Assembly: GCF_900104355.1 (NCBI RefSeq)
Contig: NZ_FNIY01000006.1
Span: 1 to 64,000, forward strand
Length of the DNA: 64,000 nucleotides
DNA from: Phyllobacterium sp. OV277
GTDB taxonomy: Bacteria; Pseudomonadota; Alphaproteobacteria; Rhizobiales; Rhizobiaceae
Reading direction: 5' to 3'
The notes under the pieces are model-generated. The model saw only the letters and a list, made by a program, of their open reading frames with translations. It was not told where the DNA came from and did no database searches. Of this stretch, positions 1 through 64,000 are shown piece by piece. Positions within the stretch are counted from its first letter, which is position 1; each line of letters opens with the position of its first letter. A program made the position numbers and the translations under genes.

Positions 1-93
1 CCGATCCTGTCAAAACCCATCCGCCCGGCCGAACTGCGCTCAACCATTCTGGCGCTGAAACTTCAGGCGGAACAACAACCCGTCCACGCATGA
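1..93 (+). CDS. C-terminal end of a receiver-domain protein (response regulator or hybrid kinase), partial
   Basis: Thirty codons open from the window edge to a TGA. The peptide starts ILSKPIRPAELRSTI, which is the last strand and helix of a CheY-like receiver domain: the conserved Lys-Pro followed by the alpha-5 helix. The same K-P-x-x-P-A-x-L-R pattern ends the hybrid histidine kinase at 14.7 kb in this window, so a hybrid kinase of the same type is likely. The protein ends about 20 residues after the domain. Everything upstream is outside the window. Confidence 0.6.
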   Translation, partial: PILSKPIRPAELRSTILALKLQAEQQPVHA

Positions 94-102
94 TCCGCTA
101 AT

Positions 103-492
103 TCAGGCTCCTTTGAAAAGCTGAGCTTCTATCGCGGTCTTGTCCAATATCGACCAGACCGATACGATTTTTGAGCTTTTAAACTGGTAGAACACGTTTT
201 CCGCGAACGATATCTTGCGTCCGTTGACGCTCAAGCCGAGGAATTCGGCTTTTGGAGAGCATTCGAAGGCAAGGCGTGCAGCGACGTTTGGAGGTTCGCA
301 GACCAGAAGTTGAATGTTGAAGTGGAGGTCGGGAATGTCCTCGAAGTCCTTCACCAGCATGTCGCGATAGCCGGATAGCTTTAACAATCGACCATTATGC
401 TCGACATCGGAATCGACATGCCGCCCGAGATTGTTCCAGTCCTGCCGGTTTAGACAATCAATATAGGCGCGATAGAGCTGAGAAAGAGGCAT
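103..492 (-). CDS. SnoaL-like / ester-cyclase family protein (NTF2 fold)
   Basis: A 129-residue protein with the size and layout of SnoaL-like polyketide-cyclase and ester-cyclase proteins. An N-terminal helix (LYRAYIDCLNRQDW) is followed by a small cone-shaped alpha+beta barrel with the typical GYRDMLVKDFEDIPDLHF segment, in which the family binds a small hydrophobic ligand. The family includes cyclases, isomerases and many proteins of unknown substrate, so no reaction can be named. It stands alone, convergent with the partial receiver gene, with its start about 290 bases from the divergent VOC gene. Confidence 0.7.
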   Translation of the reverse strand: MPLSQLYRAYIDCLNRQDWNNLGRHVDSDVEHNGRLLKLSGYRDMLVKDFEDIPDLHFNIQLLVCEPPNVAARLAFECSPKAEFLGLSVNGRKISFAENVFYQFKSSKIVSVWSILDKTAIEAQLFKGA

Positions 493-781
493 GGAAATCT
501 CCGGTTGCAGCTGCCAATTATTGAAAATGCATCCTCGATGCCGATCAACGTATCACAGTACATTTTACCAAGGGACCGTACGGGGCAATCGTTACTGTCG
601 TGTCTGGGTATCCGAAACCAACGCGGATCGAATGCAATTGGTAGCACCCGTGCCATATTTGTCCCTGGCTGCGAGCAGGTGCAAGCTGCCATCCATAGGG
701 TAGAACAAATTTTTTCAATGAATGTCGGATTGAGGGATTCTCAAACGTCCTTTGCAAGTTAATGGATCAAAGGAGGTTGCA
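493..781. other. Intergenic region between divergent genes
   Basis: This 289-base stretch separates the SnoaL-like gene (minus) from the VOC gene (plus) and must hold both promoters. Short open frames exist on both strands but none has a ribosome site or a protein-like composition. I see no repeat, RNA gene or strong hairpin. The last bases carry AAAGGAGG, an excellent ribosome site for the VOC gene. Confidence 0.5.
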
Positions 782-1267
782 ATGACCATTCGCACGCGCA
801 TTTCGCCGAATCTTTGGTTTGATTTCAATGCGAAAGAAGCGGTAGATTTCTACGTTTCAATTTTTCCCAATTCTAAAGTGTTGCGCATGTCGCATTATCT
901 GAAGGACAGTCCGGGGCCGGAAGGCGAAATCATGACTATTGAGTTTCAACTCGATGGTTTGGTCTTCACGGCCATCAACGGTGGACCCCAATTCAAATTC
1001 AACGAGTCCGTGTCATTCCTGATCGAGTGCACGGATCAGGCTGAGGTCGATCGCTATTGGGATGCTCTCCTTGCAGGCGGCGGCGAGCCGAGTGTTTGCG
1101 GTTGGCTAAAGGATCGCTTCGGTTTGTCGTGGCAGGTCAATTGGTCACCGATGATAGATATGCTGCTCGATGCCGACAAACAGAAAGCCGGGCGCGCAAT
1201 GCAGGCGATGCTCAAGATGCGCAAGCTCGATGTTGCGACCCTGCAGAAGGCCTATGCCGGGGACTAA
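782..1267 (+). CDS. VOC superfamily protein, PhnB-like (3-demethylubiquinone methyltransferase-like fold)
   Basis: A 161-residue protein with the PhnB/3-dmu-9 layout. It opens with RISPNLWFDFNAKEAVDFYVSIFP, the characteristic first beta-alpha unit, and later has FTAINGGPQFKFNESVSFLI and a DRFGLSWQVNW strand. Family members are metal-dependent or metal-free dimeric enzymes of the glyoxalase/dioxygenase fold, and PhnB-type members are mostly uncharacterised. The ATG at 782 is chosen over an upstream in-frame start at 752 because AAAGGAGG lies 5-6 bases before it. A likely terminator hairpin follows. Confidence 0.8.
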   Translation: MTIRTRISPNLWFDFNAKEAVDFYVSIFPNSKVLRMSHYLKDSPGPEGEIMTIEFQLDGLVFTAINGGPQFKFNESVSFLIECTDQAEVDRYWDALLAGGGEPSVCGWLKDRFGLSWQVNWSPMIDMLLDADKQKAGRAMQAMLKMRKLDVATLQKAYAGD

Positions 1268-1281
1268 GGCGAGGTATCACG

Positions 1282-1315
1282 GATGCCCCACTGTGTTCAG
1301 AGATGGTGGGGCATC
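1282..1315 (+). terminator. Stem-loop after the VOC gene, likely terminator
   Basis: A perfect 10-bp stem, GATGCCCCAC pairing with GTGGGGCATC, with a 14-base loop, begins 15 bases after the VOC stop codon. A TTTTT run follows a few bases later (1323-1327), so the hairpin probably ends transcription of the plus-strand gene. Confidence 0.55.
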
Positions 1316-1366
1316 GCCGTAGTTTTTGATAGGGCGGAAGACTGAGAGGCAGACAAATGGCAAGCT

Positions 1367-1750
1367 CTAAGAATCCACATCACAAAGGACATCGGCTTTA
1401 GATCCGGCTGGATTGTTCCAGGTCAATTGGCCGAGCGTCTTCCGTGCGACGTATATCGACAAGAGCGCACCATGCTTGTTTGCAATATGTATCCGTGGGA
1501 CCCCGTTTTCCGACACTGTGCGAACAGTCCATTGGGGGTCCTTCAAATCCTCAAAAAGTGTAATCGCCGGACCCGCAAGTTGGGTCAACGTCGCATTGCC
1601 CTTACCATCGAACGAAAACTCAAGGCGATTACCGCCCTCCCAGCATTTCAAGGTGTGAACTGGGTTCTTCGTTTGCGCGAGCGTAGGGCCTATCGTTCCG
1701 AACGCGACGGCCAGTATGAGCGTGACCGGCAAAGTGGTCTGCATTCTCAT
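1367..1750 (-). CDS. Exported protein of unknown function
   Basis: A 127-residue protein with a clear Sec signal peptide: the basic start MRMQ, a hydrophobic core LPVTLILAVAFG and cleavage after TLAQ near residue 26. The mature part has two cysteines (LKCWEGG near its start, VLCDVDS at its end) that could form a disulfide closing the domain. A GAGGAG ribosome site lies 7 bases before the ATG. It is the last gene after the PAAR gene on the same strand, so it may be part of the vgrG module or merely sit next to it. I recognise no family. Confidence 0.6.
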   Translation of the reverse strand: MRMQTTLPVTLILAVAFGTIGPTLAQTKNPVHTLKCWEGGNRLEFSFDGKGNATLTQLAGPAITLFEDLKDPQWTVRTVSENGVPRIHIANKHGALLSIYVARKTLGQLTWNNPAGSKADVLCDVDS

Positions 1751-1817
1751 ATTGCGCTCCTCATTGAGGTGAAAACGAGAAGAAAACCCGGACTATCAGC
1801 AGCGCTGCAACCTGAGT

Positions 1818-2126
1818 TCAGGCCGAGCCATCATCCAGAAATACGTCGTCCGAGCCGGTCTGGGCAACGCCGCCACAATCAATAGCATCACCTATGCGGC
1901 CTGCCGGTCTGCCATTGATGAATACCGTTGGTGAGCCCACCGCCAATGCCCGGCCATGGGATGGCGCTGGACATGACGGACACCCGTGCGGCGCATAGGC
2001 ATCACCAACGCGCACTGCATTCTTGCCGTTGATAATAACATCAGGGCTACCCTCAATCGCATTGGTCGGAGGGAAATGGCAATCATGGCCGGAACCGATG
2101 TCATCTAAACGGGCTTGTGCTGGCAT
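1818..2126 (-). CDS. PAAR-domain protein (type VI secretion tip)
   Basis: A 102-residue protein that is essentially one PAAR domain. It has the paired motifs SPDVIINGKNAVRVGD and GSPTVFINGRPAGRIGD, with His and Cys residues (SGHDCHFPP, APHGCPSC, CGG) placed to hold the tip zinc. PAAR proteins form the sharp cone on the VgrG trimer and carry or recruit effectors. There is no C-terminal toxin extension here, so cargo would bind non-covalently. The ATG at 2126 is preferred to one 18 codons upstream because the N-terminal part of the longer form is not PAAR-like. It is the fifth gene of the vgrG module. Confidence 0.85.
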   Translation of the reverse strand: MPAQARLDDIGSGHDCHFPPTNAIEGSPDVIINGKNAVRVGDAYAPHGCPSCPAPSHGRALAVGSPTVFINGRPAGRIGDAIDCGGVAQTGSDDVFLDDGSA

Positions 2127-2239
2127 TCTGTTTCCATCGCATGACGTGAGCTGGAGTGGAAGGCGTGAGTAGGAATACAATGCTCAACAAATATTTGACA
2201 GAGTGTTGGATCAACATTGTAAATCGTTATAATCACTTC

Positions 2240-2809
2240 CTATTCGGTTGTAAGAGCCCTTGATTGGATCATTTTTTGAAGGACTTGCGGCGCATGTTGA
2301 AGCTTTTCGTCCGGCACATCAACAATTAGCCCTTCAGCTCTTGCCGCGAGGAGTAACGCAACGCCAGCGGTATCCTTTCCCAAGGCAATAAGCGTTGAGA
2401 GCTTGTTCTCCGGCAGTAATTCGGGATTCAAGAGTAGTGCTGCAAAATCAGCGGCAGGTTCAATGGCTGACTCTGCACCAATACGTCGCCAAATATCAAG
2501 AACTTGATCCAGCGTCGACCCTTTACACCAGGACAGTGCAGCGCAAGATATTGGCGTCCAACCAGCTCCGTTTGCCAATTGTTGCCATCTTTCAGCGGAG
2601 AATTCTTTAAGCCGCGCCGCTACGCCGTGATAGCGATCCAATGTCTCAAACATTCGCCCTTGTTTAGCTGTCCGAAACATAACAGCGTACGTGTTAGGCC
2701 AAAATTTTCCGCAAGCGTTAAGCTCTATCCAAATCATAATGGGTGAATAGCCGCCAGCTAACTCAGCCAAAAGTGGGAGGCTTTCATTGGAGGGTTGTTC
2801 ATGAGCCAT
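2240..2809 (-). CDS. Unknown protein of the vgrG module (189 residues)
   Basis: I do not recognise this protein. It has no signal peptide and no membrane span and is predicted to be soluble and mainly helical, with repeated aliphatic segments such as ALLLNPELLPENKLSTLIALG and TAGVALLLAARAEG. It starts 8 bases after the stop of the 311-residue gene, so the two are almost certainly co-transcribed and translationally coupled. A cytoplasmic protein placed between a candidate effector and a PAAR gene could be an immunity protein or a loading adaptor. That is inference from position; nothing in the sequence shows it. Confidence 0.7.
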   Translation of the reverse strand: MAHEQPSNESLPLLAELAGGYSPIMIWIELNACGKFWPNTYAVMFRTAKQGRMFETLDRYHGVAARLKEFSAERWQQLANGAGWTPISCAALSWCKGSTLDQVLDIWRRIGAESAIEPAADFAALLLNPELLPENKLSTLIALGKDTAGVALLLAARAEGLIVDVPDEKLQHAPQVLQKMIQSRALTTE

Positions 2810-2817
2810 AGCGGAAC

Positions 2818-3753
2818 CTATTTAAACAAATGTTGTTGATCGAATGGTACCCACGGCAGATAAGGGTTCGTGGTTGCAGACCGTGCTCCGTCGTAAAACT
2901 GCTTATTCATCTCAACAACGCGTTGCAACGCATACTGGCTGTCGGGATAGCCATATTTTTGCGGGTTTGCGATCATGTCTTCCGTTATATTGTTGATGAT
3001 GCGATCCTGTTGCTGCAAACGCTCCAACTGTTTTTCATAAGCGTATTCTTTGGATTTCCATTGCTGAAAAAAGGGATGGACGTTGTACGTCTGAAATGGG
3101 TACTCCTCCTTCTTTGAGTAGGCCAATTCCGCCCATAGCGAAAAGAATTTTTCAACTCTCCATACTCCCCACAAAGATCCCAACGATGCCGAAACCAGTG
3201 TAGCGTCATTCGTAATGTTGAAAGCAGTCGCCTCTTTGAACAGGTTTCTTGCATCCGCCAAATAATAACTCGCTCCACCAATCAGGACATCCACAGCAAC
3301 ACCGGACACGACGCCCATCGTTCCGCCCAAATCATTCGAAGAGAATGGGGTCAATGCGTTGAAAGTACTGACATTACTCGCCAGCAGTTTATAAATGTGA
3401 TGTGCCGACTTAATATCCTCGAGAGAAGTCGACCAGTTATACGCATCATTGACATCTTTTGCTTTTTCAATGCGTTCCAACATTTCTGAAGGGAGTTTGG
3501 TGGATTTACCTCCACCTCGCTCCAGCTTTTTCGCAGCATTGGACAGACCAAATTGTGCTGTGAGACCTCCACCGATCAACGATGCGCTGAATGCGACAAG
3601 ATTCTCTCTTCCGAAGAAAAGAAAGGTATGTGCACCAATCCCAAGTGACATGCCGGAATGGTAACCGATCATCCAACTTTCAGACTTTGTGTTGGCAAAG
3701 CCCGCCCATGAGTCAGGATTATTGAGATCGTTGCCGTAAGGAAACTTGCTCAT
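2818..3753 (-). CDS. Candidate type VI secretion effector with hydrophobic segments
   Basis: A 311-residue protein that matches no family I know. It has no N-terminal signal, yet contains three apolar, glycine-rich stretches: GIGAHTFLFFG followed by LVAFSASLIGGGLTAQFG (about residues 35-70), GVVSGVAVDVLIGGASYYLA (about 150-170) and a shorter one near 185. Each is suited to membrane insertion after delivery. The C-terminal third is charged, aromatic and Tyr/Gln-rich. Position two genes downstream of vgrG and upstream of a PAAR gene suggests a cargo effector, possibly membrane-active. The ATG at 3753 is preferred to a GTG at 3762 (GGTGA site nearby). Base composition is AT-rich compared with the flanking core genes. 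Confidence 0.65.
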   Translation of the reverse strand: MSKFPYGNDLNNPDSWAGFANTKSESWMIGYHSGMSLGIGAHTFLFFGRENLVAFSASLIGGGLTAQFGLSNAAKKLERGGGKSTKLPSEMLERIEKAKDVNDAYNWSTSLEDIKSAHHIYKLLASNVSTFNALTPFSSNDLGGTMGVVSGVAVDVLIGGASYYLADARNLFKEATAFNITNDATLVSASLGSLWGVWRVEKFFSLWAELAYSKKEEYPFQTYNVHPFFQQWKSKEYAYEKQLERLQQQDRIINNITEDMIANPQKYGYPDSQYALQRVVEMNKQFYDGARSATTNPYLPWVPFDQQHLFK

Positions 3754-3850
3754 GATTTTCACCGATATAGATTGGGTTGGCGATGTATGGTTTTAAACTG
3801 CGCCGTTACAAAAGCCGATTTTGCGTTCAGGTTTTGCGATGTCTGGAGCT

Positions 3851-4279
3851 TCATTTGAACGGTTCAAATGGCTTGTCACCGCTATTGTATTTCAGCGCCG
3901 GTTCAAGCAGGCAATATAGGTTAGATTTGAATATGACGGCGATCGGGTAGCAAGCTTTATTATTGCTCGATGAGCATTTCTGAAGTCCCTCAAGAATATC
4001 AAGGCCCCGACATTTCTCCGTATCGCAATAACTCTGGCTAAATGTGGAAAAATCACTGGCGACATAAAATACGGTCGTGCGTCCATATATGCTTGGGTTT
4101 CCGATTTTGTCCGTCAGCTTCTTATAAGCAGATCGCACCTCTTCCACCGTCCCGCCATAAAACTTCTGAGGCGAAGTCTGCATAAAATCGAACTTCTCGA
4201 TTTGCGAATTGCACGTGGACGCTTGGGCGATCGGAGCAATAAGTAAATTTGCAAGTGTAATAAGCAGTATGATTTTCAT
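3851..4279 (-). CDS. Exported six-cysteine protein next to vgrG, candidate periplasmic immunity protein
   Basis: A 142-residue protein with a textbook Sec signal peptide (MKIILLITLANLLIAP, cleavage after AQA near residue 20). The mature part has six cysteines at about residues 23, 85, 90, 102, 110 and 123, enough for three disulfides, as expected of a small periplasmic protein. It starts 13 bases after the vgrG stop. Periplasmic proteins encoded beside vgrG are often immunity factors against effectors that act in the envelope. The family is not recognised and the role is inferred from position and export only. Confidence 0.65.
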   Translation of the reverse strand: MKIILLITLANLLIAPIAQASTCNSQIEKFDFMQTSPQKFYGGTVEEVRSAYKKLTDKIGNPSIYGRTTVFYVASDFSTFSQSYCDTEKCRGLDILEGLQKCSSSNNKACYPIAVIFKSNLYCLLEPALKYNSGDKPFEPFK

Positions 4280-4292
4280 TTGAATTATCCAA

Positions 4293-6425
4293 TCAGTTCA
4301 GACTGATTTTTGCGCTGTTCGCAATTATCTGTTTCTCTCCATTGATCTCGATTTCTTCGAAATCCATAAACAGCCTTTTACCGGTAAGGATCATAGTTCC
4401 GTCCTTGTGCATCAGTATTTGCGCCTTACCGCAGCGAACATGGAGTTCCCCCCCGCTATGCATCGTTGTTGTGTTTTGCGAACTAAATGACATTGTGTCA
4501 TTACTCATGAGATTAATACGGGTACCAGCATTGACGCTGTAAGACATTGCCACGTTCGTTGCCATCCCTCCACCAGCGTTGATCGCATTAAACAGACCAA
4601 CCGTTTCAGTCTTATTCTTCTCTACCGTCACCGACATGTTTCCTTCCCCAGGATTGAGGATGCCTGGAAAACCCAGATTTTTGGCTGCTTCTCCGATACC
4701 CTGCGTCAAGGAGGCCAAAACCTTGTTCACGATCCGCCCGATGCCTGACGGGCCAACGCTGAGTGATAGATTTCCACCAATCACCTCGTCCTTATTATTC
4801 CCAACCTCTATTTGCCTGTTGTGACCAATGTGTTGGACGTCATTGTTATCTATTGCTTGAGTTTTATTGTTGAGAATCTTGGTGTTCATGTCCTTTTGAG
4901 CGTGAATGTATATCTCTTCTTGTCCCTTCTCATCTTCAAAGGTCAATTCGTTGAACTGTTTAACATCCTTGCCTTTATGCGTATTAGTTCGGAACACGCT
5001 CTTGGTTTTGTTATGAGGCAATGGATACGGCACTTTTGTGCTCGGATTAGGCACGATGCCTGTGACGACGGGTCGGTCCGGGTCACCTTCGAGATAGGTG
5101 ACCATCACTTCCATGCCAATGCGCGGGATGACCTGCGCGCCGAAACCGCCGCCTGCCCAGGATTGCATCACCCGAATCCAGCAAGTGTCGGAACCATCTT
5201 TCTTGGCGCGGTTGCGCTGCCATGGGAACCAGACTTTGATGCGTCCATATTCATCCGGATGGATTTCTTCGCCCGGCGGTCCGGCGACGATGGCTACTTG
5301 CGAGCCATCAATGCGCGGAGTGGTGGTATGGCGATGCGGTGTTGCCGGTAATCGGCTGGGAAGGGCTATGAACGAATTGGCGTATTCCAGCTTGCCATCG
5401 CCCGTCTCGTAGGATGAATCAACGATCTGGTGGACAATTGCGGTGACAACATATTCTTCGTGCTGGTGATCCGCATGCGCCACCTCGTAAGGCTTGAATC
5501 GCCGACCCGCGGCCAGCGTTCTGACCGTCGATGATCCTTCGATCTGCTCATGACCCGCTTCCACCGCCTGCATACGCAGTCTGGAAGCCTGATCATTGGC
5601 CGATTGATCCATCGCCTTTGACGGATAGTGGAACAGCTCATATTCGGCATTCTTTGGCAGCGAGACAAGCGAGGGCGTCGTTGCACCCTGCGGTCCTTGC
5701 GGCTTTTCAAAGTTCCAGTCGCCGCCCGCACGTTTTCCCGGCGTGAACTGATAATTGCGTGCAAATTCGCTGATGTGGTTTCTGTCCGTGGAACCTGCTG
5801 CAAACCTGACATCGGTATCAGGACCCTTCGTATAGCCGAAGGGATGGCTTGCCACATGCAGCGTATGCTGGCCCTCCTCATGTTCGAACCAGTAGAACAG
5901 GCCGTCGGCTTCGAGCCGCCGGGTCAGATAGGCAAGATCAGTTTCGTTCCATTGCACGGAGTAGTGCATCGGAGCGGGCGGCGTAACAACACCGCCTGTC
6001 ACCGCAGCCTTGATGCCGTGTTCGCTCAGAAGCGTTTCCACGATCTGCACCGTGGTCATATCCATGAAGATGCGGCAGTCGGAGCGTTGCGACAGCAGCC
6101 ACAATTGCGGGCGGATGATCAGGCTATAGGAGCGCAGACCACGCGAGACGGGCGGGCCTTCCTTCAATCCCGTGACAAGACCATTCCACGGTCGGCGCTG
6201 GCCATAGGCGATTTCCAGCGACAGATCGACAAGCGTTCCGACAAGCTCTTCCGGCTTGATGTCAGTGCGCTTGGATTTGACGTCCACCGCGATCTCGAAC
6301 AGGCCGTTGATTTCCTCGCGGATATCCATTTTCTCGGCCAGAAGAACGTCCGTCCCCAGCGACGTTGAGATGCGAAGAATGCGGTCGGCTTGAATCAAGC
6401 CGGCGTCGGTGAAGTCAAATTCCAT
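4293..6425 (-). CDS. vgrG: VgrG / TssI spike protein of type VI secretion
   Basis: A 710-residue protein with the full VgrG order. A gp27-like base (about residues 1-360) contains the DVLLAEKMDIREEINGLFEI strand pair and the motif RLEADGLFYWFEHEEGQHTL. A gp5-type OB domain follows (about 375-480; DEYGRIKVWFPWQ, WIRVMQSWAGGGFG, DPDRPVVTGIV). Then comes the needle (NELTFEDEKGQEEIYIHAQKDM) and a C-terminal beta-helix (about 490-700). The trimer is the puncturing spike at the end of the Hcp tube. No enzymatic extension follows the needle. GAGGA lies a few bases before the ATG. No other type VI core gene is in the window, so it must use an apparatus encoded elsewhere. Confidence 0.95.
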   Translation of the reverse strand: MEFDFTDAGLIQADRILRISTSLGTDVLLAEKMDIREEINGLFEIAVDVKSKRTDIKPEELVGTLVDLSLEIAYGQRRPWNGLVTGLKEGPPVSRGLRSYSLIIRPQLWLLSQRSDCRIFMDMTTVQIVETLLSEHGIKAAVTGGVVTPPAPMHYSVQWNETDLAYLTRRLEADGLFYWFEHEEGQHTLHVASHPFGYTKGPDTDVRFAAGSTDRNHISEFARNYQFTPGKRAGGDWNFEKPQGPQGATTPSLVSLPKNAEYELFHYPSKAMDQSANDQASRLRMQAVEAGHEQIEGSSTVRTLAAGRRFKPYEVAHADHQHEEYVVTAIVHQIVDSSYETGDGKLEYANSFIALPSRLPATPHRHTTTPRIDGSQVAIVAGPPGEEIHPDEYGRIKVWFPWQRNRAKKDGSDTCWIRVMQSWAGGGFGAQVIPRIGMEVMVTYLEGDPDRPVVTGIVPNPSTKVPYPLPHNKTKSVFRTNTHKGKDVKQFNELTFEDEKGQEEIYIHAQKDMNTKILNNKTQAIDNNDVQHIGHNRQIEVGNNKDEVIGGNLSLSVGPSGIGRIVNKVLASLTQGIGEAAKNLGFPGILNPGEGNMSVTVEKNKTETVGLFNAINAGGGMATNVAMSYSVNAGTRINLMSNDTMSFSSQNTTTMHSGGELHVRCGKAQILMHKDGTMILTGKRLFMDFEEIEINGEKQIIANSAKISLN

Positions 6426-6721
6426 TCATTCCTCAACTGTAATTGGTCTCGAACCTACAACCTTTGATTGTTTTTAAGTTGCTTGAAAAGCGGCGTCGAG
6501 TGTTTATTCGCCTATAGTGCATTATTGCACAAGGATAAGCCTTCTATTCTTCAATAATCGCCAGATGAATTCAGTATCATTTTGAACAAATGCTGTTTTG
6601 GATTTGGGTGTCTTCCGCCGCGGCCATCTTGAAACCGACAATCCAATTGCTTGAACCAGATCGTTAATCGCCATATGTGAAGGGGATCGCAGCTGTTGCC
6701 GCCCTTATTACCGGAGTATCG
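6426..6721. other. Intergenic region upstream of vgrG, with an inverted repeat
   Basis: This 296-base AT-rich gap separates divergent vgrG and the DUF6460 gene. It contains the short inverted repeat GTGCA-TTAT-TGCAC at 6517-6530, about 90 bases upstream of the vgrG start, a plausible operator for the vgrG module. I see no further gene or RNA in it. Confidence 0.4.
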
Positions 6722-6988
6722 ATGTCAGACAATATAAACCGTTTTCTGGGAGACACGCCCGGCCGCATCTTGCTCAAGCTCGTTGTCATCTCGCTTTTTG
6801 TTGGTGTGGTCATGAGTGCGTTCAACTGGTCGCCGCTCGATATTCTCTATGGCTTTGAGAACTTTGCCCGGCGTATCTGGAATCTTGGCTTTGGCGCCAT
6901 TGAGCGTTTCGCTGACTATTTCTTGCTTGGTGCCGTCGTGGTCATTCCCTGTTTCATCATCCTGCGGTTGTTAAGCTTTCGACGCTGA
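6722..6988 (+). CDS. DUF6460-type small membrane protein
   Basis: An 88-residue inner-membrane protein beginning MSDNINRFLGDTPGRI, a start typical of a Hyphomicrobiales-specific family (DUF6460, sometimes mislabelled integrase). Two hydrophobic helices are visible: LLKLVVISLFVGVVMSAF (about 14-32) and FLLGAVVVIPCFIILRLL (about 65-83). They are separated by an amphipathic aromatic stretch with several Phe and Trp. The function is unknown. The ATG at 6722 is chosen over an upstream GTG at 6677 because CCGGAG precedes it and homologues, as I recall them, begin here. Confidence 0.75.
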   Translation: MSDNINRFLGDTPGRILLKLVVISLFVGVVMSAFNWSPLDILYGFENFARRIWNLGFGAIERFADYFLLGAVVVIPCFIILRLLSFRR

Positions 6989-7064
6989 TCTCAAAAACAT
7001 CTCTCTGGCCTGAATGAGCCACAATTGCTGGGTATCGGCAGGGTGTCTCATTCAGGAATTGCCT

Positions 7065-7562
7065 ATGCCAGCTTCAGAATCTTATTTGTCACGCCGCAGC
7101 TTTCTTGGTTTTGCAACCGTCTCGGCACTGTTGCCGCTGGCAGCGTGCCAGACGGTGACGAGTCCGCCCGGAAAGAAAGAAGGCGTTTCGTCGTCAGCTG
7201 CCTCTCTCGTTCAGAATATACGGTCTTCAAATGGCCTTGCTGGTTTGACTGCGGATTCCACGCTGGAAAAAGCGGCCTTGCAGCAAGCAGGTTTTATGGC
7301 GAGCGCAGGCCGGATGTCGCATACGACAGGCTGGGGCCGTGATTTTGCTACTCGGGTGCGGAATAATGAAATTCATGGTCTTGCTGCAGAAAATATTGCA
7401 GTAGGCCGCATGGAACTAGACCGGCTCTTTGCCATGTGGATGGCTTCGCCGCCACATCGTCGTAATATGCTTGATCAAAAATTCACCCGGTTTGGTCTTG
7501 CCTATTGCGAGGCATCAAGCGGCAGCAGCCAGCGTTATTGGGCGCTCGTTCTCGCAAGCTAA
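7065..7562 (+). CDS. CAP-domain lipoprotein with twin-arginine signal
   Basis: A 165-residue exported protein. Residues 10-28 form a Tat-type signal (RRSFLGF) ending in the lipobox LAAC, so Cys28 should be acylated after folded export. The rest is a CAP (SCP/PR-1, YkwD-like) domain with the signatures GRMSHTTGWG, AAENIAVG and PPHRRNMLDQKFTRFGLAY, including the His and Glu residues of the CAP cavity. Bacterial CAP proteins are envelope proteins of mostly unsettled function. The start at 7065 is chosen because the signal begins there; an in-frame upstream ATG at 7014 would put 17 residues ahead of it. Confidence 0.85.
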   Translation: MPASESYLSRRSFLGFATVSALLPLAACQTVTSPPGKKEGVSSSAASLVQNIRSSNGLAGLTADSTLEKAALQQAGFMASAGRMSHTTGWGRDFATRVRNNEIHGLAAENIAVGRMELDRLFAMWMASPPHRRNMLDQKFTRFGLAYCEASSGSSQRYWALVLAS

Positions 7563-7657
7563 TCTTTCGGCTGTAATTGGCCGATAGTGCTGGAAAAGAA
7601 CCGCGCTCAATGGCATAGAACACCGTCAGCCTTCTGGCCTCTTTCTCCGGTGTTTCA

Positions 7658-9013
7658 ATGTCAACGCAAGTGTCAAATCCTGATGGATCAAAGATTGTTC
7701 GCCCGTTCGAGGTGACCAATCGCTTGATGCTGGCGATTACGATTCCGGTGATGCTGGCATCGCTGACAACACCTTTGCTTGGCCTTGTCGACACTGCTGT
7801 TATTGGTCAGCTTGGCGATCCGCATTTGCTCGGCGGACTTGCGATCGGCGCACTGGTCTTCGATTTTCTGTTTTCGACTATGAATTTTCTCCGTGCTGGA
7901 ACGACAGGGCTGGTGGCGCAGGCCATGGGACGCCATGACAATGTCGAGCAACAGGCTGTGTTCTGGCGCGCGATTGGCATTGCAGTGGTTGTCGGCATTG
8001 TTTTTATCGCTATCACGCCTCTGGTTCTGACCGGGACGATCAGGTTTATGAACCCGGATTCGGCGGTCGCCAACGCCATGTCGACTTACGTGTCGATCCG
8101 GCTTTTTTCTTCGCCGATGGCGCTGGGGAATTTCGTCGTGCTTGGGCTGTTGCTGGGACAGGGAAAGGCGATGCAGGGACTTTACCTGCAATTCCTGCTG
8201 AACGGTGTCAATGTCATCATGACCTATTGGCTGGGCCTCGTTCTCGGTTGGGGTGTTGCGGGTATTGCCTGGGGAACAGTTCTCGGCGAAAGCGTGGCGC
8301 TTCTGGTCGGTTTGATGATGGTCTACTGGCAGTTTCGCGCGGTACCCAACCCCTCTCTTGCGCGTATCCTCGATATGCATGCCATACGCCGCATGTTTGC
8401 GGTCAACCGCGATATCATGTTGCGTTCTTTCTTTCTGCTTATCGCCTATGCCTATTTTACCCGCGCTGGTACCGAAGCGGGTGCAGTGACATTGGCGACG
8501 AACGCCGTTTTGATGAATTTTCTGCTGATTTCAGGCTATTTGATCGATGGTGTAACCACGGCCGCGGAGCAGATTTCCGGCCGTGCAGTAGGCGCGCATT
8601 ATCGCCCGGCCTTTGATCGCGGCATCAAGCTATCATTCCTGTGGGGGCTGGTTCTGGCTTCGCTGATGGCACTTTTCTTCCTGACCTATGGCAACGCCAT
8701 TGTTGCCCTGCTGATCAAGTCGGCTGATGTTCAGGCCATGGCAGCCCTATACATGCCATGGGCAGCTTTGGCTCCTGTCACCGGCTTGTTGGCCTTCCAT
8801 ATGGACGGCGTCTTCATCGGTGCCACATGGTCGCGCGACATGCGCAACATGATGATCCTGTCACTCCTCGGTTATTTCGCCGCTTATTACGTTCTGCCGC
8901 AATTCATGGGCAATCACGGGCTCTGGCTGGCGCTGCATCTTTTCCTTGGATTGCGTGGGCTGTCGCTTCTGGCCATCCTGCCGCGGCGGGCACGGTTGCA
9001 GTTCGCCAACTAG
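7658..9013 (+). CDS. MATE-family efflux transporter (DinF-like)
   Basis: A 451-residue integral membrane protein with about twelve hydrophobic helices in two homologous halves, the MATE layout. The first helix reads LMLAITIPVMLASLTTPLLGLVDT, followed by the family's short loop VIGQLGDPHLLGG. MATE proteins export cationic drugs or metabolites in exchange for Na+ or H+; DinF-like members are tied to oxidative and bile stress. The substrate cannot be read from sequence. The gene converges on ddl, and the two stop codons share the palindrome CTAG at 9010-9013. Confidence 0.9.
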   Translation: MSTQVSNPDGSKIVRPFEVTNRLMLAITIPVMLASLTTPLLGLVDTAVIGQLGDPHLLGGLAIGALVFDFLFSTMNFLRAGTTGLVAQAMGRHDNVEQQAVFWRAIGIAVVVGIVFIAITPLVLTGTIRFMNPDSAVANAMSTYVSIRLFSSPMALGNFVVLGLLLGQGKAMQGLYLQFLLNGVNVIMTYWLGLVLGWGVAGIAWGTVLGESVALLVGLMMVYWQFRAVPNPSLARILDMHAIRRMFAVNRDIMLRSFFLLIAYAYFTRAGTEAGAVTLATNAVLMNFLLISGYLIDGVTTAAEQISGRAVGAHYRPAFDRGIKLSFLWGLVLASLMALFFLTYGNAIVALLIKSADVQAMAALYMPWAALAPVTGLLAFHMDGVFIGATWSRDMRNMMILSLLGYFAAYYVLPQFMGNHGLWLALHLFLGLRGLSLLAILPRRARLQFAN

Positions 9014-10095
9014 ATCAATGAGCTGGTCTGCCGTTCAGCGCGATCGAGCGCATGCTGGATCAATCGCTCAACCAGTTCGGGATAGGCGATGCCAGTCGCT
9101 CCAAGCGCCTTCGGATACATGCTGATATTGGTGAAGCCAGGTATGGTGTTGACCTCGTTGACAACCATACTCATATCGGGCCGAACAAAGAAATCGACAC
9201 GGGCCATGCCTTCACAGCCCAAGGCCCGGAATGCCCGGCCCGCCATATCCTGCAACTGCCCTGTGACAGCGTCGGGGAGATTGGCTGGAATAGACAGAGC
9301 GGCCCCATCCGCGTCGATATACTTGGCCTCATAGGTATAAAACCCATGGCTTGCCGCCGGAGCGATCTCGCCGGGAACGGAAACAGTCAACGATCCATCG
9401 CCATGTTCCAGCACGCCGAATTCAATCTCGCGCGCCTGAACGAATTCTTCTACGATAAGCTTACGGTCGTGCTTGAAGGCCTCTTTAACAGCCGCATCAA
9501 AGGCTTCTGCCGTTGCTGCCTTGCCGACACCGACGGATGAGCCTTGCCGGGCTGGTTTGATAAAGACCGGCGTCCCAAGATCGCGCGCTATACCGTCGAA
9601 AGAGGCCGTTTCGCCAAACTGGATCGTCACGCCACGCGCGACTGGCAGTCCTGCCTCTTTAAGCAGGCGCTTGGCAATGTCCTTATCCATCGCCGCAGCG
9701 GACCCGAGAATACCGCAGCCGACATAGGCCACATCAGCGACTTCGGCCAATCCCTGCACAGAGCCATCTTCACCGTAAAGGCCGTGCAGCACTGGAAACA
9801 CAATATCGACAGGCGGCAGTTCATGCGGCGCGCCGCTTGCGGGAATAACCAAAAGACGACCTTTACCACCCGGCAGCAGGCTGACTTCTGATCCGGTTGT
9901 CGGCACTGCCTTTGGCAGTCCACCATTTTCAAGTTCAACCAGTAGCCATTGTCCGCTGCGTGTGATGCCAATGGGCACTATTTCGTATTTTGACGTATCG
10001 ATGGCCTTGACGACATTGCTGGCAGAAAGCAGGGAAACCTCGTGTTCGGCTGAACGTCCGCCAAAGAGAACTGCAACCCGTCTTTTGCTTGTCAT
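9010..10095 (-). CDS. ddl: D-alanine--D-alanine ligase
   Basis: A 361-residue ATP-grasp ligase that joins two D-alanines for peptidoglycan. The start VAVLFGGRSAEHEVSLLSA is the first ligand-binding loop, IVFPVLHGLYGEDGSVQGL is diagnostic of the A-type ligases, and EVNTIPGFTNISMYPK is the Mg-ATP/product loop near the C terminus. The length fits DdlA-type enzymes rather than the roughly 310-residue form found in division clusters, and indeed no mur/fts genes flank it. The ATG at 10095 is chosen because family alignment begins there; an upstream in-frame start at 10149 adds 18 unlike residues. Confidence 0.93.
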   Translation of the reverse strand: MTSKRRVAVLFGGRSAEHEVSLLSASNVVKAIDTSKYEIVPIGITRSGQWLLVELENGGLPKAVPTTGSEVSLLPGGKGRLLVIPASGAPHELPPVDIVFPVLHGLYGEDGSVQGLAEVADVAYVGCGILGSAAAMDKDIAKRLLKEAGLPVARGVTIQFGETASFDGIARDLGTPVFIKPARQGSSVGVGKAATAEAFDAAVKEAFKHDRKLIVEEFVQAREIEFGVLEHGDGSLTVSVPGEIAPAASHGFYTYEAKYIDADGAALSIPANLPDAVTGQLQDMAGRAFRALGCEGMARVDFFVRPDMSMVVNEVNTIPGFTNISMYPKALGATGIAYPELVERLIQHALDRAERQTSSLI

Positions 10096-10170
10096 CACTC
10101 TGTTTCCATGTGGTTGGGAATATCGCTGTTCCGTTGGATTGCGGAACAATGGCGAAATTACGCTCGCCGA

Positions 10171-11268
10171 TCAGGCGGGAATATCTTTGCTAGCCCAATC
10201 AGCAACATCGCGGTCACGCAGTTCAGCAATGTTGCCCACGCCATCGCGTTTTAGTGCCGCTGACATATCCTTGATAATCTCGGCAGCAAGCCCGGGGCCG
10301 CGATAGATCATGCTCGTGTAGAGCTGGACAAGATCAGCGCCCGCGCGGATTTTTGCGATTGCCGTCCTGGCGCTGTCGATGCCACCAACACCGATGATTG
10401 GCAGAGCAGGTCCAACACGCTGGCGCATTTTAGCCAGAACAATTGTCGAGCGGGTAAAGATGGGCGCGCCTGAAAGTCCACCAGCCTCGCCTGTGTTTTT
10501 CGCGCTGCGCAAACCAGTGCGTGACAGCGTGGTGTTGGAGATGATCAGACCATCAAGCGGATGCAGTCCAACCTCGGCAGCGATATCATCAAGGCTTGCA
10601 TCAGGCAGATCAGGTGCGATCTTCAGAAATACGGACCGCCTTGCGCCAGACTGAGCGGCAACTTCATCGCGTGCTTCCAGTACCTTGCCGAGCAATTCCT
10701 TGAGACTGTCCCGCGCCTGCAGGTCACGCAGACCGGGCGTGTTCGGCGAAGAGATGTTGACGGTGAAGTAACTCGCAAGCGTATGGAATTTGCGGATACC
10801 GGCGACATAGTCTGCCACGCGATCAGCCGAATCCTTGTTGGCTCCGATATTGACCCCGACAATTCCCGGATGGTTCTTGCGTGATGAAAGGCGCTGAAAT
10901 GCAGCCTCATGGCCTTCATTGTTGAAGCCAAGGCGATTGATCACGGCATTGTCTTCAACAAGACGGAAAATGCGCGGCTTTGGATTGCCGGATTGTGCTA
11001 GCGGTGTGAGAGTACCGATTTCAGCAAAACCGAAGCCAAGTTTCAATAAAGCATTCGGCACCTCAGCATTCTTGTCGTAACCCGCCGCCATACCCAGTGG
11101 ATTTGGGAACGTCAGTCCCGCAATCTCGACACGCAAGGCTGGATCACTCGTTGAGGCACAGGAGGGAACGAGTCCCGTTTTCAACGCCTTGATCGACATG
11201 CCGTGGGCATCTTCCGGATCGAAAGTGAAGAGAACTTTGCGGCCAATCGACTGGAACAGCCCACTCAT
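10171..11268 (-). CDS. pyrD: Dihydroorotate dehydrogenase, quinone-dependent (class 2)
   Basis: A 365-residue FMN enzyme oxidising dihydroorotate to orotate in pyrimidine synthesis, with electrons passed to ubiquinone at the inner membrane. The N-terminal amphipathic helices (MSGLFQSIGRKVLFTFDPEDAHG) that dock class 2 enzymes to the membrane are present. So are NPLGMAAGYDKNAEV, NISSPNTPGLRDLQ, LIISNTTLSR and the C-terminal phosphate loop GVGGIDSARTAIAKIRAGADLVQLYT. It overlaps the upstream DUF952 gene by four bases (ATGA), so the two form an operon. Confidence 0.95.
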   Translation of the reverse strand: MSGLFQSIGRKVLFTFDPEDAHGMSIKALKTGLVPSCASTSDPALRVEIAGLTFPNPLGMAAGYDKNAEVPNALLKLGFGFAEIGTLTPLAQSGNPKPRIFRLVEDNAVINRLGFNNEGHEAAFQRLSSRKNHPGIVGVNIGANKDSADRVADYVAGIRKFHTLASYFTVNISSPNTPGLRDLQARDSLKELLGKVLEARDEVAAQSGARRSVFLKIAPDLPDASLDDIAAEVGLHPLDGLIISNTTLSRTGLRSAKNTGEAGGLSGAPIFTRSTIVLAKMRQRVGPALPIIGVGGIDSARTAIAKIRAGADLVQLYTSMIYRGPGLAAEIIKDMSAALKRDGVGNIAELRDRDVADWASKDIPA

Positions 11269-11612
11269 GCATCCATCTCCGGGAACTGGTGTTTGCCGCC
11301 AGCATCAAGCGGCAGTGGTTTGACCCATAGAACTGCATCCATGGGGAGTGATGCATAGAGATGCGGGAAAAGATCGCCGCCGCGGGAAACTTCATACTTC
11401 AAGGCTTCGCCAAGTCGGTCAGCTTCGACTGCAATCAAAAGCAGGTCATCCTGTCCAACAAAGTGTTTGGCAGCCGTTTCCACCGCCTGTGCAGCGGTGG
11501 AAAAATGAATATAGCCGTCGGCATGGTCAATCGGTGCGCCATCAAACACACCGGCAGCTTCTGCCGCCTGCCAAAGTCCCCTTGGGGCAATCTTGTAAAT
11601 CAATTTGCTCAT
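11265..11612 (-). CDS. DUF952 family protein
   Basis: A 115-residue protein with the DUF952 signatures: YKIAPRGLWQAA at the start, DHADGYIHFSTAAQAVETA in the middle, and HLYASLPMDAVLWVKPLPLD near the end. The fold resembles ADP-ribosyltransferases, but the family's function is unknown. Its stop overlaps the pyrD start by four bases, so it is translated together with pyrD. This pairing is common in rhizobia and brucellae as I recall it, which hints at, but does not show, a link to nucleotide metabolism. Confidence 0.85.
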   Translation of the reverse strand: MSKLIYKIAPRGLWQAAEAAGVFDGAPIDHADGYIHFSTAAQAVETAAKHFVGQDDLLLIAVEADRLGEALKYEVSRGGDLFPHLYASLPMDAVLWVKPLPLDAGGKHQFPEMDA

Positions 11613-11744
11613 GCGGTTTTACTAGACGCAAAACCGCAATGCGCAAAGAGTAGACTGGCATCGGTAACAGAAATCTCGACCCGAATTCCTATTTTCGGCG
11701 TATTATCCGCTCAAGCTCGGTGTTCTGCATTTCGGAGGTCAGTC

Positions 11745-12188
11745 ATGTCACGCACACGAACTCTCTTTGCCGCCGTTACGGCTGTTCCACTTCTGGCTAT
11801 CGCTGGCTCAACCGGTGTTTTTGCTGAAGACACGATGAGCTACTCGCTGGAAAAGACCGAAACCGGTTATATCAGGCTGAACAACAAAACAGGCGAGACG
11901 TCTATCTGTCAGGAAAAATCCGGACAGCTGGTCTGCAAGCTCGCCACAGAAGAGCGCAAGGCCTATGAGGAAGATCTGGCTGATCTGAAAACCCGTGTCG
12001 CCAAATTGGAAGACACGGTGGCGAGCATAGGCAAAATTCCTCCGGTGGTTCGCGATGCGCTGCCTTCCGATGAAGAATTTGAAAAAGGCTTGAGCTACAT
12101 GGAGAAATTCATGCGTCGTTTCATGGGCATCGCCAAGGAATTCGAGAACGATGACAAGGGCTCGAAGGCAGAACCCCAGAAGACCTGA
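11745..12188 (+). CDS. Exported coiled-coil-like protein of unknown function
   Basis: A 147-residue protein with a Sec signal peptide (MSRTRTLFAAVTAVPLLAIAG, cleavage after VFA near residue 27). A short domain follows with two cysteines (SICQEKSGQLVCKLA), then a charged helical segment KAYEEDLADLKTRVAKLEDTVA with heptad spacing (about 70-95), and an acidic tail. It suggests a small periplasmic protein that forms dimers. CGGAGG lies 8 bases before the ATG. It is divergent from the DUF952-pyrD operon and has no recognisable partner. Confidence 0.7.
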   Translation: MSRTRTLFAAVTAVPLLAIAGSTGVFAEDTMSYSLEKTETGYIRLNNKTGETSICQEKSGQLVCKLATEERKAYEEDLADLKTRVAKLEDTVASIGKIPPVVRDALPSDEEFEKGLSYMEKFMRRFMGIAKEFENDDKGSKAEPQKT

Positions 12189-12330
12189 ACCGCACGAATT
12201 TCCGCATGATTTTCCAGGACTGTTTTCCACGGATAATAGCAAATCCATCCCTCCCGGCATCATTTTGTTCTTGATTTGTTCCAGTAATTATACGACTTTA
12301 GTGTTCAATAATTGACGCTGGAGGGACAGG

Positions 12331-12774
12331 ATGAACGAGGGCCCAAGATTGATCGGTGAGATTTCCATCCGGCTTTTTGTGCGCCACGGCGACCAGCAAA
12401 TGGCCCTGGATTTCTATGAGAATGTGTTTGGTGCGCGGATTGTCGGGCGGCCTTATCTGCACAATGGCGAATTGATTGCCGCTGAAATGCGGATGGGTGC
12501 GTCGGTGATCATGATTGTTGGCGCAAATCCGAAACGTGATGCAGATGCTTCAATGGGTGGCCCGCGCTCGGTTCACGCCATTGGTGCGACCCCTGTCATG
12601 CTCGACATCCATGTGGATGATGTCGATCGTGTCATGCACCATGCCACATCGGAAGGCGGCCATGTGCGCAATGCCGTTGAAGAACTTGATAATGGTGATC
12701 GGGTCGGCGTCCTCACCGATCCGTTCGGCCATTTATGGGTGGTTAAATCACGACGCAAACATCTGGCTGCGTGA
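12331..12774 (+). CDS. VOC superfamily protein (glyoxalase/PhnB-like)
   Basis: A 147-residue protein of the vicinal-oxygen-chelate fold with two beta-alpha-beta-beta-beta units. The first contains HGDQQMALDFYENVFGARIVGRPYLHNGELIAAEMRMG. The second contains MLDIHVDDVDRVMHHATSEGG and ends with DRVGVLTDPFGHLWVVKSRRK, the usual last strand. A likely metal/substrate triad cannot be assigned without a structure, so no reaction is proposed. GGAGGGACAGG gives a strong ribosome site. It is only distantly like the VOC gene at 782. Confidence 0.8.
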   Translation: MNEGPRLIGEISIRLFVRHGDQQMALDFYENVFGARIVGRPYLHNGELIAAEMRMGASVIMIVGANPKRDADASMGGPRSVHAIGATPVMLDIHVDDVDRVMHHATSEGGHVRNAVEELDNGDRVGVLTDPFGHLWVVKSRRKHLAA

Positions 12775-12835
12775 CGCAAACATCTGCTGTGTGAAGTGGC
12801 AGCCGGCCGTGATAAGGGCCGATTGCCATAGGTGC

Positions 12836-13789
12836 CTAAGAAGTAGCAAACTTCTTGGTTGCTGAGATCAATTCATGAACAATGCCCGGCTCCGTGACCG
12901 AGTGACCGGCATCTTCAACAATCCGCAAATCGGCTTCCGGCCAGACCTTTTTCAAATGCCACGCATTCAACAGCGGCGTGCACATGTCATAGCGGCCATG
13001 CACCAGAACGCCCGGAATCTCGCGGATCAGATGGGCATTGCGCAGGAGATGATCATCCGTGTCGAAGAAGCCCTTGTTCTGGAAATAGTGGCACTCGATG
13101 CGCGCAAACGCGATGGCAAAGTGGTCTCCGGCGAAAGCCTCTTCTCGCGCTGGATCTGGCAAAAGGGAAAGCGCCGAGCCTTCCCAGCGTGCCCACAATT
13201 TGGCCGCTGCCAAGCGAACGGCCGGGTCCTCATCGGTAAGGCGTTTGTAATAGGCGGCAATCATATCGCCACGCTCCGCCTCTGGAATATGCTCCTCATA
13301 GGCTTCAAAACGATCAGGATAGATGATGCTCGCACCGTTTGAGTAGAACCACTCAATCTCAAAGCGACGGATCATGAAGATGCCGCGCAAGATCAATTCG
13401 GTGACGTGTGCCGGATGCGTCTGGGCATAGGCGAGTGCAAGGGTCGAACCCCATGAGCCACCAAAAACCTGCCATTTCTCGATACCGAAATGCTCGCGGA
13501 TGCGCTCCATATCGGCCACAAGATCCCATGTCGTGTTCTCACGCAATTCAGCATAAGGCGTTGATTTTCCACAACCACGCTGGTCAAACAGAATGATGCG
13601 GTAAAGCTCCGGATCATGCAGGCGGCGCATGGTGGGATTAATCCCGCCGCCTGGCCCGCCATGGATCATGATAACCGGTTTACCGTTGGGATTGCCGCAT
13701 TCCTCCACATGGATACTGTGCAAATCGGACACAGCAAGCATCTGCTCGGAATAGGGCTGGGTCTCGGGGTAAAGAGTATTGGTGATCAT
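12836..13789 (-). CDS. pip: Proline iminopeptidase
   Basis: A 317-residue alpha/beta hydrolase of peptidase family S33 that removes N-terminal proline from peptides in the cytoplasm. Diagnostic segments are the oxyanion loop MIHGGPGGGINP, FDQRGCGKS, the nucleophile elbow VFGGSWGSTLAL (Ser about 112), GRYDMCTP with the catalytic Asp, and DAGHSVTEPG with the catalytic His. The ATG at 13789 is preceded by AAAGAAAG and aligns with family starts; the longer in-frame form from 13858 adds 23 unlike residues. It is a single gene with no operon partner in the window. Confidence 0.93.
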   Translation of the reverse strand: MITNTLYPETQPYSEQMLAVSDLHSIHVEECGNPNGKPVIMIHGGPGGGINPTMRRLHDPELYRIILFDQRGCGKSTPYAELRENTTWDLVADMERIREHFGIEKWQVFGGSWGSTLALAYAQTHPAHVTELILRGIFMIRRFEIEWFYSNGASIIYPDRFEAYEEHIPEAERGDMIAAYYKRLTDEDPAVRLAAAKLWARWEGSALSLLPDPAREEAFAGDHFAIAFARIECHYFQNKGFFDTDDHLLRNAHLIREIPGVLVHGRYDMCTPLLNAWHLKKVWPEADLRIVEDAGHSVTEPGIVHELISATKKFATS

Positions 13790-14019
13790 GCATCTTTCTT
13801 TCGAAGATTGTCCGTAATGTACGTATGATTGCGCGGGATTATGGTTTTGCCAAGTCAATTCATGTGTTTAGCAGACATCAACGGACAAACCGTACGCGTT
13901 TAAAACTTTTGTGCGGACTAAATTTGTCTTGATATATCAGGTAAATGCGCTTTAGTCGAAAGCATTAAAATCAATAAATTACAGTTGCTGATATTTTTCG
14001 AAATAAGGACTTTTCAATA

Positions 14020-14691
14020 ATGAAATTTAAGTTTGTCATTGTGGACGATCATCCACTTTTCCGCGGCGCATTGAAAGCAGCCCTTGGTATGCAGCCATGG
14101 GATGCGGAAATTATTGAGGTGGGCGATCTGGAGAGTGCCAAGAATCTGTTGCTCGACGTATTTGATGTTGATCTGGTGCTTCTTGATCTTGCATTGAACG
14201 GGGTGAGTGGCCTGACTGGCTTGATTATCTTGCGCGCGCTGTGCCCGACCATCCCGATTGCAGTTGTTTCGGCAACTGACGATCTGTTCACCGTCCGCGC
14301 AGCTCTTGCACTGGGCGCATCGGGCTTTATTTCCAAGTCGTCGACGCCCGATAAAATTGGCCTTGCTGTCAGCAAGATATTTGACGGTGAAATCTGGTCG
14401 CCGCCCGCGTGCGACGACGAGAGCTCTCTTGATGCTGAGCATTATGAGTTGATTGCTTGTTTGCGCCGGCTAACGCCACAGCAGGGGCGTGTTCTTGGCA
14501 TGATGGCTGGCGGCATGCTGAACAAGCAAATCGCCCATGAGCTTAATGTATCGGAGGCGACCATCAAGGCGCATGTGTCGGCTGTTCTGAATAAGCTCGG
14601 TGTTGAAAGCCGGACACAGGCAGTCATTCGTTTTTCGCGTTTCAAGTCCGATACAGCGACCTTGAACACTGAACTTGTTGAATTGCAGTAG
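14020..14691 (+). CDS. LuxR/NarL-type response regulator
   Basis: A 223-residue two-domain regulator. The receiver has the acidic pair D9/D10, the phosphoacceptor near D56 (LVLLDLALNG) and the switch Ser/Thr and Lys (VVSATDD, GFISKSS). The C-terminal half is a LuxR helix-turn-helix: LTPQQGRVLGMMAGGMLNKQIAHELNVSEATIKAHVSAVLNKLGV. The upstream 230 bases are AT-rich and end in an AAATAAGGAC-like ribosome site. It converges on a hybrid histidine kinase whose stop lies 14 bases away, so kinase and regulator probably form one phosphorelay although transcribed oppositely. Confidence 0.92.
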   Translation: MKFKFVIVDDHPLFRGALKAALGMQPWDAEIIEVGDLESAKNLLLDVFDVDLVLLDLALNGVSGLTGLIILRALCPTIPIAVVSATDDLFTVRAALALGASGFISKSSTPDKIGLAVSKIFDGEIWSPPACDDESSLDAEHYELIACLRRLTPQQGRVLGMMAGGMLNKQIAHELNVSEATIKAHVSAVLNKLGVESRTQAVIRFSRFKSDTATLNTELVELQ

Positions 14692-14704
14692 ACCTGAGCG
14701 CAAT

Positions 14705-16045
14705 TTAACTGCAGCTATCAGCTAGTTGAAAGTGCGAAAGGAGTGCTCTGAGGGCTGCGGGCTTGACGGGCTTGTTGATAATCGAAACATCGGTGGACAT
14801 GGCGTGGTGGCGCAATTGGTTGGATCGCTCGGCAGTAACGAGCGCAGCCTTTATCTGGCAATCATAGTGGTTGCGTGCGTATTCAACGAGATCAATACCC
14901 GTTGCTTCACCGAGGTTGTAATCCGTAAGGATGACATCCGGCGCTGACGTGTGATTTTGGCAAAAGCTGCTTAAAGCGCCACTGTGGTTCAACACGTCCA
15001 CTTTGCATCCCCAGCTTTGCAGGAGTGCTTTCATGGCGGAAAGCGAACGCTCATCATCGTCAATATAAAGAATTGCCAGGCCATCCAATGGACGGGAGTG
15101 CCGTAGGGCCGGCATCTCTTTGACAAGCGCTGATGCTTTGGTTTCTGACACCGGCATCCGCACCGAGAAAACCGAGCCTTTTCCAAGGTTTGAATGAACC
15201 TCGATAGACATGTCGAGAGTCTTGGCTATGCGTTCAACGATCGATAGACCAAGGCCAAGTCCCTCCGATTCCATCATACCCTCGGAGAGCCGGGAGAATT
15301 CACGAAAGATGATATTCAGCTTTGATCTGGCAATGCCAATGCCCGTATCAAGAACCTGAACCTCAAGCATTTGGCCCCGGCGGCGCACCCCGACCAGTAT
15401 CTTGCCTGACTTGCAGTACTTGACCGCGTTCGAAACGAGGTTTTGAAGCAATCGGCGTAAGAGGTTGCGGTCTGTCGCAACGATGGCCGAACTCGCAACA
15501 AGTTTGAGTTCAAGACCCTTCTGGCCGGCCGCAGGCAAAAAATCTCCTATCACTTGCTCTAAAAGTGTGTTCAGCGCAAAGACAGAAACAACAGGCTTCA
15601 CAGCACCCGCATCCAATCGCGAAATGTCCAGCAACGTGTTGAAGATCGACTCTACTGCCTCGAGAGATGAATCGAGGCTGGCCGCCAACGCTCTCTGATG
15701 CGAATCGCCCAACTGCTCGGTCAGTGCGGACGCATAAAGACGGGCCGCGCTGAGCGGTTGCAGGATATCGTGCCCCGCATCCACCAGCAAACGTGTCTTG
15801 CTGTTATTGGCTTCTTCGGCCCGGCGCTGTGCTTTTGCCAGTTCTTCATTTGCATGGGTAAGCTCTGCCGTCCGTTCGCGAACGCGTGCATCGAGATGTG
15901 CATTGGTCTGCCGCAAACTCAAAGCATGGATGAGCGGTCGGTCCCTGCTGTTTTCGCTGTCAGCATGCCGGTCAATTGTCTTGGTACGCACATAATGTGC
16001 CAGGAGATATAAAAGTGCGACGAGCGCGCCAGTCCAGCCCACCAT
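14705..16045 (-). CDS. Hybrid histidine kinase with receiver domain, minimal N terminus
   Basis: A 446-residue protein. It begins with a single short hydrophobic helix (about residues 5-19), then an Arg/Glu-rich coiled coil, then HisKA with the phosphorylated His near 92 (DAGHDILQPLSAARLYAS). An HATPase domain follows (NLVSNAVKYCKSGKI, VLDTGIGIARSKLN, GLGLGLSIVERIA), and a C-terminal receiver has the phosphoacceptor near Asp375 (VILTDYNLGEATG). It lacks the long multi-helix or PAS input region common in this kinase subgroup. The ATG at 16045 is preferred because GGAAGG precedes it; a TTG at 16075 would add ten residues. Confidence 0.9.
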   Translation of the reverse strand: MVGWTGALVALLYLLAHYVRTKTIDRHADSENSRDRPLIHALSLRQTNAHLDARVRERTAELTHANEELAKAQRRAEEANNSKTRLLVDAGHDILQPLSAARLYASALTEQLGDSHQRALAASLDSSLEAVESIFNTLLDISRLDAGAVKPVVSVFALNTLLEQVIGDFLPAAGQKGLELKLVASSAIVATDRNLLRRLLQNLVSNAVKYCKSGKILVGVRRRGQMLEVQVLDTGIGIARSKLNIIFREFSRLSEGMMESEGLGLGLSIVERIAKTLDMSIEVHSNLGKGSVFSVRMPVSETKASALVKEMPALRHSRPLDGLAILYIDDDERSLSAMKALLQSWGCKVDVLNHSGALSSFCQNHTSAPDVILTDYNLGEATGIDLVEYARNHYDCQIKAALVTAERSNQLRHHAMSTDVSIINKPVKPAALRALLSHFQLADSCS

Positions 16046-16270
16046 GGGCCTCAACCTTCCGTTAAATAGCGGCAAATGCCTTCATGAAAATGGATCGATC
16101 TCAAAATGGGAATGCGGGAAAATCTGCGGTAGTGAACGCGTATCTACTTATAAAACAAAACTTTTTGTTAATAATTTAGGAACATCTGTTACTGTCAATC
16201 TGTGTTGCACGTCGCATCACTGGGGACTGACAGCTTCCAATTAACACGGAATACTGGAGAGTGGTATATC

Positions 16271-16684
16271 ATGCTAAAGGAATTCAAAGAATTTGCCTTG
16301 AAGGGAAACATGGTCGATCTCGCCATTGGTGTGATCATCGGCGGTGCTTTTGGCAAACTGGTTGACTCGATTGTTAACGACATCCTGATGCCGATTATCG
16401 GGCTTCTTACAGGTGGCGTAGACTTTTCCAACATGTATATCCAGTTGGCGGGAGCGCCCGCTGCTACACTGGCTGCCGCACGCGCTGCCGGTGCAACGCT
16501 TGCTTACGGCAACTTCATCACCCTGGTGATCAACTTCCTGATCATTGCCTGGGTTCTCTTCATGGTGGTGAAAGCCATGAACAGGCTCAAGAAGAAGGAG
16601 CCGGTTGCCCCTGAAGCTCCTGCTGCGCCGACCAAGGAAGAAGTATTACTTACTGACATCCGCGATCTGCTCGCCAAACGCTAA
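16271..16684 (+). CDS. mscL: Large-conductance mechanosensitive channel MscL
   Basis: A 137-residue inner-membrane protein that opens under extreme turgor and lets solutes escape. The start [31 protein letters not shown] is the amphipathic S1 helix plus the pore-lining first membrane helix. The second helix is [22 protein letters not shown]. The C-terminal helix that bundles the pentamer is [16 protein letters not shown] proline/alanine linker lies between them. GGAGAG precedes the ATG, which is preferred over an upstream in-frame start at 16202. A strong terminator follows immediately. Confidence 0.96.
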
Positions 16685-16702
16685 GGCGTTTCGCACGTAT
16701 TT

Positions 16703-16735
16703 TAAAACCCCGGCCCCGTGCCGGGGTTTTTGTTT
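16703..16735 (+). terminator. Rho-independent terminator of mscL
   Basis: The stem AAACCCCGGC / GCCGGGGTTT with a 5-base loop is followed by TTTTTGTTT. It starts about 20 bases after the mscL stop codon and has all the parts of an intrinsic terminator. Confidence 0.9.
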
Positions 16736-16854
16736 ATACCTGTCAGTAAGTCGTCAGCAGACTATCAGCGGCGGTGATGGGAACATCACAAATATCCACG
16801 TGATTATTAAGTTTCGTTGCGTTACGTCTGGCCTCTGGCATTGGAGAAAATCAT

Positions 16855-18021
16855 ATGGGTCTGATCGAACATTTGCGCCACGAAGCCGCTGTCGCTCCCG
16901 AAAGCGGCATTGTTGCCGTGATGAACCACGGAAGGCGGCAGGAGGGGGTCATTCCTTTATGGGCGGGCGAAGGCGATCTGCCGACACCGGATTTCATCCG
17001 TGATGCTGCAAGTGCTGGTTTGGCCAATGGCGAGACTTTCTACACCTGGCAGGCAGGCATTCCCGAATTGCGGCAGGCGCTGGCTGAATATCACAAGCGC
17101 CATTTCAATGTTGATCTGTCTGTAGACCATTTTTATATCACGGGCTCCGGCATGCAATCGATCCAGCTTGCGATTCAGGCCACCGCGGGGGCAGGGGATG
17201 AAGTGATCTATCTGTCGCCCGCATGGCCGAATTTTGCCGCCGCAGCCGGTATTGCCGGTGCAACACCGGTTCCTGTCATTCAGGATTTCACCGGAAATGG
17301 CTGGACACTTGATCCCCAGAAAATCCGCGACGCAATCACGCCAAAAACAAAGGCGCTGTTCATCAATTCTCCATCAAATCCTTCGGGTTGGACTGCCGAT
17401 CTCGAAACACTGAAAGAGATATTGCAGATTGCGCGCCAGCACGGTCTGTGGATCGTTGCCGATGAGATCTACACCCATTTTTATTATGGTGCGCAGCGGT
17501 CACCGTCTTTCTTTGATGTCATGGACCCGGATGACCGCATTATTTTCGTCAACAGCTTTTCCAAGAACTGGGCCATGACGGGTTGGCGGGTGGGCTGGAT
17601 GACCGTTCATTCTTCCCTTGGCAAAACTGTAGAGAACCTCATTCAGTATTCAACATCGGGCGTTGCGCAATTCATGCAGCGCGGTGCCGTTGCTGCGCTT
17701 GATCATGGTGACGAATTTATCCGAATGCAGGTTGATCGCGCGCACAAGGCCCGCGACATTCTCTGTGCCAAACTTGCGGCCACCGGCAGGGTGCGTTTGT
17801 CACCGCCTGCGGGCGCTTTCTATCTGCTCTTCGGTATTGAAGGTGTCACGGATTCATACCGTGCGGCCTTTGATATTGTCGATCAAGCAAAGGTTGGCCT
17901 TGCGCCCGGCACAGCTTTTGGGGATGGTGGTGAAGCCTTCCTGCGACTGTGTTTTGCCCGACGAATCGATCAGGTCGAGGAGGCTGCCGATCGCCTCGCA
18001 GACTGGATCCGGAAACGTTGA
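16855..18021 (+). CDS. Pyridoxal-phosphate aminotransferase, class I/II
   Basis: A 388-residue fold-type I aminotransferase of the aspartate aminotransferase superfamily. Visible signatures are the substrate/PLP segment GETFYTWQAGIPELRQALAEYH, ITGSGMQSIQLAI, the SPSNPSGW turn, DEIYTHFYY with the PLP pyridine Asp, and the Schiff-base lysine in NSFSKNWAMTGWRVGW. The substrate is not evident; it could be aspartate, an aromatic or a branched amino acid. The downstream AbrB-type transporter gene starts within its stop codon, so the two are co-expressed, which would fit uptake or export of a related metabolite. Confidence 0.88.
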   Translation: MGLIEHLRHEAAVAPESGIVAVMNHGRRQEGVIPLWAGEGDLPTPDFIRDAASAGLANGETFYTWQAGIPELRQALAEYHKRHFNVDLSVDHFYITGSGMQSIQLAIQATAGAGDEVIYLSPAWPNFAAAAGIAGATPVPVIQDFTGNGWTLDPQKIRDAITPKTKALFINSPSNPSGWTADLETLKEILQIARQHGLWIVADEIYTHFYYGAQRSPSFFDVMDPDDRIIFVNSFSKNWAMTGWRVGWMTVHSSLGKTVENLIQYSTSGVAQFMQRGAVAALDHGDEFIRMQVDRAHKARDILCAKLAATGRVRLSPPAGAFYLLFGIEGVTDSYRAAFDIVDQAKVGLAPGTAFGDGGEAFLRLCFARRIDQVEEAADRLADWIRKR

Positions 18022-19070
18022 ATCGCATACATCTCAATAATACCCAGGCCACCATCCTTTCCCTTTTCATTGCCTCGGCTGGCGCTTTCAGCGCCGGTTT
18101 TGTTGGTCTGCCTATCCCATTCCTTCTTGGATCAACGCTCGCGGTTACGGCCGCATCGCTGTCGGGTGTTCGTATTCATTTGCCTGACTGGTTGCGGGTC
18201 TTCGTGTTCTTCATGCTGGGCATTCAGGCTGGTTCCGGCGTTTCGCCTGATACGATCAACCAGATGGTGTTGTGGCCGGTGAGTTTTCTCATGCTCTTTG
18301 TTGCGCTCGTCGCTGTGACGGGGCTCACCTATCTGATGCTGCGCAAAGGGTTTGGCTGGGATGGGCCCACAGCCCTGTTTTCGTCGCTGCCGGGTGCGCT
18401 TTCCTTCGTGCTGGTTGCGGCGATGGGAACGCAAGCCAATATGGTCAAGATCACCGTGGTTCAATGTATCCGGCTTCTGCTGCTAATCGGCTTTCTCGCG
18501 CCACTGCTGGCGATCATCGCAAAGAACGCGCCGCATGTTGTTATTGAGATGAATTATAACTGGACGGTGCAGGAGGCACTTATCCTGTTTGTCTGCGGCC
18601 TTGGCGGTGCGCTGCTTGGCCACTTCACCCGCGTGCCCGGTGGCATGATGTTGGGGGCTCTGCTGGCGAGCGCCTTGCTGCACGGGGCATCGTTGGTGAC
18701 AGCCGTCGTGCCGCGCTCCATTGCTGATATCGGATTGATTATTCTGGGTGTTCTGATTGGCTCACGGGTTGGTGCGGAGCATCGCACCCAACTCGTGCGT
18801 TATCTGCCCGCGGCTCTCTGTGCGTTCATCATCGGAACCGTCGCATCGTTTCTGGCCGCTTTTGCGGTCTGGTACATTCTGGATATCCATCCTGCACAGA
18901 TCGCGCTTGCCTTTGCGCCCGGCGCGCTGGAAGCTTTGACTGTGATTGCCTTCTCGCTCGGCGTTGATCCGTCCTATGTGGCATCCCATCACGTAGCGCG
19001 GTTCCTGATGATTGCGCTCGCTGTGCCATTTCTCGCCCGCTGGTTGAGCGGTGCCAGTGCAAATAAATAA
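18018..19070 (+). CDS. AbrB-family membrane protein (putative transporter)
   Basis: A 350-residue inner-membrane protein with about ten hydrophobic helices arranged as the two AbrB duplications. Each repeat contains a membrane-buried glycine/proline turn (LPIPFLLGSTLAVTAASLSGV in the first, RVPGGMMLGALLASALLHG in the second). AbrB-like proteins were named after an Escherichia coli gene thought to regulate or transport ammonia-related metabolites, and their substrates are unproven. The best start is the TTG at 18018, which overlaps the aminotransferase stop (TTGA) with a GGA site upstream; there is no ATG in this part. A shared hairpin separates it from hemA. Confidence 0.78.
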   Translation: MNRIHLNNTQATILSLFIASAGAFSAGFVGLPIPFLLGSTLAVTAASLSGVRIHLPDWLRVFVFFMLGIQAGSGVSPDTINQMVLWPVSFLMLFVALVAVTGLTYLMLRKGFGWDGPTALFSSLPGALSFVLVAAMGTQANMVKITVVQCIRLLLLIGFLAPLLAIIAKNAPHVVIEMNYNWTVQEALILFVCGLGGALLGHFTRVPGGMMLGALLASALLHGASLVTAVVPRSIADIGLIILGVLIGSRVGAEHRTQLVRYLPAALCAFIIGTVASFLAAFAVWYILDIHPAQIALAFAPGALEALTVIAFSLGVDPSYVASHHVARFLMIALAVPFLARWLSGASANK

Positions 19071-19100
19071 GCCCGCCATCTCGAACGAAATGACGGGCCT
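19060..19100 (-). terminator. Terminator between convergent abrB-like gene and hemA
   Basis: A hairpin with arms GCCCGCCAT (19071-19079) and ATGACGGGC (19090-19098), one mismatch, lies between the two convergent stops. Read in the hemA direction it is followed by TTATTTATTTG, a good U-rich tail, so it serves hemA best and may act in both directions. Confidence 0.7.
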
Positions 19101-19124
19101 GTTCTAACTTCAGAAAATGGTGTT

Positions 19125-20402
19125 TCAGCCACCCGCCTTGGATACGGCGAGTGTGACCACGCGTTCGTTTGTTTTGACTGATGGAGTGCTGTCCTTGGCG
19201 AAGGGAATGCCAAGAGCAGTCCAGACTTCAACCAGAGCGTCCTTCAATTCAAGCACCAGCTCATCGGAATGGAACGGCGTTGGAGTGATGCGCAAACGTT
19301 CGGTTCCGCGCGGGACAGTCGGGTAGTTGATTGGCTGGATATAGATCCCATGAACTTCAAGCAGCCGGTCGCTTGCCATTTTGCACAACTCGGGATCGCC
19401 AACATGGATCGGGACGATGTGCGTTTGCGAGTGCATGACAGGCAGGTTTGCCGAAGCCAGAATATCTTTGGTAAGTTGCGACTGACGCTGATGCTGTCTG
19501 CGCTCTTCCTGCGATACTTTCAGATGGCGAATCGACTGGGTGGCAGCCGCTGCAATGACCGGGGGTAGGGCCGTGGTGAAAATGAAGCCGGGCGCATAGG
19601 AGCGAACCGCATCGATCACCGTCTTGGCTCCAGTAATATAGCCGCCGAGTGTGCCGAAAGCCTTGGCCAGTGTTCCTTCAATAATATCGATACGGTCTGA
19701 AAGGCCTTCCTGATCGGTGATGCCGCCGCCACGATTGCCATACATGCCAACTGCGTGGACCTCATCAATATAGGTCATGGCATTGTACTTTTCGGCCAGA
19801 TCGGCAATCGCTGCAATCGGCGCGATATCGCCATCCATCGAATAAACAGATTCAAACACGATCAGCTTGGCGCGTTCCTTGCCTGCTGCTTTCAACAGGT
19901 CTTCAAGGTGCGCCACATCATTGTGACGGAAAATCTTCTTCTCTGCACCGGAGCGACGAACGCCTTCGATCATCGAGGCATGGTTCAACTCATCGGAAAG
20001 AATCAGGCAATTGGGCAGAAGCCGTGCGATGGTCGAGATTGACGCTTCGTTGGATACAAAACCTGACGTAAAGACCAGACCGGCTTCCTTGTTGTGAAGG
20101 TCGGCCAGTTCGTTTTCAAGCTCTACAAGCGGATGGTTATTACCTGAGATATTACGCGTGCCGCCAGCGCCAGAGCCCATGCGGCTGGATGCATCATGCA
20201 TGGCAGCGATCACGGATGGATGCTGCCCCATTCCGAGATAATCATTGGAACACCATACGGTGATTTCGCGCGTGGCATCAGCGGTACGCCAAAGCGCGCG
20301 CGGAAATTTTCCCACGATCCGTTCCAGATTAGCAAAGACCCGATAACGCTTTTCAGCGTGCAACTGGTCGATCGCGTCTTCGAAAAACCGACGATAGTCC
20401 AT
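19125..20402 (-). CDS. hemA: 5-aminolevulinate synthase
   Basis: A 425-residue PLP enzyme condensing glycine with succinyl-CoA to 5-aminolevulinate, the first haem precursor in the alphaproteobacterial (Shemin) route. It belongs to the alpha-oxoamine synthase family. Visible residues include the PLP-contacting [12 protein letters not shown] (Asp near 213, His near 216) and the Schiff-base lysine near 247 in [12 protein letters not shown]; the glycine loop [15 protein letters not shown] is typical of ALAS. AGGAG lies seven bases before the ATG at 20402, so the in-frame start 23 codons upstream is rejected. Confidence 0.96.
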
Positions 20403-20701
20403 GTACTGCTCCTGTATCACAAACTTACTACCGTTTTTGCTGCTTAAAATCCATGATGGGAAGGTGGGCAATTTGCCACGCTTGGTAAATGACAGCGTCC
20501 AAGTTCAGCATGCCCTATAGTGCCAAGGATTTGCGAAAGACGGACGCCGCCTTTCGGGAAGATGTTCAGTCCGAGGTGTTCCTGCTGCATAAAGTGTTTT
20601 GGCTGAAGAATTTTTATGCTGTCGCTTCAAGGCTTTGCACTCTTGCCGAAATACGGCAAGATGAGCGCTGAGAGCTGTATTCATGGTTCAGAGGTTAACA
20701 G
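20403..20701. other. Intergenic region between hemA and galE
   Basis: About 300 bases between divergent hemA and galE. A 60-codon plus-strand frame at 20489-20671 is open but lacks a ribosome site and shows no protein-like pattern, so I leave it unannotated. No hairpin or RNA gene stands out. Both promoters must lie here. Confidence 0.4.
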
Positions 20702-21694
20702 ATGACAGTACTCGTAACCGGCGGTGCCGGATATATTGGCAGCCACATGGTCTGGGAATTATTGGACTCGGGAGAGTCGGTTGTTGTCATCGACCGGCTA
20801 TCAACCGGATTTGAATGGGCAGTACCGCCGGAAGCCAAACTCATAGTCGGCGACATTGCGGATCAGCACCTTGTCCGTGAAACCATTGAGCGCAATTATG
20901 TTGATGCGGTCATTCACTTTGCCGGTTCGGTCGTCGTGCCGGATTCGGTTCGCGACCCGCTCACATATTATGAAAACAACACCTCAAAATCCCGTTCCCT
21001 TATCGCAGCGGTCATCAAATCGGATGTGAGGAATTTCATTTTTTCATCAACGGCCGCTGTGTATGGCGATGGTGGTATGGAGCCCGTCACCGAGGATACG
21101 ACGCTTCAACCGCAATCACCCTATGGTGTTTCCAAACTGATGACCGAATGGATGTTGCGTGACACGGCAGCAGCCCATGATTTCCGTTACACGGCGCTTC
21201 GCTATTTCAATGTTGCTGGTGCTGATCCCAAGGGCCGATCCGGCCAATCCACACGAGGGGCGACCCATCTGATCAAGGTTGCTTGTGAAACAGCCCTTGG
21301 CAAACGGCCCTATATGGAAATTTACGGCCACGACTTTCCCACGCCCGATGGTACGTGCGTGCGCGATTATATTCATGTGAGTGACCTCGTTGCAGCCCAC
21401 CGCCTTGCACTGGATCGGTTGCGCACAGGCGCCAGCAGTCTTACCGCCAATTGCGGTTATGGCCGGGGATATTCCGTGCGCGAAGTGATTGAAAGCGTCG
21501 AACGAGTGCACGGGGCACCCATTGACGCTCGCCTCACGGATCGCCGTCCAGGGGATGCAGCATCCATCGTCGCTGACAGCGCACGAGCCAGAAAAGATCT
21601 GGGTTGGGAACCGCGTCTCGACAATCTCGATGCCATCGTCGAATCGGCCCTGATTTGGGAAAAAGCTCTGGGAAGCCGCAATTCGGGCCGCTAG
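20702..21694 (+). CDS. galE: UDP-glucose 4-epimerase
   Basis: A 330-residue extended short-chain dehydrogenase/reductase interconverting UDP-glucose and UDP-galactose in the cytoplasm. The NAD-binding start VLVTGGAGYIGSHMVWELL, the STAAVYG strand with its catalytic Ser/Thr, the YGVSKLMTE motif (catalytic Tyr and Lys), ALRYFNVAGADPKGR and CVRDYIHVSDL are all present. The length fits bacterial GalE. UDP-galactose would feed the surface polysaccharide made by the gene clusters at 25 and 50 kb. Convergent with the mgtC-like gene, one base apart. Confidence 0.92.
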   Translation: MTVLVTGGAGYIGSHMVWELLDSGESVVVIDRLSTGFEWAVPPEAKLIVGDIADQHLVRETIERNYVDAVIHFAGSVVVPDSVRDPLTYYENNTSKSRSLIAAVIKSDVRNFIFSSTAAVYGDGGMEPVTEDTTLQPQSPYGVSKLMTEWMLRDTAAAHDFRYTALRYFNVAGADPKGRSGQSTRGATHLIKVACETALGKRPYMEIYGHDFPTPDGTCVRDYIHVSDLVAAHRLALDRLRTGASSLTANCGYGRGYSVREVIESVERVHGAPIDARLTDRRPGDAASIVADSARARKDLGWEPRLDNLDAIVESALIWEKALGSRNSGR

Positions 21695-21695
21695 C

Positions 21696-22154
21696 TTACT
21701 TTTCCCTGGTTTCCTTTTTGAGCGGCAGCATTAGTCGCAACGTCAGGAAGGTGACGAGGGAGATGATAAAAGCCACATCGTAACTCTCCAGGCCAACAGC
21801 AACGCCGATGGCACCGGTCGCCCATATACTGGCGGCGGTAGCCGTGCCACGCACTGAATCCTTCATTTGCAGGATCGCGCCGCCGCCGATGAAACCGACA
21901 CCAGTAATCAATCCTTCGATGATGCGCGCTGTCGCTTCCGGGTGCTCTCCCATGACCCCTTCGGTGCCCTGAATAAAGCCACAGCTGGCAAGTGCGACAA
22001 GGGGAAATGTGCGCATGCCTGCACTGCGCTCTTCGATTTCCCGCTCCCATCCGATCGGAAAGGCAAGCACATAGGCAACCGCAAGAGTCAGGACGTGATG
22101 AACGATGGGCAAGGAATTAAGGTACTGAAATATTTCGTACAAAACATACCCCAT
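21696..22154 (-). CDS. MgtC/SapB family membrane protein
   Basis: A protein of about 152 residues with the MgtC N-terminal domain: four hydrophobic helices, the motif FPIGWEREIEERSAGMRTFPLVALASCGF, and GLITGVGFIGGGAILQMKDSVRGTATAASIWATGAIGVAVG. The C-terminal ACT-like domain of pathogen MgtC is absent, as in the common SapB form. MgtC in Brucella and Salmonella modulates the F-type ATP synthase and aids growth in low magnesium. The start is uncertain: 22154 matches family length but has no clear ribosome site; in-frame ATGs at 22220 and 22271 are possible. Confidence 0.85.
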   Translation of the reverse strand: MGYVLYEIFQYLNSLPIVHHVLTLAVAYVLAFPIGWEREIEERSAGMRTFPLVALASCGFIQGTEGVMGEHPEATARIIEGLITGVGFIGGGAILQMKDSVRGTATAASIWATGAIGVAVGLESYDVAFIISLVTFLTLRLMLPLKKETREK

Positions 22155-22343
22155 TGGTCGGAGGAAAGGTTGCTTTACAACGCCTGCCGACGCGGACAGT
22201 TCCCGATGAGGTAACGACATTTGTCTTTCGGCTGGCCATGCGGCGGAGAGACACATTGTCTTAACAGACATAAGTCTAGAAAAGGGGAACCTTCTTCGCT
22301 GGGAAGGTGTTTAAGACCACGAAGTAGCGTTTGGAGTAATGTG

Positions 22344-22529
22344 ATGGACGGCACCAACCGGACCAACGAAAAACAGTTATCAAGAATCCTGCGACGACAG
22401 ATATCGCAGTCGTCCTATAGGACGGCAATACGTGCTGCCGGTATCTACAAGGTGGAAGACACCGTGCCCGAGAGCTTGCTCGACCAGCTCCGTCGGCTTG
22501 ATGAAGCCGAACACAAGGCACCGAAGTAG
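22344..22529 (+). CDS. Small basic protein of unknown function (61 residues)
   Basis: A 61-codon gene starting MDGTNRTNEKQLSRILRRQISQSSYRTA with GGAG eight bases before the ATG. It is rich in Arg, Lys and Gln, soluble and probably helical. It lies between the divergent mgtC-like gene and the convergent azoreductase gene. No family is recognised. The good ribosome site and protein-like composition support it, but it could be an artefact. Confidence 0.45.
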   Translation: MDGTNRTNEKQLSRILRRQISQSSYRTAIRAAGIYKVEDTVPESLLDQLRRLDEAEHKAPK

Positions 22530-22629
22530 CAGACCACTCATAAGCGGATCGCTCTTCTGTTCGAAAAATCCATTTTATTACATGGGACAAAGAGGTGGAT
22601 TGGTATCCACCCCTCACCGATTTGATCCT

Positions 22630-23247
22630 TTAGGCCGCAAGGGCCAAATGGCTGGTTTGTTCCTCTGCCGTCGCAATCGCCTTGGCTGCTGCTTCCGGAC
22701 CCATGCCAATACCTTCGATGCGAACAACGTCAATGTCCGTCATGCCAAGGAAACCGAGCACGGATTTGAGGTACGGCGTAGCATAATCCATACCTGAAGC
22801 GGGTCCTTCCGAATAAACGCCGCCCGAAGCGATCACGAGGTAGACTTTCTTCCCGGTTACAAGGCCCTTGGGGCCGTCTTCGCCATAGCTGAATGTCTTG
22901 CCCGCACGGGCGATGTGATCAATCCATGATTTCAGTGTTGAAGAGATGCTGAAATTGATGAAGCCTGTCGAAATTACAATGCTGTCTGCTGCAAAGAGCT
23001 CGTCGACAGCCTTATCCGATATGGCAACAGCGCGCTGCTGCTCAAGTGTGCGTGCCTCAACCGGTGTATAAATACCAGCTGTGTATTCCGCGTCGATGTG
23101 CGGTAGCGGATGGCTGGCAAGATCGCGGGTGACAATCTGGCTACCGGGCGTTGCCCGCTGCAGCTTGTTTGCAAATTCTGTCGCAACCGCTGTTGAATGC
23201 GATGCCGCGCCGCGAGGGCTGGATGTAACGAGAAGAATGGATGACAT
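22630..23247 (-). CDS. azoR: FMN-dependent NADH-azoreductase
   Basis: A 205-residue flavodoxin-fold quinone/azo reductase of the AzoR family, acting as a dimer with FMN and NADH in the cytoplasm. Signatures are the phosphate-binding loop TSSPRGAASHST, the TGFINFSISSTLKSWIDHIARAGKTFSY helix-loop and the FMN-contacting ASGGVYSEG. It detoxifies quinones and azo or nitro compounds. The divergent LysR regulator 115 bases away is a common arrangement and is its likely controller. Confidence 0.93.
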   Translation of the reverse strand: MSSILLVTSSPRGAASHSTAVATEFANKLQRATPGSQIVTRDLASHPLPHIDAEYTAGIYTPVEARTLEQQRAVAISDKAVDELFAADSIVISTGFINFSISSTLKSWIDHIARAGKTFSYGEDGPKGLVTGKKVYLVIASGGVYSEGPASGMDYATPYLKSVLGFLGMTDIDVVRIEGIGMGPEAAAKAIATAEEQTSHLALAA

Positions 23248-23361
23248 GATTTATGTACCTTCTAAAAGGATGATTGATTTCGTGCCTGTAATTTGGCCCT
23301 CGACATCCATTTAGAAAACTGTGAAAATATCTATCAAACTCATCGAAAAAGTAGATAGATC

Positions 23362-24267
23362 ATGCAGCCGAACCCAACACTCGATCAGCTCCAGGTGTTT
23401 CTTGCCGTTGCCGACACTGGCAGTTTCTCTGCCGCTGCCCGGCTCCTTAACCGCTCTCAATCGGTTATCAGCTATACGATTGCCAATCTGGAATCCCAGC
23501 TTGAGCTGCAGCTTTTTACCCGCGTGGGAACAAAGCAACCGCGATTGACTGATGCGGGTCTCGCCATGCTTGAGGATGCGCGGCGTATGGCGTCAGCCCT
23601 GCAAAGCTTGAGGGCGCGCGCCGAAGGTCTGAAAACGGGCCTCGAAGCGGAAATCTCGATTGCCATTGATGTGTCCGTACCCTCTCCGGTTCTCATCCAT
23701 GTTTTGAAGGCCTTTCAGCAACAATTTCCGACCGTCAGTCTGCGTCTGCATGTTGGCGCGCTGGGTATGGTGTGGGATCTTGTGTTGAAGAAACAGGCAG
23801 ATATCGGCATTGGCGGATCACCGCTTCAGCCAAGCGATGACCTGGTGACAATTCGGGTTGGCCTGATGACCATGACACCCGTCGCGGCACCGGATCATCC
23901 GCTTGCCCTTTATAAAGGACCAGTTCCCCTATCATTCATCCGTGATCACGTTCAACTCGTCGTCACCGACCTTTCCGAACAGACCAAGGGCCTGAATTTT
24001 GGTGTATTTGCCTACAAGACATGGCGATTGACTGATGTCGGCATCAAGCATCAATTGATGATTGCCGGTCTGGGGTGGGGCGGCCTGCCCAAATGGATGA
24101 TACGCGATGATGTTGCCGAGGGCCGGTTGGTTGAGCTTGATCTCGAACCCTATCCCGAGGGGAGTTATCCGCTTTTTGCGCTTCACATGGCAGACAGGCC
24201 CCTTGGGCCCGCCGCTACATGGTGGATCGAACGCTTCAAGCAGGAAATGGATTCGTGCAACTATTGA
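23362..24267 (+). CDS. LysR-type transcriptional regulator
   Basis: A 301-residue regulator with an N-terminal winged helix-turn-helix (TLDQLQVFLAVADTGSFSAAARLLNRSQSVISYTIANLE) and a C-terminal periplasmic-binding-like effector domain. It is transcribed divergently from azoR. LysR proteins often regulate the adjacent divergent gene in response to its substrate, so quinone or electrophile sensing is a fair guess. It lies convergent with the DUF4260 gene, 19 bases away. Confidence 0.92.
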   Translation: MQPNPTLDQLQVFLAVADTGSFSAAARLLNRSQSVISYTIANLESQLELQLFTRVGTKQPRLTDAGLAMLEDARRMASALQSLRARAEGLKTGLEAEISIAIDVSVPSPVLIHVLKAFQQQFPTVSLRLHVGALGMVWDLVLKKQADIGIGGSPLQPSDDLVTIRVGLMTMTPVAAPDHPLALYKGPVPLSFIRDHVQLVVTDLSEQTKGLNFGVFAYKTWRLTDVGIKHQLMIAGLGWGGLPKWMIRDDVAEGRLVELDLEPYPEGSYPLFALHMADRPLGPAATWWIERFKQEMDSCNY

Positions 24268-24286
24268 TCTTGGAAGATAAGTTGGT

Positions 24287-24643
24287 TCACGCCTTTTTTC
24301 CGATGCGTCCAAGATGGGTGTCCTGAAACGCACTGTAGAATTTCAGGCCGTATCCAAGAGCGCGATCAATGGCAATATGGAACACCCATATCAAACCAAT
24401 CGACAAGACGAGCTTGGAGCCGGACCACCAGCCTGCCGCCAGAAGAATAATTGGCAGAGCGTAAAGATGCACCGCGTTATAGCAGATCGCACCAATCTTC
24501 GGACCTTTGAGATAGGCTAGCATTGAGATATCGGGCACAAGGAAGAGCACAATAAAAAGCCACCAGCTAAGGCCAAAAAGCGAATAAGCTGTTATGGCAA
24601 GCGCAGCCACCATTGCTCCTTCAATCCGCAGCAGAATGGTCAT
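24287..24643 (-). CDS. DUF4260 family membrane protein
   Basis: A 118-residue protein with four hydrophobic helices and the DUF4260 pattern: LLRIEGAMVAALAITAYS, a polar PDISMLAYLKGPKIGAICYN turn, and IDRALGYGLKF near the end. The family is widespread, mostly uncharacterised and integral to the membrane. ATG 24643 is chosen; GGGAG lies 12 bases upstream. A TTG ten codons earlier is possible but less likely. Confidence 0.82.
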   Translation of the reverse strand: MTILLRIEGAMVAALAITAYSLFGLSWWLFIVLFLVPDISMLAYLKGPKIGAICYNAVHLYALPIILLAAGWWSGSKLVLSIGLIWVFHIAIDRALGYGLKFYSAFQDTHLGRIGKKA

Positions 24644-24881
24644 AATATCATGTGGCTCCCTTGCATGGGTCAATTTATATCCCGAATTCTGGCGGCGGCA
24701 ATCCAGCCGTCATCTTGGAGATGTAACCGGTTGCCGAGAATCAAATTATTTTAGACATTCAGTGATTATCGCGCTGAAAAAGGCACAATTGATATGTCCA
24801 CTATGCGGGAAGCAGACCTGCTATACCCCTCTTGTTTCAGAGATTTCAAAATGCCCCGATTTTCCTCTGAGCTTATGTAAA

Positions 24882-25583
24882 ATGCCAATACCTATATTGA
24901 TGTATCATCAGATCGATAAGCCGGCAGGACGGGGCAGCCCATTCCGCTATTTGACCGTGGACCCCGGCAATTTTCAGCGCCAGATGAAATGGCTCAAACG
25001 CATGGGCTATACGGGGCTGTCGATGCGCGATTTGCAGCCCTATCTCGCAGGTGAAAAGACCGGCAAGGTGGTTGGCGTTACCTTTGATGACGGTTTCCGT
25101 AACGTCTATGTCCACGCTCTGCCTGTCCTTAACGAACTTGGCTTCACCGCAACAAATTATTTCGTCAGCCGGCAGATCGGGGGCTTCAATGAATGGGACA
25201 TGCCCGTAGGCGTTCCCCATGCGCCGTGCATGTCCAAAGCGGAAATGCTGGAATGGGCCGCAATGGGGCACGAAGTTGGTGCTCATACGCTTGATCATGT
25301 GCATCTGGCACAGGTCGGTCTTGACGAAGCCCGGCGCCAGATTACCGGTTCACGATGCGAACTCGAAGACATGCTTGGCAGCACCGTGAATGCCTTTTGT
25401 TATCCCTATGGCGATTTGTCCGGTGATGTCAGGAAGATAGTTGAGGAAGCGGGCTTTACGACTGCCACCACGACCCAGCGGGGCCGGGCAACACCCGATG
25501 ATGACAAACTGCTCTTGCCGCGTAAGATCGTTCGTCGCACCGATGGCTGGCTGAATGTTTTGCGTAAATCCGTGACCGGCTGA
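24882..25583 (+). CDS. Polysaccharide deacetylase family protein
   Basis: A 233-residue NodB-homology (carbohydrate esterase family 4) protein. Motif 1 VTFDDGF has the catalytic and metal Asp pair, motif 2 EVGAHTLDHVHL carries the metal histidines, and CYPYGDLSGDV is motif 3. No signal peptide precedes it if ATG 24882 is used, so it may act in the cytoplasm or on a precursor; a longer frame begins at 24594 but crosses an unlike region overlapping the DUF4260 gene. It is two bases upstream of a glycosyltransferase gene. Confidence 0.85.
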   Translation: MPIPILMYHQIDKPAGRGSPFRYLTVDPGNFQRQMKWLKRMGYTGLSMRDLQPYLAGEKTGKVVGVTFDDGFRNVYVHALPVLNELGFTATNYFVSRQIGGFNEWDMPVGVPHAPCMSKAEMLEWAAMGHEVGAHTLDHVHLAQVGLDEARRQITGSRCELEDMLGSTVNAFCYPYGDLSGDVRKIVEEAGFTTATTTQRGRATPDDDKLLLPRKIVRRTDGWLNVLRKSVTG

Positions 25584-25585
25584 TC

Positions 25586-26581
25586 ATGGCGGTCATATCC
25601 GGAGAAATTACACGCAAGCGTAGCATCTGTATTGGCACGATCACCCGCAATCGTCCGTTGATGTTGCAAAATCTTTTGAATTCCTACGCGCACATGCGCG
25701 TGCCGGAGGGGACACGCATCCATTTCCTCATTGTTGAAAACAATGATCAAGCCACGCTGCAGGGCGTCGTGGACGCATTTCGCAGGCAGGTCCCGCAATA
25801 TTCCGTCCGGTATGAGATAGAACCGTGTCTTGGCATCGCCTTTGCGCGCAATCGCGTTCTCGAATGCGCGATTGATGCAGGCGATGATTTGCTCACCTTC
25901 GCGGATGATGACGAGATGGTGGAACTGGACTGGCTGATACAATTGCTCGCCGAGCGTGACACCTATGATCTGGATATTGTCGGATCGCCAGTCCGCCTCG
26001 CGCCACCGGCTCCCGATGCAACCCTGTGGCAGAAAATGATCTGGTCCGGCATGGAACTGGCCAACCGGAAGAGCGAGGCAAAATATCTGAGCAAGCGTAA
26101 TAGCGGTCAGGTGCATCGCATAAGGATCGCAACCGGAAGTTGGATGGGAAATCTGGCGTTCTTCCGCCGAACTGGTGTGCGTTTTGACAATGGCCTTGCG
26201 CTGGCGGGCGGCGAGGATTGGCGGCTTTGGGCTGATGCCAGCAAACTTGGTGCCAATACGGGCTGGACCCCCCAGGCAATTGCCTATGAAACCGTGCCGC
26301 AAGACCGGCTAACTTTTGCCTATCAGTACCGGCGCAGCCGCGACATCAGCACTATCGAGATGCGAGCCAAATTGCGGAAAAGACGAATCATAACGCTTCT
26401 GCGTTTGCCGGGCTCACTTGTCGGCAGGATATTGTCGGTTTGTCTTTACCTGATTGCTATGCCGTTTACGAAGGGAAGAACCCTGGTGAAGGCAGCCTCG
26501 CGTCTCGGCAGCATCGTCGGCCTCCTGCGGGCATGTTTTGGCAAAGATTCATCGCACTACCAGCGCGTCAGCAGTGCATGA
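25586..26581 (+). CDS. Glycosyltransferase family 2
   Basis: A 331-residue GT-A fold enzyme. It opens with ICIGTITRNRPLMLQNLLNSYAHM, the donor-binding Rossmann strand, and has the metal-binding motif LLTFADDDEMVELDWL, then FARNRVLEC and LAGGEDWRLWADA with the acceptor-base Asp. The C terminus has a hydrophobic helix (ILSVCLYLIAMPF) that may tether it to the inner membrane. It is coupled to the deacetylase upstream and is related to the GT2 at 50 kb. The sugar and acceptor are unknown. Confidence 0.88.
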   Translation: MAVISGEITRKRSICIGTITRNRPLMLQNLLNSYAHMRVPEGTRIHFLIVENNDQATLQGVVDAFRRQVPQYSVRYEIEPCLGIAFARNRVLECAIDAGDDLLTFADDDEMVELDWLIQLLAERDTYDLDIVGSPVRLAPPAPDATLWQKMIWSGMELANRKSEAKYLSKRNSGQVHRIRIATGSWMGNLAFFRRTGVRFDNGLALAGGEDWRLWADASKLGANTGWTPQAIAYETVPQDRLTFAYQYRRSRDISTIEMRAKLRKRRIITLLRLPGSLVGRILSVCLYLIAMPFTKGRTLVKAASRLGSIVGLLRACFGKDSSHYQRVSSA

Positions 26582-26620
26582 TATCCACCTGTCAGCCTTA
26601 CTGGTCTCATCAAAACTATC

Positions 26621-26652
26621 TGTGGATTACCTGTGGATAATGGTTCGCGAAC
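26621..26652. promoter_or_regulatory. Two DnaA-box-like sites and a palindrome
   Basis: TGTGGATTA (26621-26629) and TGTGGATAA (26632-26640) sit two bases apart; the second is a perfect DnaA box (reverse TTATCCACA), the first has one mismatch. Two bases later is the perfect palindrome GTTCGCGAAC (26643-26652). It could bind DnaA as a regulator or a titration site. There is no other sign of a replication origin. Confidence 0.4.
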
Positions 26653-26685
26653 AATGATCATTTGATGATCGTTTGCACTTTGATG

Positions 26686-26964
26686 CTAGCTAAACACCAT
26701 TTCCAAGAGCTGATCTGCGTCCGCTAACATGCTTAAAATATCGACAGAAGTCAAAGCAGTGAAAGCTGGAATACCGGTGCGAAATCGAGCTAGAAGCGTC
26801 GTGATCAATTTCAGGTATCGATCCGCCGCACCATATTCGAGACCGTACGCTTGATGATCGTATTTGTATTCGAACCAATAATTTTGAGCGGCCAAAAGTT
26901 CCGCTTCCGTCATTTGTTCAAATGACTTCTCCGGTTTTGCGTCAAGAATTTTCCCACACTCCAT
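26686..26964 (-). CDS. Small orphan protein of unknown function (92 residues)
   Basis: A 92-residue soluble, helical and acidic protein (MECGKILDAKPEKSFEQMTE; TLLARFRTGIPAFTALTSVDIL). No family is recognised. Its base composition and flanking AT-rich DNA differ from the surrounding core genes and it lies in the short island before tRNA-Thr, so it may be part of laterally acquired DNA. Nothing here indicates a role. Confidence 0.45.
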   Translation of the reverse strand: MECGKILDAKPEKSFEQMTEAELLAAQNYWFEYKYDHQAYGLEYGAADRYLKLITTLLARFRTGIPAFTALTSVDILSMLADADQLLEMVFS

Positions 26965-27097
26965 TTTTTCTCAACAATCTCACGCCGCTTTGCGGCAATA
27001 CAGCCCTTAAGCGACAGATTTAGACAAAATACGAAATTAAATTAATTCTATTTTTTATTCTTTGCTGGCGCCGGCGCATCGCTCGAATGGCGATCCC

Positions 27098-27297
27098 ATG
27101 CAAATTGCGGGTGTTCAACTTGGTGATTTTGTTGCGCCGCAAGTGCCGCCCTCGATCTGCCGACGATTGATTCGATTATCGGTGATTTACTCGCGCGGAG
27201 GGCTGAGCAGAAAAAAATTGAACAGGAGACAAGGGCCGCAGATCAAACGCGCCGCGCCGCTCTTTTTGGCGGTGATCTTGGCGGACTTTATGCGTAG
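27098..27297 (+). pseudogene. Frameshifted coding remnant beside tRNA-Thr
   Basis: Two partial frames join into one protein-like sequence. ATG at 27098 opens MQIAGVQLGDFVAPQ; a second frame, open from 27127, gives AALDLPTIDSIIGDLLARRAEQ and, after charged helical residues, ends FGGDLGGLYA at a TAG. The switch would lie near 27125-27150. The helix-rich, Arg/Glu-rich end looks coding, unlike the flanks. I do not recognise the parent protein. The rest of the gap 26965-27410 (446 bases) holds nothing else I can see. Confidence 0.35.
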
Positions 27298-27410
27298 GTG
27301 TCGCAAATCGGTGACAGGACGCTGCTCAAATGACTATCCAAACTATATATTGGTTAGCGGTACTCGCAACCTGAAATCTCTGATTTCTCAATGATTTCAA
27401 TTGGTTGCGC

Positions 27411-27485
27411 TGGTGCTGCGAGAGAGGATTGAACTCTCGACCTCTCCATTACCAATGGAGTGCTCTACCACTGAGCTACCGCAGC
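27411..27485 (-). tRNA. tRNA-Thr (anticodon GGT)
   Basis: A 75-base cloverleaf with CCA encoded. The acceptor stem GCTGCGG pairs with TCGCAGC (one G-U). The D arm is GCTC/GAGC. The anticodon stem CTCCA/TGGAG holds the loop TTGGTAA, so the anticodon is GGT (Thr, codons ACC/ACU). The T arm GAGAG-TTCAATC-CTCTC is complete. The 3' end faces the remnant region, as integration sites often do. Confidence 0.96.
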
Positions 27486-27639
27486 TTATTTGCGAACGCG
27501 GCGGACTTCTGCCATATCATTGCTTAAATCGCAAGCAAGCAATCGTAATCTCTTGAGCAAAATATCAGGATTCGCCAAAAGCCTAGCATTCTCTGGGAAA
27601 ATATCGCGATTGGCGGATACGGATTTTGAAAGATCACAT

Positions 27640-27837
27640 ATGACATCGCCGTCTTCGAAAAACCCGAATTCCGAGCAAACAAGTCGTGAGAAGCGGCGTT
27701 CAGAACAATTACGGGCGAATCTGGCGCGGCGAAAACAGCAAATACGTTCCCGGCGCTCCGGGGCTGCAGATGAACGCGACGAGGGAATCACCGCTGCAGA
27801 AAAGACCTCCTCCGACACCCCGTCTTCGGAATCTTGA
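27640..27837 (+). CDS. Small basic protein upstream of murA (65 residues)
   Basis: A 65-residue protein, MTSPSSKNPNSEQTSREKRR then LRANLARRKQQIRSRRSG, that is strongly basic in the middle and acidic at the end. It is probably unstructured or one helix that could bind RNA or DNA. A similar short basic protein precedes murA in other Hyphomicrobiales, as far as I recall. The ATG at 27640 is chosen over a start at 27490, which would begin in the flank of the tRNA. Function unknown. Confidence 0.55.
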   Translation: MTSPSSKNPNSEQTSREKRRSEQLRANLARRKQQIRSRRSGAADERDEGITAAEKTSSDTPSSES

Positions 27838-27952
27838 CCGGTCGCGCTGCGATCGAAGCATTTCTTGAACCATTGTCTGCGATGGTTTAGATCAACCGGC
27901 TCTGCAAAGGGCTCAACGACAGGACGGGTATATCCCGCGAAAGTGACACATT

Positions 27953-29242
27953 ATGGATCGTATCAAGATTGTTGGCGGTAATAAGCTGAATGGCATCATT
28001 CCGATTTCCGGTGCCAAGAATGCGGCCCTGCCGTTGATGATCGCGTCACTTTTGACGGATGATACGCTGACGCTCGAAAATGTGCCTCATCTGGCCGACG
28101 TAGAACAGCTGATCCGCATTCTCGGCAATCATGGCGTTGATTATTCCGTCAATGGCCGCCGTGAACGTCAGGATGGCGCCTACTCACGCACGATCCATTT
28201 CACCGCTCGCAATATTGTCGATACAACAGCGCCCTACGAACTCGTTTCCAAGATGCGTGCAAGTTTCTGGGTCATCGGCCCGCTTTTGGCGCGCATGGGT
28301 GTAGCCACCGTATCGCTGCCGGGTGGTTGCGCCATCGGTACCCGTCCGGTTGACCTGTTCATTGATGGTCTGCGCGCGCTTGGCGCCGAGATCGAAATCG
28401 AGAATGGTTACGTCAAGGCAAGCGCAAAGGGCGGCCTTGTCGGCACACGTTTTACCTTCCCGAAAATATCGGTCGGCGCCACTCATGTGCTGATGATGGC
28501 AGCGACCCTTGCCAAGGGCGAGACCATCATCGAGAATGCCGCGCAGGAGCCCGAGGTTGTCAATCTTGCCGATTGCCTCAATGCGATGGGCGCACGCGTC
28601 AGCGGTGCGGGTACTTCGACAATTACCATTGAAGGCGTCACCAGCCTTTCCGGTGCGCGTGTTCGTGTGATTCCTGATCGTATTGAAACCGGCACCTATG
28701 CGATGGCTGTGGCCATGACCGGCGGCGACGTGATCCTCGAAGGCGCCGATGCCAGCCTTTTAAGCGCGGCACTGGAAACACTCGGCCAGGCCGGTGCTGA
28801 AATTTCCGAGACAAATTCAGGTCTGCGTGTCGTGCGCAATGGCCACGGCATTATGCCAGTGGATGTTACCACGCAGCCATTCCCCGGCTTCCCGACCGAT
28901 CTGCAGGCACAGTTTATGGGCCTGATGACCATGGCCAAGGGCACATCGCACATCACCGAGACCATCTTTGAAAACCGTTTCATGCATGTGCAGGAACTGG
29001 CTCGTCTTGGCGCGAAAATTTCACTCTCCGGTCAGACGGCAAAGATCGAAGGTGTGGAACGGCTCAAAGGTGCGCCTGTCATGGCAACAGACCTGCGTGC
29101 ATCCGTATCTCTGGTTATTGCCGGTTTGGCCGCTGAAGGCGAAACAACCGTCAATCGCGTTTATCACCTCGACCGTGGTTTTGAGCGTCTGGAAGAAAAG
29201 CTGTCGCGTTGTGGCGCCGTTGTGGAACGTATCAGCGACTGA
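27953..29242 (+). CDS. murA: UDP-N-acetylglucosamine 1-carboxyvinyltransferase
   Basis: A 429-residue enzyme that transfers enolpyruvate from phosphoenolpyruvate to UDP-GlcNAc, the first committed step of peptidoglycan synthesis and the fosfomycin target. The start [20 protein letters not shown] carries Lys22. The mobile loop [13 protein letters not shown] has the catalytic Cys near 126, so fosfomycin sensitivity is expected as far as this residue goes. It heads a conserved block with the DUF2948, hisD and UPF0262 genes on the same strand. Confidence 0.97.
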
Positions 29243-29377
29243 TTGAGCGCTGTTTTTCCTGTTTGTGCACTTTCGCCCAACAGTAGAATTCCATTTGCCT
29301 GAACTTTCCTCTAACAGGGAAGGGAATGTGGCGCGTCCCGCGCGCCATGATCCTGATAAGTCATGCAAAGGGTAGAC

Positions 29378-29815
29378 ATGGACACTCTCAAACTCATCGC
29401 GCTTGATGAGGAAGATCTGCAAATCCTTTCTGCGCATCTGCAGGATTCCGTGCTGAAAATAGCCGATATCGATTATCTGCCTGCCGAACAGCGTTTGGTT
29501 CTGGCGGTGAACCGCTTCGTCTGGGAACTGGCTGCCGATGGCAAACGCCACCGCACGTTTGAACGCCGGCGCACGGCGCTGCATTTTGCGCGGGTGACCA
29601 GTCTCAAGGCGACCGGTATCGAACGCCGCTACAAGGACGATGTACTGTCACTTCTGGCCATCCGGTTCATTGCCGGAGACGCCCCTTCAGGGACGATCGA
29701 ACTGACATTTGCTGCCAACAAGGCTCTGCGTTTTGAGGTGGAAGCGATCGAAGCGCAGCTTACGGATCTCGGACCTGTCTGGGAAACCGAGTTCAAGCCG
29801 GAACATGATGCCTGA
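29378..29815 (+). CDS. DUF2948 family protein
   Basis: A 145-residue cytoplasmic protein with the DUF2948 pattern: LKLIALDEEDLQILSAHLQDSV at the start, RFVWELA and the basic RRRTALHFARVTSLKATGI in the middle. The family is almost confined to alphaproteobacteria and lies between murA and hisD in many of them. Its function is unknown. ATG 29378 has AAAGGG upstream; an ATG five codons earlier is less well placed. Confidence 0.88.
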   Translation: MDTLKLIALDEEDLQILSAHLQDSVLKIADIDYLPAEQRLVLAVNRFVWELAADGKRHRTFERRRTALHFARVTSLKATGIERRYKDDVLSLLAIRFIAGDAPSGTIELTFAANKALRFEVEAIEAQLTDLGPVWETEFKPEHDA

Positions 29816-29836
29816 CGGGCAAAAGGAGTGGTTACA

Positions 29837-31129
29837 TTGGCATTGGTGTTGAGGCAGTCCGATCCTGATTTTGAATCCCGGTTTGCCGCGTTTCTTCTAA
29901 CGAAGCGCGAGGTATCGGAAGATGTGGATCGCACAGTTGCCGATATTATTCACCGGGTCCGAACCGAGGGTGACGCAGCGCTGATCGAATATTCGCAGCG
30001 TTTCGACCGGATTGATCTCGTTCAGCACGGCATTGCCATTACCTCCGCGGAAATCGATGCGGCAATGGCCGCAGCGCCCTTGGAAACTGTCGAAGCCCTC
30101 AAGCTTGCGCGCAACCGCATTCATTCGCACCATCAGCGGCAGATGCCGCAGGATGATCGATACACCGATGCCTTGGGTGTAGAGCTTGGCTCGCGTTGGA
30201 CAGCAGTGGAATCGGTGGGGCTTTATGTACCCGGCGGCACGGCGAGCTATCCAAGCTCTGTGCTGATGAATGCCGTTCCGGCACAGGTGGCAGGCGTTGA
30301 GCGGATTGTCATGGTTGTCCCATCTCCGGATGGAAAGCTTAATCCACTGGTTCTCGTGGCAGCACGGCTTGCTGGCGTTTCAGAGATTTATCGTGTTGGT
30401 GGAGCGCAGGCGATTGCTGCATTAGCCTATGGCACGCAAACCATTGCTCCCGTGTCGAAGATCGTTGGTCCGGGGAATGCCTATGTGGCGGCTGCCAAAC
30501 GCCGCGTTTTCGGTCAGGTTGGCATTGATATGATTGCCGGGCCTTCCGAAGTGGCTGTCCTTGCGGATGGTGACAATAATCCTGACTGGATCGCCGCTGA
30601 TCTTCTGGCGCAGGCAGAACACGATACCGCCTCGCAATCCATATTGATCACCGATGATGAAGCGTTTGGCGATGCGGTTATCGCGGCGGTGGAGAGGCAA
30701 CTGGCAAACCTGCCGCGAACTGAAACCGCAAGCGCTAGCTGGCGTGATTATGGTGCGGTGATTCTGGTGCAGGATCTGGAATCGGCGCTGCCACTGGTCA
30801 ATCGTATCGCTCCGGAGCATCTGGAAATTGCCACCGATGATCCCGAGATTCTGCTTGCGGGTGTGCGCAATGCCGGTGCCATATTCCTTGGCCGTTATAC
30901 ACCTGAAGTCATTGGCGACTATGTCGGCGGCTCCAATCACGTCCTGCCAACGGCACGGTCAGCACGTTTCTCCTCCGGCCTTTCTGTACTTGACTATGTC
31001 AAGCGAACGTCCATCCTGAAATTGGGTGTGGAACAGTTGCGCGCTCTGGGGCCAGCGGCGATAGAACTCGCGCGCGCCGAAGGTCTTGATGCGCATGGCA
31101 ATTCCGTCGCGATCCGGTTGAACCTATAG
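29837..31129 (+). CDS. hisD: Histidinol dehydrogenase
   Basis: A 430-residue zinc enzyme carrying out the last two NAD-dependent steps of histidine synthesis, histidinol to histidine. Clear signatures are [73 protein letters not shown] and IAPEHLEIA (zinc and catalytic His/Glu). The start is probably the TTG at 29837 with AAGGAG eight bases before it; the GTG at 29828 overlaps that site. It sits in the murA block, away from other his genes, as usual in rhizobia. Confidence 0.95.
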
Positions 31130-31136
31130 GACAATA

Positions 31137-31622
31137 ATGACAGCAACGGGCAATACCGATGCGCGATTGATCGATGTGGAGTTGGACGAGACCATCGGCC
31201 GCTCCACGCCTGATGTTGAGCATGAGCGGGCCGTTGCCATTTTCGACCTCATTGAGGAAAACAGCTTTCGTCCTGTTAGTGACGAGGGAACAGGTCCCTA
31301 TCGCCTAAAGCTTTCGCTGATAGAAACACGGCTGGTCTTTGCCATTTCCCGTGAAACGGGCGACGATGTGGTCACCCATATTCTCTCCCTGACGCCGCTA
31401 CGCAAGGTTGTGAAAGACTATTTCATGATCTGCGAGAGCTATTACGAGGCAATCCGGTCTTCCAGCCCGAGCAAGATCGAAGCAATCGATATGGGGCGAA
31501 GAGGGCTGCACAATGAAGGGTCGCAAGCGCTGATGGATCGCCTGAGTGGCAAGATCGAAGTGGATTTCGATACGGCCCGCCGCCTCTTTACGCTTGTATG
31601 TGTGCTGCATTGGCGGGGGTGA
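31137..31622 (+). CDS. UPF0262 family protein
   Basis: A 161-residue cytoplasmic protein of the alphaproteobacterial UPF0262 family. Recognisable segments are [52 protein letters not shown] and the helix [36 protein letters not shown]. It is located between hisD and the phosphatase gene, with start and stop coupled to both (8 bases after hisD; one-base overlap downstream). Function unknown. Confidence 0.92.
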
Positions 31623-32098
31623 TGGGGCCATTGAGCGTTGAACCGGAAAAGCTCCCCGACGAGCAGGAACCTGCCAAAGGCAGCATGCCCACCGCTGTGC
31701 TTTTTATTTGCGGGATGAATTCCATCCGCTCACCTATTGCTGAAACACTGGCCCGCAGCCTTTTGCCGCCACGGGTCTATGTAGCATCGGCAGGTGTGGA
31801 AAAGGGTGAGCCCGATCCGTTTGTCGATGCGGTGCTGGAAGAACTGGGGCTGAAGCGTATTTCCGCTCATCCGCGCACCTTTGAAGAACTGGAAGACGAT
31901 TATTTTGACCTGATCATCACATTGTCGCCCAAGGCCCATCATATGGCGCTGGAACTGACACGCACGACATCGGTTCATGTGGAATATTGGCCGACACCTG
32001 ATCCAACGCTGGTGCGTGGCCGCCGTGATCAGATCATGGAAGCCTATCGCGACGTCAGGGATAACCTCAAACATCACATTCAGGAGCGTTTCGGCTAG
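31622..32098 (+). CDS. Low-molecular-weight phosphatase / arsenate reductase-like protein
   Basis: A 158-residue protein with the LMW protein-tyrosine phosphatase fold. The P-loop is FICGMNSIRSPIAE, which keeps Cys-X5-Arg-Ser. The general acid is probably the Asp of TPDPT near the C terminus. A 20-residue acidic tail precedes the domain. In alphaproteobacteria such genes lie in this block and are annotated as arsenate reductase or phosphatase; which it is cannot be told from the P-loop. ATG at 31622 overlaps the UPF0262 stop by one base. Confidence 0.85.
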   Translation: MGPLSVEPEKLPDEQEPAKGSMPTAVLFICGMNSIRSPIAETLARSLLPPRVYVASAGVEKGEPDPFVDAVLEELGLKRISAHPRTFEELEDDYFDLIITLSPKAHHMALELTRTTSVHVEYWPTPDPTLVRGRRDQIMEAYRDVRDNLKHHIQERFG

Positions 32099-32235
32099 GC
32101 AATTTGAGTGTTTGTCAGGCCGTGCACAATTGCTTCCAACTCCCTTGTTCACAAATGGCGCGCAATACTATAGGTTCCGCGCAAAATTGCGGTCGAGTGT
32201 GACCGCAAATTCCTTTTTTGGAGATAGAACTACGC

Positions 32236-32454
32236 ATGGCGAAAGAAGAAGTACTAGAGTTTCCCGGTCTCGTGACGGAGCTGTTGCCCAACGCGATGTT
32301 CCGGGTAAAACTCGAAAATGATCATGAAATTATTGCTCACACGGCTGGTCGTATGCGCAAGAACCGCATCCGCGTTCTGGCTGGTGACAAGGTTCTTGTC
32401 GAAATGACTCCATACGATCTGACCAAGGGTCGCATTACCTACCGCTTTAAATAA
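32236..32454 (+). CDS. infA: Translation initiation factor IF-1
   Basis: A 72-residue S1-fold (OB) protein that binds the ribosomal A site with IF-2 and IF-3. The sequence [20 protein letters not shown], the strand pair [21 protein letters not shown], and the end [12 protein letters not shown] are almost invariant in the class. GGAG precedes the ATG by about eleven bases, and a 137-base leader separates it from the phosphatase gene, so it may have its own promoter. A GC-rich hairpin (TGGCC-tcc-GGCCA) follows about 10 bases after the stop but lacks a U tail. Confidence 0.98.
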
Positions 32455-32513
32455 GTCCTCTTGGCCTCCGGCCAGACTCGTCCGCAGGACACGAATTTCC
32501 AGGAAATGCGTTC

Positions 32514-33140
32514 ATGAGCGATCAACACAAACTGGTTCTGGCATCCGGCTCGCCGCGCCGTCTGGCGCTTCTGGGCCAGATCGGCCTGGAGCCTGATCGC
32601 CTTTTACCCGCCGATGTGGACGAAACGCCTCTGCGTGCCGAACATCCGCGTTCCCTCGCACGCCGCCTGTCGCGCCTGAAAGCCGAGAAAGTTGCGGGTG
32701 AGTTGAAGGGCGATGCCGAGCTTGGCAATTCCTATATCATCGCCGCCGATACGGTGGTGGCGGTTGGTCGGCGTATTTTGCCGAAGGCCGAAATTCTCGA
32801 TGATGCGACAAGCTGCCTGCGCCTTTTGTCCGGCCGCTCACACCGCGTCTATACGGGCCTGTGCCTTGTTACGCCGAAGGGCAAGATCCGGCAGGAACTG
32901 ATTGAAACGCGTGTGCGCTTCAAACGCCTTTCACGCGAGGAGCTGGAGAGCTATCTTGCGTCAGGTGAATGGCGTGGAAAAGCCGGTGGCTACGCCATTC
33001 AGGGACTTGCAGGCGGTTTTGTTGTCAAGCTGGTCGGTTCCTACAGTAATGTGGTTGGCCTGCCTTTATACGAAACTGCCGGCCTCCTGCATGGCGAGGG
33101 TTATCCCGTCTATGCCAATTGGCAATCATCGGCGCATTAG
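32514..33140 (+). CDS. maf: Maf family nucleoside triphosphate pyrophosphatase
   Basis: A 208-residue Maf/Ham1-like pyrophosphatase that hydrolyses dTTP, UTP and modified nucleotides to keep them out of nucleic acids. The loop [12 protein letters not shown] at the start, the active-site [13 protein letters not shown], and [15 protein letters not shown] then [14 protein letters not shown] match the family. The last motif is typical of the dTTP/UTP class. It lies 60 bases after infA and 43 before yacG on the same strand. Confidence 0.93.
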
Positions 33141-33182
33141 AGCCTTTTCTATTTAAACAAAAAGCTCTGAGGTTTTGGACTG

Positions 33183-33389
33183 ATGGACGAAAACAATAGC
33201 TCGGCGAAAGTAACGCCATTGCGGCCGCCACGGCCATGCCCGGAATGCAAAAGACAATCGCAGCGCGAGCATTACCCGTTTTGCTCAAGCCGCTGCCGCA
33301 ATGTCGATCTTAATCGCTGGCTGAACGGTGCTTACGTTCTGCCTGCTGTCGAAAGCGCTGACGATAGCGAGGATGATTCGGAGCACTGA
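33183..33389 (+). CDS. yacG: DNA gyrase inhibitor YacG-like zinc protein
   Basis: A 68-residue zinc-ribbon protein. The four zinc ligands are the Cys pair of PRPCPECKR and the pair in YPFCSSRCRNVDLNRWL; the WLNG helix that follows is typical of YacG. In Escherichia coli the protein binds GyrB and blocks DNA binding. An acidic C-terminal tail (SADDSEDDSEH) is normal. It ends the infA-maf-yacG run, just before the convergent oxidoreductase gene. Confidence 0.93.
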   Translation: MDENNSSAKVTPLRPPRPCPECKRQSQREHYPFCSSRCRNVDLNRWLNGAYVLPAVESADDSEDDSEH

Positions 33390-33401
33390 GGCCCCGCACC
33401 C

Positions 33402-34487
33402 TTAGATTTTGATAACCCGCGTGGTGGGAGGCTGTGCCAGCACGATGTTGATCGCGCGAAGCACGTTGATGCTGTCGCTGAGAGGCATAATCTTCGAGGT
33501 TTTCTCGCCTTTGCGCATGGCATTCATCACAGCCATGGCTTCAAACTGCAGCCCACTGCCCTCAAACGGATAGTCTTCGATCTTGCGGCCGGGGAAGGGC
33601 AGGCGGTCGAGCAGTTTACCAATCAAACCGAGGGGCCTGTTCAGTGGACCAAATGGGGTTGCGAGAACATACGGCCGATAAAGCGTCAGCCGTTGCGCCT
33701 GTAGAAAATCTGCATCCAGCCGCAATGCGCCTTCTGTTCCTTCGATGACAAAATGATTCGCGCCGTCCCGGTCAAAACCGCAAGATAGATTTGCTTCGGC
33801 ACCATCATAATGCAGGGTCATTTCCGAACTCATATCGACGCCGCTAGGCGCTACATGCCACAGGCCAGAGACTTTTTGCGGTTGGCCGAGAAAGTACATG
33901 GCCAGAGACACGCAATAAACGCCGAGATCGAGCGTCGCACCGCCTCCCAATGACCGCTTGAAAAACCGGCTTTCAGGATCGTAGTCATGGGCATAGGCAA
34001 GTTCTGCGGTGATTCGGCGGATTGTTCCGATTTCCCCCGCATCGATCTTCGTTTTGGCCGCCACCACGGCTGGCAGGAAGCGGGTCCATAAGGCCTCCAT
34101 GGCAAAGACCTTGGTCCTCGTTGCTTCGCGTTGGATTACCGAGGCTTCCGTGTGTGAGGGCGCAATGGGCTTTTCAGTGAGAATAGCCTTGCCTGACCGT
34201 ACGGCCTTCAGCGCCTGGGCCAGATGAACGGAATTGGGCGTGGCGATGTAGACGGCGTCAATGGCGGGATCGGACAAGAAGGAATCGAGATCGACATAAG
34301 CCCGCTTTCCGCCGAATGCGTTGCGAAACTGTTCGGCACTGGCAAGTGAGCGGGAGTGATTGGCGACAAGGGCTGCGTCAGGTACAAAAGCCAGATCGGC
34401 GGCAAATCGCTGGGCGATTTCGCCGCTCCCGATGATTCCCCAGCCAAAATCACTGCTCTTGGCAGCCTTCTCCCCCGTTTCATCCAT
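33402..34487 (-). CDS. Gfo/Idh/MocA family oxidoreductase
   Basis: A 361-residue NAD(P)-dependent sugar dehydrogenase-like protein. The N-terminal Rossmann domain is WGIIGSGEIAQRFAADLAFVP with the second-strand motif NHSRSLASAEQF; the middle holds the catalytic Lys in ILTEKPIAPS. The dimerisation sheet GALRLDADFLQAQRL and the loop FKRSLGGGATLDLGVYCV match the family's C-terminal domain. The substrate (a cyclitol, sugar or derivative) is not evident. Its start lies 190 bases from the tRNA-Phe gene. Confidence 0.88.
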   Translation of the reverse strand: MDETGEKAAKSSDFGWGIIGSGEIAQRFAADLAFVPDAALVANHSRSLASAEQFRNAFGGKRAYVDLDSFLSDPAIDAVYIATPNSVHLAQALKAVRSGKAILTEKPIAPSHTEASVIQREATRTKVFAMEALWTRFLPAVVAAKTKIDAGEIGTIRRITAELAYAHDYDPESRFFKRSLGGGATLDLGVYCVSLAMYFLGQPQKVSGLWHVAPSGVDMSSEMTLHYDGAEANLSCGFDRDGANHFVIEGTEGALRLDADFLQAQRLTLYRPYVLATPFGPLNRPLGLIGKLLDRLPFPGRKIEDYPFEGSGLQFEAMAVMNAMRKGEKTSKIMPLSDSINVLRAINIVLAQPPTTRVIKI

Positions 34488-34679
34488 GCAATACGAATCC
34501 TGTCTCTTGATGGTTTAAACAAACGCACCAATGCATGCCGTTTGCAAGAGGCAGAAAAACGGCAAAAAAATCGTTAGTTGATGCTGGACAGGGGGATTTT
34601 TAGTGTTATAACCCACCCGCTTCCGACAGAAAGTCAACGCTGTCAGAAAGGCTTGCCGGATAACGGAAATGCCTGAAGT

Positions 34680-34755
34680 GCCCAGATAGCTCAGTTGGTA
34701 GAGCAGCGGATTGAAAATCCGCGTGTCCGTGGTTCGAATCCGCGTCTGGGCACCA
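34680..34755 (+). tRNA. tRNA-Phe (anticodon GAA)
   Basis: A 76-base cloverleaf with CCA encoded. The acceptor is GCCCAGA/TCTGGGC, the D arm GCTC-AGTTGGTA-GAGC, and the anticodon stem GCGGA/TCCGC carries the loop TTGAAAA with anticodon GAA (Phe). The T arm is CGTGG-TTCGAAT-CCGCG. The tRNA stands alone downstream of the yacG run on the same strand. Confidence 0.97.
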
Positions 34756-34978
34756 TTTTCACTCATTTTATCATGCAGAATCGTCAGGCCAGCGTTTGAT
34801 AAGCTGGGATAAACGACACGCGGAAATGAATTTGCGGCAGGTACCATTTCTCAAACCAGTTCATCCGCATTTTCAGGTCCTATCTTTTTGATCCAATCAG
34901 CACTAAAATTTGCCGCGGAATTGATCTAAAGATCACGCGGCAGTCTGGGATGGCTGCGAATCGGGGTAAACCGCGTAA

Positions 34979-35824
34979 ATGGTGTATCAGAGTAAAAAGC
35001 GATTTGCGGCGGTGCTTCTAAGCGCTGGCTTTCTTGTTGCGTGCTCTGGCGCTGCCCTTGCAGCCGATACAGAAGCGGTCGCCACCGACGGCAAGCCTGT
35101 TAATCCTGCACGCTGGATCGTAACCGTCGGTGCCAGTGTTGAATATGGCAGCAAGTTCGAAGGCGCTCGCACAAGCGGCTTTGGCTTCATGCCTTCCTTT
35201 GACATCCGCAGTGCTGACGAGCCCGAAGGCATGAGTGCCCCCGATGACAATATCGACTATACGCTTTTGACATTGGGCGGGCTGGAGCTTGGCCCGGTGA
35301 TCGGTTTTCGGTCTGGTCGCGACCACTCTGATGACAAAGCCTTTGTCGGCCTGCGCCATATCTCGTTTACTGTCGATGGCGGCATGTTTGCGCAATATTG
35401 GCCGATTCAGGATCGCCTGCGTGTGCGTGCCGAGGTGCGGCAGGCCTTCAACAACTCAGGTGGTCTCGTCGCCGACCTGTCAGCCGACGTGTTCCAGCGT
35501 TATGATAAGTTCCTGTTTTCGGTTGGTCCGCGGCTGTCGATCGCTGACAGTACCTATATGCGCAACACATTTGGCGTGACGGAAGATGAAGCCCGCCACA
35601 ACCACCGAGTTGAGGCCTATACGCCGGGCGGCGGCATCAAGTCGTATGGCATCGTCGCTGCGACAACCTATTCGTTCTCGGATGCGTGGAGCGTTCAGCT
35701 GTTTGGTCGCTACGACAGGCTGGCCGGAGATGCAGCTGAAAGTCCTGTTGTGCCAAGGCTAGGGTCCAAGGATCAGAAAGCCGTGGGCATTACCTGGAAT
35801 TACTCGTTCGGTATTGGACACTAA
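34979..35824 (+). CDS. MipA/OmpV family outer-membrane protein
   Basis: A 281-residue protein with a Sec signal peptide (KKRFAAVLLSAGFLVACSGAALAA, cleavage near residue 29) and a beta-barrel in the MipA/OmpV pattern: ITVGASVEYGSKFEG-type strands, GLRHISFTVDGGMFAQYW, and a C-terminal aromatic ending in WNYSFGIGH. MipA was described as a scaffold between peptidoglycan synthase and hydrolase; OmpV is an outer-membrane protein of unclear role. In alphaproteobacteria the family is often induced by envelope stress. ATG 34979 has GGGGTAAACC-type sequence upstream but no clear ribosome site. Confidence 0.88.
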   Translation: MVYQSKKRFAAVLLSAGFLVACSGAALAADTEAVATDGKPVNPARWIVTVGASVEYGSKFEGARTSGFGFMPSFDIRSADEPEGMSAPDDNIDYTLLTLGGLELGPVIGFRSGRDHSDDKAFVGLRHISFTVDGGMFAQYWPIQDRLRVRAEVRQAFNNSGGLVADLSADVFQRYDKFLFSVGPRLSIADSTYMRNTFGVTEDEARHNHRVEAYTPGGGIKSYGIVAATTYSFSDAWSVQLFGRYDRLAGDAAESPVVPRLGSKDQKAVGITWNYSFGIGH

Positions 35825-35825
35825 A

Positions 35826-35845
35826 GCAGGCCGTTATCGGCCTGC
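35826..35845. terminator. Hairpin between convergent ompV-like and DUF1127 genes
   Basis: A perfect 8-bp stem GCAGGCCG-TTAT-CGGCCTGC starts immediately after the outer-membrane gene stop. The U tail is poor on both strands, so it may slow or process transcripts, or protect 3' ends, rather than terminate strongly. Confidence 0.5.
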
Positions 35846-35881
35846 CCAAACAATGTGACATTCAAAAATACGGATGATTGC

Positions 35882-36025
35882 TTAACTGCAGGCTTGCCAT
35901 GCGACGTGGCGGATGTCCGAGCGTGCAATGCCAAGATCAGCAAGATTGCGATCGGTGCACAGCCGGAGTTCGTGCAGATTCTGACGGTACTGGCGCCATT
36001 TTTGGATGCGATTGCGAAGGCTCAT
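35882..36025 (-). CDS. DUF1127 micro-protein (47 residues)
   Basis: A 47-codon gene easily missed because of its size. The protein reads MSLRNRIQKWRQYRQNLHEL then TDRNLADLGIARSDIRHVA, the DUF1127 (YjiS-like) core, with the conserved L-x-D-R-x-L-x-D-[LI]-G-I-x-R-x-D-I pattern. AAGGGG lies seven bases before the ATG. Such micro-proteins act in phosphate, carbon and stress regulation in rhizobia and are known LysR-family (VtlR/LsrB) targets in Brucella. An upstream element is shared with the small RNA locus at 39.7 kb. Confidence 0.9.
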   Translation of the reverse strand: MSLRNRIQKWRQYRQNLHELRLCTDRNLADLGIARSDIRHVAWQACS

Positions 36026-36098
36026 TTGGTATTCCCCTTATTTATGGTTGCCCTCCCGGGGAAATAGTGCGGTGCGTTGGCTGTCTTGAAAATTGCCA

Positions 36099-36138
36099 AT
36101 GTTGCATAGCAGCAATGATCATGCTGCATAGCAATATT
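36099..36138 (-). promoter_or_regulatory. Candidate operator: TGCATAGCA direct repeats upstream of the DUF1127 gene
   Basis: TGCATAGCA occurs at 36103-36111 and again at 36125-36133, 22 bases apart start-to-start (two helical turns), around the palindrome ATGATCAT. The 13-mer TTGCATAGCAGCA (36102-36114) is identical to one upstream of the small RNA at 39.7 kb. It lies about 75-110 bases upstream of the DUF1127 start, as expected for a LysR-type binding site. Confidence 0.55.
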
Positions 36139-36215
36139 ACCGGTCCCGGTAGCCTTCTTTTGATTTTCGTGCCCGCCGCGTTATAGACATGGCAAGTCAT
36201 GTTTTCTGAGGGGAG

Positions 36216-37517
36216 ATGCCATTGTCCCGGTCAACTGGATCTGCACGCGATAAACTGGAGCAAAGCTTGGCAACCATTGCCGCTGGCGGCGGGCATGCGT
36301 TTGTAAAACTCTACCCCGATACTGCGCGCAAGGAGGCAGATGCTTCGGACCGGCGTGCGCGCGACGGGCGCCTGCTTGGGCCGTTGGACGGCAAGATCGT
36401 TTCAATCAAGGATCTGTTCGATGTGGCGGGGGAAACTACGCTCGCCGGTTCGATCATGCGCCGCAATAGACCAGTAGCGGTCAAGGATGCACTGATTGTT
36501 GAGCGTCTGCGCAAGGCCGGTGCGGTCATCCCAGGCAAAACCATCATGACGGAATTCGCCTTCACAGCTGTCGGGCTCAATCCACATTACAAGGTTGCGG
36601 GAAACGCCGTTGATGCCAGTCGCGTTGCCGGTGGGTCATCGACTGGCGCGGGCATTTCCGCGGCCGATGGTACAAGCGACATTGCGATTGGTTCGGACAC
36701 GGGCGGGTCCATTCGTATTCCGGCATCACTCAACGGCGTCGTGGGTTTCAAACCCACCGCAAAGAGAGTGCCGCTAGAGGGTGCGTTCCCTTTATCACTA
36801 AGTCTTGATTCCATTGGCCCTTTGGCGCGTTCTGTTGCCGATTGCGCTCTGGCGGACGCGGTTATGGCGGGTGAGGATATAGTCCTTCCCGAAGCCGTAT
36901 CTTTGACTGGTTTGCGCATAGCCGTGCCACGGGGAGTGGTTCTTGATGCAACGGAACCTGAAATCGCCAAGGCCTTCGAACGCAGTCTGCAACTTTGCGA
37001 AAAATCAGGTGCTATTCTGGTTGAATGCACACTGGATGATCTGATCCGCGAAATGGCCGAAGCCACATCGGTTGGTTCAATCGCAGGCATAGAGGCCAGC
37101 CGTGTTCACGCTGATTGGCTTAATGATACGGGGCTCGATGTCGACCCGCGTGTTCAGAAACCCTTGTTACGGCGCTTGGCTGTATTGGAAGCGGACTATA
37201 TCGAGCTCATGCAAAAGCGGCGCGACCTGATGCGCAAGATGGATGGGTTCATTGCGTCCTATGATTTTCTCGCCATGCCCACAGCGCCGATCACAGCTCC
37301 TTTGATCGCCTCGGTTGTCGAGGATGATGAATTCTACAAACAGACAGAAGGCCTGTTCCTGCGCAATCCACAGATCGCCAATCAATTCGATCTGACGGCT
37401 ATCAGCCTTCCCATGCCCGATCTGGCATTGCCTGCTGGCTTGATGCTGTTTGCGCGCCATGGTGCCGATGCCAGACTTTTATCGATGGCCATGTCTGTCG
37501 AGCGATTGCTTGGCTAG
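36216..37517 (+). CDS. Amidase signature family hydrolase
   Basis: A 433-residue amidase. The Ser-cisSer-Lys triad is visible: Lys in GKIVSIKDLFDVAGE, cis-Ser in RVAGGSSTGAGIS, and the nucleophile Ser in IGSDTGGSIRIPASLNG. The family covers Asn-tRNA amidotransferase subunits and hydrolases of many amides (urea derivatives, indole acetamide, peptides). No partner gatB/C is nearby, so a stand-alone hydrolase is likely. Substrate unknown. Its ribosome site is poor but the start fits family lengths. It could share the promoter region with the DUF1127 gene. Confidence 0.88.
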   Translation: MPLSRSTGSARDKLEQSLATIAAGGGHAFVKLYPDTARKEADASDRRARDGRLLGPLDGKIVSIKDLFDVAGETTLAGSIMRRNRPVAVKDALIVERLRKAGAVIPGKTIMTEFAFTAVGLNPHYKVAGNAVDASRVAGGSSTGAGISAADGTSDIAIGSDTGGSIRIPASLNGVVGFKPTAKRVPLEGAFPLSLSLDSIGPLARSVADCALADAVMAGEDIVLPEAVSLTGLRIAVPRGVVLDATEPEIAKAFERSLQLCEKSGAILVECTLDDLIREMAEATSVGSIAGIEASRVHADWLNDTGLDVDPRVQKPLLRRLAVLEADYIELMQKRRDLMRKMDGFIASYDFLAMPTAPITAPLIASVVEDDEFYKQTEGLFLRNPQIANQFDLTAISLPMPDLALPAGLMLFARHGADARLLSMAMSVERLLG

Positions 37518-37606
37518 GATATTTCGGGAGAAGCAGAATTAGCACTCGCAATTTCCGGTAATCCCGTCAGGATGCGCCTCGACCATTCGACCAATAGGAA
37601 ACTCCC

Positions 37607-37918
37607 GTGATCCGCCATTGTGTTTTCATTCGTTTTCGCGACGAATTCCCCGCTTCTGATCGACAACAGATATATAGCAATCTTGAAAATCTCTGTGGCA
37701 AACTGCCGGGAGTATTGTCGTTCGTGGCCCGGCCAAACGTCAGTCCGGAAGCGGGCATGGACAAAGGCTATTCGGAGGGCTTCATAATCGATTTTGCCGA
37801 TGCGGTTGCCCGTGACACCTATCTTGAGGATGCGGAGCACAGAGCCATCGGCGGGCGTATCGTTGCCTCTGCTGTAGCTGGGGTTGAGGGTGTTTTTGTT
37901 TTTGATCTGGATATGTGA
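37607..37918 (+). CDS. Dabb family (stress-responsive A/B barrel) protein
   Basis: A 103-residue protein with the Dabb ferredoxin-like barrel: IRHCVFIRFRDEFP, LPGVLSFVARPNVSPE, KGYSEGFIIDFADAVARDTYL. Related plant stress and bacterial proteins dimerise to form a barrel with a hydrophobic pocket; some are cyclases or monooxygenases, but most are unassigned. It overlaps the glycerate kinase gene by four bases (GTGA), so the two are translated together. Confidence 0.82.
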   Translation: MIRHCVFIRFRDEFPASDRQQIYSNLENLCGKLPGVLSFVARPNVSPEAGMDKGYSEGFIIDFADAVARDTYLEDAEHRAIGGRIVASAVAGVEGVFVFDLDM

Positions 37919-39180
37919 AGCGAATGCAGGACAAGGAATTTTTCATAAAGCTGTTTCAGGCTGCTGTTGAGGCTGCTGACCCGCAACACACGATCGCCGC
38001 GCATTTGCCCGCCAAGCCCAAGGGCCGCACCATAGTGGTTGGAGCAGGCAAAGGGTCTGCGCAAATGGCCAGCGCGTTTGAAAAGGTGTGGGATGGCCCG
38101 CTCGAAGGTGTGGTTGTTACACGCTACGGTTTTGGTGCGCCGTGTGAGCACATTGAGATAATCGAAGCGTCCCATCCGGTGCCGGATGCGGCTGGGTTGA
38201 TCGCCTCAAAGCGTCTGCTTGAAACGGTCTCGGGCTTGAGCGCGGATGATCTGGTCGTGGCGCTGATTTCGGGCGGCGGCTCGGCATTGTTGCCATCACC
38301 ACCTGATGGCATGACGCTTGATGATGAGATTGCCGTCAACAAAGCACTGCTTGCCTCAGGGGCGCCAATTTCCGCGATGAATGCGGTGCGCAAGCATCTT
38401 TCCACCATCAAGGGCGGAAGGCTCGCCGCTGCGGCCTATCCCGCGCGGGTGTTCTCGCTGATTGTTTCCGATATACCGGGCGATAATCCCGCCTTTGTTG
38501 CTTCCGGCCCGACAGTTGCTGACGAAACAACCCGTGAAGACGCATTGCGCATTGTCGAACGCTATAATCTCGATCTGCCGGGCGCTGCCTTGAAGCATTT
38601 GCAATCGCCAGCCGCTGACGCGCCAAAACCCTCCGATACGGAATTTGCCACGCATGAGCACCGGGTCATCGCATCAGCTGGCGTTTCACTCGAGGCATCG
38701 GCCAAAGCTGCGCGCGCGCTTGGTGTTGAAGCCGTTGTGCTTTCCGATGCAATTGAAGGTGAGGCGCGGGAAGTGGCCCATGTGCATTCGGCTTTGGCCA
38801 AGCAGGTATTGAGCAAAAACCAGCCCTTCTCCAGACCTGTCGTCATTCTTTCCGGAGGTGAAACGACGGTCACGGTTCGTGGCAAAGGCAAAGGTGGGCG
38901 CAATAGTGAATTTCTGCTGTCGCTGGCCATTGATATTGATGGCTATGATGGGATCACCGCTTTTGCCGCCGACACGGATGGCATTGATGGCTCGGAAGAC
39001 AATGCCGGCGCTTTTGCTGACAGCAGCAGCATAGCGCGGCTATTGACAAAGGGACTTGATGCGTCGGCCTATCTCAATGGCAATGATGCATGGTCGGCAT
39101 TCAACGCCATTGATGATCTCTATGTGCCCGGACCAACAGGGACCAATGTCAATGATCTCAGGGCAATCCTTATCCGGTAG
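37915..39180 (+). CDS. Glycerate kinase (DUF4147/MOFRL type)
   Basis: A 421-residue enzyme of the class that phosphorylates glycerate to 2-phosphoglycerate (TtuD/GckA-like). The N-terminal DUF4147 domain has GRTIVVGAGKGSAQMASAFE, VVALISGGGSALLPSPP and NAVRKHLSTIKGGRLAAAA; the C-terminal MOFRL domain has VILSGGETTVTVRGKGKGGRN and FAADTDGIDGSEDNAGAFAD. It would feed tartronate, hydroxypyruvate or serine-cycle carbon into glycolysis. GTG 37915 overlaps the Dabb stop; an ATG three codons later is equally possible. Confidence 0.9.
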   Translation: MKRMQDKEFFIKLFQAAVEAADPQHTIAAHLPAKPKGRTIVVGAGKGSAQMASAFEKVWDGPLEGVVVTRYGFGAPCEHIEIIEASHPVPDAAGLIASKRLLETVSGLSADDLVVALISGGGSALLPSPPDGMTLDDEIAVNKALLASGAPISAMNAVRKHLSTIKGGRLAAAAYPARVFSLIVSDIPGDNPAFVASGPTVADETTREDALRIVERYNLDLPGAALKHLQSPAADAPKPSDTEFATHEHRVIASAGVSLEASAKAARALGVEAVVLSDAIEGEAREVAHVHSALAKQVLSKNQPFSRPVVILSGGETTVTVRGKGKGGRNSEFLLSLAIDIDGYDGITAFAADTDGIDGSEDNAGAFADSSSIARLLTKGLDASAYLNGNDAWSAFNAIDDLYVPGPTGTNVNDLRAILIR

Positions 39181-39315
39181 AAAGCCACGCGCCTTTTTCA
39201 AGGACAAGGCTAACGCTTTATTTGGCCCGCAATCGCCATGATTGGGTGGTCAACGCTCTGCGATTGTCTTAAATGTCGCTTGGGCGGCTCTCACATGTAA
39301 ACGAAGGAACGTCGT

Positions 39316-39540
39316 ATGCGCATTGCATTACCCATGGCTATCTTGTCCCTAATGGTCTTGACGGCCTGCAATACAAGCACAGCCACAAGCACAGGCACGA
39401 GCAAGAGTTCAAAACCGCAAGCTTCTGCCATGTCGCCGGCAAAGGACACGCATTTTGTTCCACCACCCAAATCTTTGACCCAGAAGGCCACGCCGTCGAA
39501 GGTTCCGGAAACGCCCGGTGCACAGAACGCCGTTCAGTAA
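39316..39540 (+). CDS. Small lipoprotein, Thr/Ser/Pro-rich
   Basis: A 74-residue protein with a lipoprotein signal peptide (MRIALPMAILSLMVLTAC; acylated Cys18 in the lipobox LTAC). The mature part is low-complexity, rich in Thr, Ser, Pro and Lys, and is probably disordered and anchored in the envelope. AAGGA lies ten bases before the ATG. It is unique in the window; no function is known. Confidence 0.72.
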   Translation: MRIALPMAILSLMVLTACNTSTATSTGTSKSSKPQASAMSPAKDTHFVPPPKSLTQKATPSKVPETPGAQNAVQ

Positions 39541-39659
39541 TCGGCTGAAACGGGCAATATCCGGGTTGCTATTTCAAACACCGTTCCAATGCAGATGATG
39601 CTTGGGGCGGTGTTTTTGTTGATGCGTAAAGTTTGTGGGCTCTTCGGAGGGGAGGCTGG

Positions 39660-39785
39660 AAACAACAAAACCCACCGCGGGAGGAGGTGCGGTGGGTTTC
39701 GTTGGTTATGGAAGGTCTTCTGGGAGGAGAAGAGACCGACCGTTTCGACAGAGCCGGGAGGAGGTGACGCTGTCGAAAATTCCTG
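39660..39785 (-). ncRNA. Candidate trans-acting small RNA with three CCUCCUCCC-type loops (alpha-r14/NfeR1-like)
   Basis: On the minus strand three hairpins follow each other, each showing a CU-rich anti-Shine-Dalgarno loop. Hairpin 1: stem TTTCGACAG/CTGTCGAAA (39743-39778), loop with CACCTCCTCCC. Hairpin 2: arms TCTTCT and AGAAGA inside a GGTCT/AGACC base (39714-39737), loop CCTCCC. Hairpin 3: stem AAACCCACCGC/GCGGTGGGTTT (39668-39699), loop ACCTCCTCCC, followed by TTTTGTTGTTT, a rho-independent terminator. The size (about 125 bases) and triple loop match the alphaproteobacterial alpha-r14 (NfeR1) family, which pairs with ribosome sites of transporter mRNAs with Hfq. The 5' end is estimated, not shown. 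AbcR-type is a less likely alternative. Confidence 0.75.
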
Positions 39786-39823
39786 ATCTAAGAATAACTC
39801 CATTAGTCTGATTTAATATAGAT

Positions 39824-39863
39824 AATATTGCATAGCAGCATTGCGTCTGGTGCAATGCAGCAT
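39824..39863 (-). promoter_or_regulatory. Candidate operator upstream of the small RNA, shared with the DUF1127 gene
   Basis: TTGCATAGCAGCA (39828-39840) is identical to the sequence upstream of the DUF1127 gene. It continues into an inverted repeat GCATTGC-N7-GCAATGC (39838-39858). It lies about 40-75 bases upstream of the estimated small-RNA 5' end, a usual activator position. Confidence 0.55.
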
Positions 39864-39999
39864 AAACGCGTTCAATTATCACGTCCGCATCACAGCCTGT
39901 TGAGAGCTGGCGGGGAACTTCTACGCTGTCTGATTCGTTAACATATCCTGAAGAGGCCGTTTATCGAGCTGTCGGGCCTCCGCAATCGAGGCCAAAGAG

Positions 40000-40356
40000 A
40001 TGCGTAAATTATCTGCGTCAGTCCTTATAACGGCAATTGTGGCGTCTGCGTTATCAATTCAGCCCGCCGGAGCGTTCAGCATGAAGGGCCAAATGGCTGC
40101 TCCATCGGAGAACAATGACATCAGCAACAAAAAATTTGAGAAAGCTGCGCTGCTGGAAGCACAAGCCTATATTTGTGGAACGGATAGCGATGCTAGTCTG
40201 CAGGTTATGCGGGCCGGGATGGCGGAAACAGGTTTGCCGGAAGATATTGCCGTCGAAGTGGTTTCAGACCTCGCATCCGGCCTAATCGACAAGGCTGTGA
40301 AGTCTGGTTCAAAAGAAATCTGCGGAAAACCACGCGTGCAAATCTCGCGACTTTGA
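40000..40356 (+). CDS. Exported protein of unknown function
   Basis: A 118-residue protein with a Sec signal peptide (MRKLSASVLITAIVASALSI, cleavage after GAFS-type residues near 25). The mature domain is small and helical with two cysteines (AYICGTDS, KEICGKPR) that could form one disulfide. GCCAAAGAG precedes the ATG at 40000. It is located downstream of the small-RNA region with no operon partner. No family is recognised. Confidence 0.65.
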   Translation: MRKLSASVLITAIVASALSIQPAGAFSMKGQMAAPSENNDISNKKFEKAALLEAQAYICGTDSDASLQVMRAGMAETGLPEDIAVEVVSDLASGLIDKAVKSGSKEICGKPRVQISRL

Positions 40357-40694
40357 CCGGTAATCTACCGCTGGAATTAAATAAGCGAATGCATTCATGG
40401 CGTTGTGTATAGATCGATAGAATTTTAAGTAAATTTGAATCAAACCAAGAAACTTATATCAAAAGTTGTGATCGCTTCGGGGCTTTCCAAGCGTTGTATT
40501 TTGCTACTAATGTCGGATGGAAACTTTCATTATAATCTGCAAGAACAATTAACTACCGGGAAAAATATCCACCAAATGCGCGGCGGAATTTGTTAATCCT
40601 GCCGTCTGCAACATGGATTTTTATCTGCAATAATGTGAATGTTTCAAAGAAAAAGAAAATAGTAATGCCGCTCGTGGGACTTGGAGAGAGAAGC
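40357..40694. other. AT-rich intergenic region
   Basis: This 338-base stretch is AT-rich and holds no open frame with protein-like composition, no clear hairpin with a U tail and no repeat I can see. It contains the promoter and leader of the 69-residue gene that follows. Confidence 0.4.
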
Positions 40695-40904
40695 ATGAAC
40701 AAGAGAGTTCAGACGCTGAAAGTATTGAAAACAGAACTCTCGAAGTTGTGTGCCATTGCCGATGGTGAAGGATTTGAAATGATTGCTTATTTCATTGAAA
40801 CTGCCATCCGCGAGTCTGACGAACAATTGTCTCAGGAAACGCGTGCTCTTGTGGGAATGGAATTACGCGCCGAAGCTGCCGGATTACGTGTTCTCAAGAA
40901 CTGA
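40695..40904 (+). CDS. Small helical protein of unknown function (69 residues)
   Basis: A 69-residue protein (MNKRVQTLKVLKTELSKLCA; ETRALVGMELRAEAAGLRVL) made of two or three amphipathic helices, probably a cytoplasmic dimer. GGAGAG lies seven bases before ATG 40695. An upstream in-frame start at 40590 is rejected because it would add a hydrophobic, unlike segment. It resembles small regulatory or stress proteins of rhizobia only in size; no family is recognised. Confidence 0.55.
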   Translation: MNKRVQTLKVLKTELSKLCAIADGEGFEMIAYFIETAIRESDEQLSQETRALVGMELRAEAAGLRVLKN

Positions 40905-41018
40905 TTGTTAATTGCACGGACCTATCTATTTCTTCCATTGAACAGAACTTCAAATTTTGTGAATCATGAATTGTTTGCCATGCATTGCGCGTGGTGACCG
41001 AGCGCCTATATCTAGGCA

Positions 41019-42038
41019 ATGACCCCGCTCTCAGTTCTCGACCTTTCGCCGGTTCCCGTTGGCAGCACGCCCGCGCAATCACTCCGTAACTCGCTGGATT
41101 TGGCACAGAATGCCGAACGGCTCGGCTACAATCGACTGTGGCTCGCCGAGCATCACAATATGCGTGGCATCGCGAGTGCCGCCACGGCTGTTGTTATTGC
41201 GCATGTTGCCGCTGGCACATCGACCATTCGCCTTGGTGCGGGTGGTATCATGCTTCCCAATCACGCGCCGCTGATGGTGGCCGAAGCTTTTGGTACCCTT
41301 GCTGCCTTGCATCCAGGCCGGATTGATCTTGGCGTTGGCCGCGCTCCCGGTACGGACCAGATCACCGCCCATGCCTTGCGCCGTAATCTTGAACAGGACA
41401 TCAATGGCTTTCCGCAGGATGTCGTTGAACTCCTGAGCTATTTCCGCGAACCGGAACCGGGCCAGAAGGTGCAGGCTGTACCGGGGGCCGGGCTTAACGT
41501 CCCCGTGTGGATACTCGGTTCAAGTCTGTTTGGTGCGCAACTCGCGGCGGCGCTGGGATTGCCTTACGCCTTTGCCTCGCATTTTGCCCCGGCCGAAATG
41601 GAAAGGGCAGTCGAGATTTACCGTGCAAGGTTCGAACCATCCGAGTATCTGGCAAAACCCTATGTGATGTTGGGACTTAACGTCTTCGCAGCCGATACGG
41701 ATGCCCAAGCGAATTTGCTGAAAAGTTCGCAGCAGCAAGCCTTTGTCAATCTGCGGACAGGCAATCCGGGGCCCTTGCCTGCACCGCTCGAAGGCTATGA
41801 AGAGACACTTGATCTCCACGCGCGGGCGATCTTACGGCAATCATTGTCCTGCACGGTCGCGGGTTCACCTTCTACTGTCAAGGCAGGCGTCGAAGAGTTC
41901 ATCCAGCGCACGGGTGCCGATGAGATCATGGTGACAGGCCATATATTCGATCACAAGGCGCGCATTCGCTCGTACGAAATTCTCGCAGATGCGATGATTG
42001 CTGATAGTCAGGCAAAAGCCACGAGAGTGAGCGCCTAG
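41019..42038 (+). CDS. LLM-class flavin-dependent oxidoreductase (luciferase-like)
   Basis: A 339-residue TIM-barrel flavoprotein of the bacterial luciferase family, subgroup with YhbW-like proteins. Signatures are [29 protein letters not shown] at the start, [60 protein letters not shown]. The family uses FMNH2 or F420; this subgroup is mostly of unknown substrate. It converges on ureG, the stop codons sharing CTAG at 42035-42038. Confidence 0.9.
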
Positions 42039-42658
42039 GCGGCCTCTCTGAGGCCACCGGCTGCTTCGATAAATGCGATCACTTCATCAAGGCCATTGCG
42101 TCGCAACATATCGGTGAAAACGTAAGGCTTTGCGCCGCGTTGAACCTTTGTGTCCGCCTCCATGACATCGAGATCGGCACCCACATAGGGTGCCAGATCC
42201 TTCTTGTTGATGATCAAAAGATCCGAACGGGTAATACCGGGGCCGCCTTTTCTCGGGATCTTTTCACCTTGGCAGACCGAAATGACATAGATGGTCAGAT
42301 CAGCTAGATCGGGTGAGAAAGTTGCCGCCAGATTATCACCGCCGGATTCAATGAAAACAATGTCGAGATCGGGGTGGCGCTTGTTCATCTCGGCTATTGC
42401 CTGCAGATTGATCGTCGCGTCCTCGCGGATGGCCGTGTGCGGACAGCCGCCTGTTTCCACACCCATGATCCGGTCCTCGGGCAGTGCCTGCAATCGGCTG
42501 AGGATCAGCGCATCCTCCTTGGTGTAGATGTCATTGGTTATAACGGCGATCGAATAGCGGTCGCGCATCGCCTTGCAGAGCATTTCGGTGACAGTGGTTT
42601 TGCCGGAACCAACAGGCCCGCCAATCCCGACGCGAAGTGGTCCATTTTGCGAGATCAT
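42035..42658 (-). CDS. ureG: Urease accessory GTPase UreG
   Basis: A 207-residue SIMIBI GTPase that drives nickel delivery to the urease active site. The P-loop GGPVGSGKT (about residues 13-21), the switch [19 protein letters not shown] with the Cys-Pro-His metal site, and [22 protein letters not shown] are all typical. It overlaps ureF by four bases and ends the ureDAB-C-EFG order. Confidence 0.97.
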
Positions 42659-43323
42659 GACCGGAAAATCCTCGAATATTGCGTTTCATGTTGCATGGCC
42701 ATGATATCGGACTGGATTGCCGCTGATCCGAGGTCATCAAGGCTTGATAGGGCAGCGCGTTGCGCAACCGCGATGATTGGTTTTTCAAACGCTGCCATCA
42801 GCGCGACACCGTGGCTTTGGCCAAGCGGTATGAGCCTGACGGCACCTTGAATGAGGTTGGACATGACCGCATGCAGGAAGGCTGCAAGTCCGGCTTCCAG
42901 ACCAACGCCATTACGTGCCGCGATGATTGCAACCGCAACGGGGTAGGGTATTTCATGGACAGGTTCTGAACTGCCTGCATCCCAATGCGCTATGGCTTGC
43001 AGAAATGCGCTGCCTTGCAACATGGTTTCCATGTGGCGTTCTTTCGATCCCGCCATGGCTTCGCCAAGAGCCGAAACGTGCCCGTAATCACCGTCTCGCG
43101 CTACTTCCTGCCAACTAGCGGTAAACAGCACTGCGTCATTCCAGATGGAGCCATGGTGCAGTAGATCGCTCAGCCAGTTTTGCAGCGAAGTCTTGTCATG
43201 GATCAATCCATTATGGATCGCTCTTTCAACACCGTGACTGTAAGAAAACGCACCGACAGGAAAAGCCGGAGACAGCCAGGTCATCAGGCGCAAGAGCGCT
43301 GTGTTTGAACTCAGATCAGTCAT
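42655..43323 (-). CDS. ureF: Urease accessory protein UreF
   Basis: A 222-residue all-helical protein that forms the UreD-UreF-UreG activation complex on apourease. The pattern [30 protein letters not shown] at the start and [38 protein letters not shown] near the end are diagnostic. The ATG at 43323 lies within the last bases of ureE (8-base overlap); the longer frame to 43524 overlaps the His-rich end of ureE and is not used. Confidence 0.95.
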
Positions 43324-43846
43324 GGGAATGGTGATGATGCTCATGACTATGCCCGTGACTACTACCATCGGGGTGGTCATGTCCGTGGTCATCATCATCA
43401 TGCGCATGGCCATGACCGCTGTGATAGGCACCGCGCAGCGGATGGAATGGCGCGACAATCTCGGCAACCTTTGCTCCAAGGCCTTCGAGCATGGCCTTGA
43501 TGACATGATCGCGCAGGATGACAATGCGGTCTTCTTCCAGTTGCGCGGGAAGATGACGATTGCCCAGATGCCATGCCAGTTCGGTCAGATGCTGCCGGTT
43601 GCGCGGGGTGACTTCATACAGCACCTCGTCAGCCGCAATGATCTCGGCCATACGCCCATCCTCCAGAATGAGGACATCGCCATGGGTGAAAGCAATGGGG
43701 TCGGGTAGATCGATGAGTATCTGTTCGCCCTTTTGCAGGGTCAGTACCTTACGGCGCAAATGCCGCTCGTCATGGGCGAGGACAATCTGGTCAAATGGTG
43801 TGCCGTGGTAGTGACCGGCATGGTTATGGCCTGTAACGCGTTTCAT
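43316..43846 (-). CDS. ureE: Urease nickel metallochaperone UreE
   Basis: A 176-residue nickel chaperone. The N-terminal domain binds peptides ([20 protein letters not shown]) and the C-terminal ferredoxin-like domain ends before a long histidine-rich tail of about 35 residues, with more than ten His ([18 protein letters not shown] and more). The tail stores nickel, as in Klebsiella UreE and unlike many short rhizobial forms. It lies 13 bases after ureC and overlaps ureF. Confidence 0.95.
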
Positions 43847-43859
43847 GAGTTCATTCTCC

Positions 43860-45572
43860 TCAGAACAGGAAGTAGCGCTGCGCCATGGGCAGCACTGTTG
43901 CCGGTTCGCATGTCAGAAGTTCGCCATCCGCGCGCACTTCATAGGTTTCCGGGTCAACTTCCACATGCGGCGTGGCATCGTTGTGGATCATGGATGCCTT
44001 AGAAATGCCGCTGCGGGTGTTTTCGACGCCGATCATCCGCTTGTCTGTGCCCAAAGACTGGCGAAGGCCCGCTTCAATTGAGGCCTTGCTGACAAAAACA
44101 ACTGACGAATTGCTGACGTTCTTGCCAAAGGTGCCGAACATGGGGCGATAGTGCACCGGCTGCGGCGTCGGGATCGACGCGTTGGGATCACCCATCGGCG
44201 CGGCGGCGATCGATCCGCCCAGTAACACCATATCGGGTTTGACGCCGAAGAAGGCCGGATTCCACATTACCAGATCGGCGCGTTTGCCCACTTCAATCGA
44301 ACCGATATGTCTTGAAACACCCTGCGCAATCGCCGGATTGATCGTATATTTGGCGATATAACGTTTCACGCGGAAATTATCATTGTCGCCGGTTTCCTGC
44401 GGCAGGCTTCCGCGTTGACGTTTCATCTTGTCGGCGGTCTGCCATGTGCGGATCAGAACTTCGCCGACACGGCCCATGGCCTGACTATCCGACGAGATAA
44501 TCGAAAAGGCACCGATGTCGTGCAAAATGTCTTCCGCGGCAATCGTCTCCTTGCGGATACGGCTTTCGGCAAAGGCCACATCTTCCGGGATCGATGATGA
44601 CAAATGATGACAAACCATCAGCATGTCCAAATGTTCGGCAATGGTATTCTTCGTGTATGGCCGTGTCGGATTGGTTGATGATGGAATGACATTCGGCAGG
44701 CCGCAAATCTTGATAATATCAGGCGCGTGACCGCCGCCCGCACCTTCCGTATGAAAAGCGTGGATCGTGCGGCCTTTGAATGCCGCAACGGTATCTTCAA
44801 CAAATCCGCTTTCGTTCAGTGTATCCGTATGGATCATCACCTGCACGTCGAACTGATCAGCCACGGTGAGGCAATTATCGATAGCAGCGGGGGTCGTCCC
44901 CCAGTCCTCATGCAGCTTCAATGAACAGGCGCCGCCAAGGATCATCTCTTCCAGTGCCTTGGGTTGTGATGTGTTGCCTTTACCTGACAGGCCGAGATTC
45001 ATCGGAATGGAATCAAAAGCCTGAATCATCCGCCCCAGATGCCAAGGGCCGGGCGTACAGGTTGTTGCCAGCGTCCCATGCGCCGGACCGGTCCCGCCGC
45101 CAAACATAGTCGTGACACCTGACATCAAGGCTTCATCGATCTGCTGTGGGCAAATAAAGTGGATATGCGCGTCCATGCCTCCAGCGGTGAGAATTTTTCC
45201 CTCGCTGGCAATGATTTCCGTGCCCGGACCGATGATGATGGTAACACCCGGCTGAGTGTCTGGATTACCCGCCTTGCCGATGGCGGCGATCATTCCATCC
45301 TTGAGCCCGACATCCGCCTTGTAGATGCCTGTGTGATCGACAATCAGAGCATTGGTGATAACGGTATCAACAGCACCATCGGCCCGTGCGACCTGACTCT
45401 GGCCCATACCGTCGCGAATAACCTTGCCGCCGCCGAATTTCACCTCTTCGCCATAGACGGTGAGATCTTTCTCCACCTCGATAAATAGCTCCGTATCGGC
45501 AAGGCGGACCTTGTCACCCGTGGTTGGGCCAAACATGCGGGCATAGGCGGAGCGGGTGATTTTAGCGGGCAT
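43860..45572 (-). CDS. ureC: Urease alpha subunit (catalytic)
   Basis: A 570-residue amidohydrolase subunit holding the two-nickel site. Metal ligands are visible: His136 and His138 in [10 protein letters not shown], the carbamylated lysine near 219 in SLKLHEDWG, and the Asp in [12 protein letters not shown]; the mobile flap with the catalytic His and Cys is [22 protein letters not shown]. Every residue needed for activity appears present. It is unusual that the gene is separated from ureB by a 669-base gap with an opposite-strand gene. Confidence 0.98.
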
Positions 45573-45753
45573 GATGTTTCCCTCTTGAACTGTATGTCTT
45601 GCATGGGGCTAGAGCCGTCCGTGACCGCCACATTTCTGCCGCGATATAGCCCCGAAAAAACCCGATCATCGACCGCTTGAGATCGAATTCGGCATGTGAA
45701 CTACACCAATCATCAAGCGATGATCGTTCGCCAATCATTTGAAAGGAAAAACG

Positions 45754-46137
45754 ATGCGAAAACTGATGATTCTGGCCCTTTGTGCCGGTTTCCCGCTGGC
45801 AACTTCGGTCGCCTATGCCCAGACCGCTGCGCCAGCCACACCAAGTGCCCAGCAACCGGCAAGCAAGGGCGAAACGCCTGCACAGTCCGACGCGGTTCCC
45901 ATCAAGACGATCAACATTGTTGATATCAACGAATTGCCCGAGGGGACGAAAACTCAGGTTAATGAGGCCGTGGCCAAACGAACCGATAAGGATATGACGC
46001 AGTTGCGCACCTCGATCGACGCCTCGCCGCAAGTCTCGGCTGCGTTGAAGGAAAAAGGGCTGACTTCCGCTGCGGTGGTGGTTGCGAGCCTTGATTCCAA
46101 AGGTCTGCTGACGTTGGTCACCAAGAAGCCAAGCTAA
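45754..46137 (+). CDS. Exported protein encoded on the opposite strand inside the urease operon
   Basis: A 127-residue protein with a Sec signal peptide (MRKLMILALCAGFPLATSVAYA, cleavage before QTAAP). The mature N terminus is Ala/Pro/Gln-rich, then a helical domain ends in LTSAAVVVASLDSKGLLTLV. AAAGGA precedes the ATG at 45754, and a terminator hairpin follows. Because it lies between ureB and ureC on the other strand it cannot be an operon member. No family is recognised; insertion of an unrelated gene is one explanation. Confidence 0.65.
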   Translation: MRKLMILALCAGFPLATSVAYAQTAAPATPSAQQPASKGETPAQSDAVPIKTINIVDINELPEGTKTQVNEAVAKRTDKDMTQLRTSIDASPQVSAALKEKGLTSAAVVVASLDSKGLLTLVTKKPS

Positions 46138-46184
46138 TCCCGCTGCATAGGAAGATCTCATCAATCCAGCTTTAAACAAGCGGG

Positions 46185-46211
46185 AACGACCGGAAATTTG
46201 CCGGTCGTTTG
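46185..46211 (+). terminator. Terminator of the opposite-strand gene inside the urease operon
   Basis: A perfect 9-bp stem AACGACCGG / CCGGTCGTT with a 7-base loop, followed by TGCTT, lies 47 bases after the exported-protein stop. The same hairpin would be in the ureB-ureC transcript, where it could cause attenuation or mRNA processing. Confidence 0.55.
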
Positions 46212-46241
46212 CTTCGCTGGATTTCCGGGAAGGCTGACTGG

Positions 46242-46547
46242 TCAAAGCTTTCCCATGATCTTTTGCTGAAATCCGTAAACGATCCTGTTGCCACCGAGCG
46301 GGACGAGTGTCACGTCACGCTCTTGGCCCGGCTCGAAGCGCACGGCAGTCCCTGCGGCAATATCAAGTCGCATGCCGCGTGCCTGCGCGCGGTCAAAAAT
46401 CAGCGCGTTGTTGGTTTCAAAGAAATGGTAATGCGAGCCGACCTGCACGGGACGGTCCCCGGTGTTGGCGACCTTCAACGTCACGGTGATCGCACCTGTG
46501 TTCAGTTCAATCTCGCCCTTGGCGGGGATGATTTCACCCGGGATCAT
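46242..46547 (-). CDS. ureB: Urease beta subunit
   Basis: A 101-residue beta-barrel subunit of urease ([58 protein letters not shown]), the usual length. It lies 8 bases after ureA and 669 bases before ureC in transcription order. The holoenzyme is a trimer or higher oligomer of alpha, beta and gamma chains in the cytoplasm. Confidence 0.97.
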
Positions 46548-46555
46548 ATCGTCTC

Positions 46556-46858
46556 CTAACGGATTGGTTCATGCACGGTGACGAGCTTGGTCCCGTCAGG
46601 AAAAGTTGCTTCCACCTGAATGTCGTGGATCATCTCAGGAATGCCTTCCATCACCTGATCGCGGGTGATGACGTGGGCTCCGGCTTCCATAAGGTCGGCA
46701 ACAGAACGGCCATCGCGCGCACCTTCCACGACAAAATCGGTAATCAGAGCAATGGCTTCGGGATGATTAAGCTTTACGCCACGTTCAAGGCGGCGGCGAG
46801 CGACCATAGCCGCCATGGAGATCAGGAGCTTGTCTTTTTCACGGAGTGTCAGATTCAT
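46556..46858 (-). CDS. ureA: Urease gamma subunit
   Basis: A 100-residue gamma subunit with [45 protein letters not shown] and [31 protein letters not shown], the standard signature. It is 50 bases after the ureD stop and tightly coupled to ureB. Confidence 0.97.
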
Positions 46859-46908
46859 TTTGTCCTCTTGGCCATCCCATGTTTGTTATGTGTGACTAAG
46901 ATCCGATC

Positions 46909-47742
46909 CTAAATTGACCAGACTTTAGGCACGCCTGCCTTTTGATTCAGCAGTTCGATCAGCGGTATCAGCCGTTTCCGCAGGGAATAAGCATCCTCGT
47001 CCACCAGCCTCGCAAGAAGCTTGCCAGACCAGACGGAGGCCCCGCCTTTTTCGCCAATTATTTTTCGCGTGCTCTCCAGATGACGTTCGGCATCAGGATC
47101 AAGCAGTAGAATAGTTGCCATTGTGCGCATCCCACCGAGAAGCGCAGGGCGAGCCAGCACGGTTGCCGTATCAGGGCCAATCGTAAAATCTTCTGCGTGA
47201 ACAAGCTTGTCTTGCCGGTAAATACGCCAGCGATCGCGGAAGAGGCAGCTCTGCACGTCTTCGCCCATGGCTTTACGGCCAAAAACCACCGGTTCAACGA
47301 TCAATGCTCGGCTTGTTGCGGCAAGATGCGCCGTTAGTATCCGTTTCAAAGCCGACCGTTCGAACAGGATCGTCTCTTGCGGCAGCCAGGCAAGGCTGGC
47401 GTTCTCGCCGATTGAGAGCGTCGTCTCCACATTGGCAACGGCTGATGAAGCCTTGTAGATGCGCTCGCAGGCTTGTGTGGTTATCTGCGCATGGCAATCA
47501 TTACCCGCATCGAACTGCCAGCGCATTTCATCGCCGCCGGTAAGACCGCCCGATGTGTTGATCATCACGGCTTCCAGCGTGTTATCGTCCCTGTCAGGCA
47601 GACGAATTTTTGCGCAACCCTCCTGATAAAGCGTTGCGATGCGTGTACGGCCGTTGACGGTTTTAACGGCAAGCCGCGCATGCCCATAGGCGCGCTGCGG
47701 CTTGGCTTCAGACATCAAATCAAGCGACGGGTGAGCGTTCAT
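46909..47742 (-). CDS. ureD: Urease accessory protein UreD
   Basis: A 277-residue protein that recruits UreF and UreG to apourease. The YQEGCAKIRLP, MINTSGGLTGGDEMRW, QACERIYKASS and LIVEPVVFGRKAMGE segments are typical. It is the first gene of the operon in transcription order (ureD-A-B-C-E-F-G), and the 36 bases before it separate it from proC, whose gene ends just upstream on the same strand. Confidence 0.95.
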   Translation of the reverse strand: MNAHPSLDLMSEAKPQRAYGHARLAVKTVNGRTRIATLYQEGCAKIRLPDRDDNTLEAVMINTSGGLTGGDEMRWQFDAGNDCHAQITTQACERIYKASSAVANVETTLSIGENASLAWLPQETILFERSALKRILTAHLAATSRALIVEPVVFGRKAMGEDVQSCLFRDRWRIYRQDKLVHAEDFTIGPDTATVLARPALLGGMRTMATILLLDPDAERHLESTRKIIGEKGGASVWSGKLLARLVDEDAYSLRKRLIPLIELLNQKAGVPKVWSI

Positions 47743-47778
47743 ACCTCACGCTAGCGCAGCCTGATGAGCTGTGAAAGC

Positions 47779-48594
47779 TCAAACTTTTCCAAGCTCAATG
47801 GCGCGCTGGTGCGCCGCATGCACGGCCTCAGTCAGAAGGTTCTTCAACCTGTTATCACCCATCAGCACGTTCAAAGCCGCAGCCGTCGTCCCATTCGGAC
47901 TGGTAACCTGCTCGCGCAGCGTTGTTGGTGTATCGGAACTGGCCGCTGCAAGCGCTCCCGCGCCGTAAACCGTCTGCATCGCCAGAAGCCCTGCGATCTC
48001 GCGCGTCAGGCCAGCGGCAACCCCGGCTTCCGTCAGACCTTCGATGAAATGAAACACGTAAGCCGGGCCGGAACCGGAAACAGCCGTCACCGCATCAATC
48101 AGGCTTTCATCGTCCACCGATGCAACGGCTCCGCTGGTTTTCAAAAGCGCATCCACAAAGGCTGCATCGCTGTCACCAACATTGGGATTACGGAAGGTGA
48201 CGATCATACCCTTACCAATGGCCGCTGGTGTGTTGGGGATCGTGCGAATAATGGCCGTATGACCACCAAGGCGCTGTTCGAAGAAATTCACCGTAATCCC
48301 CGCAGCAACACTGACGAATGTCGCCTGTTCGGCAAAGCGCCTGTAGGCAGGCAGAACATCGCCCATCACCTGCGGCTTAACGGCAACAAGGATCACGCGA
48401 GGCTCAAGATCGGCGGCAAGCGACGCCGCATCGGCGACAGCGTGGACGCCAAGCGTCGCTGCACGGTCCCGCAAAGCATCGGTCGGCTCGACGACATGGA
48501 CCTGTTCCGGCTTCAATATGCCCGCGTCCAGCCACCCCTTGAGCATGGCAAAACCCATATTGCCGCAACCAACCAGAACAACGCTATCAACCAT
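47779..48594 (-). CDS. proC: Pyrroline-5-carboxylate reductase
   Basis: A 271-residue NAD(P)H-dependent enzyme making proline from pyrroline-5-carboxylate. The N-terminal Rossmann motif VVLVGCGNMGFAMLKGWLDAG, VKPQVMGDVLP, TIPNTPAAIGKGM, the SGSGPAYVFHFIEGLTEAGVAAGL helix and the end GDNRLKNLLTEAVHAAHQRA match the family. The last gene before ureD on the minus strand; the gap is 36 bases, so readthrough into the urease operon is possible. Confidence 0.95.
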   Translation of the reverse strand: MVDSVVLVGCGNMGFAMLKGWLDAGILKPEQVHVVEPTDALRDRAATLGVHAVADAASLAADLEPRVILVAVKPQVMGDVLPAYRRFAEQATFVSVAAGITVNFFEQRLGGHTAIIRTIPNTPAAIGKGMIVTFRNPNVGDSDAAFVDALLKTSGAVASVDDESLIDAVTAVSGSGPAYVFHFIEGLTEAGVAAGLTREIAGLLAMQTVYGAGALAAASSDTPTTLREQVTSPNGTTAAALNVLMGDNRLKNLLTEAVHAAHQRAIELGKV

Positions 48595-48666
48595 TCTTCT
48601 TCTCCCAAATCACGTGGCGGCACTTTGATCTGCTCCATCGGGCCGGGTCAACCGTTTCAGGGAGAT

Positions 48667-49974
48667 TTAGCTGCGGGTCAGGACGGGAACGCGTGCCGTC
48701 ATGCGCAGACCGAACGCGGCCATGACGACCAGAAGCCACACGGGATCAACGCGGCGGAAGAAGAAGCTCTCAAGAAACGCGTTCATGAGCGAGAAGGTCA
48801 GTACCATCATGAAGAAGTCGGAGAGATAGATATTCTCCCGTTTCTTCAGGCACCGGGCATAATCAATCAGCGGAAAAACCACGAGGATGATGATGCCACA
48901 CACCATTGCCGGATAGCCCATGCCGACGGCGATATCGAGATAACCATTATGCGCATGGACGATGCCGCGCACGTCCCAATCGAGATAGTAGCTCGGATTT
49001 TCCGCCTCGCGCACGACGGGCGCTTCCCAGAAGCTTTCAAAACCATATCCACGCCACGGCGTGGCTGAGAGTTTCTCCAGCGCAAACGTCCAGATGGACG
49101 TGCGCCCGGTAAATGTTGGGTCTGTTCCGAGATCTACAAGAAGATTGTGACTGGCGGGTATGAAAAGGCTGCCTATTGTGAAGACGAAAAAGCCGACGAG
49201 AGCGGCTGCTATCGTCAGTGATGCCAGCACGCGAAGACCGAACAGACCGGGGAACATGACAAGAAACATAACCAGCGGAACAAGCGCCGTGCTGGTCTTG
49301 GACCCGGTGTGAGCCACAAACCAGAGTGCGAGAATGAGGATGGTCCAGCCTACGATGCGCCAGCCACGGCGGATCAGATAAATGCCGCCGAACGAGAACG
49401 CCGCCATCACAGGCCCGGCGATATTCTTGTGCGCATAAATGCCTCGCCAGAGACCCGCATGTTCGGCTTCAATCTCGCTGGCCGTATGTTTTGCGAGGTC
49501 TGGAACAATAACAAGGCCAATATAGGAGAGAATAAGCACGGCAAGCGCTGCGATAACAAAGGCGAGCGAAAAGCCGTCGGCATCGCGCGGCACAGACAGA
49601 ACTGCCAGAACGCAGATAATACCGATGAGCGTGAAAATGACGGCTCTTTGCGCCGATGAAGGATCGACAGCGATGAAAGTCGACAGAATGAGGAAGCCGA
49701 ACATGACAAGCCACATTGGGCTGATCAGCGCTAGTAATGTGCGCGGTTCGGAGAGTGTCAGCATCGCAAGAATGGATACAACACCAAGAGCGCCAAATCC
49801 CAGCTGATTGACGATATCGCCGCCGCCATCAGCGCCTGCCGCGCTCACGGCCTGAAATGGTCGGAATGAAACCAGCAGGCAACAGAGGATAACTGCCGCC
49901 GCAAAACTGGCTATGAGGCGGACAGGCAGGTCCCTGATCGCGTCAGTTCTTTTCAGGTTGCCGATACTGCTCAT
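48667..49974 (-). CDS. O-antigen ligase / polymerase-like membrane protein (Wzy/WaaL type)
   Basis: A 435-residue inner-membrane protein with ten or more hydrophobic helices and the O-antigen ligase domain, whose large periplasmic loop (about residues 285-350) has PTFTGRTSIWTFALEKL and the HAHNGYLDIAVGMG motif with its conserved His. It would polymerise or ligate undecaprenyl-linked sugar repeats. The start at 49974 overlaps the upstream glycosyltransferase by 32 bases; the longer frame to 50100 is not used. Whether it is a ligase or a Wzy polymerase cannot be told; the rest of the locus suggests polymerase. Confidence 0.82.
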   Translation of the reverse strand: MSSIGNLKRTDAIRDLPVRLIASFAAAVILCCLLVSFRPFQAVSAAGADGGGDIVNQLGFGALGVVSILAMLTLSEPRTLLALISPMWLVMFGFLILSTFIAVDPSSAQRAVIFTLIGIICVLAVLSVPRDADGFSLAFVIAALAVLILSYIGLVIVPDLAKHTASEIEAEHAGLWRGIYAHKNIAGPVMAAFSFGGIYLIRRGWRIVGWTILILALWFVAHTGSKTSTALVPLVMFLVMFPGLFGLRVLASLTIAAALVGFFVFTIGSLFIPASHNLLVDLGTDPTFTGRTSIWTFALEKLSATPWRGYGFESFWEAPVVREAENPSYYLDWDVRGIVHAHNGYLDIAVGMGYPAMVCGIIILVVFPLIDYARCLKKRENIYLSDFFMMVLTFSLMNAFLESFFFRRVDPVWLLVVMAAFGLRMTARVPVLTRS

Positions 49975-50938
49975 TGGAATATCCAAATTCCGCGAGAATG
50001 CGGCCAAGGCCAATATAGACCTGATAGAGCCCGATGGACAACGAGCCGGTCTGGGTAATTTTGATGATCGCGCGGAAGGGCGACAGGGCCAGCAGGGCAA
50101 CGCTTTTCAGCACTGTCTTCAATCTGCCCAGAGGCTCCTGTGCCCGCTTGCGTTTCTCGATCAGAGTAGAAATTACACCATTGCGCAGCGCCCGGGCCCT
50201 GATCCAGTCCGCTTGTACGCGCCGTTCAGGAATGGTTTCGAATACAGGCGCTTCGGCGCACCAGGCAACGGTGAAACCTTTAACGACGCTCCGGCTGATA
50301 AAATCAGAATCGCCGCCACCCATGAAATTGAAGGCAAGGTCCAGAAACGGAAATGGCATAGCTTCCAGCACCTTGCGGCTGACAAGAAGATTGCCCGATG
50401 AATAAATAATCGGGACACGACCAGTCTGCGAATAATGCGGGCTGAACACCGGATGTTTAGCCCAGACCTGATGCTCTGGCTTGGCGAAGACAGGAACCTG
50501 CGGCCCGCCGACAAAATCGACACCATAAGTTTCCTGTGTTCGCAGCAAATTTTCCAGCCAATCCGGATCTGCTACTTCATCATCATCAACGACAAGCAGT
50601 GATTTGAATTTGGGAAATATTTTAAGCGCCGTCAGCCAACCTGCATTGTAGGCGTTACAATTGCCGCGATCATGCGCAATGATAACAAGCCCATTATAGT
50701 CGCCACTTTCGAACAAGGGTCCAGCAACCTTTGCACCGTCTTGCTCTTCTGCCTCGTTTTCCATGACGATAATTGCAAAATGACGTGCGGTGTTCTGCTC
50801 TTTCAGCGAGCGCAGCGTCTTCAACAAATGCTCTGGGCGTTTGAACGTTGGCAGGGTGACAACAACGTCGATTACCTCAGGTGCAAGCTCGGGCGACCGG
50901 GCAAAAACCGTTATGTTGTCTGGAAGGTCAATTGCCAT
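49943..50938 (-). CDS. Glycosyltransferase family 2
   Basis: A 331-residue GT-A glycosyltransferase. VVVTLPTFKRPEHLLKTLRSL is the donor-binding start, LLVVDDDEVADPDWL the metal-binding motif, and GGGDSDFISRSVVKGF has the acceptor base region. A C-terminal amphipathic/hydrophobic helix (LKSVALLALSPFRAIIK) suggests membrane attachment. It is paralogous in layout to the GT2 at 25.6 kb. It overlaps the ligase gene and heads a two-gene unit divergent from the GT at 51 kb. Confidence 0.88.
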   Translation of the reverse strand: MAIDLPDNITVFARSPELAPEVIDVVVTLPTFKRPEHLLKTLRSLKEQNTARHFAIIVMENEAEEQDGAKVAGPLFESGDYNGLVIIAHDRGNCNAYNAGWLTALKIFPKFKSLLVVDDDEVADPDWLENLLRTQETYGVDFVGGPQVPVFAKPEHQVWAKHPVFSPHYSQTGRVPIIYSSGNLLVSRKVLEAMPFPFLDLAFNFMGGGDSDFISRSVVKGFTVAWCAEAPVFETIPERRVQADWIRARALRNGVISTLIEKRKRAQEPLGRLKTVLKSVALLALSPFRAIIKITQTGSLSIGLYQVYIGLGRILAEFGYSNEQYRQPEKN

Positions 50939-51057
50939 AAATGGATTTGTGCCCGTTGCCTGATATAATCAACCTATACGTGTCATTTGTTCAAGATTTC
51001 ATTACATTGTTCATACAATTCCATTAGTGAGAAGCCAGACCTCAGCTTGGGCCAGTC

Positions 51058-52242
51058 ATGCATCTTCTATTTGTAACATCGCTGGTTCCTGATGGAAAAC
51101 CAACCACAGGCTATGAGATCGCCAATGCGGCAATCATTGATGGATTGGTGCGGGCCGGTATCCATGTGACTGTATTGGGTTTCATCTGGCCGGGCAGTTC
51201 ACCATCAGACCCGGATAACACCATCGTGCTTGGTGAAGTCGATGTGCGCAATGACACCGCAAGCCTTACCCAGAAGCTGCGATGGCTTGGCAAAGCTCTT
51301 GTAACAGGACTGACTGTCTCTTCGGTCAAGTTGCGGGTTATTTCGCAAGACAAGTTGCGTGCCGCCATCGGATCATCAGGTAATTTCGATGCTTATGTGC
51401 TGAACGGTGTGACGCTTTCAGGTGCATTTGAAGACTGCTTTGCTGACAAGCCGCAAATCTTCATTGCCCACAATGTCGAACATCATTCGGCTTGGGAGAA
51501 TGCGCAGGCAGCCACCAGTCTCGTGCAAAAATTTCTGTTCCGGCGCGAGTCGCGGTTGCTGGCCGGACTGGAAGGACGTTTGTGCCGCCGCGCTTCTTTT
51601 GTATTCACATTGGCTGAACAGGATATCAAGGCATTGGGCCTTGCTGATACTGGCCGGGCAGCGGAACTTCCTCTCGTAACCGGCGCCGACACCGGTAAAA
51701 TGGCCCATCGCAAAATCGAGCATGACCTTGGTTTGATTGGCACATGGACGTGGCAACCAAACCGCATTGGCCTTGAATGGTTCCTGCGGGAAGTTGCGCC
51801 GCACCTCGACAAGGACATCGGCATTACGGTTGCCGGCAGTATACCGGCTGATTTGAAAGCGGCCTGGCCAAACGTCAATTTTGCCGGTCGTGTGCCGGAT
51901 GCGGCCGAGTTTGTCCGCTCTTGCGCTTTGATCCCGCTGGTGAGCCGTGCCGGAACGGGCGTTCAGCTCAAGACCATCGAGACGTTTGAGATGGGGCTGC
52001 CCAGCGTTGCAACATCCCTGTCCGTGCGCGGCATTGCCAGTATTCCGGAAAATTGTGCTGTGGCGGATGATCCGCAAGCCTTCGCCAAAGCGATTGGGGC
52101 TATGGTGGCGCGGGTGCGCGCCGGTGAGGATTTGACCTGTTCGGGTGAAGCGTTTCGCGCCGCGCAATTGGCGCGGTTTGATTCACAGCTTCGTCTCGGA
52201 CTTGATGCGCTTGGCGCTTCTTTAGGAAGAGTTGGACCATGA
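51058..52242 (+). CDS. Glycosyltransferase, GT-B fold (family 4-like)
   Basis: A 394-residue protein with a two-domain GT-B layout. The N domain starts MHLLFVTSLVPDGKPTTGYEIANAAIIDGLVRAGIHVTVLG; the C domain has LGLIGTWTWQPNRIGLEWFLREVAPHL, FAGRVPDA and the nucleotide-sugar loop SRAGTGVQLKTIETFEMGLPSVATS. It lacks a clear E-X7-E but has the usual Glu in this position (KTIETFEMG). It overlaps the next gene by four bases; sugar and linkage unknown. Confidence 0.85.
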   Translation: MHLLFVTSLVPDGKPTTGYEIANAAIIDGLVRAGIHVTVLGFIWPGSSPSDPDNTIVLGEVDVRNDTASLTQKLRWLGKALVTGLTVSSVKLRVISQDKLRAAIGSSGNFDAYVLNGVTLSGAFEDCFADKPQIFIAHNVEHHSAWENAQAATSLVQKFLFRRESRLLAGLEGRLCRRASFVFTLAEQDIKALGLADTGRAAELPLVTGADTGKMAHRKIEHDLGLIGTWTWQPNRIGLEWFLREVAPHLDKDIGITVAGSIPADLKAAWPNVNFAGRVPDAAEFVRSCALIPLVSRAGTGVQLKTIETFEMGLPSVATSLSVRGIASIPENCAVADDPQAFAKAIGAMVARVRAGEDLTCSGEAFRAAQLARFDSQLRLGLDALGASLGRVGP

Positions 52243-53018
52243 GCCCGGCTCTTCTCTCGGTGCACCACGCGCTTCCGCAGCACATTATCCTTGGTGTTTC
52301 CGTGCTGGCGCTGTCATGGGATGACGCCATCCAGCATCTGCACACTTTAATTGATGAGAAGCGCTTCACACTGATCACATGGCTGAACGCGCACAATTCC
52401 AATCTGGTAGAAGACGATATTCGTTTTCGCAACGCATTGGACGAGTTCCTCGTTTTGCCCGATGGAGTCGGTGTCGACATTGCCGCGAAGCTGCTTCATG
52501 GCAAAACCTTCCCCAACAATTTGAATGGTACGGATTTCACGCCTGCATTGCTCCGGGCACTGACCCGGCCTTTGCGTATAGGGCTCCTCGGCACACGCCC
52601 CGGCGTGGTCGAGAAAGCGGCGGAAAGCCTGAAAGAAAACGCCCCGCAGCATGAATACCGCGTTATCAGCCACGGTTTCTTTGCGCCATCCGATGAGCCG
52701 CGCATTCTGCAGAGCCTTGCGGAATATCATCCGCACATCCTGCTGGTTGCCATGGGGGTGCCGCGTCAGGAGCTTTTCATGCAGGAAAAGCTGACGGCAG
52801 AGCATTGTGTCCTCGCATTTGGCGTTGGAGCACTCCTGGATTTTCGTGCCGGAGCTGTGTTGCGGGCACCACGCTGGATGCAGAAACTGCGTCTGGAGTG
52901 GCTGTACCGGTTTTCACAGGAACCAAAACGGCTTTGGCGTCGCTACGTCTTGGGCAATCCGCGTTTTCTGTTCAGGGTGCTTCGCACGCTCGTGACAGGC
53001 GTAAGGGTTAGTCGATGA
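52239..53018 (+). CDS. WecG/TagA/CpsF family glycosyltransferase
   Basis: A 259-residue GT26 enzyme that adds a second sugar (often N-acetylmannosaminuronic acid or N-acetylmannosamine) to undecaprenyl-diphosphate-sugar. TWLNAHNSNLVEDDIRFRNAL, FLVLPDGVGVDIAAKLLHGK, FTPALLRAL, LLVAMGVPRQELFM and the loop AFGVGALLDFRAGAVLRAPRWMQKLRLEWLYR are diagnostic. It overlaps the neighbours by four bases on both sides, so it is part of one operon with the GT-B and DUF6492 genes. Confidence 0.92.
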   Translation: MSPALLSVHHALPQHIILGVSVLALSWDDAIQHLHTLIDEKRFTLITWLNAHNSNLVEDDIRFRNALDEFLVLPDGVGVDIAAKLLHGKTFPNNLNGTDFTPALLRALTRPLRIGLLGTRPGVVEKAAESLKENAPQHEYRVISHGFFAPSDEPRILQSLAEYHPHILLVAMGVPRQELFMQEKLTAEHCVLAFGVGALLDFRAGAVLRAPRWMQKLRLEWLYRFSQEPKRLWRRYVLGNPRFLFRVLRTLVTGVRVSR

Positions 53019-53878
53019 GAACTGCAATCGTCACAGCCAGCTATGCGCCGGACTTTGAGCGCTGCAAATTGCTTTGCGAGACGATTGACCGATTCGTGAG
53101 CGGCTATACGCGCCACTATATTCTGGTTGAACATCGCGATATGGCATTGTTCCGCCAGCTCGAAGGGCCGCGCCGGATCATTGTGGATGAGAACGATCTG
53201 TTGCCGGGCTGGATCAAACCATTTCCCGATCCGCTCAGCCTTGGCCGTAAGCGCATCTGGCTGTCGCCGCGAACAATGCCATTACGTGGCTGGCACGTAC
53301 AACAGTTCCGCCGCATTGCCATTGCCTCCCATGCCGATGAAGACGCCTTCTTTTATGTGGATTCCGACGTGGCTTTTCTGCGCCCGTTCGATTGTGCGTC
53401 CAACTGGCACGGCGATACGTTGCGACTGTTTCGGCGGGATGGTGAATTGCTGCGCCCCGTTGCGGACGATCAGCGCATCTGGTCGGAGCAGGCAGGGCGC
53501 TTGCTCGGGATCGAACCGGTAAGCCCCGCTGGTCATGATTATATCAGCACATTGATCGCCTGGCGCCGCGATGCCCTGCTGTCCATGTGCGACCACATCG
53601 AGAAGCTATCGGGGAGGCACTGGATCGCCGCGATTGGTCGCCAGCGCCGTTTTTCCGAATGCTTGATTTATGGCCGCTATGCCGATGAAGTGCTCATGGC
53701 AAAGGGGCACTACCATGATAGTACCGAGTTCTGCCGGATATATTGGGTTGAGCCAGCCCCGACAGAGGAAGAGTTTCAGGCCTTTGTCGAAGCCATGACG
53801 CCAGAGCAGGTCGCCATCGGCATACAATCCTTCATCGGCTTTGATACCGCCCGCATCCGCAAATTGGTCAACAGTTAA
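53015..53878 (+). CDS. DUF6492 family protein (probable glycosyltransferase-like)
   Basis: A 287-residue protein with the DUF6492 pattern: TAIVTASYAPDFERCKLLCETIDRFV at the start, FFYVDSDVAFLRPFD (a DSD metal-binding motif as in GT-A enzymes) and RFSECLIYGRYADEV near the end. Family members sit in polysaccharide loci and are thought to be glycosyltransferases, though none I know is biochemically defined. It overlaps the WecG gene by four bases and is followed by the convergent flippase gene. Confidence 0.8.
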   Translation: MRTAIVTASYAPDFERCKLLCETIDRFVSGYTRHYILVEHRDMALFRQLEGPRRIIVDENDLLPGWIKPFPDPLSLGRKRIWLSPRTMPLRGWHVQQFRRIAIASHADEDAFFYVDSDVAFLRPFDCASNWHGDTLRLFRRDGELLRPVADDQRIWSEQAGRLLGIEPVSPAGHDYISTLIAWRRDALLSMCDHIEKLSGRHWIAAIGRQRRFSECLIYGRYADEVLMAKGHYHDSTEFCRIYWVEPAPTEEEFQAFVEAMTPEQVAIGIQSFIGFDTARIRKLVNS

Positions 53879-53879
53879 A

Positions 53880-55133
53880 TCACACGCGCCGTGCCGGCTT
53901 CCGGATGGCTCGATAGGTCAGCCATGTGGAGAGCAGGTAAATGGCTGCGAACATGGCATTGAGCCATATCAGCCAATCATTGACTTCTTTGAATGTGACC
54001 AGCAGCCATGAAAGCAAAGCCGCCTTTGCCAGCGCGAGCAGGCCAAGATTGAGCGCGCGCAAGCCAGATTGTCCGCGCGCATAAAGCAGCTCAGCCTGAT
54101 ATTCTATGAGATTACGCAGTCCGGGAACCAGAACAACGAGCGGCAAAAGTGCCACAACCGAAGCGACGTTCGAGCCGAGCGCGCGTGGAAAAATATACAG
54201 AAATACGGCAAGGGCAATCAGTCCGGATGTGGAAACGGCGAAAACGCCAGCCTCTAACCCGCCGCGAATTTTCAGCGATCTCAACATATCAGGCGTGCGC
54301 ATCAGTTTCTGCACCAGCATCATGTTGAAGGACCGGACGGGCAGGGCCGTCAGGTCCACAAGCCGCATGATGATGGCATAGACACCTGCGGTCTGTGGTC
54401 CGCCCACGGCGAGCACCAGAAGCTTGTCGAGCTCCATCTGGATATAGAACAGGATTTCAGCACCCGCGACGGCAAAGGAATCCGCGAGCCGTCTGTAATA
54501 GAGTTGCGGTATGAGCCGCAGTTTCACCCTCGGGTAGAAGAACAGAACAGCGATGATGAGCGCGACGCCGTTGGCGCCCGCATACCACCAGCTCCACGCG
54601 CCAAGTGTGGTGACAGTGGAAAATGCGAAAAGAACAGCGGCGGCTGCGCGCAAGGCAGTGCCAATGATAACGAGCAAGGCTGCGCGGCCAAAACGGTTAA
54701 GGCCATTATTGACGACCACGACAACCTCCAGCGAACGCCAGAGCAGGGCCTCGGTTGCAACGATGACGGCAAAAATCCCGAACGCCAGATCCGCCCCGAA
54801 AAACACCAGATGTGTGAGGAAAGCCGCCAGCGCAAAAATCGGCAGGGAAATGACGACCGCTGCCAGATAGCCGCCGGTATAGGCACCAAGCAATTGGGGT
54901 TTGACCGTCGAAATACGGTAAAGCGGTGATACGAATCCAAACGACACCAGCCGCGACAGGACCACACCGGTTGCAGATGCCGTGGCAAAGAGGCCAAATT
55001 CAGCAATCGACAATGTATTGGCGAGCGCGACGAAGTAGGCAAGGGAAATAACAAGCCGTCCAGCTGATCCGCTGATCACCGAGAAATAATTGCGAATGAG
55101 CCCCGCATTGGCCTTCACATGACGCGCTATCAA
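53880..55133 (-). CDS. Polysaccharide flippase (Wzx / MOP superfamily)
   Basis: A 417-residue membrane protein with about twelve hydrophobic helices, of the oligosaccharidyl-lipid/polysaccharide export family. It moves undecaprenyl-linked repeat units from the cytoplasmic to the periplasmic face. The N-terminal ISLAYFVALANTLSIAEFGLFATASA pattern and the MQMELDKLLVLAVGGPQTAGVYAIIMRLV-like middle (helix 7) are typical. The start is a TTG at 55133 with AGGGG nine bases before it. It is divergent from the Wzz-like gene, with a 236-base AT-rich promoter region between. Confidence 0.85.
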   Translation of the reverse strand: MIARHVKANAGLIRNYFSVISGSAGRLVISLAYFVALANTLSIAEFGLFATASATGVVLSRLVSFGFVSPLYRISTVKPQLLGAYTGGYLAAVVISLPIFALAAFLTHLVFFGADLAFGIFAVIVATEALLWRSLEVVVVVNNGLNRFGRAALLVIIGTALRAAAAVLFAFSTVTTLGAWSWWYAGANGVALIIAVLFFYPRVKLRLIPQLYYRRLADSFAVAGAEILFYIQMELDKLLVLAVGGPQTAGVYAIIMRLVDLTALPVRSFNMMLVQKLMRTPDMLRSLKIRGGLEAGVFAVSTSGLIALAVFLYIFPRALGSNVASVVALLPLVVLVPGLRNLIEYQAELLYARGQSGLRALNLGLLALAKAALLSWLLVTFKEVNDWLIWLNAMFAAIYLLSTWLTYRAIRKPARRV

Positions 55134-55369
55134 ATCTTTTCCCCTGCGGGATGTTAAACGTCCCGCACAATCATCAGCCGTTCTATACTGAAAAGCCTTA
55201 ATGGCTCGTGTTGGAACGGGAAATCGTGGTCTGATTAAAATGGGTGATAGCAGAGTGTTTCATGGATGATTAACGATTTATTTTCCATAGAACTTTAGGT
55301 TGGGTTAACCGTGGGCCGTTCGCTCGGGGTTGAGCTGTATTGAACGGTTGTTTTGGAGTGCGGATAAAC

Positions 55370-57553
55370 ATGGGTGATCGGGACAACGAGACAGGAAAGC
55401 GGCCTCGACGCTCGCTTCTCTCGTTCGCCAGCCAGCCGGAGACGGCGGGTGAGGCCTCGCCGCGTGCCGATTTTATCGAGCCGGACCAGACACCAAGGCG
55501 GGTCGAGGATCTGGAGCACTATCAGCGCATGCGTGCCCTGCGATTGGCGGCAAGCAGTGAAATCACACAGCCACCTGCGATTGAACCTGAACACACGTTG
55601 AGAGATGAGGAAGCCGAACAGGACGCGGTAAACCGCATGCGTGCCGATATGGCTGCTATCAAGGCCGAACTCAATCGGCGCATTGACGACAACCCATCAA
55701 CCGAGCCTGTTGCACCCGCTGCGCCAGCGGAAACAGCTATCTTGCGGAATGAGGCACCGGTAAAGCCTGCATCCACAGTCGTTTCCGTCGCAAAGCCTGT
55801 TCGCCGGGTTGAAAATGACAGCGACGAATGGAAACCGCTGGTTGATCCGCGTATTGTTCTTACTCGCATCGTCAACTCCAAAAAGCTGATCATTGCGACG
55901 ACGCTTATCGGCGCGCTGCTGGGCGCCGGTTATGCCATGACCGTGCCAAAACTCTATTATTCCAATGTTGAATTGCTCGTTGATCCGCGCGATCTCAAAT
56001 TGACGGACAAGGAAATCGCGCCGGGCCAATTGCCTATTGATGCGTCGCTCGCCATTGCCGAAAGCCAATTGCGGATTATTCAGTCGAGCAGCGTTCTTTC
56101 CAAGGTGATTGATCGTGCAGGTCTGGCCAAAGATCCTGAGTTTAATGGTGACCTCAAGGATAAGGGCATATTTGCCGCTCTCCGCGAGCTTTTCTCGACC
56201 GATAGCACGCCCGACGCTACAGCCCGCGAGACGCTGCTTCTACGCAATCTGAACGAACATATGGATGTTGCGCGGAGTTCAAAGAACTTCATTTTCAACA
56301 TCACCGTCAATTCGCGTGATCCGGAAAAATCTGCATTCATCGCCAACACGGTTTCGGATGTTTTCAGGGAAGAGCAGGGCAATATCCAGTCCGACTCGGC
56401 CAGACAGGCGACGGATTCGCTGACTGCCCGGCTCAACGATATGCGCCTCGGTGTGGAATCGGCTGAAAACGCCGTTCAGAAGTACAAGGCGGAGAATGAT
56501 CTTGTCGACGTACAGGGTCGTCTGATCAGTGATGATGAGGTTTCAAGAACCAGCGACGAACTGACGGCGGCGCGCAACCAGACCATAAAGCTCAATGCAC
56601 AGGCGGCTTCCATTCGTGGCACATCGGTTGAAGGTGTTCTTGGCAACAATACGCTGCCCGAGGAATTCCGCTCCGGGGTCATCGTTGCGCTTCGCTCGCA
56701 ATATGGCGCGTTGAAACAACAGGCCGACGGTCTGGCCACCAAGCTTGGCCCGCGCCATCCGCAATTGATTCAGGCGCAGACGCAGGTTGACGGTATCCGT
56801 AAGGAAATCCGCAACGAACTTGATCGCATTGCCTCCTCGGTGCAGGTCGAGCTCAAGCGTTCGGTGCAGCAGGAGCAGGACCTCGCGAGCAGGCTGGCAC
56901 AGTTGAAGTCGCGCATGGCTGGTACGAATGAAGATATGATCAAACTGCGCGAGCTTGAGCGGGAAGTCACCGCCAAACGTGCAGTTTACGAGGCTTTCAT
57001 GCTGCGCGCCAAGGAAACCGGCGAGCTTGAAGGGATCAACAGCACCAATATTCGCGTCATTTCGCCAGCGCGTCCGGCTCTCGAATCCACGGGTGGTTCG
57101 CGCAAGATCATCGTCATTGGCGGTATTCTGGCGGGGCTTCTTGCCGGACTTGGCATCGCAATGCTGCGCGGTATGATTGATAGTTTCCGTGGCAATGGGG
57201 AATTGAAGACAGCCCGCACCGAGAACGACGCGCCTTTCGATCCGGATTCGCCCTCAGGTGGAAAGCGACCATTGCGCAGTGAAGCCGATACGCCAGCACC
57301 CACATCGGAGTCGCGGCTGGGCGCTGCAATCAAGCAGGCGCAAACACGGAGTTACGCTTCGGATTTCGACGAGACATCAGATGGGGACGAAACAACGCCG
57401 GATGAAGATCAGGTGGCGGTTGCACAGTTCCTCTATGAATATGCCGATCTTCAGGTTGCCAAACGCCAGCATGCCAATTCCAATATTGAGGATATGCTCG
57501 CGGACATCGCTGAAATTCGCAATGTCCTGCGGCAACGCTCCGGCGGAGAATGA
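55370..57553 (+). CDS. Polysaccharide chain-length protein, Wzz/GumC type with long cytoplasmic tails
   Basis: A 727-residue protein with the Wzz fold: TM1 at about 173-190 (IIATTLIGALLGAGYAMTV), the periplasmic Wzz strand YYSNVELLVDPRDLKLTDKE, long coiled coils through about 560, and TM2 at about 579-599. The tail after TM2 is about 130 residues, acidic and Asp/Glu-rich, and lacks the Walker motifs of a BY-kinase domain. The N-terminal extension of about 170 residues is cytoplasmic, low-complexity and has no known domain. ATG 55370 is preferred to a TTG at 55340 (GGAG site). It would control chain length or export of the glycan. Confidence 0.85.
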   Translation: MGDRDNETGKRPRRSLLSFASQPETAGEASPRADFIEPDQTPRRVEDLEHYQRMRALRLAASSEITQPPAIEPEHTLRDEEAEQDAVNRMRADMAAIKAELNRRIDDNPSTEPVAPAAPAETAILRNEAPVKPASTVVSVAKPVRRVENDSDEWKPLVDPRIVLTRIVNSKKLIIATTLIGALLGAGYAMTVPKLYYSNVELLVDPRDLKLTDKEIAPGQLPIDASLAIAESQLRIIQSSSVLSKVIDRAGLAKDPEFNGDLKDKGIFAALRELFSTDSTPDATARETLLLRNLNEHMDVARSSKNFIFNITVNSRDPEKSAFIANTVSDVFREEQGNIQSDSARQATDSLTARLNDMRLGVESAENAVQKYKAENDLVDVQGRLISDDEVSRTSDELTAARNQTIKLNAQAASIRGTSVEGVLGNNTLPEEFRSGVIVALRSQYGALKQQADGLATKLGPRHPQLIQAQTQVDGIRKEIRNELDRIASSVQVELKRSVQQEQDLASRLAQLKSRMAGTNEDMIKLRELEREVTAKRAVYEAFMLRAKETGELEGINSTNIRVISPARPALESTGGSRKIIVIGGILAGLLAGLGIAMLRGMIDSFRGNGELKTARTENDAPFDPDSPSGGKRPLRSEADTPAPTSESRLGAAIKQAQTRSYASDFDETSDGDETTPDEDQVAVAQFLYEYADLQVAKRQHANSNIEDMLADIAEIRNVLRQRSGGE

Positions 57554-57555
57554 TG

Positions 57556-58809
57556 CTAGTGCAGGCGGGGCGTCGGTCCCATGCCTTTGTCGTCGATGAC
57601 ATAGCCCCGATAAAACCGGTCGAGTGTAAACGGCGCTGATAGGGGATGCGGCTCGTCCTTGGCGATGGTCCATGCAAAGCATTTGCCCGAAATGGGTGTC
57701 GCCTTGAAGCCGCCATAACACCAACCGGTGTTCAGATACATGCCCGGCAGCGGTCCCGTCGTGATGATGGGCGAGCCATCCATCGACATATCCATAATCC
57801 CGCCCCATGAGCGCAGCAACTTGACGCGCGCCAGCGCTGGCATGAGCGCGACGAACTCACTCATCACATCTTCCACCACAGGCAGGTTGCCGCGCTGCGC
57901 ATAGGAATTGTAGCCGTCAATATCGCCGCCAAAGACGAGGCCACCCTTATCCGATTGGCTAAAATAGAGGTGTCCGCCGCCGAAGGTCGCAACCGTATCA
58001 ACCACCGGCTTAAGCGCTTCAGAAACAAAAGCCTGCAGGACATGGGATTCAAGCGGTAGCCGGTCAACACCCGCCCGGCGCATCAGTTCGCTGGTATGGC
58101 CAGCCACGGCGCAGGCGGTCTTCTTGGCATTGATCGGGCCACGCGTCGTCATGACGCCTGTAACCTTGTCGCCGTCTTTTATAAAGCCGGTGACTTCGCA
58201 ATTCTCGATTATATCAACGCCGAGCTGGTCTGCCGCACGGGCATATGCCCAGACGACGGCATCATGCCGCGCTGTACCAGCACTGCGCTGCATCAAACCG
58301 CCAATGATGGGAAACCGCGCCGATCCGCTGATATCGAGGCCGGGAATAAGTTTTTCCAGTTGCTTGGGGTTCATCAACTCGCAATCAATGCCATTGAGCC
58401 GCATCTGGTTGCCGCGCCTGACATACACATCAAGCTGCGGCAGATTATGCGCAAGATTGACCACGCCGCGCTGCGAGAACATCACATTGTAGTTGAGGTC
58501 GTGGGACATTGTTTCCCACAGCTTCATCGACGCTTCATAAAAATGCTGGTTCTCGGTCAGCAGATAATTGGAGCGGACGGCTGTGGTGTTGCGCCCAATA
58601 TTACCCGAGCCGAGCCAACCTTTTTCCACAACTGCAATATTGCGAATGCCGTGTTCCTTGGCGAGGTAATAGGCCGTTGCAAGCCCGTGTCCGCCGCCGA
58701 TGATAACCACATCATAGGCTGGTTTCGGATCGGGTTTACGCCAAGCAGGCTTCCAGTCCTTGTTGCCGTTGAGGGCGTTCTTCAGAAGGGAGAAAGCGGA
58801 ATAGCGCAT
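57556..58809 (-). CDS. soxB: SoxB-like sarcosine oxidase beta subunit, FAD-dependent
   Basis: A 417-residue FAD-dependent amine oxidoreductase closely like the beta subunit of heterotetrameric sarcosine oxidase. The start MRYSAFSLLKNALNGNKDW, the FAD segment VVIIGGGHGLATAYYLAKEHG, GWLGSGNIGRNTTAVRSNYLL, LNYNVMFSQRGVVNLAH and the end GWCYGGFKATPISGKCFA match the family. The FAD-binding glycine loop has one glycine fewer than I expect (GGGHG rather than GGGGHG). The soxD, soxA and soxG genes are absent here, so it is an orphan beta subunit in this window. It converges on the Wzz-like gene, 2 bases apart. Confidence 0.85.
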   Translation of the reverse strand: MRYSAFSLLKNALNGNKDWKPAWRKPDPKPAYDVVIIGGGHGLATAYYLAKEHGIRNIAVVEKGWLGSGNIGRNTTAVRSNYLLTENQHFYEASMKLWETMSHDLNYNVMFSQRGVVNLAHNLPQLDVYVRRGNQMRLNGIDCELMNPKQLEKLIPGLDISGSARFPIIGGLMQRSAGTARHDAVVWAYARAADQLGVDIIENCEVTGFIKDGDKVTGVMTTRGPINAKKTACAVAGHTSELMRRAGVDRLPLESHVLQAFVSEALKPVVDTVATFGGGHLYFSQSDKGGLVFGGDIDGYNSYAQRGNLPVVEDVMSEFVALMPALARVKLLRSWGGIMDMSMDGSPIITTGPLPGMYLNTGWCYGGFKATPISGKCFAWTIAKDEPHPLSAPFTLDRFYRGYVIDDKGMGPTPRLH

Positions 58810-59020
58810 CGACGAATCCAGTTTGCAGGCGGAATAGTGTGATCATGCGTGGATTTGGCACATTCGCAAGCCCCAGCGTGCTCCTTGGGTCACATCATCG
58901 CATTGCCCTTATCGGCTGCTTTCGTTATTGCGTCAGTGAACGCCGTTCTGGCGGTATTGTATTGCCAAAGAATCCTCAGAATGACGTCCATTCCCGAAGC
59001 GAGATGCCCAGGAGCAGCAC

Positions 59021-59920
59021 ATGGCAGTGACGATTGATGGCAAGCAGATTGCCGAGGACGTGGTTTCCAAGGTCAAACTATCAGCCGCCGAGCTGATTGA
59101 GGCCACCGGCGTTACGCCCGGTATTGCTGTAGTGATCGTGGGCGAAGACCCGGCCAGTCAGGTCTATGTCGCCAATAAGGGGCGCAAGGCGAGGGAATGC
59201 GGCTTCCATTCCGTCCAGCATACCTTGCCTGAACAGACAGGCGAGGAGGAACTGGTCAAGCTGGTGGAAACGTTGAATGCCGACCCGGCGATTCACGGCA
59301 TTCTCGTTCAGCTGCCTTTGCCCAAGCACATCGATTCCGGCCGCATCATCCAGACCATCTCGCCTGACAAGGATGTCGATGGCTTTCACTTCATCAATGT
59401 CGGCAAACTCGGCACTGGCGAACTCGAAACCGCATTCGTTCCCTGCACGCCTGAGGGTTCGATGCTGCTGATCGACCGTATTCTTGGCCGTGACCTCTCG
59501 GGTCTGAATGCCGTGGTCGTTGGCCGCTCCAATATTGTCGGCAAGCCGATGTTCAATCTGCTGCTGGCGCACAATGCGACTGTTACTATCGCCCATAGCA
59601 AGACAAAGGACCTTCCCGGCCTTTGCCGTAATGCCGATATTCTGGTGGCCGCCGTTGGCCGCCCGCAGATGATCAAGGCCGATTGGGTGAAGCCCGGTGC
59701 GACGGTTATCGACGTGGGCATCAACCGCATTCCTGCCCCCGAGCGCGGTGAAGGCAAGACGCGCCTCGTTGGCGATGTTGATTTTGCCGATGTGGCTTCA
59801 GTGGCGGGTGCATTGACCCCGGTTCCCGGTGGTGTTGGACCCATGACAATTGCCATGCTGATGGCCAATACGCTGGTCGCCGCCCATCGCAGTGTCGGTA
59901 AAACACCGCCGCGCTTCTAA
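59021..59920 (+). CDS. folD: Bifunctional methylenetetrahydrofolate dehydrogenase / cyclohydrolase
   Basis: A 299-residue enzyme interconverting 5,10-methylene- and 10-formyl-tetrahydrofolate with NADP. The active-site lysine in [26 protein letters not shown], the [17 protein letters not shown] loop and the end [17 protein letters not shown] are diagnostic. It is divergent from soxB across 210 bases; sarcosine oxidase yields 5,10-methylenetetrahydrofolate, the FolD substrate, so the arrangement is functionally sensible. Confidence 0.96.
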
Positions 59921-59958
59921 TTCATTGGTTTATAAACGGATTGTCGTTAGAACAGCAT

Positions 59959-60921
59959 ATGCCCGAAGCCCTCAAGGTCAGTAGAACCTTCGCTTTTCTG
60001 CTTGTCGACAAATTTCCGATGTTCAGCCTTGCCGCTGCCATCGACACGATGCGCACGGCCAATCGCATGGCGGAAGAGCCATTCTATGCCTGGACAACCG
60101 TGTCTGCCACGGGCGCGGCGGTTACCGCGTCGAATGGCTTGCAGATCAATGTGCAATATTCACTGGCAGAGCTTCCCGCTGCCGACATTTTCTTCATCTG
60201 CGCCGGATTGACCACGGAGTTTGAGGAGAAGCCCAAGGTCATTGCGACATTGCGCAATCTCGGACGCCGCGGCGCGGCTCTGGGTGGCTTGAATATTGGC
60301 AGTTACATCCTTGCCGAGGCAGGGCAGCTGGAAGGCCATCGCTGTACGATCCACTGGGAAAACCGCGCTGGTTTTCAGGAGCGTTTCCCGCATATTGAAT
60401 GCACCGGCAATGTCTTCGAGATTGATCGCAAGCGTTACACTTGTGCCGGCGGAACCACGTCTATCGATCTGATGCTGGAGATTATCCGGCAGGATTTTGA
60501 CCCAAGCCTTGCCAATGAAGTTGCCAACCAGTTCCACCACGAACGCATCCGCTCGCAAACCGATCGTCAGCGTATCGGGCCGGAACGGGATCTGACTGGA
60601 AAATCCGAAAAACTGCGCAAGATCGTCGAGTTGATGGCCGATAATCTCGAGCAGCCGAAATCAGCGGTGCGGCTCGCAAAGGCCGTTGGTCTGTCGGTGC
60701 GGCAGGTGGAGCGGCTGTTTCTGCGCCATCTCAATATGACGCCGGGCCGCTATTACATGAGCCTGCGGCTCGAACGGGCGCGGGAACTCCTGCGGCAGAC
60801 CCATTCGCCCATTCTCGATGTGGCGCTGGCAACGGGCTTCACATCCCATTCCTATTTCGCCCAAAGCTACCGGGCGCAGTTCGGGCGCTCACCTTCCGAT
60901 GAGCGCCGTACCACCTATTAA
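59959..60921 (+). CDS. GATase1-AraC family transcriptional regulator (GlxA-like)
   Basis: A 320-residue regulator with an N-terminal DJ-1/PfpI-like (GATase1) domain (TFAFLLVDKFPMFSLAAAIDTMRTANRM, ADIFFICAGL) and two C-terminal AraC helix-turn-helices (VRLAKAVGLSVRQVERLFLRHLN, PILDVALATGFTSHSYFAQSYRAQFG). Regulators of this kind control carnitine, choline, glycine betaine and sarcosine catabolism in related bacteria (GbdR, CdhR, SouR types). Start is uncertain (ATG 59959 used; a TTG at 59941 also fits). It follows folD by 38 bases, likely one transcript. Confidence 0.88.
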   Translation: MPEALKVSRTFAFLLVDKFPMFSLAAAIDTMRTANRMAEEPFYAWTTVSATGAAVTASNGLQINVQYSLAELPAADIFFICAGLTTEFEEKPKVIATLRNLGRRGAALGGLNIGSYILAEAGQLEGHRCTIHWENRAGFQERFPHIECTGNVFEIDRKRYTCAGGTTSIDLMLEIIRQDFDPSLANEVANQFHHERIRSQTDRQRIGPERDLTGKSEKLRKIVELMADNLEQPKSAVRLAKAVGLSVRQVERLFLRHLNMTPGRYYMSLRLERARELLRQTHSPILDVALATGFTSHSYFAQSYRAQFGRSPSDERRTTY

Positions 60922-62739
60922 TCAGCTGAAAACCGACGCGCCTTCATCGGCACGGCCAACGACATTGCGGAACGCTGCAAACAATTCGCGGCCCATGCCG
61001 TAGCTGTTATGGCTGAGGTCGACGACCGGATCGGGGCGAGCCGCGAGAACGTCAGGATCTTCGAGCACGTCAAGCGTTCCGATTTCCGCATCGAGCCGCA
61101 CGATATCACCATCGCGGATCTTGGCGATGATACCGCCGCTGAGTGCTTCCGGGGTCACATGGATTGCCGCAGGCACTTTTCCCGATGCGCCGGACATGCG
61201 CCCGTCCGTTACCAGCGCAACCATGTGGCCGCGATCCTGCAAAACACCAAGCGGTGGTGTCAGCTTGTGCAACTCAGGCATACCATTGGCCTTGGGACCC
61301 TGAAAGCGGACGACGGCCACGAAATCGCGATCCAGTTTTCCTGCTTTGAAGGCATCCTGCAGAGCGGCCTGACTGTCAAAGACAATGGCGGGTGCTTCGA
61401 TGATCCGCCGTTCCGGCTTGACCGCCGATGTCTTGATCACGGCGGTGCCGAGATTACCCTTGAGCATCTTCAGGCCGCCGGTAGTCTGAAACGGCTCTTT
61501 GACTGTCGAAAGAACTTTCTTGTCGGCGCTTTCCGCCGGGATAGGATCGCGCTGCACGGCGCCGTTTTCGCCGAGCTTGACCTCGATTGTATAGGCGCGC
61601 AGGCCTTGGCCCCAGACAGTCTTTACGTCCTCATGCAACATGCCGGCATCCAGCAATTCGCGGATGATATAGCCCATGCCGCCAGCCGCATGGAAATGGT
61701 TCACATCGGCAAGACCGTTTGGATAAACGCGGGCAAGCAGCGGCACCACATCGGAAAGATCAGAAATATCCTGCCATGTGAGCTTGATGCCCGCAGCCGC
61801 AGCCATGGCAACGAGATGCATCGTGTGGTTGGTGGATCCACCCGTTGCGTGCAGACCGATGACACCGTTGACGATTGTCTTCTCGTCGATCATCTCGCCA
61901 ACCGGCGTGTATTCATTGCCAAGCGCCGTAATCGCCAGCGCGCGTTTCGCGGCTTCGCGCGTCAATGCTTCGCGCAGCGGCGTGCCCGGATTGATGAAGG
62001 ATGAGCCCGGCGTATGCAGCCCCATGATTTCCATCAGCATCTGGTTGGAATTGGCGGTGCCGTAAAACGTGCAGGTTCCCGGTCCATGATAGGATTTGGA
62101 TTCCGACTCCAGCAGCTTGTCGCGGCCAACCTTGCCTTCCGCGTAAAGCTGGCGCGTCTTTGCTTTCTCGTCATTGGGAAGGCCTGTGGTCATCGGTCCC
62201 GCCGGAATGAAGACCGCGGGGAGATGGCCGAATGTCAGCGCGCCAATCACGAGGCCGGGCACGATCTTGTCACAGACACCAAGATAGACAGCCGCGTCGA
62301 ACATATCATGTGAAAGACCAACAGCGGTGGCCATCGCGATCACATCGCGGGAGAACAGCGACAGGTCCATGCCCGGCTGTCCCTGTGTAACGCCATCGCA
62401 CATGGCGGGAACGCCGCCAGCAACCTGCGCCACGCCGCCCGCTTCCTGTATCGCTGCCTTGATTAGTTGCGGATAGTTTTCAAAGGGCTGGTGTGCCGAA
62501 AGCATGTCATTGTAGGAGGTAATGATGCCGATATTGGCCAGCACATCGCCAGCCAGCGCCGCTTTGTCGGAGGGTCCGCAGGCGGCAAATCCATGGGCAA
62601 GATTGGCACAGGCAAGGGCAGTGCGTTTTGGCTTGTGGGAAGCAGCCTCGCGCAGACGGTCGAGATACACATCGCGGGTCGGGATGGACCTCTCACGGAT
62701 GCGGTTGGTAATGCTTTTGACCCTTTGCAGGACGGTCAT
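60922..62739 (-). CDS. edd: Phosphogluconate dehydratase
   Basis: A 605-residue iron-sulfur dehydratase converting 6-phosphogluconate to 2-keto-3-deoxy-6-phosphogluconate, the key Entner-Doudoroff step. The cluster cysteines lie in [37 protein letters not shown] and [22 protein letters not shown]. Its stop abuts that of the GlxA-like gene. AAGGAG lies seven bases before the ATG. It is the last gene of the zwf-pgl-edd operon; the aldolase gene eda is not in the window. Confidence 0.97.
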
Positions 62740-62750
62740 TGGTTTTCTCC

Positions 62751-63455
62751 TTATGGAGCCCAGAAAATCTCAAGATTGATCGGCGTGTGGCGCAGGATTG
62801 CGCGAATAGGCATGTCTTCGGTTGCCCCACCACCAAGCGCCTTATCCAGAACGGCTTTTTTGCCGTCGCCTTCAATATGCAGCACGACGAAGCGGGATTT
62901 GACGATAACCGGCAAGGTCAGGGTCAGGCGCGGCTCACCGGCACCATCAGCCTGCATTGGTAAAACAAGCGCTGACTGCTCTGGCGAAATTGCCTCGGCA
63001 AGGTTGTCACCACCCGGGAAGAACGAGGCCGTATGGCCATCGCCGCCCATGCCGAGAATTGTCACATCGAAAGGCTGGCCCAATGCGGCAACGGCTGCGG
63101 TTGCTGCCTTCACCGCTTCATCCGTATTGGCAGCGGGGTGATAGAGGCCGACGAAATTGGCTTTTGCAGCCGCGTTCTGCAGGAGTAGTTCTGTCACGAG
63201 CTTCTGGTTGGAACGGTCGTTGGATGGCGGCACGAAGCGTTCATCCACCAAGGTAACAGTGATCTTGTCCCAAGGCAGGTCCTTGCCCGACAAAACCTTG
63301 AAAAAGCGGGCAGGGGTTGTTCCGCCCGATACCGCCAGAACTGCCTTGCCGCGTGCATTACAGGCGGCTTGCAGATGCGCCGCAACGCTTGTTGCCAAGG
63401 CTTCGGCAAGAGCATCTCCATTGGCAAAGCTGTTCAATGTCTGTTGCATGATCAT
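62751..63455 (-). CDS. pgl: 6-phosphogluconolactonase
   Basis: A 234-residue enzyme hydrolysing 6-phosphogluconolactone between Zwf and Edd. [17 protein letters not shown], the [22 protein letters not shown] helix and [16 protein letters not shown] are diagnostic, and the fold matches glucosamine-6-phosphate deaminase-like lactonases. The ATG at 63455 overlaps the zwf stop (ATGA), so translation is coupled; an in-frame start 12 bases upstream is less likely. It lies 11 bases before edd. Confidence 0.95.
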
Positions 63456-64000
63456 GTCTCGTGCCATGTGCGTCCGTCGCGCTCAATCAGGGCGATAGCG
63501 GCGGATGGCCCCCATGTTCCGGCTGTGTATCCAGCGGCAGGCTGGTCATTATCCGTCCATGCCTTGAGGATCGGATCGACCCAGCGCCATGCTGCCACCA
63601 CTTCATCGCGCCGCATGAACAGGGTCTGATTGCCGCGCACCACGTCCATCAGCAAGCGCTCGTAAGCATCGGGGCTGCGCACCTGAAATGATTCTGCAAA
63701 GCTCATATCAAGCGGAACGTGACGCAGGCGCATGCCGCCCGGACCCGGGTCTTTAATCATCATCCACTGCTTGACGCCTTCGTCAGGCTGCAAGCGGATA
63801 ACCAGCTGATTGGCAACCACGCGGCCCGCGCTTTCACCAAAAATCGAGTGTGGAATGGGCTTGAATGAAACCACGATTTCCGATGCGCGCGTTGCCAGCC
63901 GCTTGCCAGTTCGCAGATAGAAGGGAACACCAGCCCAGCGCCAATTGGCGATTTCGGCTTTGATGGCAACAAAGGTTTCCGTGTTGCTCGCGGAGCCCAA
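63452..64000 (-). CDS. zwf: Glucose-6-phosphate dehydrogenase, C-terminal part (partial)
   Basis: The 3' part of zwf, 182 codons within the window; the start lies beyond base 64000. The sequence TFVAIKAEIANWRWAGVPFY, RTGKRLATRASEIVVSFKP and the C-terminal DVVRGNQTLFMRRDEV are those of the alpha+beta domain of G6PDH, which binds glucose-6-phosphate and forms the dimer interface. The frame runs off the window edge without interruption. The enzyme feeds 6-phosphogluconolactone to pgl and edd in the same operon, making NADPH or NADH. Confidence 0.95.
   Translation of the reverse strand: MGSASNTETFVAIKAEIANWRWAGVPFYLRTGKRLATRASEIVVSFKPIPHSIFGESAGRVVANQLVIRLQPDEGVKQWMMIKDPGPGGMRLRHVPLDMSFAESFQVRSPDAYERLLMDVVRGNQTLFMRRDEVVAAWRWVDPILKAWTDNDQPAAGYTAGTWGPSAAIALIERDGRTWHET

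Follow-up and report, generated by a model that had tools for sequence, protein, structure and literature searches.

A conserved alpha-r14 small RNA gene of Phyllobacterium with an LsrB-type upstream box and predicted transport-gene targets

The alpha-r14 family of small RNAs (sRNAs) was founded on NfeR1 of Sinorhizobium meliloti, also called Smr14C2 or SmelC397 (PMC10746234, PMC7143759, PMC8844928; published findings are cited, here and below, from extracts of the papers). As published, the same anti-Shine-Dalgarno (anti-SD) motif, CCUCCUCCC, is present in all three loops of alpha-r14 RNAs (PMC10746234). Through these loop motifs, NfeR1 lowers ntrB expression (PMC10746234). Two transporter binding-protein mRNAs are validated targets, and the NfeR1 promoter is activated by LsrB (PMC10746234, PMC8844928). 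Earlier papers have described the family and its loops and have recorded it in Phyllobacteriaceae (PMC7143759, PMC3927594). Note that the genus name Phyllobacterium was not seen in the sRNA literature among the matches listed. AbcR1 and AbcR2 belong to a separate Rfam family (alpha-r15, RF02345). In the extract of PMC8844928, AbcR is described as Hfq-bound, while NfeR1 is not.

Here, we describe an alpha-r14 gene in a 64-kb stretch of Phyllobacterium DNA, which we refer to as the window. The RNA resembles NfeR1, whose Hfq-independent transcript has 115-123 nt, in its length, its three hairpins, its anti-SD loops, an LsrB-type box at -72, and the presence of several copies per genome. Targets of the transporter type, validated in S. 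meliloti and predicted for the window copy, are a further likeness. Conversely, RNAs of the window type have no NtrC site at -116 to -101, the core promoter differs, ntrB is no evident target, and the middle loop of the window copy falls short of the full nonamer. Hence, the label NfeR1, used in an earlier note made from the DNA letters, holds for the LsrB box at -72, but not for the NtrC site, core promoter or ntrB pairing. Because these three traits of NfeR1 were not found, we do not claim strict NfeR1 identity. The result suggests that control by NtrC and targeting of ntrB do not extend to the alpha-r14 family as a whole. There is also a likeness to AbcR1 and AbcR2, since an AbcR-like RNA of the same genome (L139) contains CTCCTCCTCCC and has the same box at -72. 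CcsR, or 'cuckoo', RNAs are associated with DUF1127 genes (CIN1 loci), and their loops carry an anti-SD-type motif. Two sister copies in our genome are likewise found just behind DUF1127 ORFs, whereas the window copy is solitary and has an upstream element of its own. No DUF1127 ORF is directly upstream of it; the ORF there is divergent, encodes 118 aa, and has no Pfam match at E 0.01.

The RNA gene and its conservation

Features of the locus are listed in Table 1. Position 39782 is +1 by assumption, with the 5' end inferred from the ar14 model. A cmscan search matched RF02344 (ar14) with 76.6 bits, against a gathering cut-off of 58.8 (E 4.8e-12), and the alignment spans all 123 model positions. 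The predicted fold has an energy of -51.6 kcal/mol, compared with -25.2 (sd 3.1) for shuffled sequences, and 0 of 200 shuffles were equally stable (z -8.6). Three hairpins are predicted, of which the third is the terminator, as in the alpha-r14 architecture of three variable stems. Hairpin 3 ends in the T-rich tail TTTTGTTGTTT (39660-39670). The sequence CCTCCTCCC occurs twice in the window, both times inside the RNA gene, where 0.21 occurrences are expected. Loops 1 and 3 contain the exact CCUCCUCCC, and loop 2 matches it at 8 of 9 positions (UCUCCUCCC). The number of exact nonamer loops varies within the alpha-r14 family. Among 73 copies from the genus, 27 have three, 45 have two and one has a single nonamer; all 20 copies of the window type have two. 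We conclude that the RNA is firmly a member of ar14 (alpha-r14).

Table 1. Features of the RNA locus; positions relative to +1 are in brackets
Feature	Coordinates	Strand	Basis
sRNA gene, member of Rfam ar14 (alpha-r14)	39663..39782	minus	cmscan RF02344 and fold (z -8.6)
Hairpin 1, anti-SD loop CCUCCUCCC at 39756-39764	39743..39778	minus	fold and motif count
Hairpin 2, loop CCUCCC at 39722-39727, extended UCUCCUCCC	39710..39741	minus	fold
Hairpin 3 (39663-39704), loop CCUCCUCCC at 39679-39687, with T-rich tail	39660..39704	minus	intrinsic terminator
Conserved upstream block (-80 to -31)	39813..39862	minus	alignment of 20 orthologs
LsrB-type box, TGCA-N6-GCAA (-72 to -59) overlapping GCAA-N3-TG-N3-T (-62 to -50)	39832..39854	minus	motif search
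Putative -10 element TATTCT (-14 to -9), weak	39791..39796	minus	tentatively read from sequence

These data confirm the observation, made in the earlier note at 39660 to 39785, of a probable small RNA on the minus strand, and those coordinates are correct to within about 3 nt. The covariance-model check suggested at that time returned ar14 above the gathering score, as the assignment to alpha-r14 predicted. Similarly, the fold reproduces three successive hairpins with exposed anti-SD loops (CCUCCUCCC, CCUCCC and CCUCCUCCC), and the last, described as an intrinsic terminator, has both the stem and the T-rich tail. The remark that ORF-based annotation would miss the gene is fair, but an Rfam scan detects the RNA at once.

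The gene sits between a 74-aa ORF (39316-39540, plus strand), which a 91-aa frame overlaps, and the divergent 118-aa ORF (40000-40356, plus strand). Neither flanking ORF had a Pfam match above cut-off. Urease genes lie beyond the RNA locus; a CobW/HypB/UreG-domain ORF is at 42035-42658, and the ORF at 43860-45572 is one that we take to be UreC. An Rfam 5'ureB sRNA match (45131-45419, plus strand, 120.4 bits) is antisense to this UreC-like ORF. The match is probably due to conservation of the urease coding sequence and not to a genuine antisense RNA.

Our genome has five ar14 copies, all above the cut-off, and two of the sister copies outscore the window copy. At E <= 0.001, a threshold that admits a few matches below the cut-off, each of 20 genus genomes (our own included) has between 4 and 7 ar14 matches. 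The total is 102, of which 92 were examined (73 grouped first and 19 fetched later). At the order level, with stricter filters, matches were found in 63 of 199 genomes, and those of 29 genomes reach the cut-off. The window-type copy is found in all 20 genus genomes, once in each. In the GTDB collection, 16 stretches contain its exact terminator sequence, 14 of them from Phyllobacterium and 2 assigned to Rhizobiales only. In genomes of the same taxonomic family (L127, L128 and L129), two or three ar14 units lie in tandem behind what appears, by eye, to be one DUF1127-type frame.

Aligned bins of the RNA are 0.91-0.99 identical across the 20 orthologs. For covariation, these provide 19 distinct rows and 721 pair cells, which were compared with 500 shuffles. 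Standard pairs fill 99.7% of the cells. Three pairs, one per helix, are changed on both sides (7 of 721 cells). Briefly, A-U is replaced by G-C in hairpin 1 (1 of 19 rows), C-G by U-A in hairpin 2 (5 of 19 rows), and C-G by G-C in hairpin 3 (1 of 19 rows). None of the 500 shuffles reached the standard-pair share, the count of both-sided pairs and the count of both-sided cells seen in the orthologs. The number of pair types, for these 19 rows, was not in excess (415 of 500 shuffles were as high), and sliding the pairing by +1 column still yields one pair changed on both sides. With a mean identity of 95%, the rows come from close relatives, and the covariation is therefore modest. Hence, the search for compensatory changes, by which the three stems might have been refuted, instead found one both-sided pair in each.

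The upstream element and a candidate activator

Conservation extends upstream of the RNA. Between -80 and -31, mean column identity is 0.88-0.97 per 10-base bin, compared with 0.53-0.77 at -130 to -81. There is a dip at -30 to -21 (0.76), and isolated high bins are found further up, towards the divergent ORF (0.92 at -160 to -151 and 0.82 at -230 to -221). The conserved block contains two overlapping LsrB-type motifs, with definitions from PMC10746234 and PMC8844928. In NfeR1 homologs, the LsrB motif is TGCA-N6-GCAT at -72 to -60 (PMC10746234); at AbcR1, it is GCAT-N3-TG-N3-T at -61 to -49 (PMC8844928). All 20 window-type copies, which share ancestry and are not independent, have TGCA-N6-GCA starting at exactly -72, the placement of the NfeR1 box, and GCAW-N3-TG-N3-T starting at -62. 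The strict T (GCAT) is found in 10 of them; the window copy differs by one letter, reading GCAA.

On both strands of the window together, the combined motif has a single occurrence, upstream of the RNA. By itself, TGCA-N6-GCA is neither depleted nor enriched relative to chance (16 observed, 22.7 expected). None of the 72 other genus ar14 copies examined (0 of 53 and 0 of 19, from 92 of the 102 matches) has the combined motif, and one of the 53 has TGCA-N6-GCA alone. Among 49 order-level ar14 loci, GCAW-N3-TG-N3-T is present in 13, TGCA-N6-GCA in 10, and both in 4. The distances vary and, hence, placement at exactly -72 is a finding for the genus.

The putative -10 element is in, or next to, a bin with identity of 0.94 (-20 to -11). 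In the sequence upstream of 39782, no clear -35 element was seen before it, and a promoter scan of the window gave no sigma-70-like match at the RNA start. The NfeR1 core promoter, CTTAGAC-N17-CTATAT, has no exact match in the 20 copies; the best placements have 4-8 mismatches of 13, with 7 in the window. None of the 20 orthologs has the NtrC site, TGC-N11-GCA, at -116 to -101. In 8 of 20 the pattern is found at -63 only, within the LsrB region. Note that, in the extract of PMC10746234, the NtrC site of NfeR1 is reported from Sinorhizobium and Rhizobium only. As a separate matter, we rejected a sigma-70-like sequence, TCAACA-N17-GATAAT at 39903-39875, as the promoter, since the stretch is poorly conserved (bins of 0.77, 0.77 and 0.70).

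There are two ar15 (AbcR-like) RNAs in our genome, L139 and L140. The former (C15:897587-897701) has the strict LsrB-type motif at -72 and -62, the same positions as in the window copy. Neither LsrB-type motif was found at L140. Between the L139 RNA and trxB is a LysR-type gene (C15:899175-900071) encoding 298 aa with HTH_1 and LysR_substrate domains. It is about 1.5 kb from the RNA, with one ORF between. In published work, AbcR1/2 adjoin lsrB (PMC8844928). Because of the protein type, and a neighbourhood resembling AbcR1/2-lsrB, the LysR-type gene beside trxB most likely encodes an LsrB-like protein, the putative activator of the window copy.

Predicted target sites

Sites complementary to the loops were sought before start codons. 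The pattern GGAGGAGG-N3-9-ATG is found at 22 places in the genome, compared with 6 for the reversed pattern, and AAAGGAGA-N4-8-ATG is found at 36, compared with 1. Ordinary SD sequences account for part of the GGAGGAGG excess. Before ATG, the full nonamer GGGAGGAGG (3 places, 2 reversed) was too infrequent for use, and TAAGGAGG was dropped as a control site (5 places, 5 reversed, one identical to a target site). Target genes were defined as ORFs of at least 100 aa with an in-frame stop within 50 codons upstream. Note that ten targets were picked by eye after the list had been viewed; the rule was scripted later, for controls, and selects the same ten. These come from the 21 of 22 GGAGGAGG places assessed (L147, near a contig end, was left out), and the other 11 fail. 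One failing place, L162, is an internal ATG in an apparent ABC permease.

By Pfam, 7 of the 10 are transport genes (MFS, ABC-3 permease, SBP_bac_1, EII-GUT, SBP_bac_5, AA_permease and SBP_bac_3). The remaining three are AHSA1, QueF-like and AraC-type. For the AAAGGAGA controls, 30 of 36 places were fetched and 13 meet the rule. The transport share is 7 of 10 for targets and 0 of 13 for controls, the latter being the only baseline for transport genes in this genome (Fisher p 0.0005). No Pfam match was obtained for three of the 13 controls. One of these three, L178, is possibly a membrane carrier, by eye; if it is counted as a transporter, the control share rises to 1 of 13, against 7 of 10 for targets (p 0.006). 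Strong SD sequences before transporter genes may also be common for other reasons.

For the ten targets, predicted duplexes with loops 1 and 3 have energies of -16.7 to -23.2 kcal/mol, and controls reach -14.9, a comparison that is partly circular because the sites were chosen by complementarity. With loop 3, 400 random 60-mers have a median of -9.3, with the best 5% at or below -15.6. The start region of our ntrB, for which three possible starts were tried, has no good site (best duplex -10.6, against the background median of -9.3). Some target sites are retained in relatives. Close orthologs of the polyol-type binding protein (at least 82% identity) are present in 6 of 19 genomes, including our own, and GGAGGAGG is kept in 5 of the 6, L212 being the exception. 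Those of the amino-acid permease, at the same identity, are in 4 of 19 genomes, and 3 of the 4 keep the site. A further 19 binding-protein relatives are more distant, at about 60% identity; GGGAGGA precedes the printed start in 6 of them, and the others are printed with another start.

Action in trans on several ribosome binding sites, transporters included, as the earlier note had it, agrees with the NfeR1 literature and with these predicted targets. The targets are not assignable to the window copy, because sister copies and the AbcR-like L139 carry similar loops.

Working model, alternatives and sister copies

We infer that an LsrB-like activator of the LysR type binds at about -72 to -50, upstream of the RNA gene, and so would drive transcription of an RNA of about 120 nt ending at the third hairpin. 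In the cell, many mRNAs would pair through their purine-rich SD sequences (GGAGGAGG or GGGAGGA) with the exposed loops (CCUCCUCCC and CCUCCC), and this pairing would block ribosome binding. Transport genes would be the preferred targets and, hence, the RNA would trim nutrient uptake under the signal of the activator. The working model, of LsrB-type activation and ribosome-site masking at transport genes, is well supported by computation. In our judgement, the RNA is likely to be a trans-acting, NfeR1-like alpha-r14 sRNA that is LsrB-activated and masks the ribosome sites of transporter mRNAs. For the field, this is an extension of a known family and no surprise. In 20 genus genomes, one specific ar14 paralog is now linked to an LsrB-type box, which it shares with one AbcR-like RNA. 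The analysis also provides a short list of predicted targets: polyol-type, peptide and amino-acid binding proteins, a sorbitol PTS and an amino-acid permease.

The window copy could be silent, given that only one of six S. meliloti alpha-r14 copies was reliably detected by northern blot (PMC7143759). Two of our own copies also score higher, and the core promoter is weak by consensus. However, all 20 genomes conserve both the RNA and its upstream block, in contrast to the drift of the nearest flanks, and one pair in each stem is changed on both sides. Furthermore, the window type is alone, among 92 genus copies examined, in having the combined LsrB-type box. We thus consider it improbable that this is a silent or weakly expressed duplicate, with another of the five copies doing the work. 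Instead, the RNA might serve mainly as a general decoy with no chosen targets: by imitating the anti-SD end of the 16S rRNA, its loops would damp initiation on many mRNAs. The CCUCC core within the loops, and the several copies per genome, fit such a role. Against it, transport genes are over-represented at the 8-base complementary sites of our genome (7 of 10, compared with 0 of 13 controls), although the lower duplex energies of the sites add little, since they follow from site selection. We give the decoy the same small chance as the silent duplicate.

A bare bidirectional terminator or repeat element, with no sRNA function, would account for the position between ORFs, the terminator end, and a terminator-like site called on the plus strand. 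It would leave the three hairpins, family match, conserved loops and conserved upstream block unexplained, and is very improbable. Even less credible is a small protein gene on either strand, for which ORFs of 89 aa (minus) and 65 aa (plus) overlap the RNA. Among the 20 orthologs, the plus-strand frame is open for anything from 41 to 104 codons. On the RNA strand, a start was recognised in 14 of 20, giving 31-146 aa, with a pattern that missed the window's own ATG and 5 others. There are 1-base gaps within the RNA in 2 of 20 orthologs, and changes preserve base pairing. Neither frame looks conserved as protein. Accordingly, we rejected a small protein on the length spread and the 1-base gaps, in keeping with the earlier view that no protein-coding potential explains the stretch.

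Sister copies of the window RNA have other neighbours. Two of them (L001, 1215-1621, and L002, 1501-1790) are about 10 nt behind DUF1127 ORFs (PF06568 in each case), a linkage known as the CIN1 locus (PMC10253847). Another (L005, 1025-1616), on contig C10 at a distance of some 51 kb from the window copy, is about 20 nt behind a phasin ORF (PF09361). Of 20 further loci examined for this link, 14 have a full-length phasin-like ORF upstream, 1 has a partial ORF (cut) and 5 have none. Phasin-linked ar14 is thus found in 16 of 20 genus genomes (15 and our own); three or more of these RNAs fall short of the ar14 cut-off. A limited literature search found no phasin-ar14 link; the matches were, by title and abstract, on other subjects. 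A tentative possibility is that the five ar14 genes form one multi-input device, with different triggers releasing similar anti-SD loops: LsrB for the window copy, another upstream element for L004, and linkage to DUF1127 or phasin ORFs for the others. If so, oxidative, stress or carbon-storage signals would all act to repress one shared set of transporter mRNAs, and the phasin-linked copy would connect uptake with polyester storage.

The L004 copy (1400-1500) represents a second stand-alone ar14 type. Its upstream element, TTTGCATA-N5-TATGCA, differs from that of the window copy and was seen, by eye, in most copies of the L004 type.
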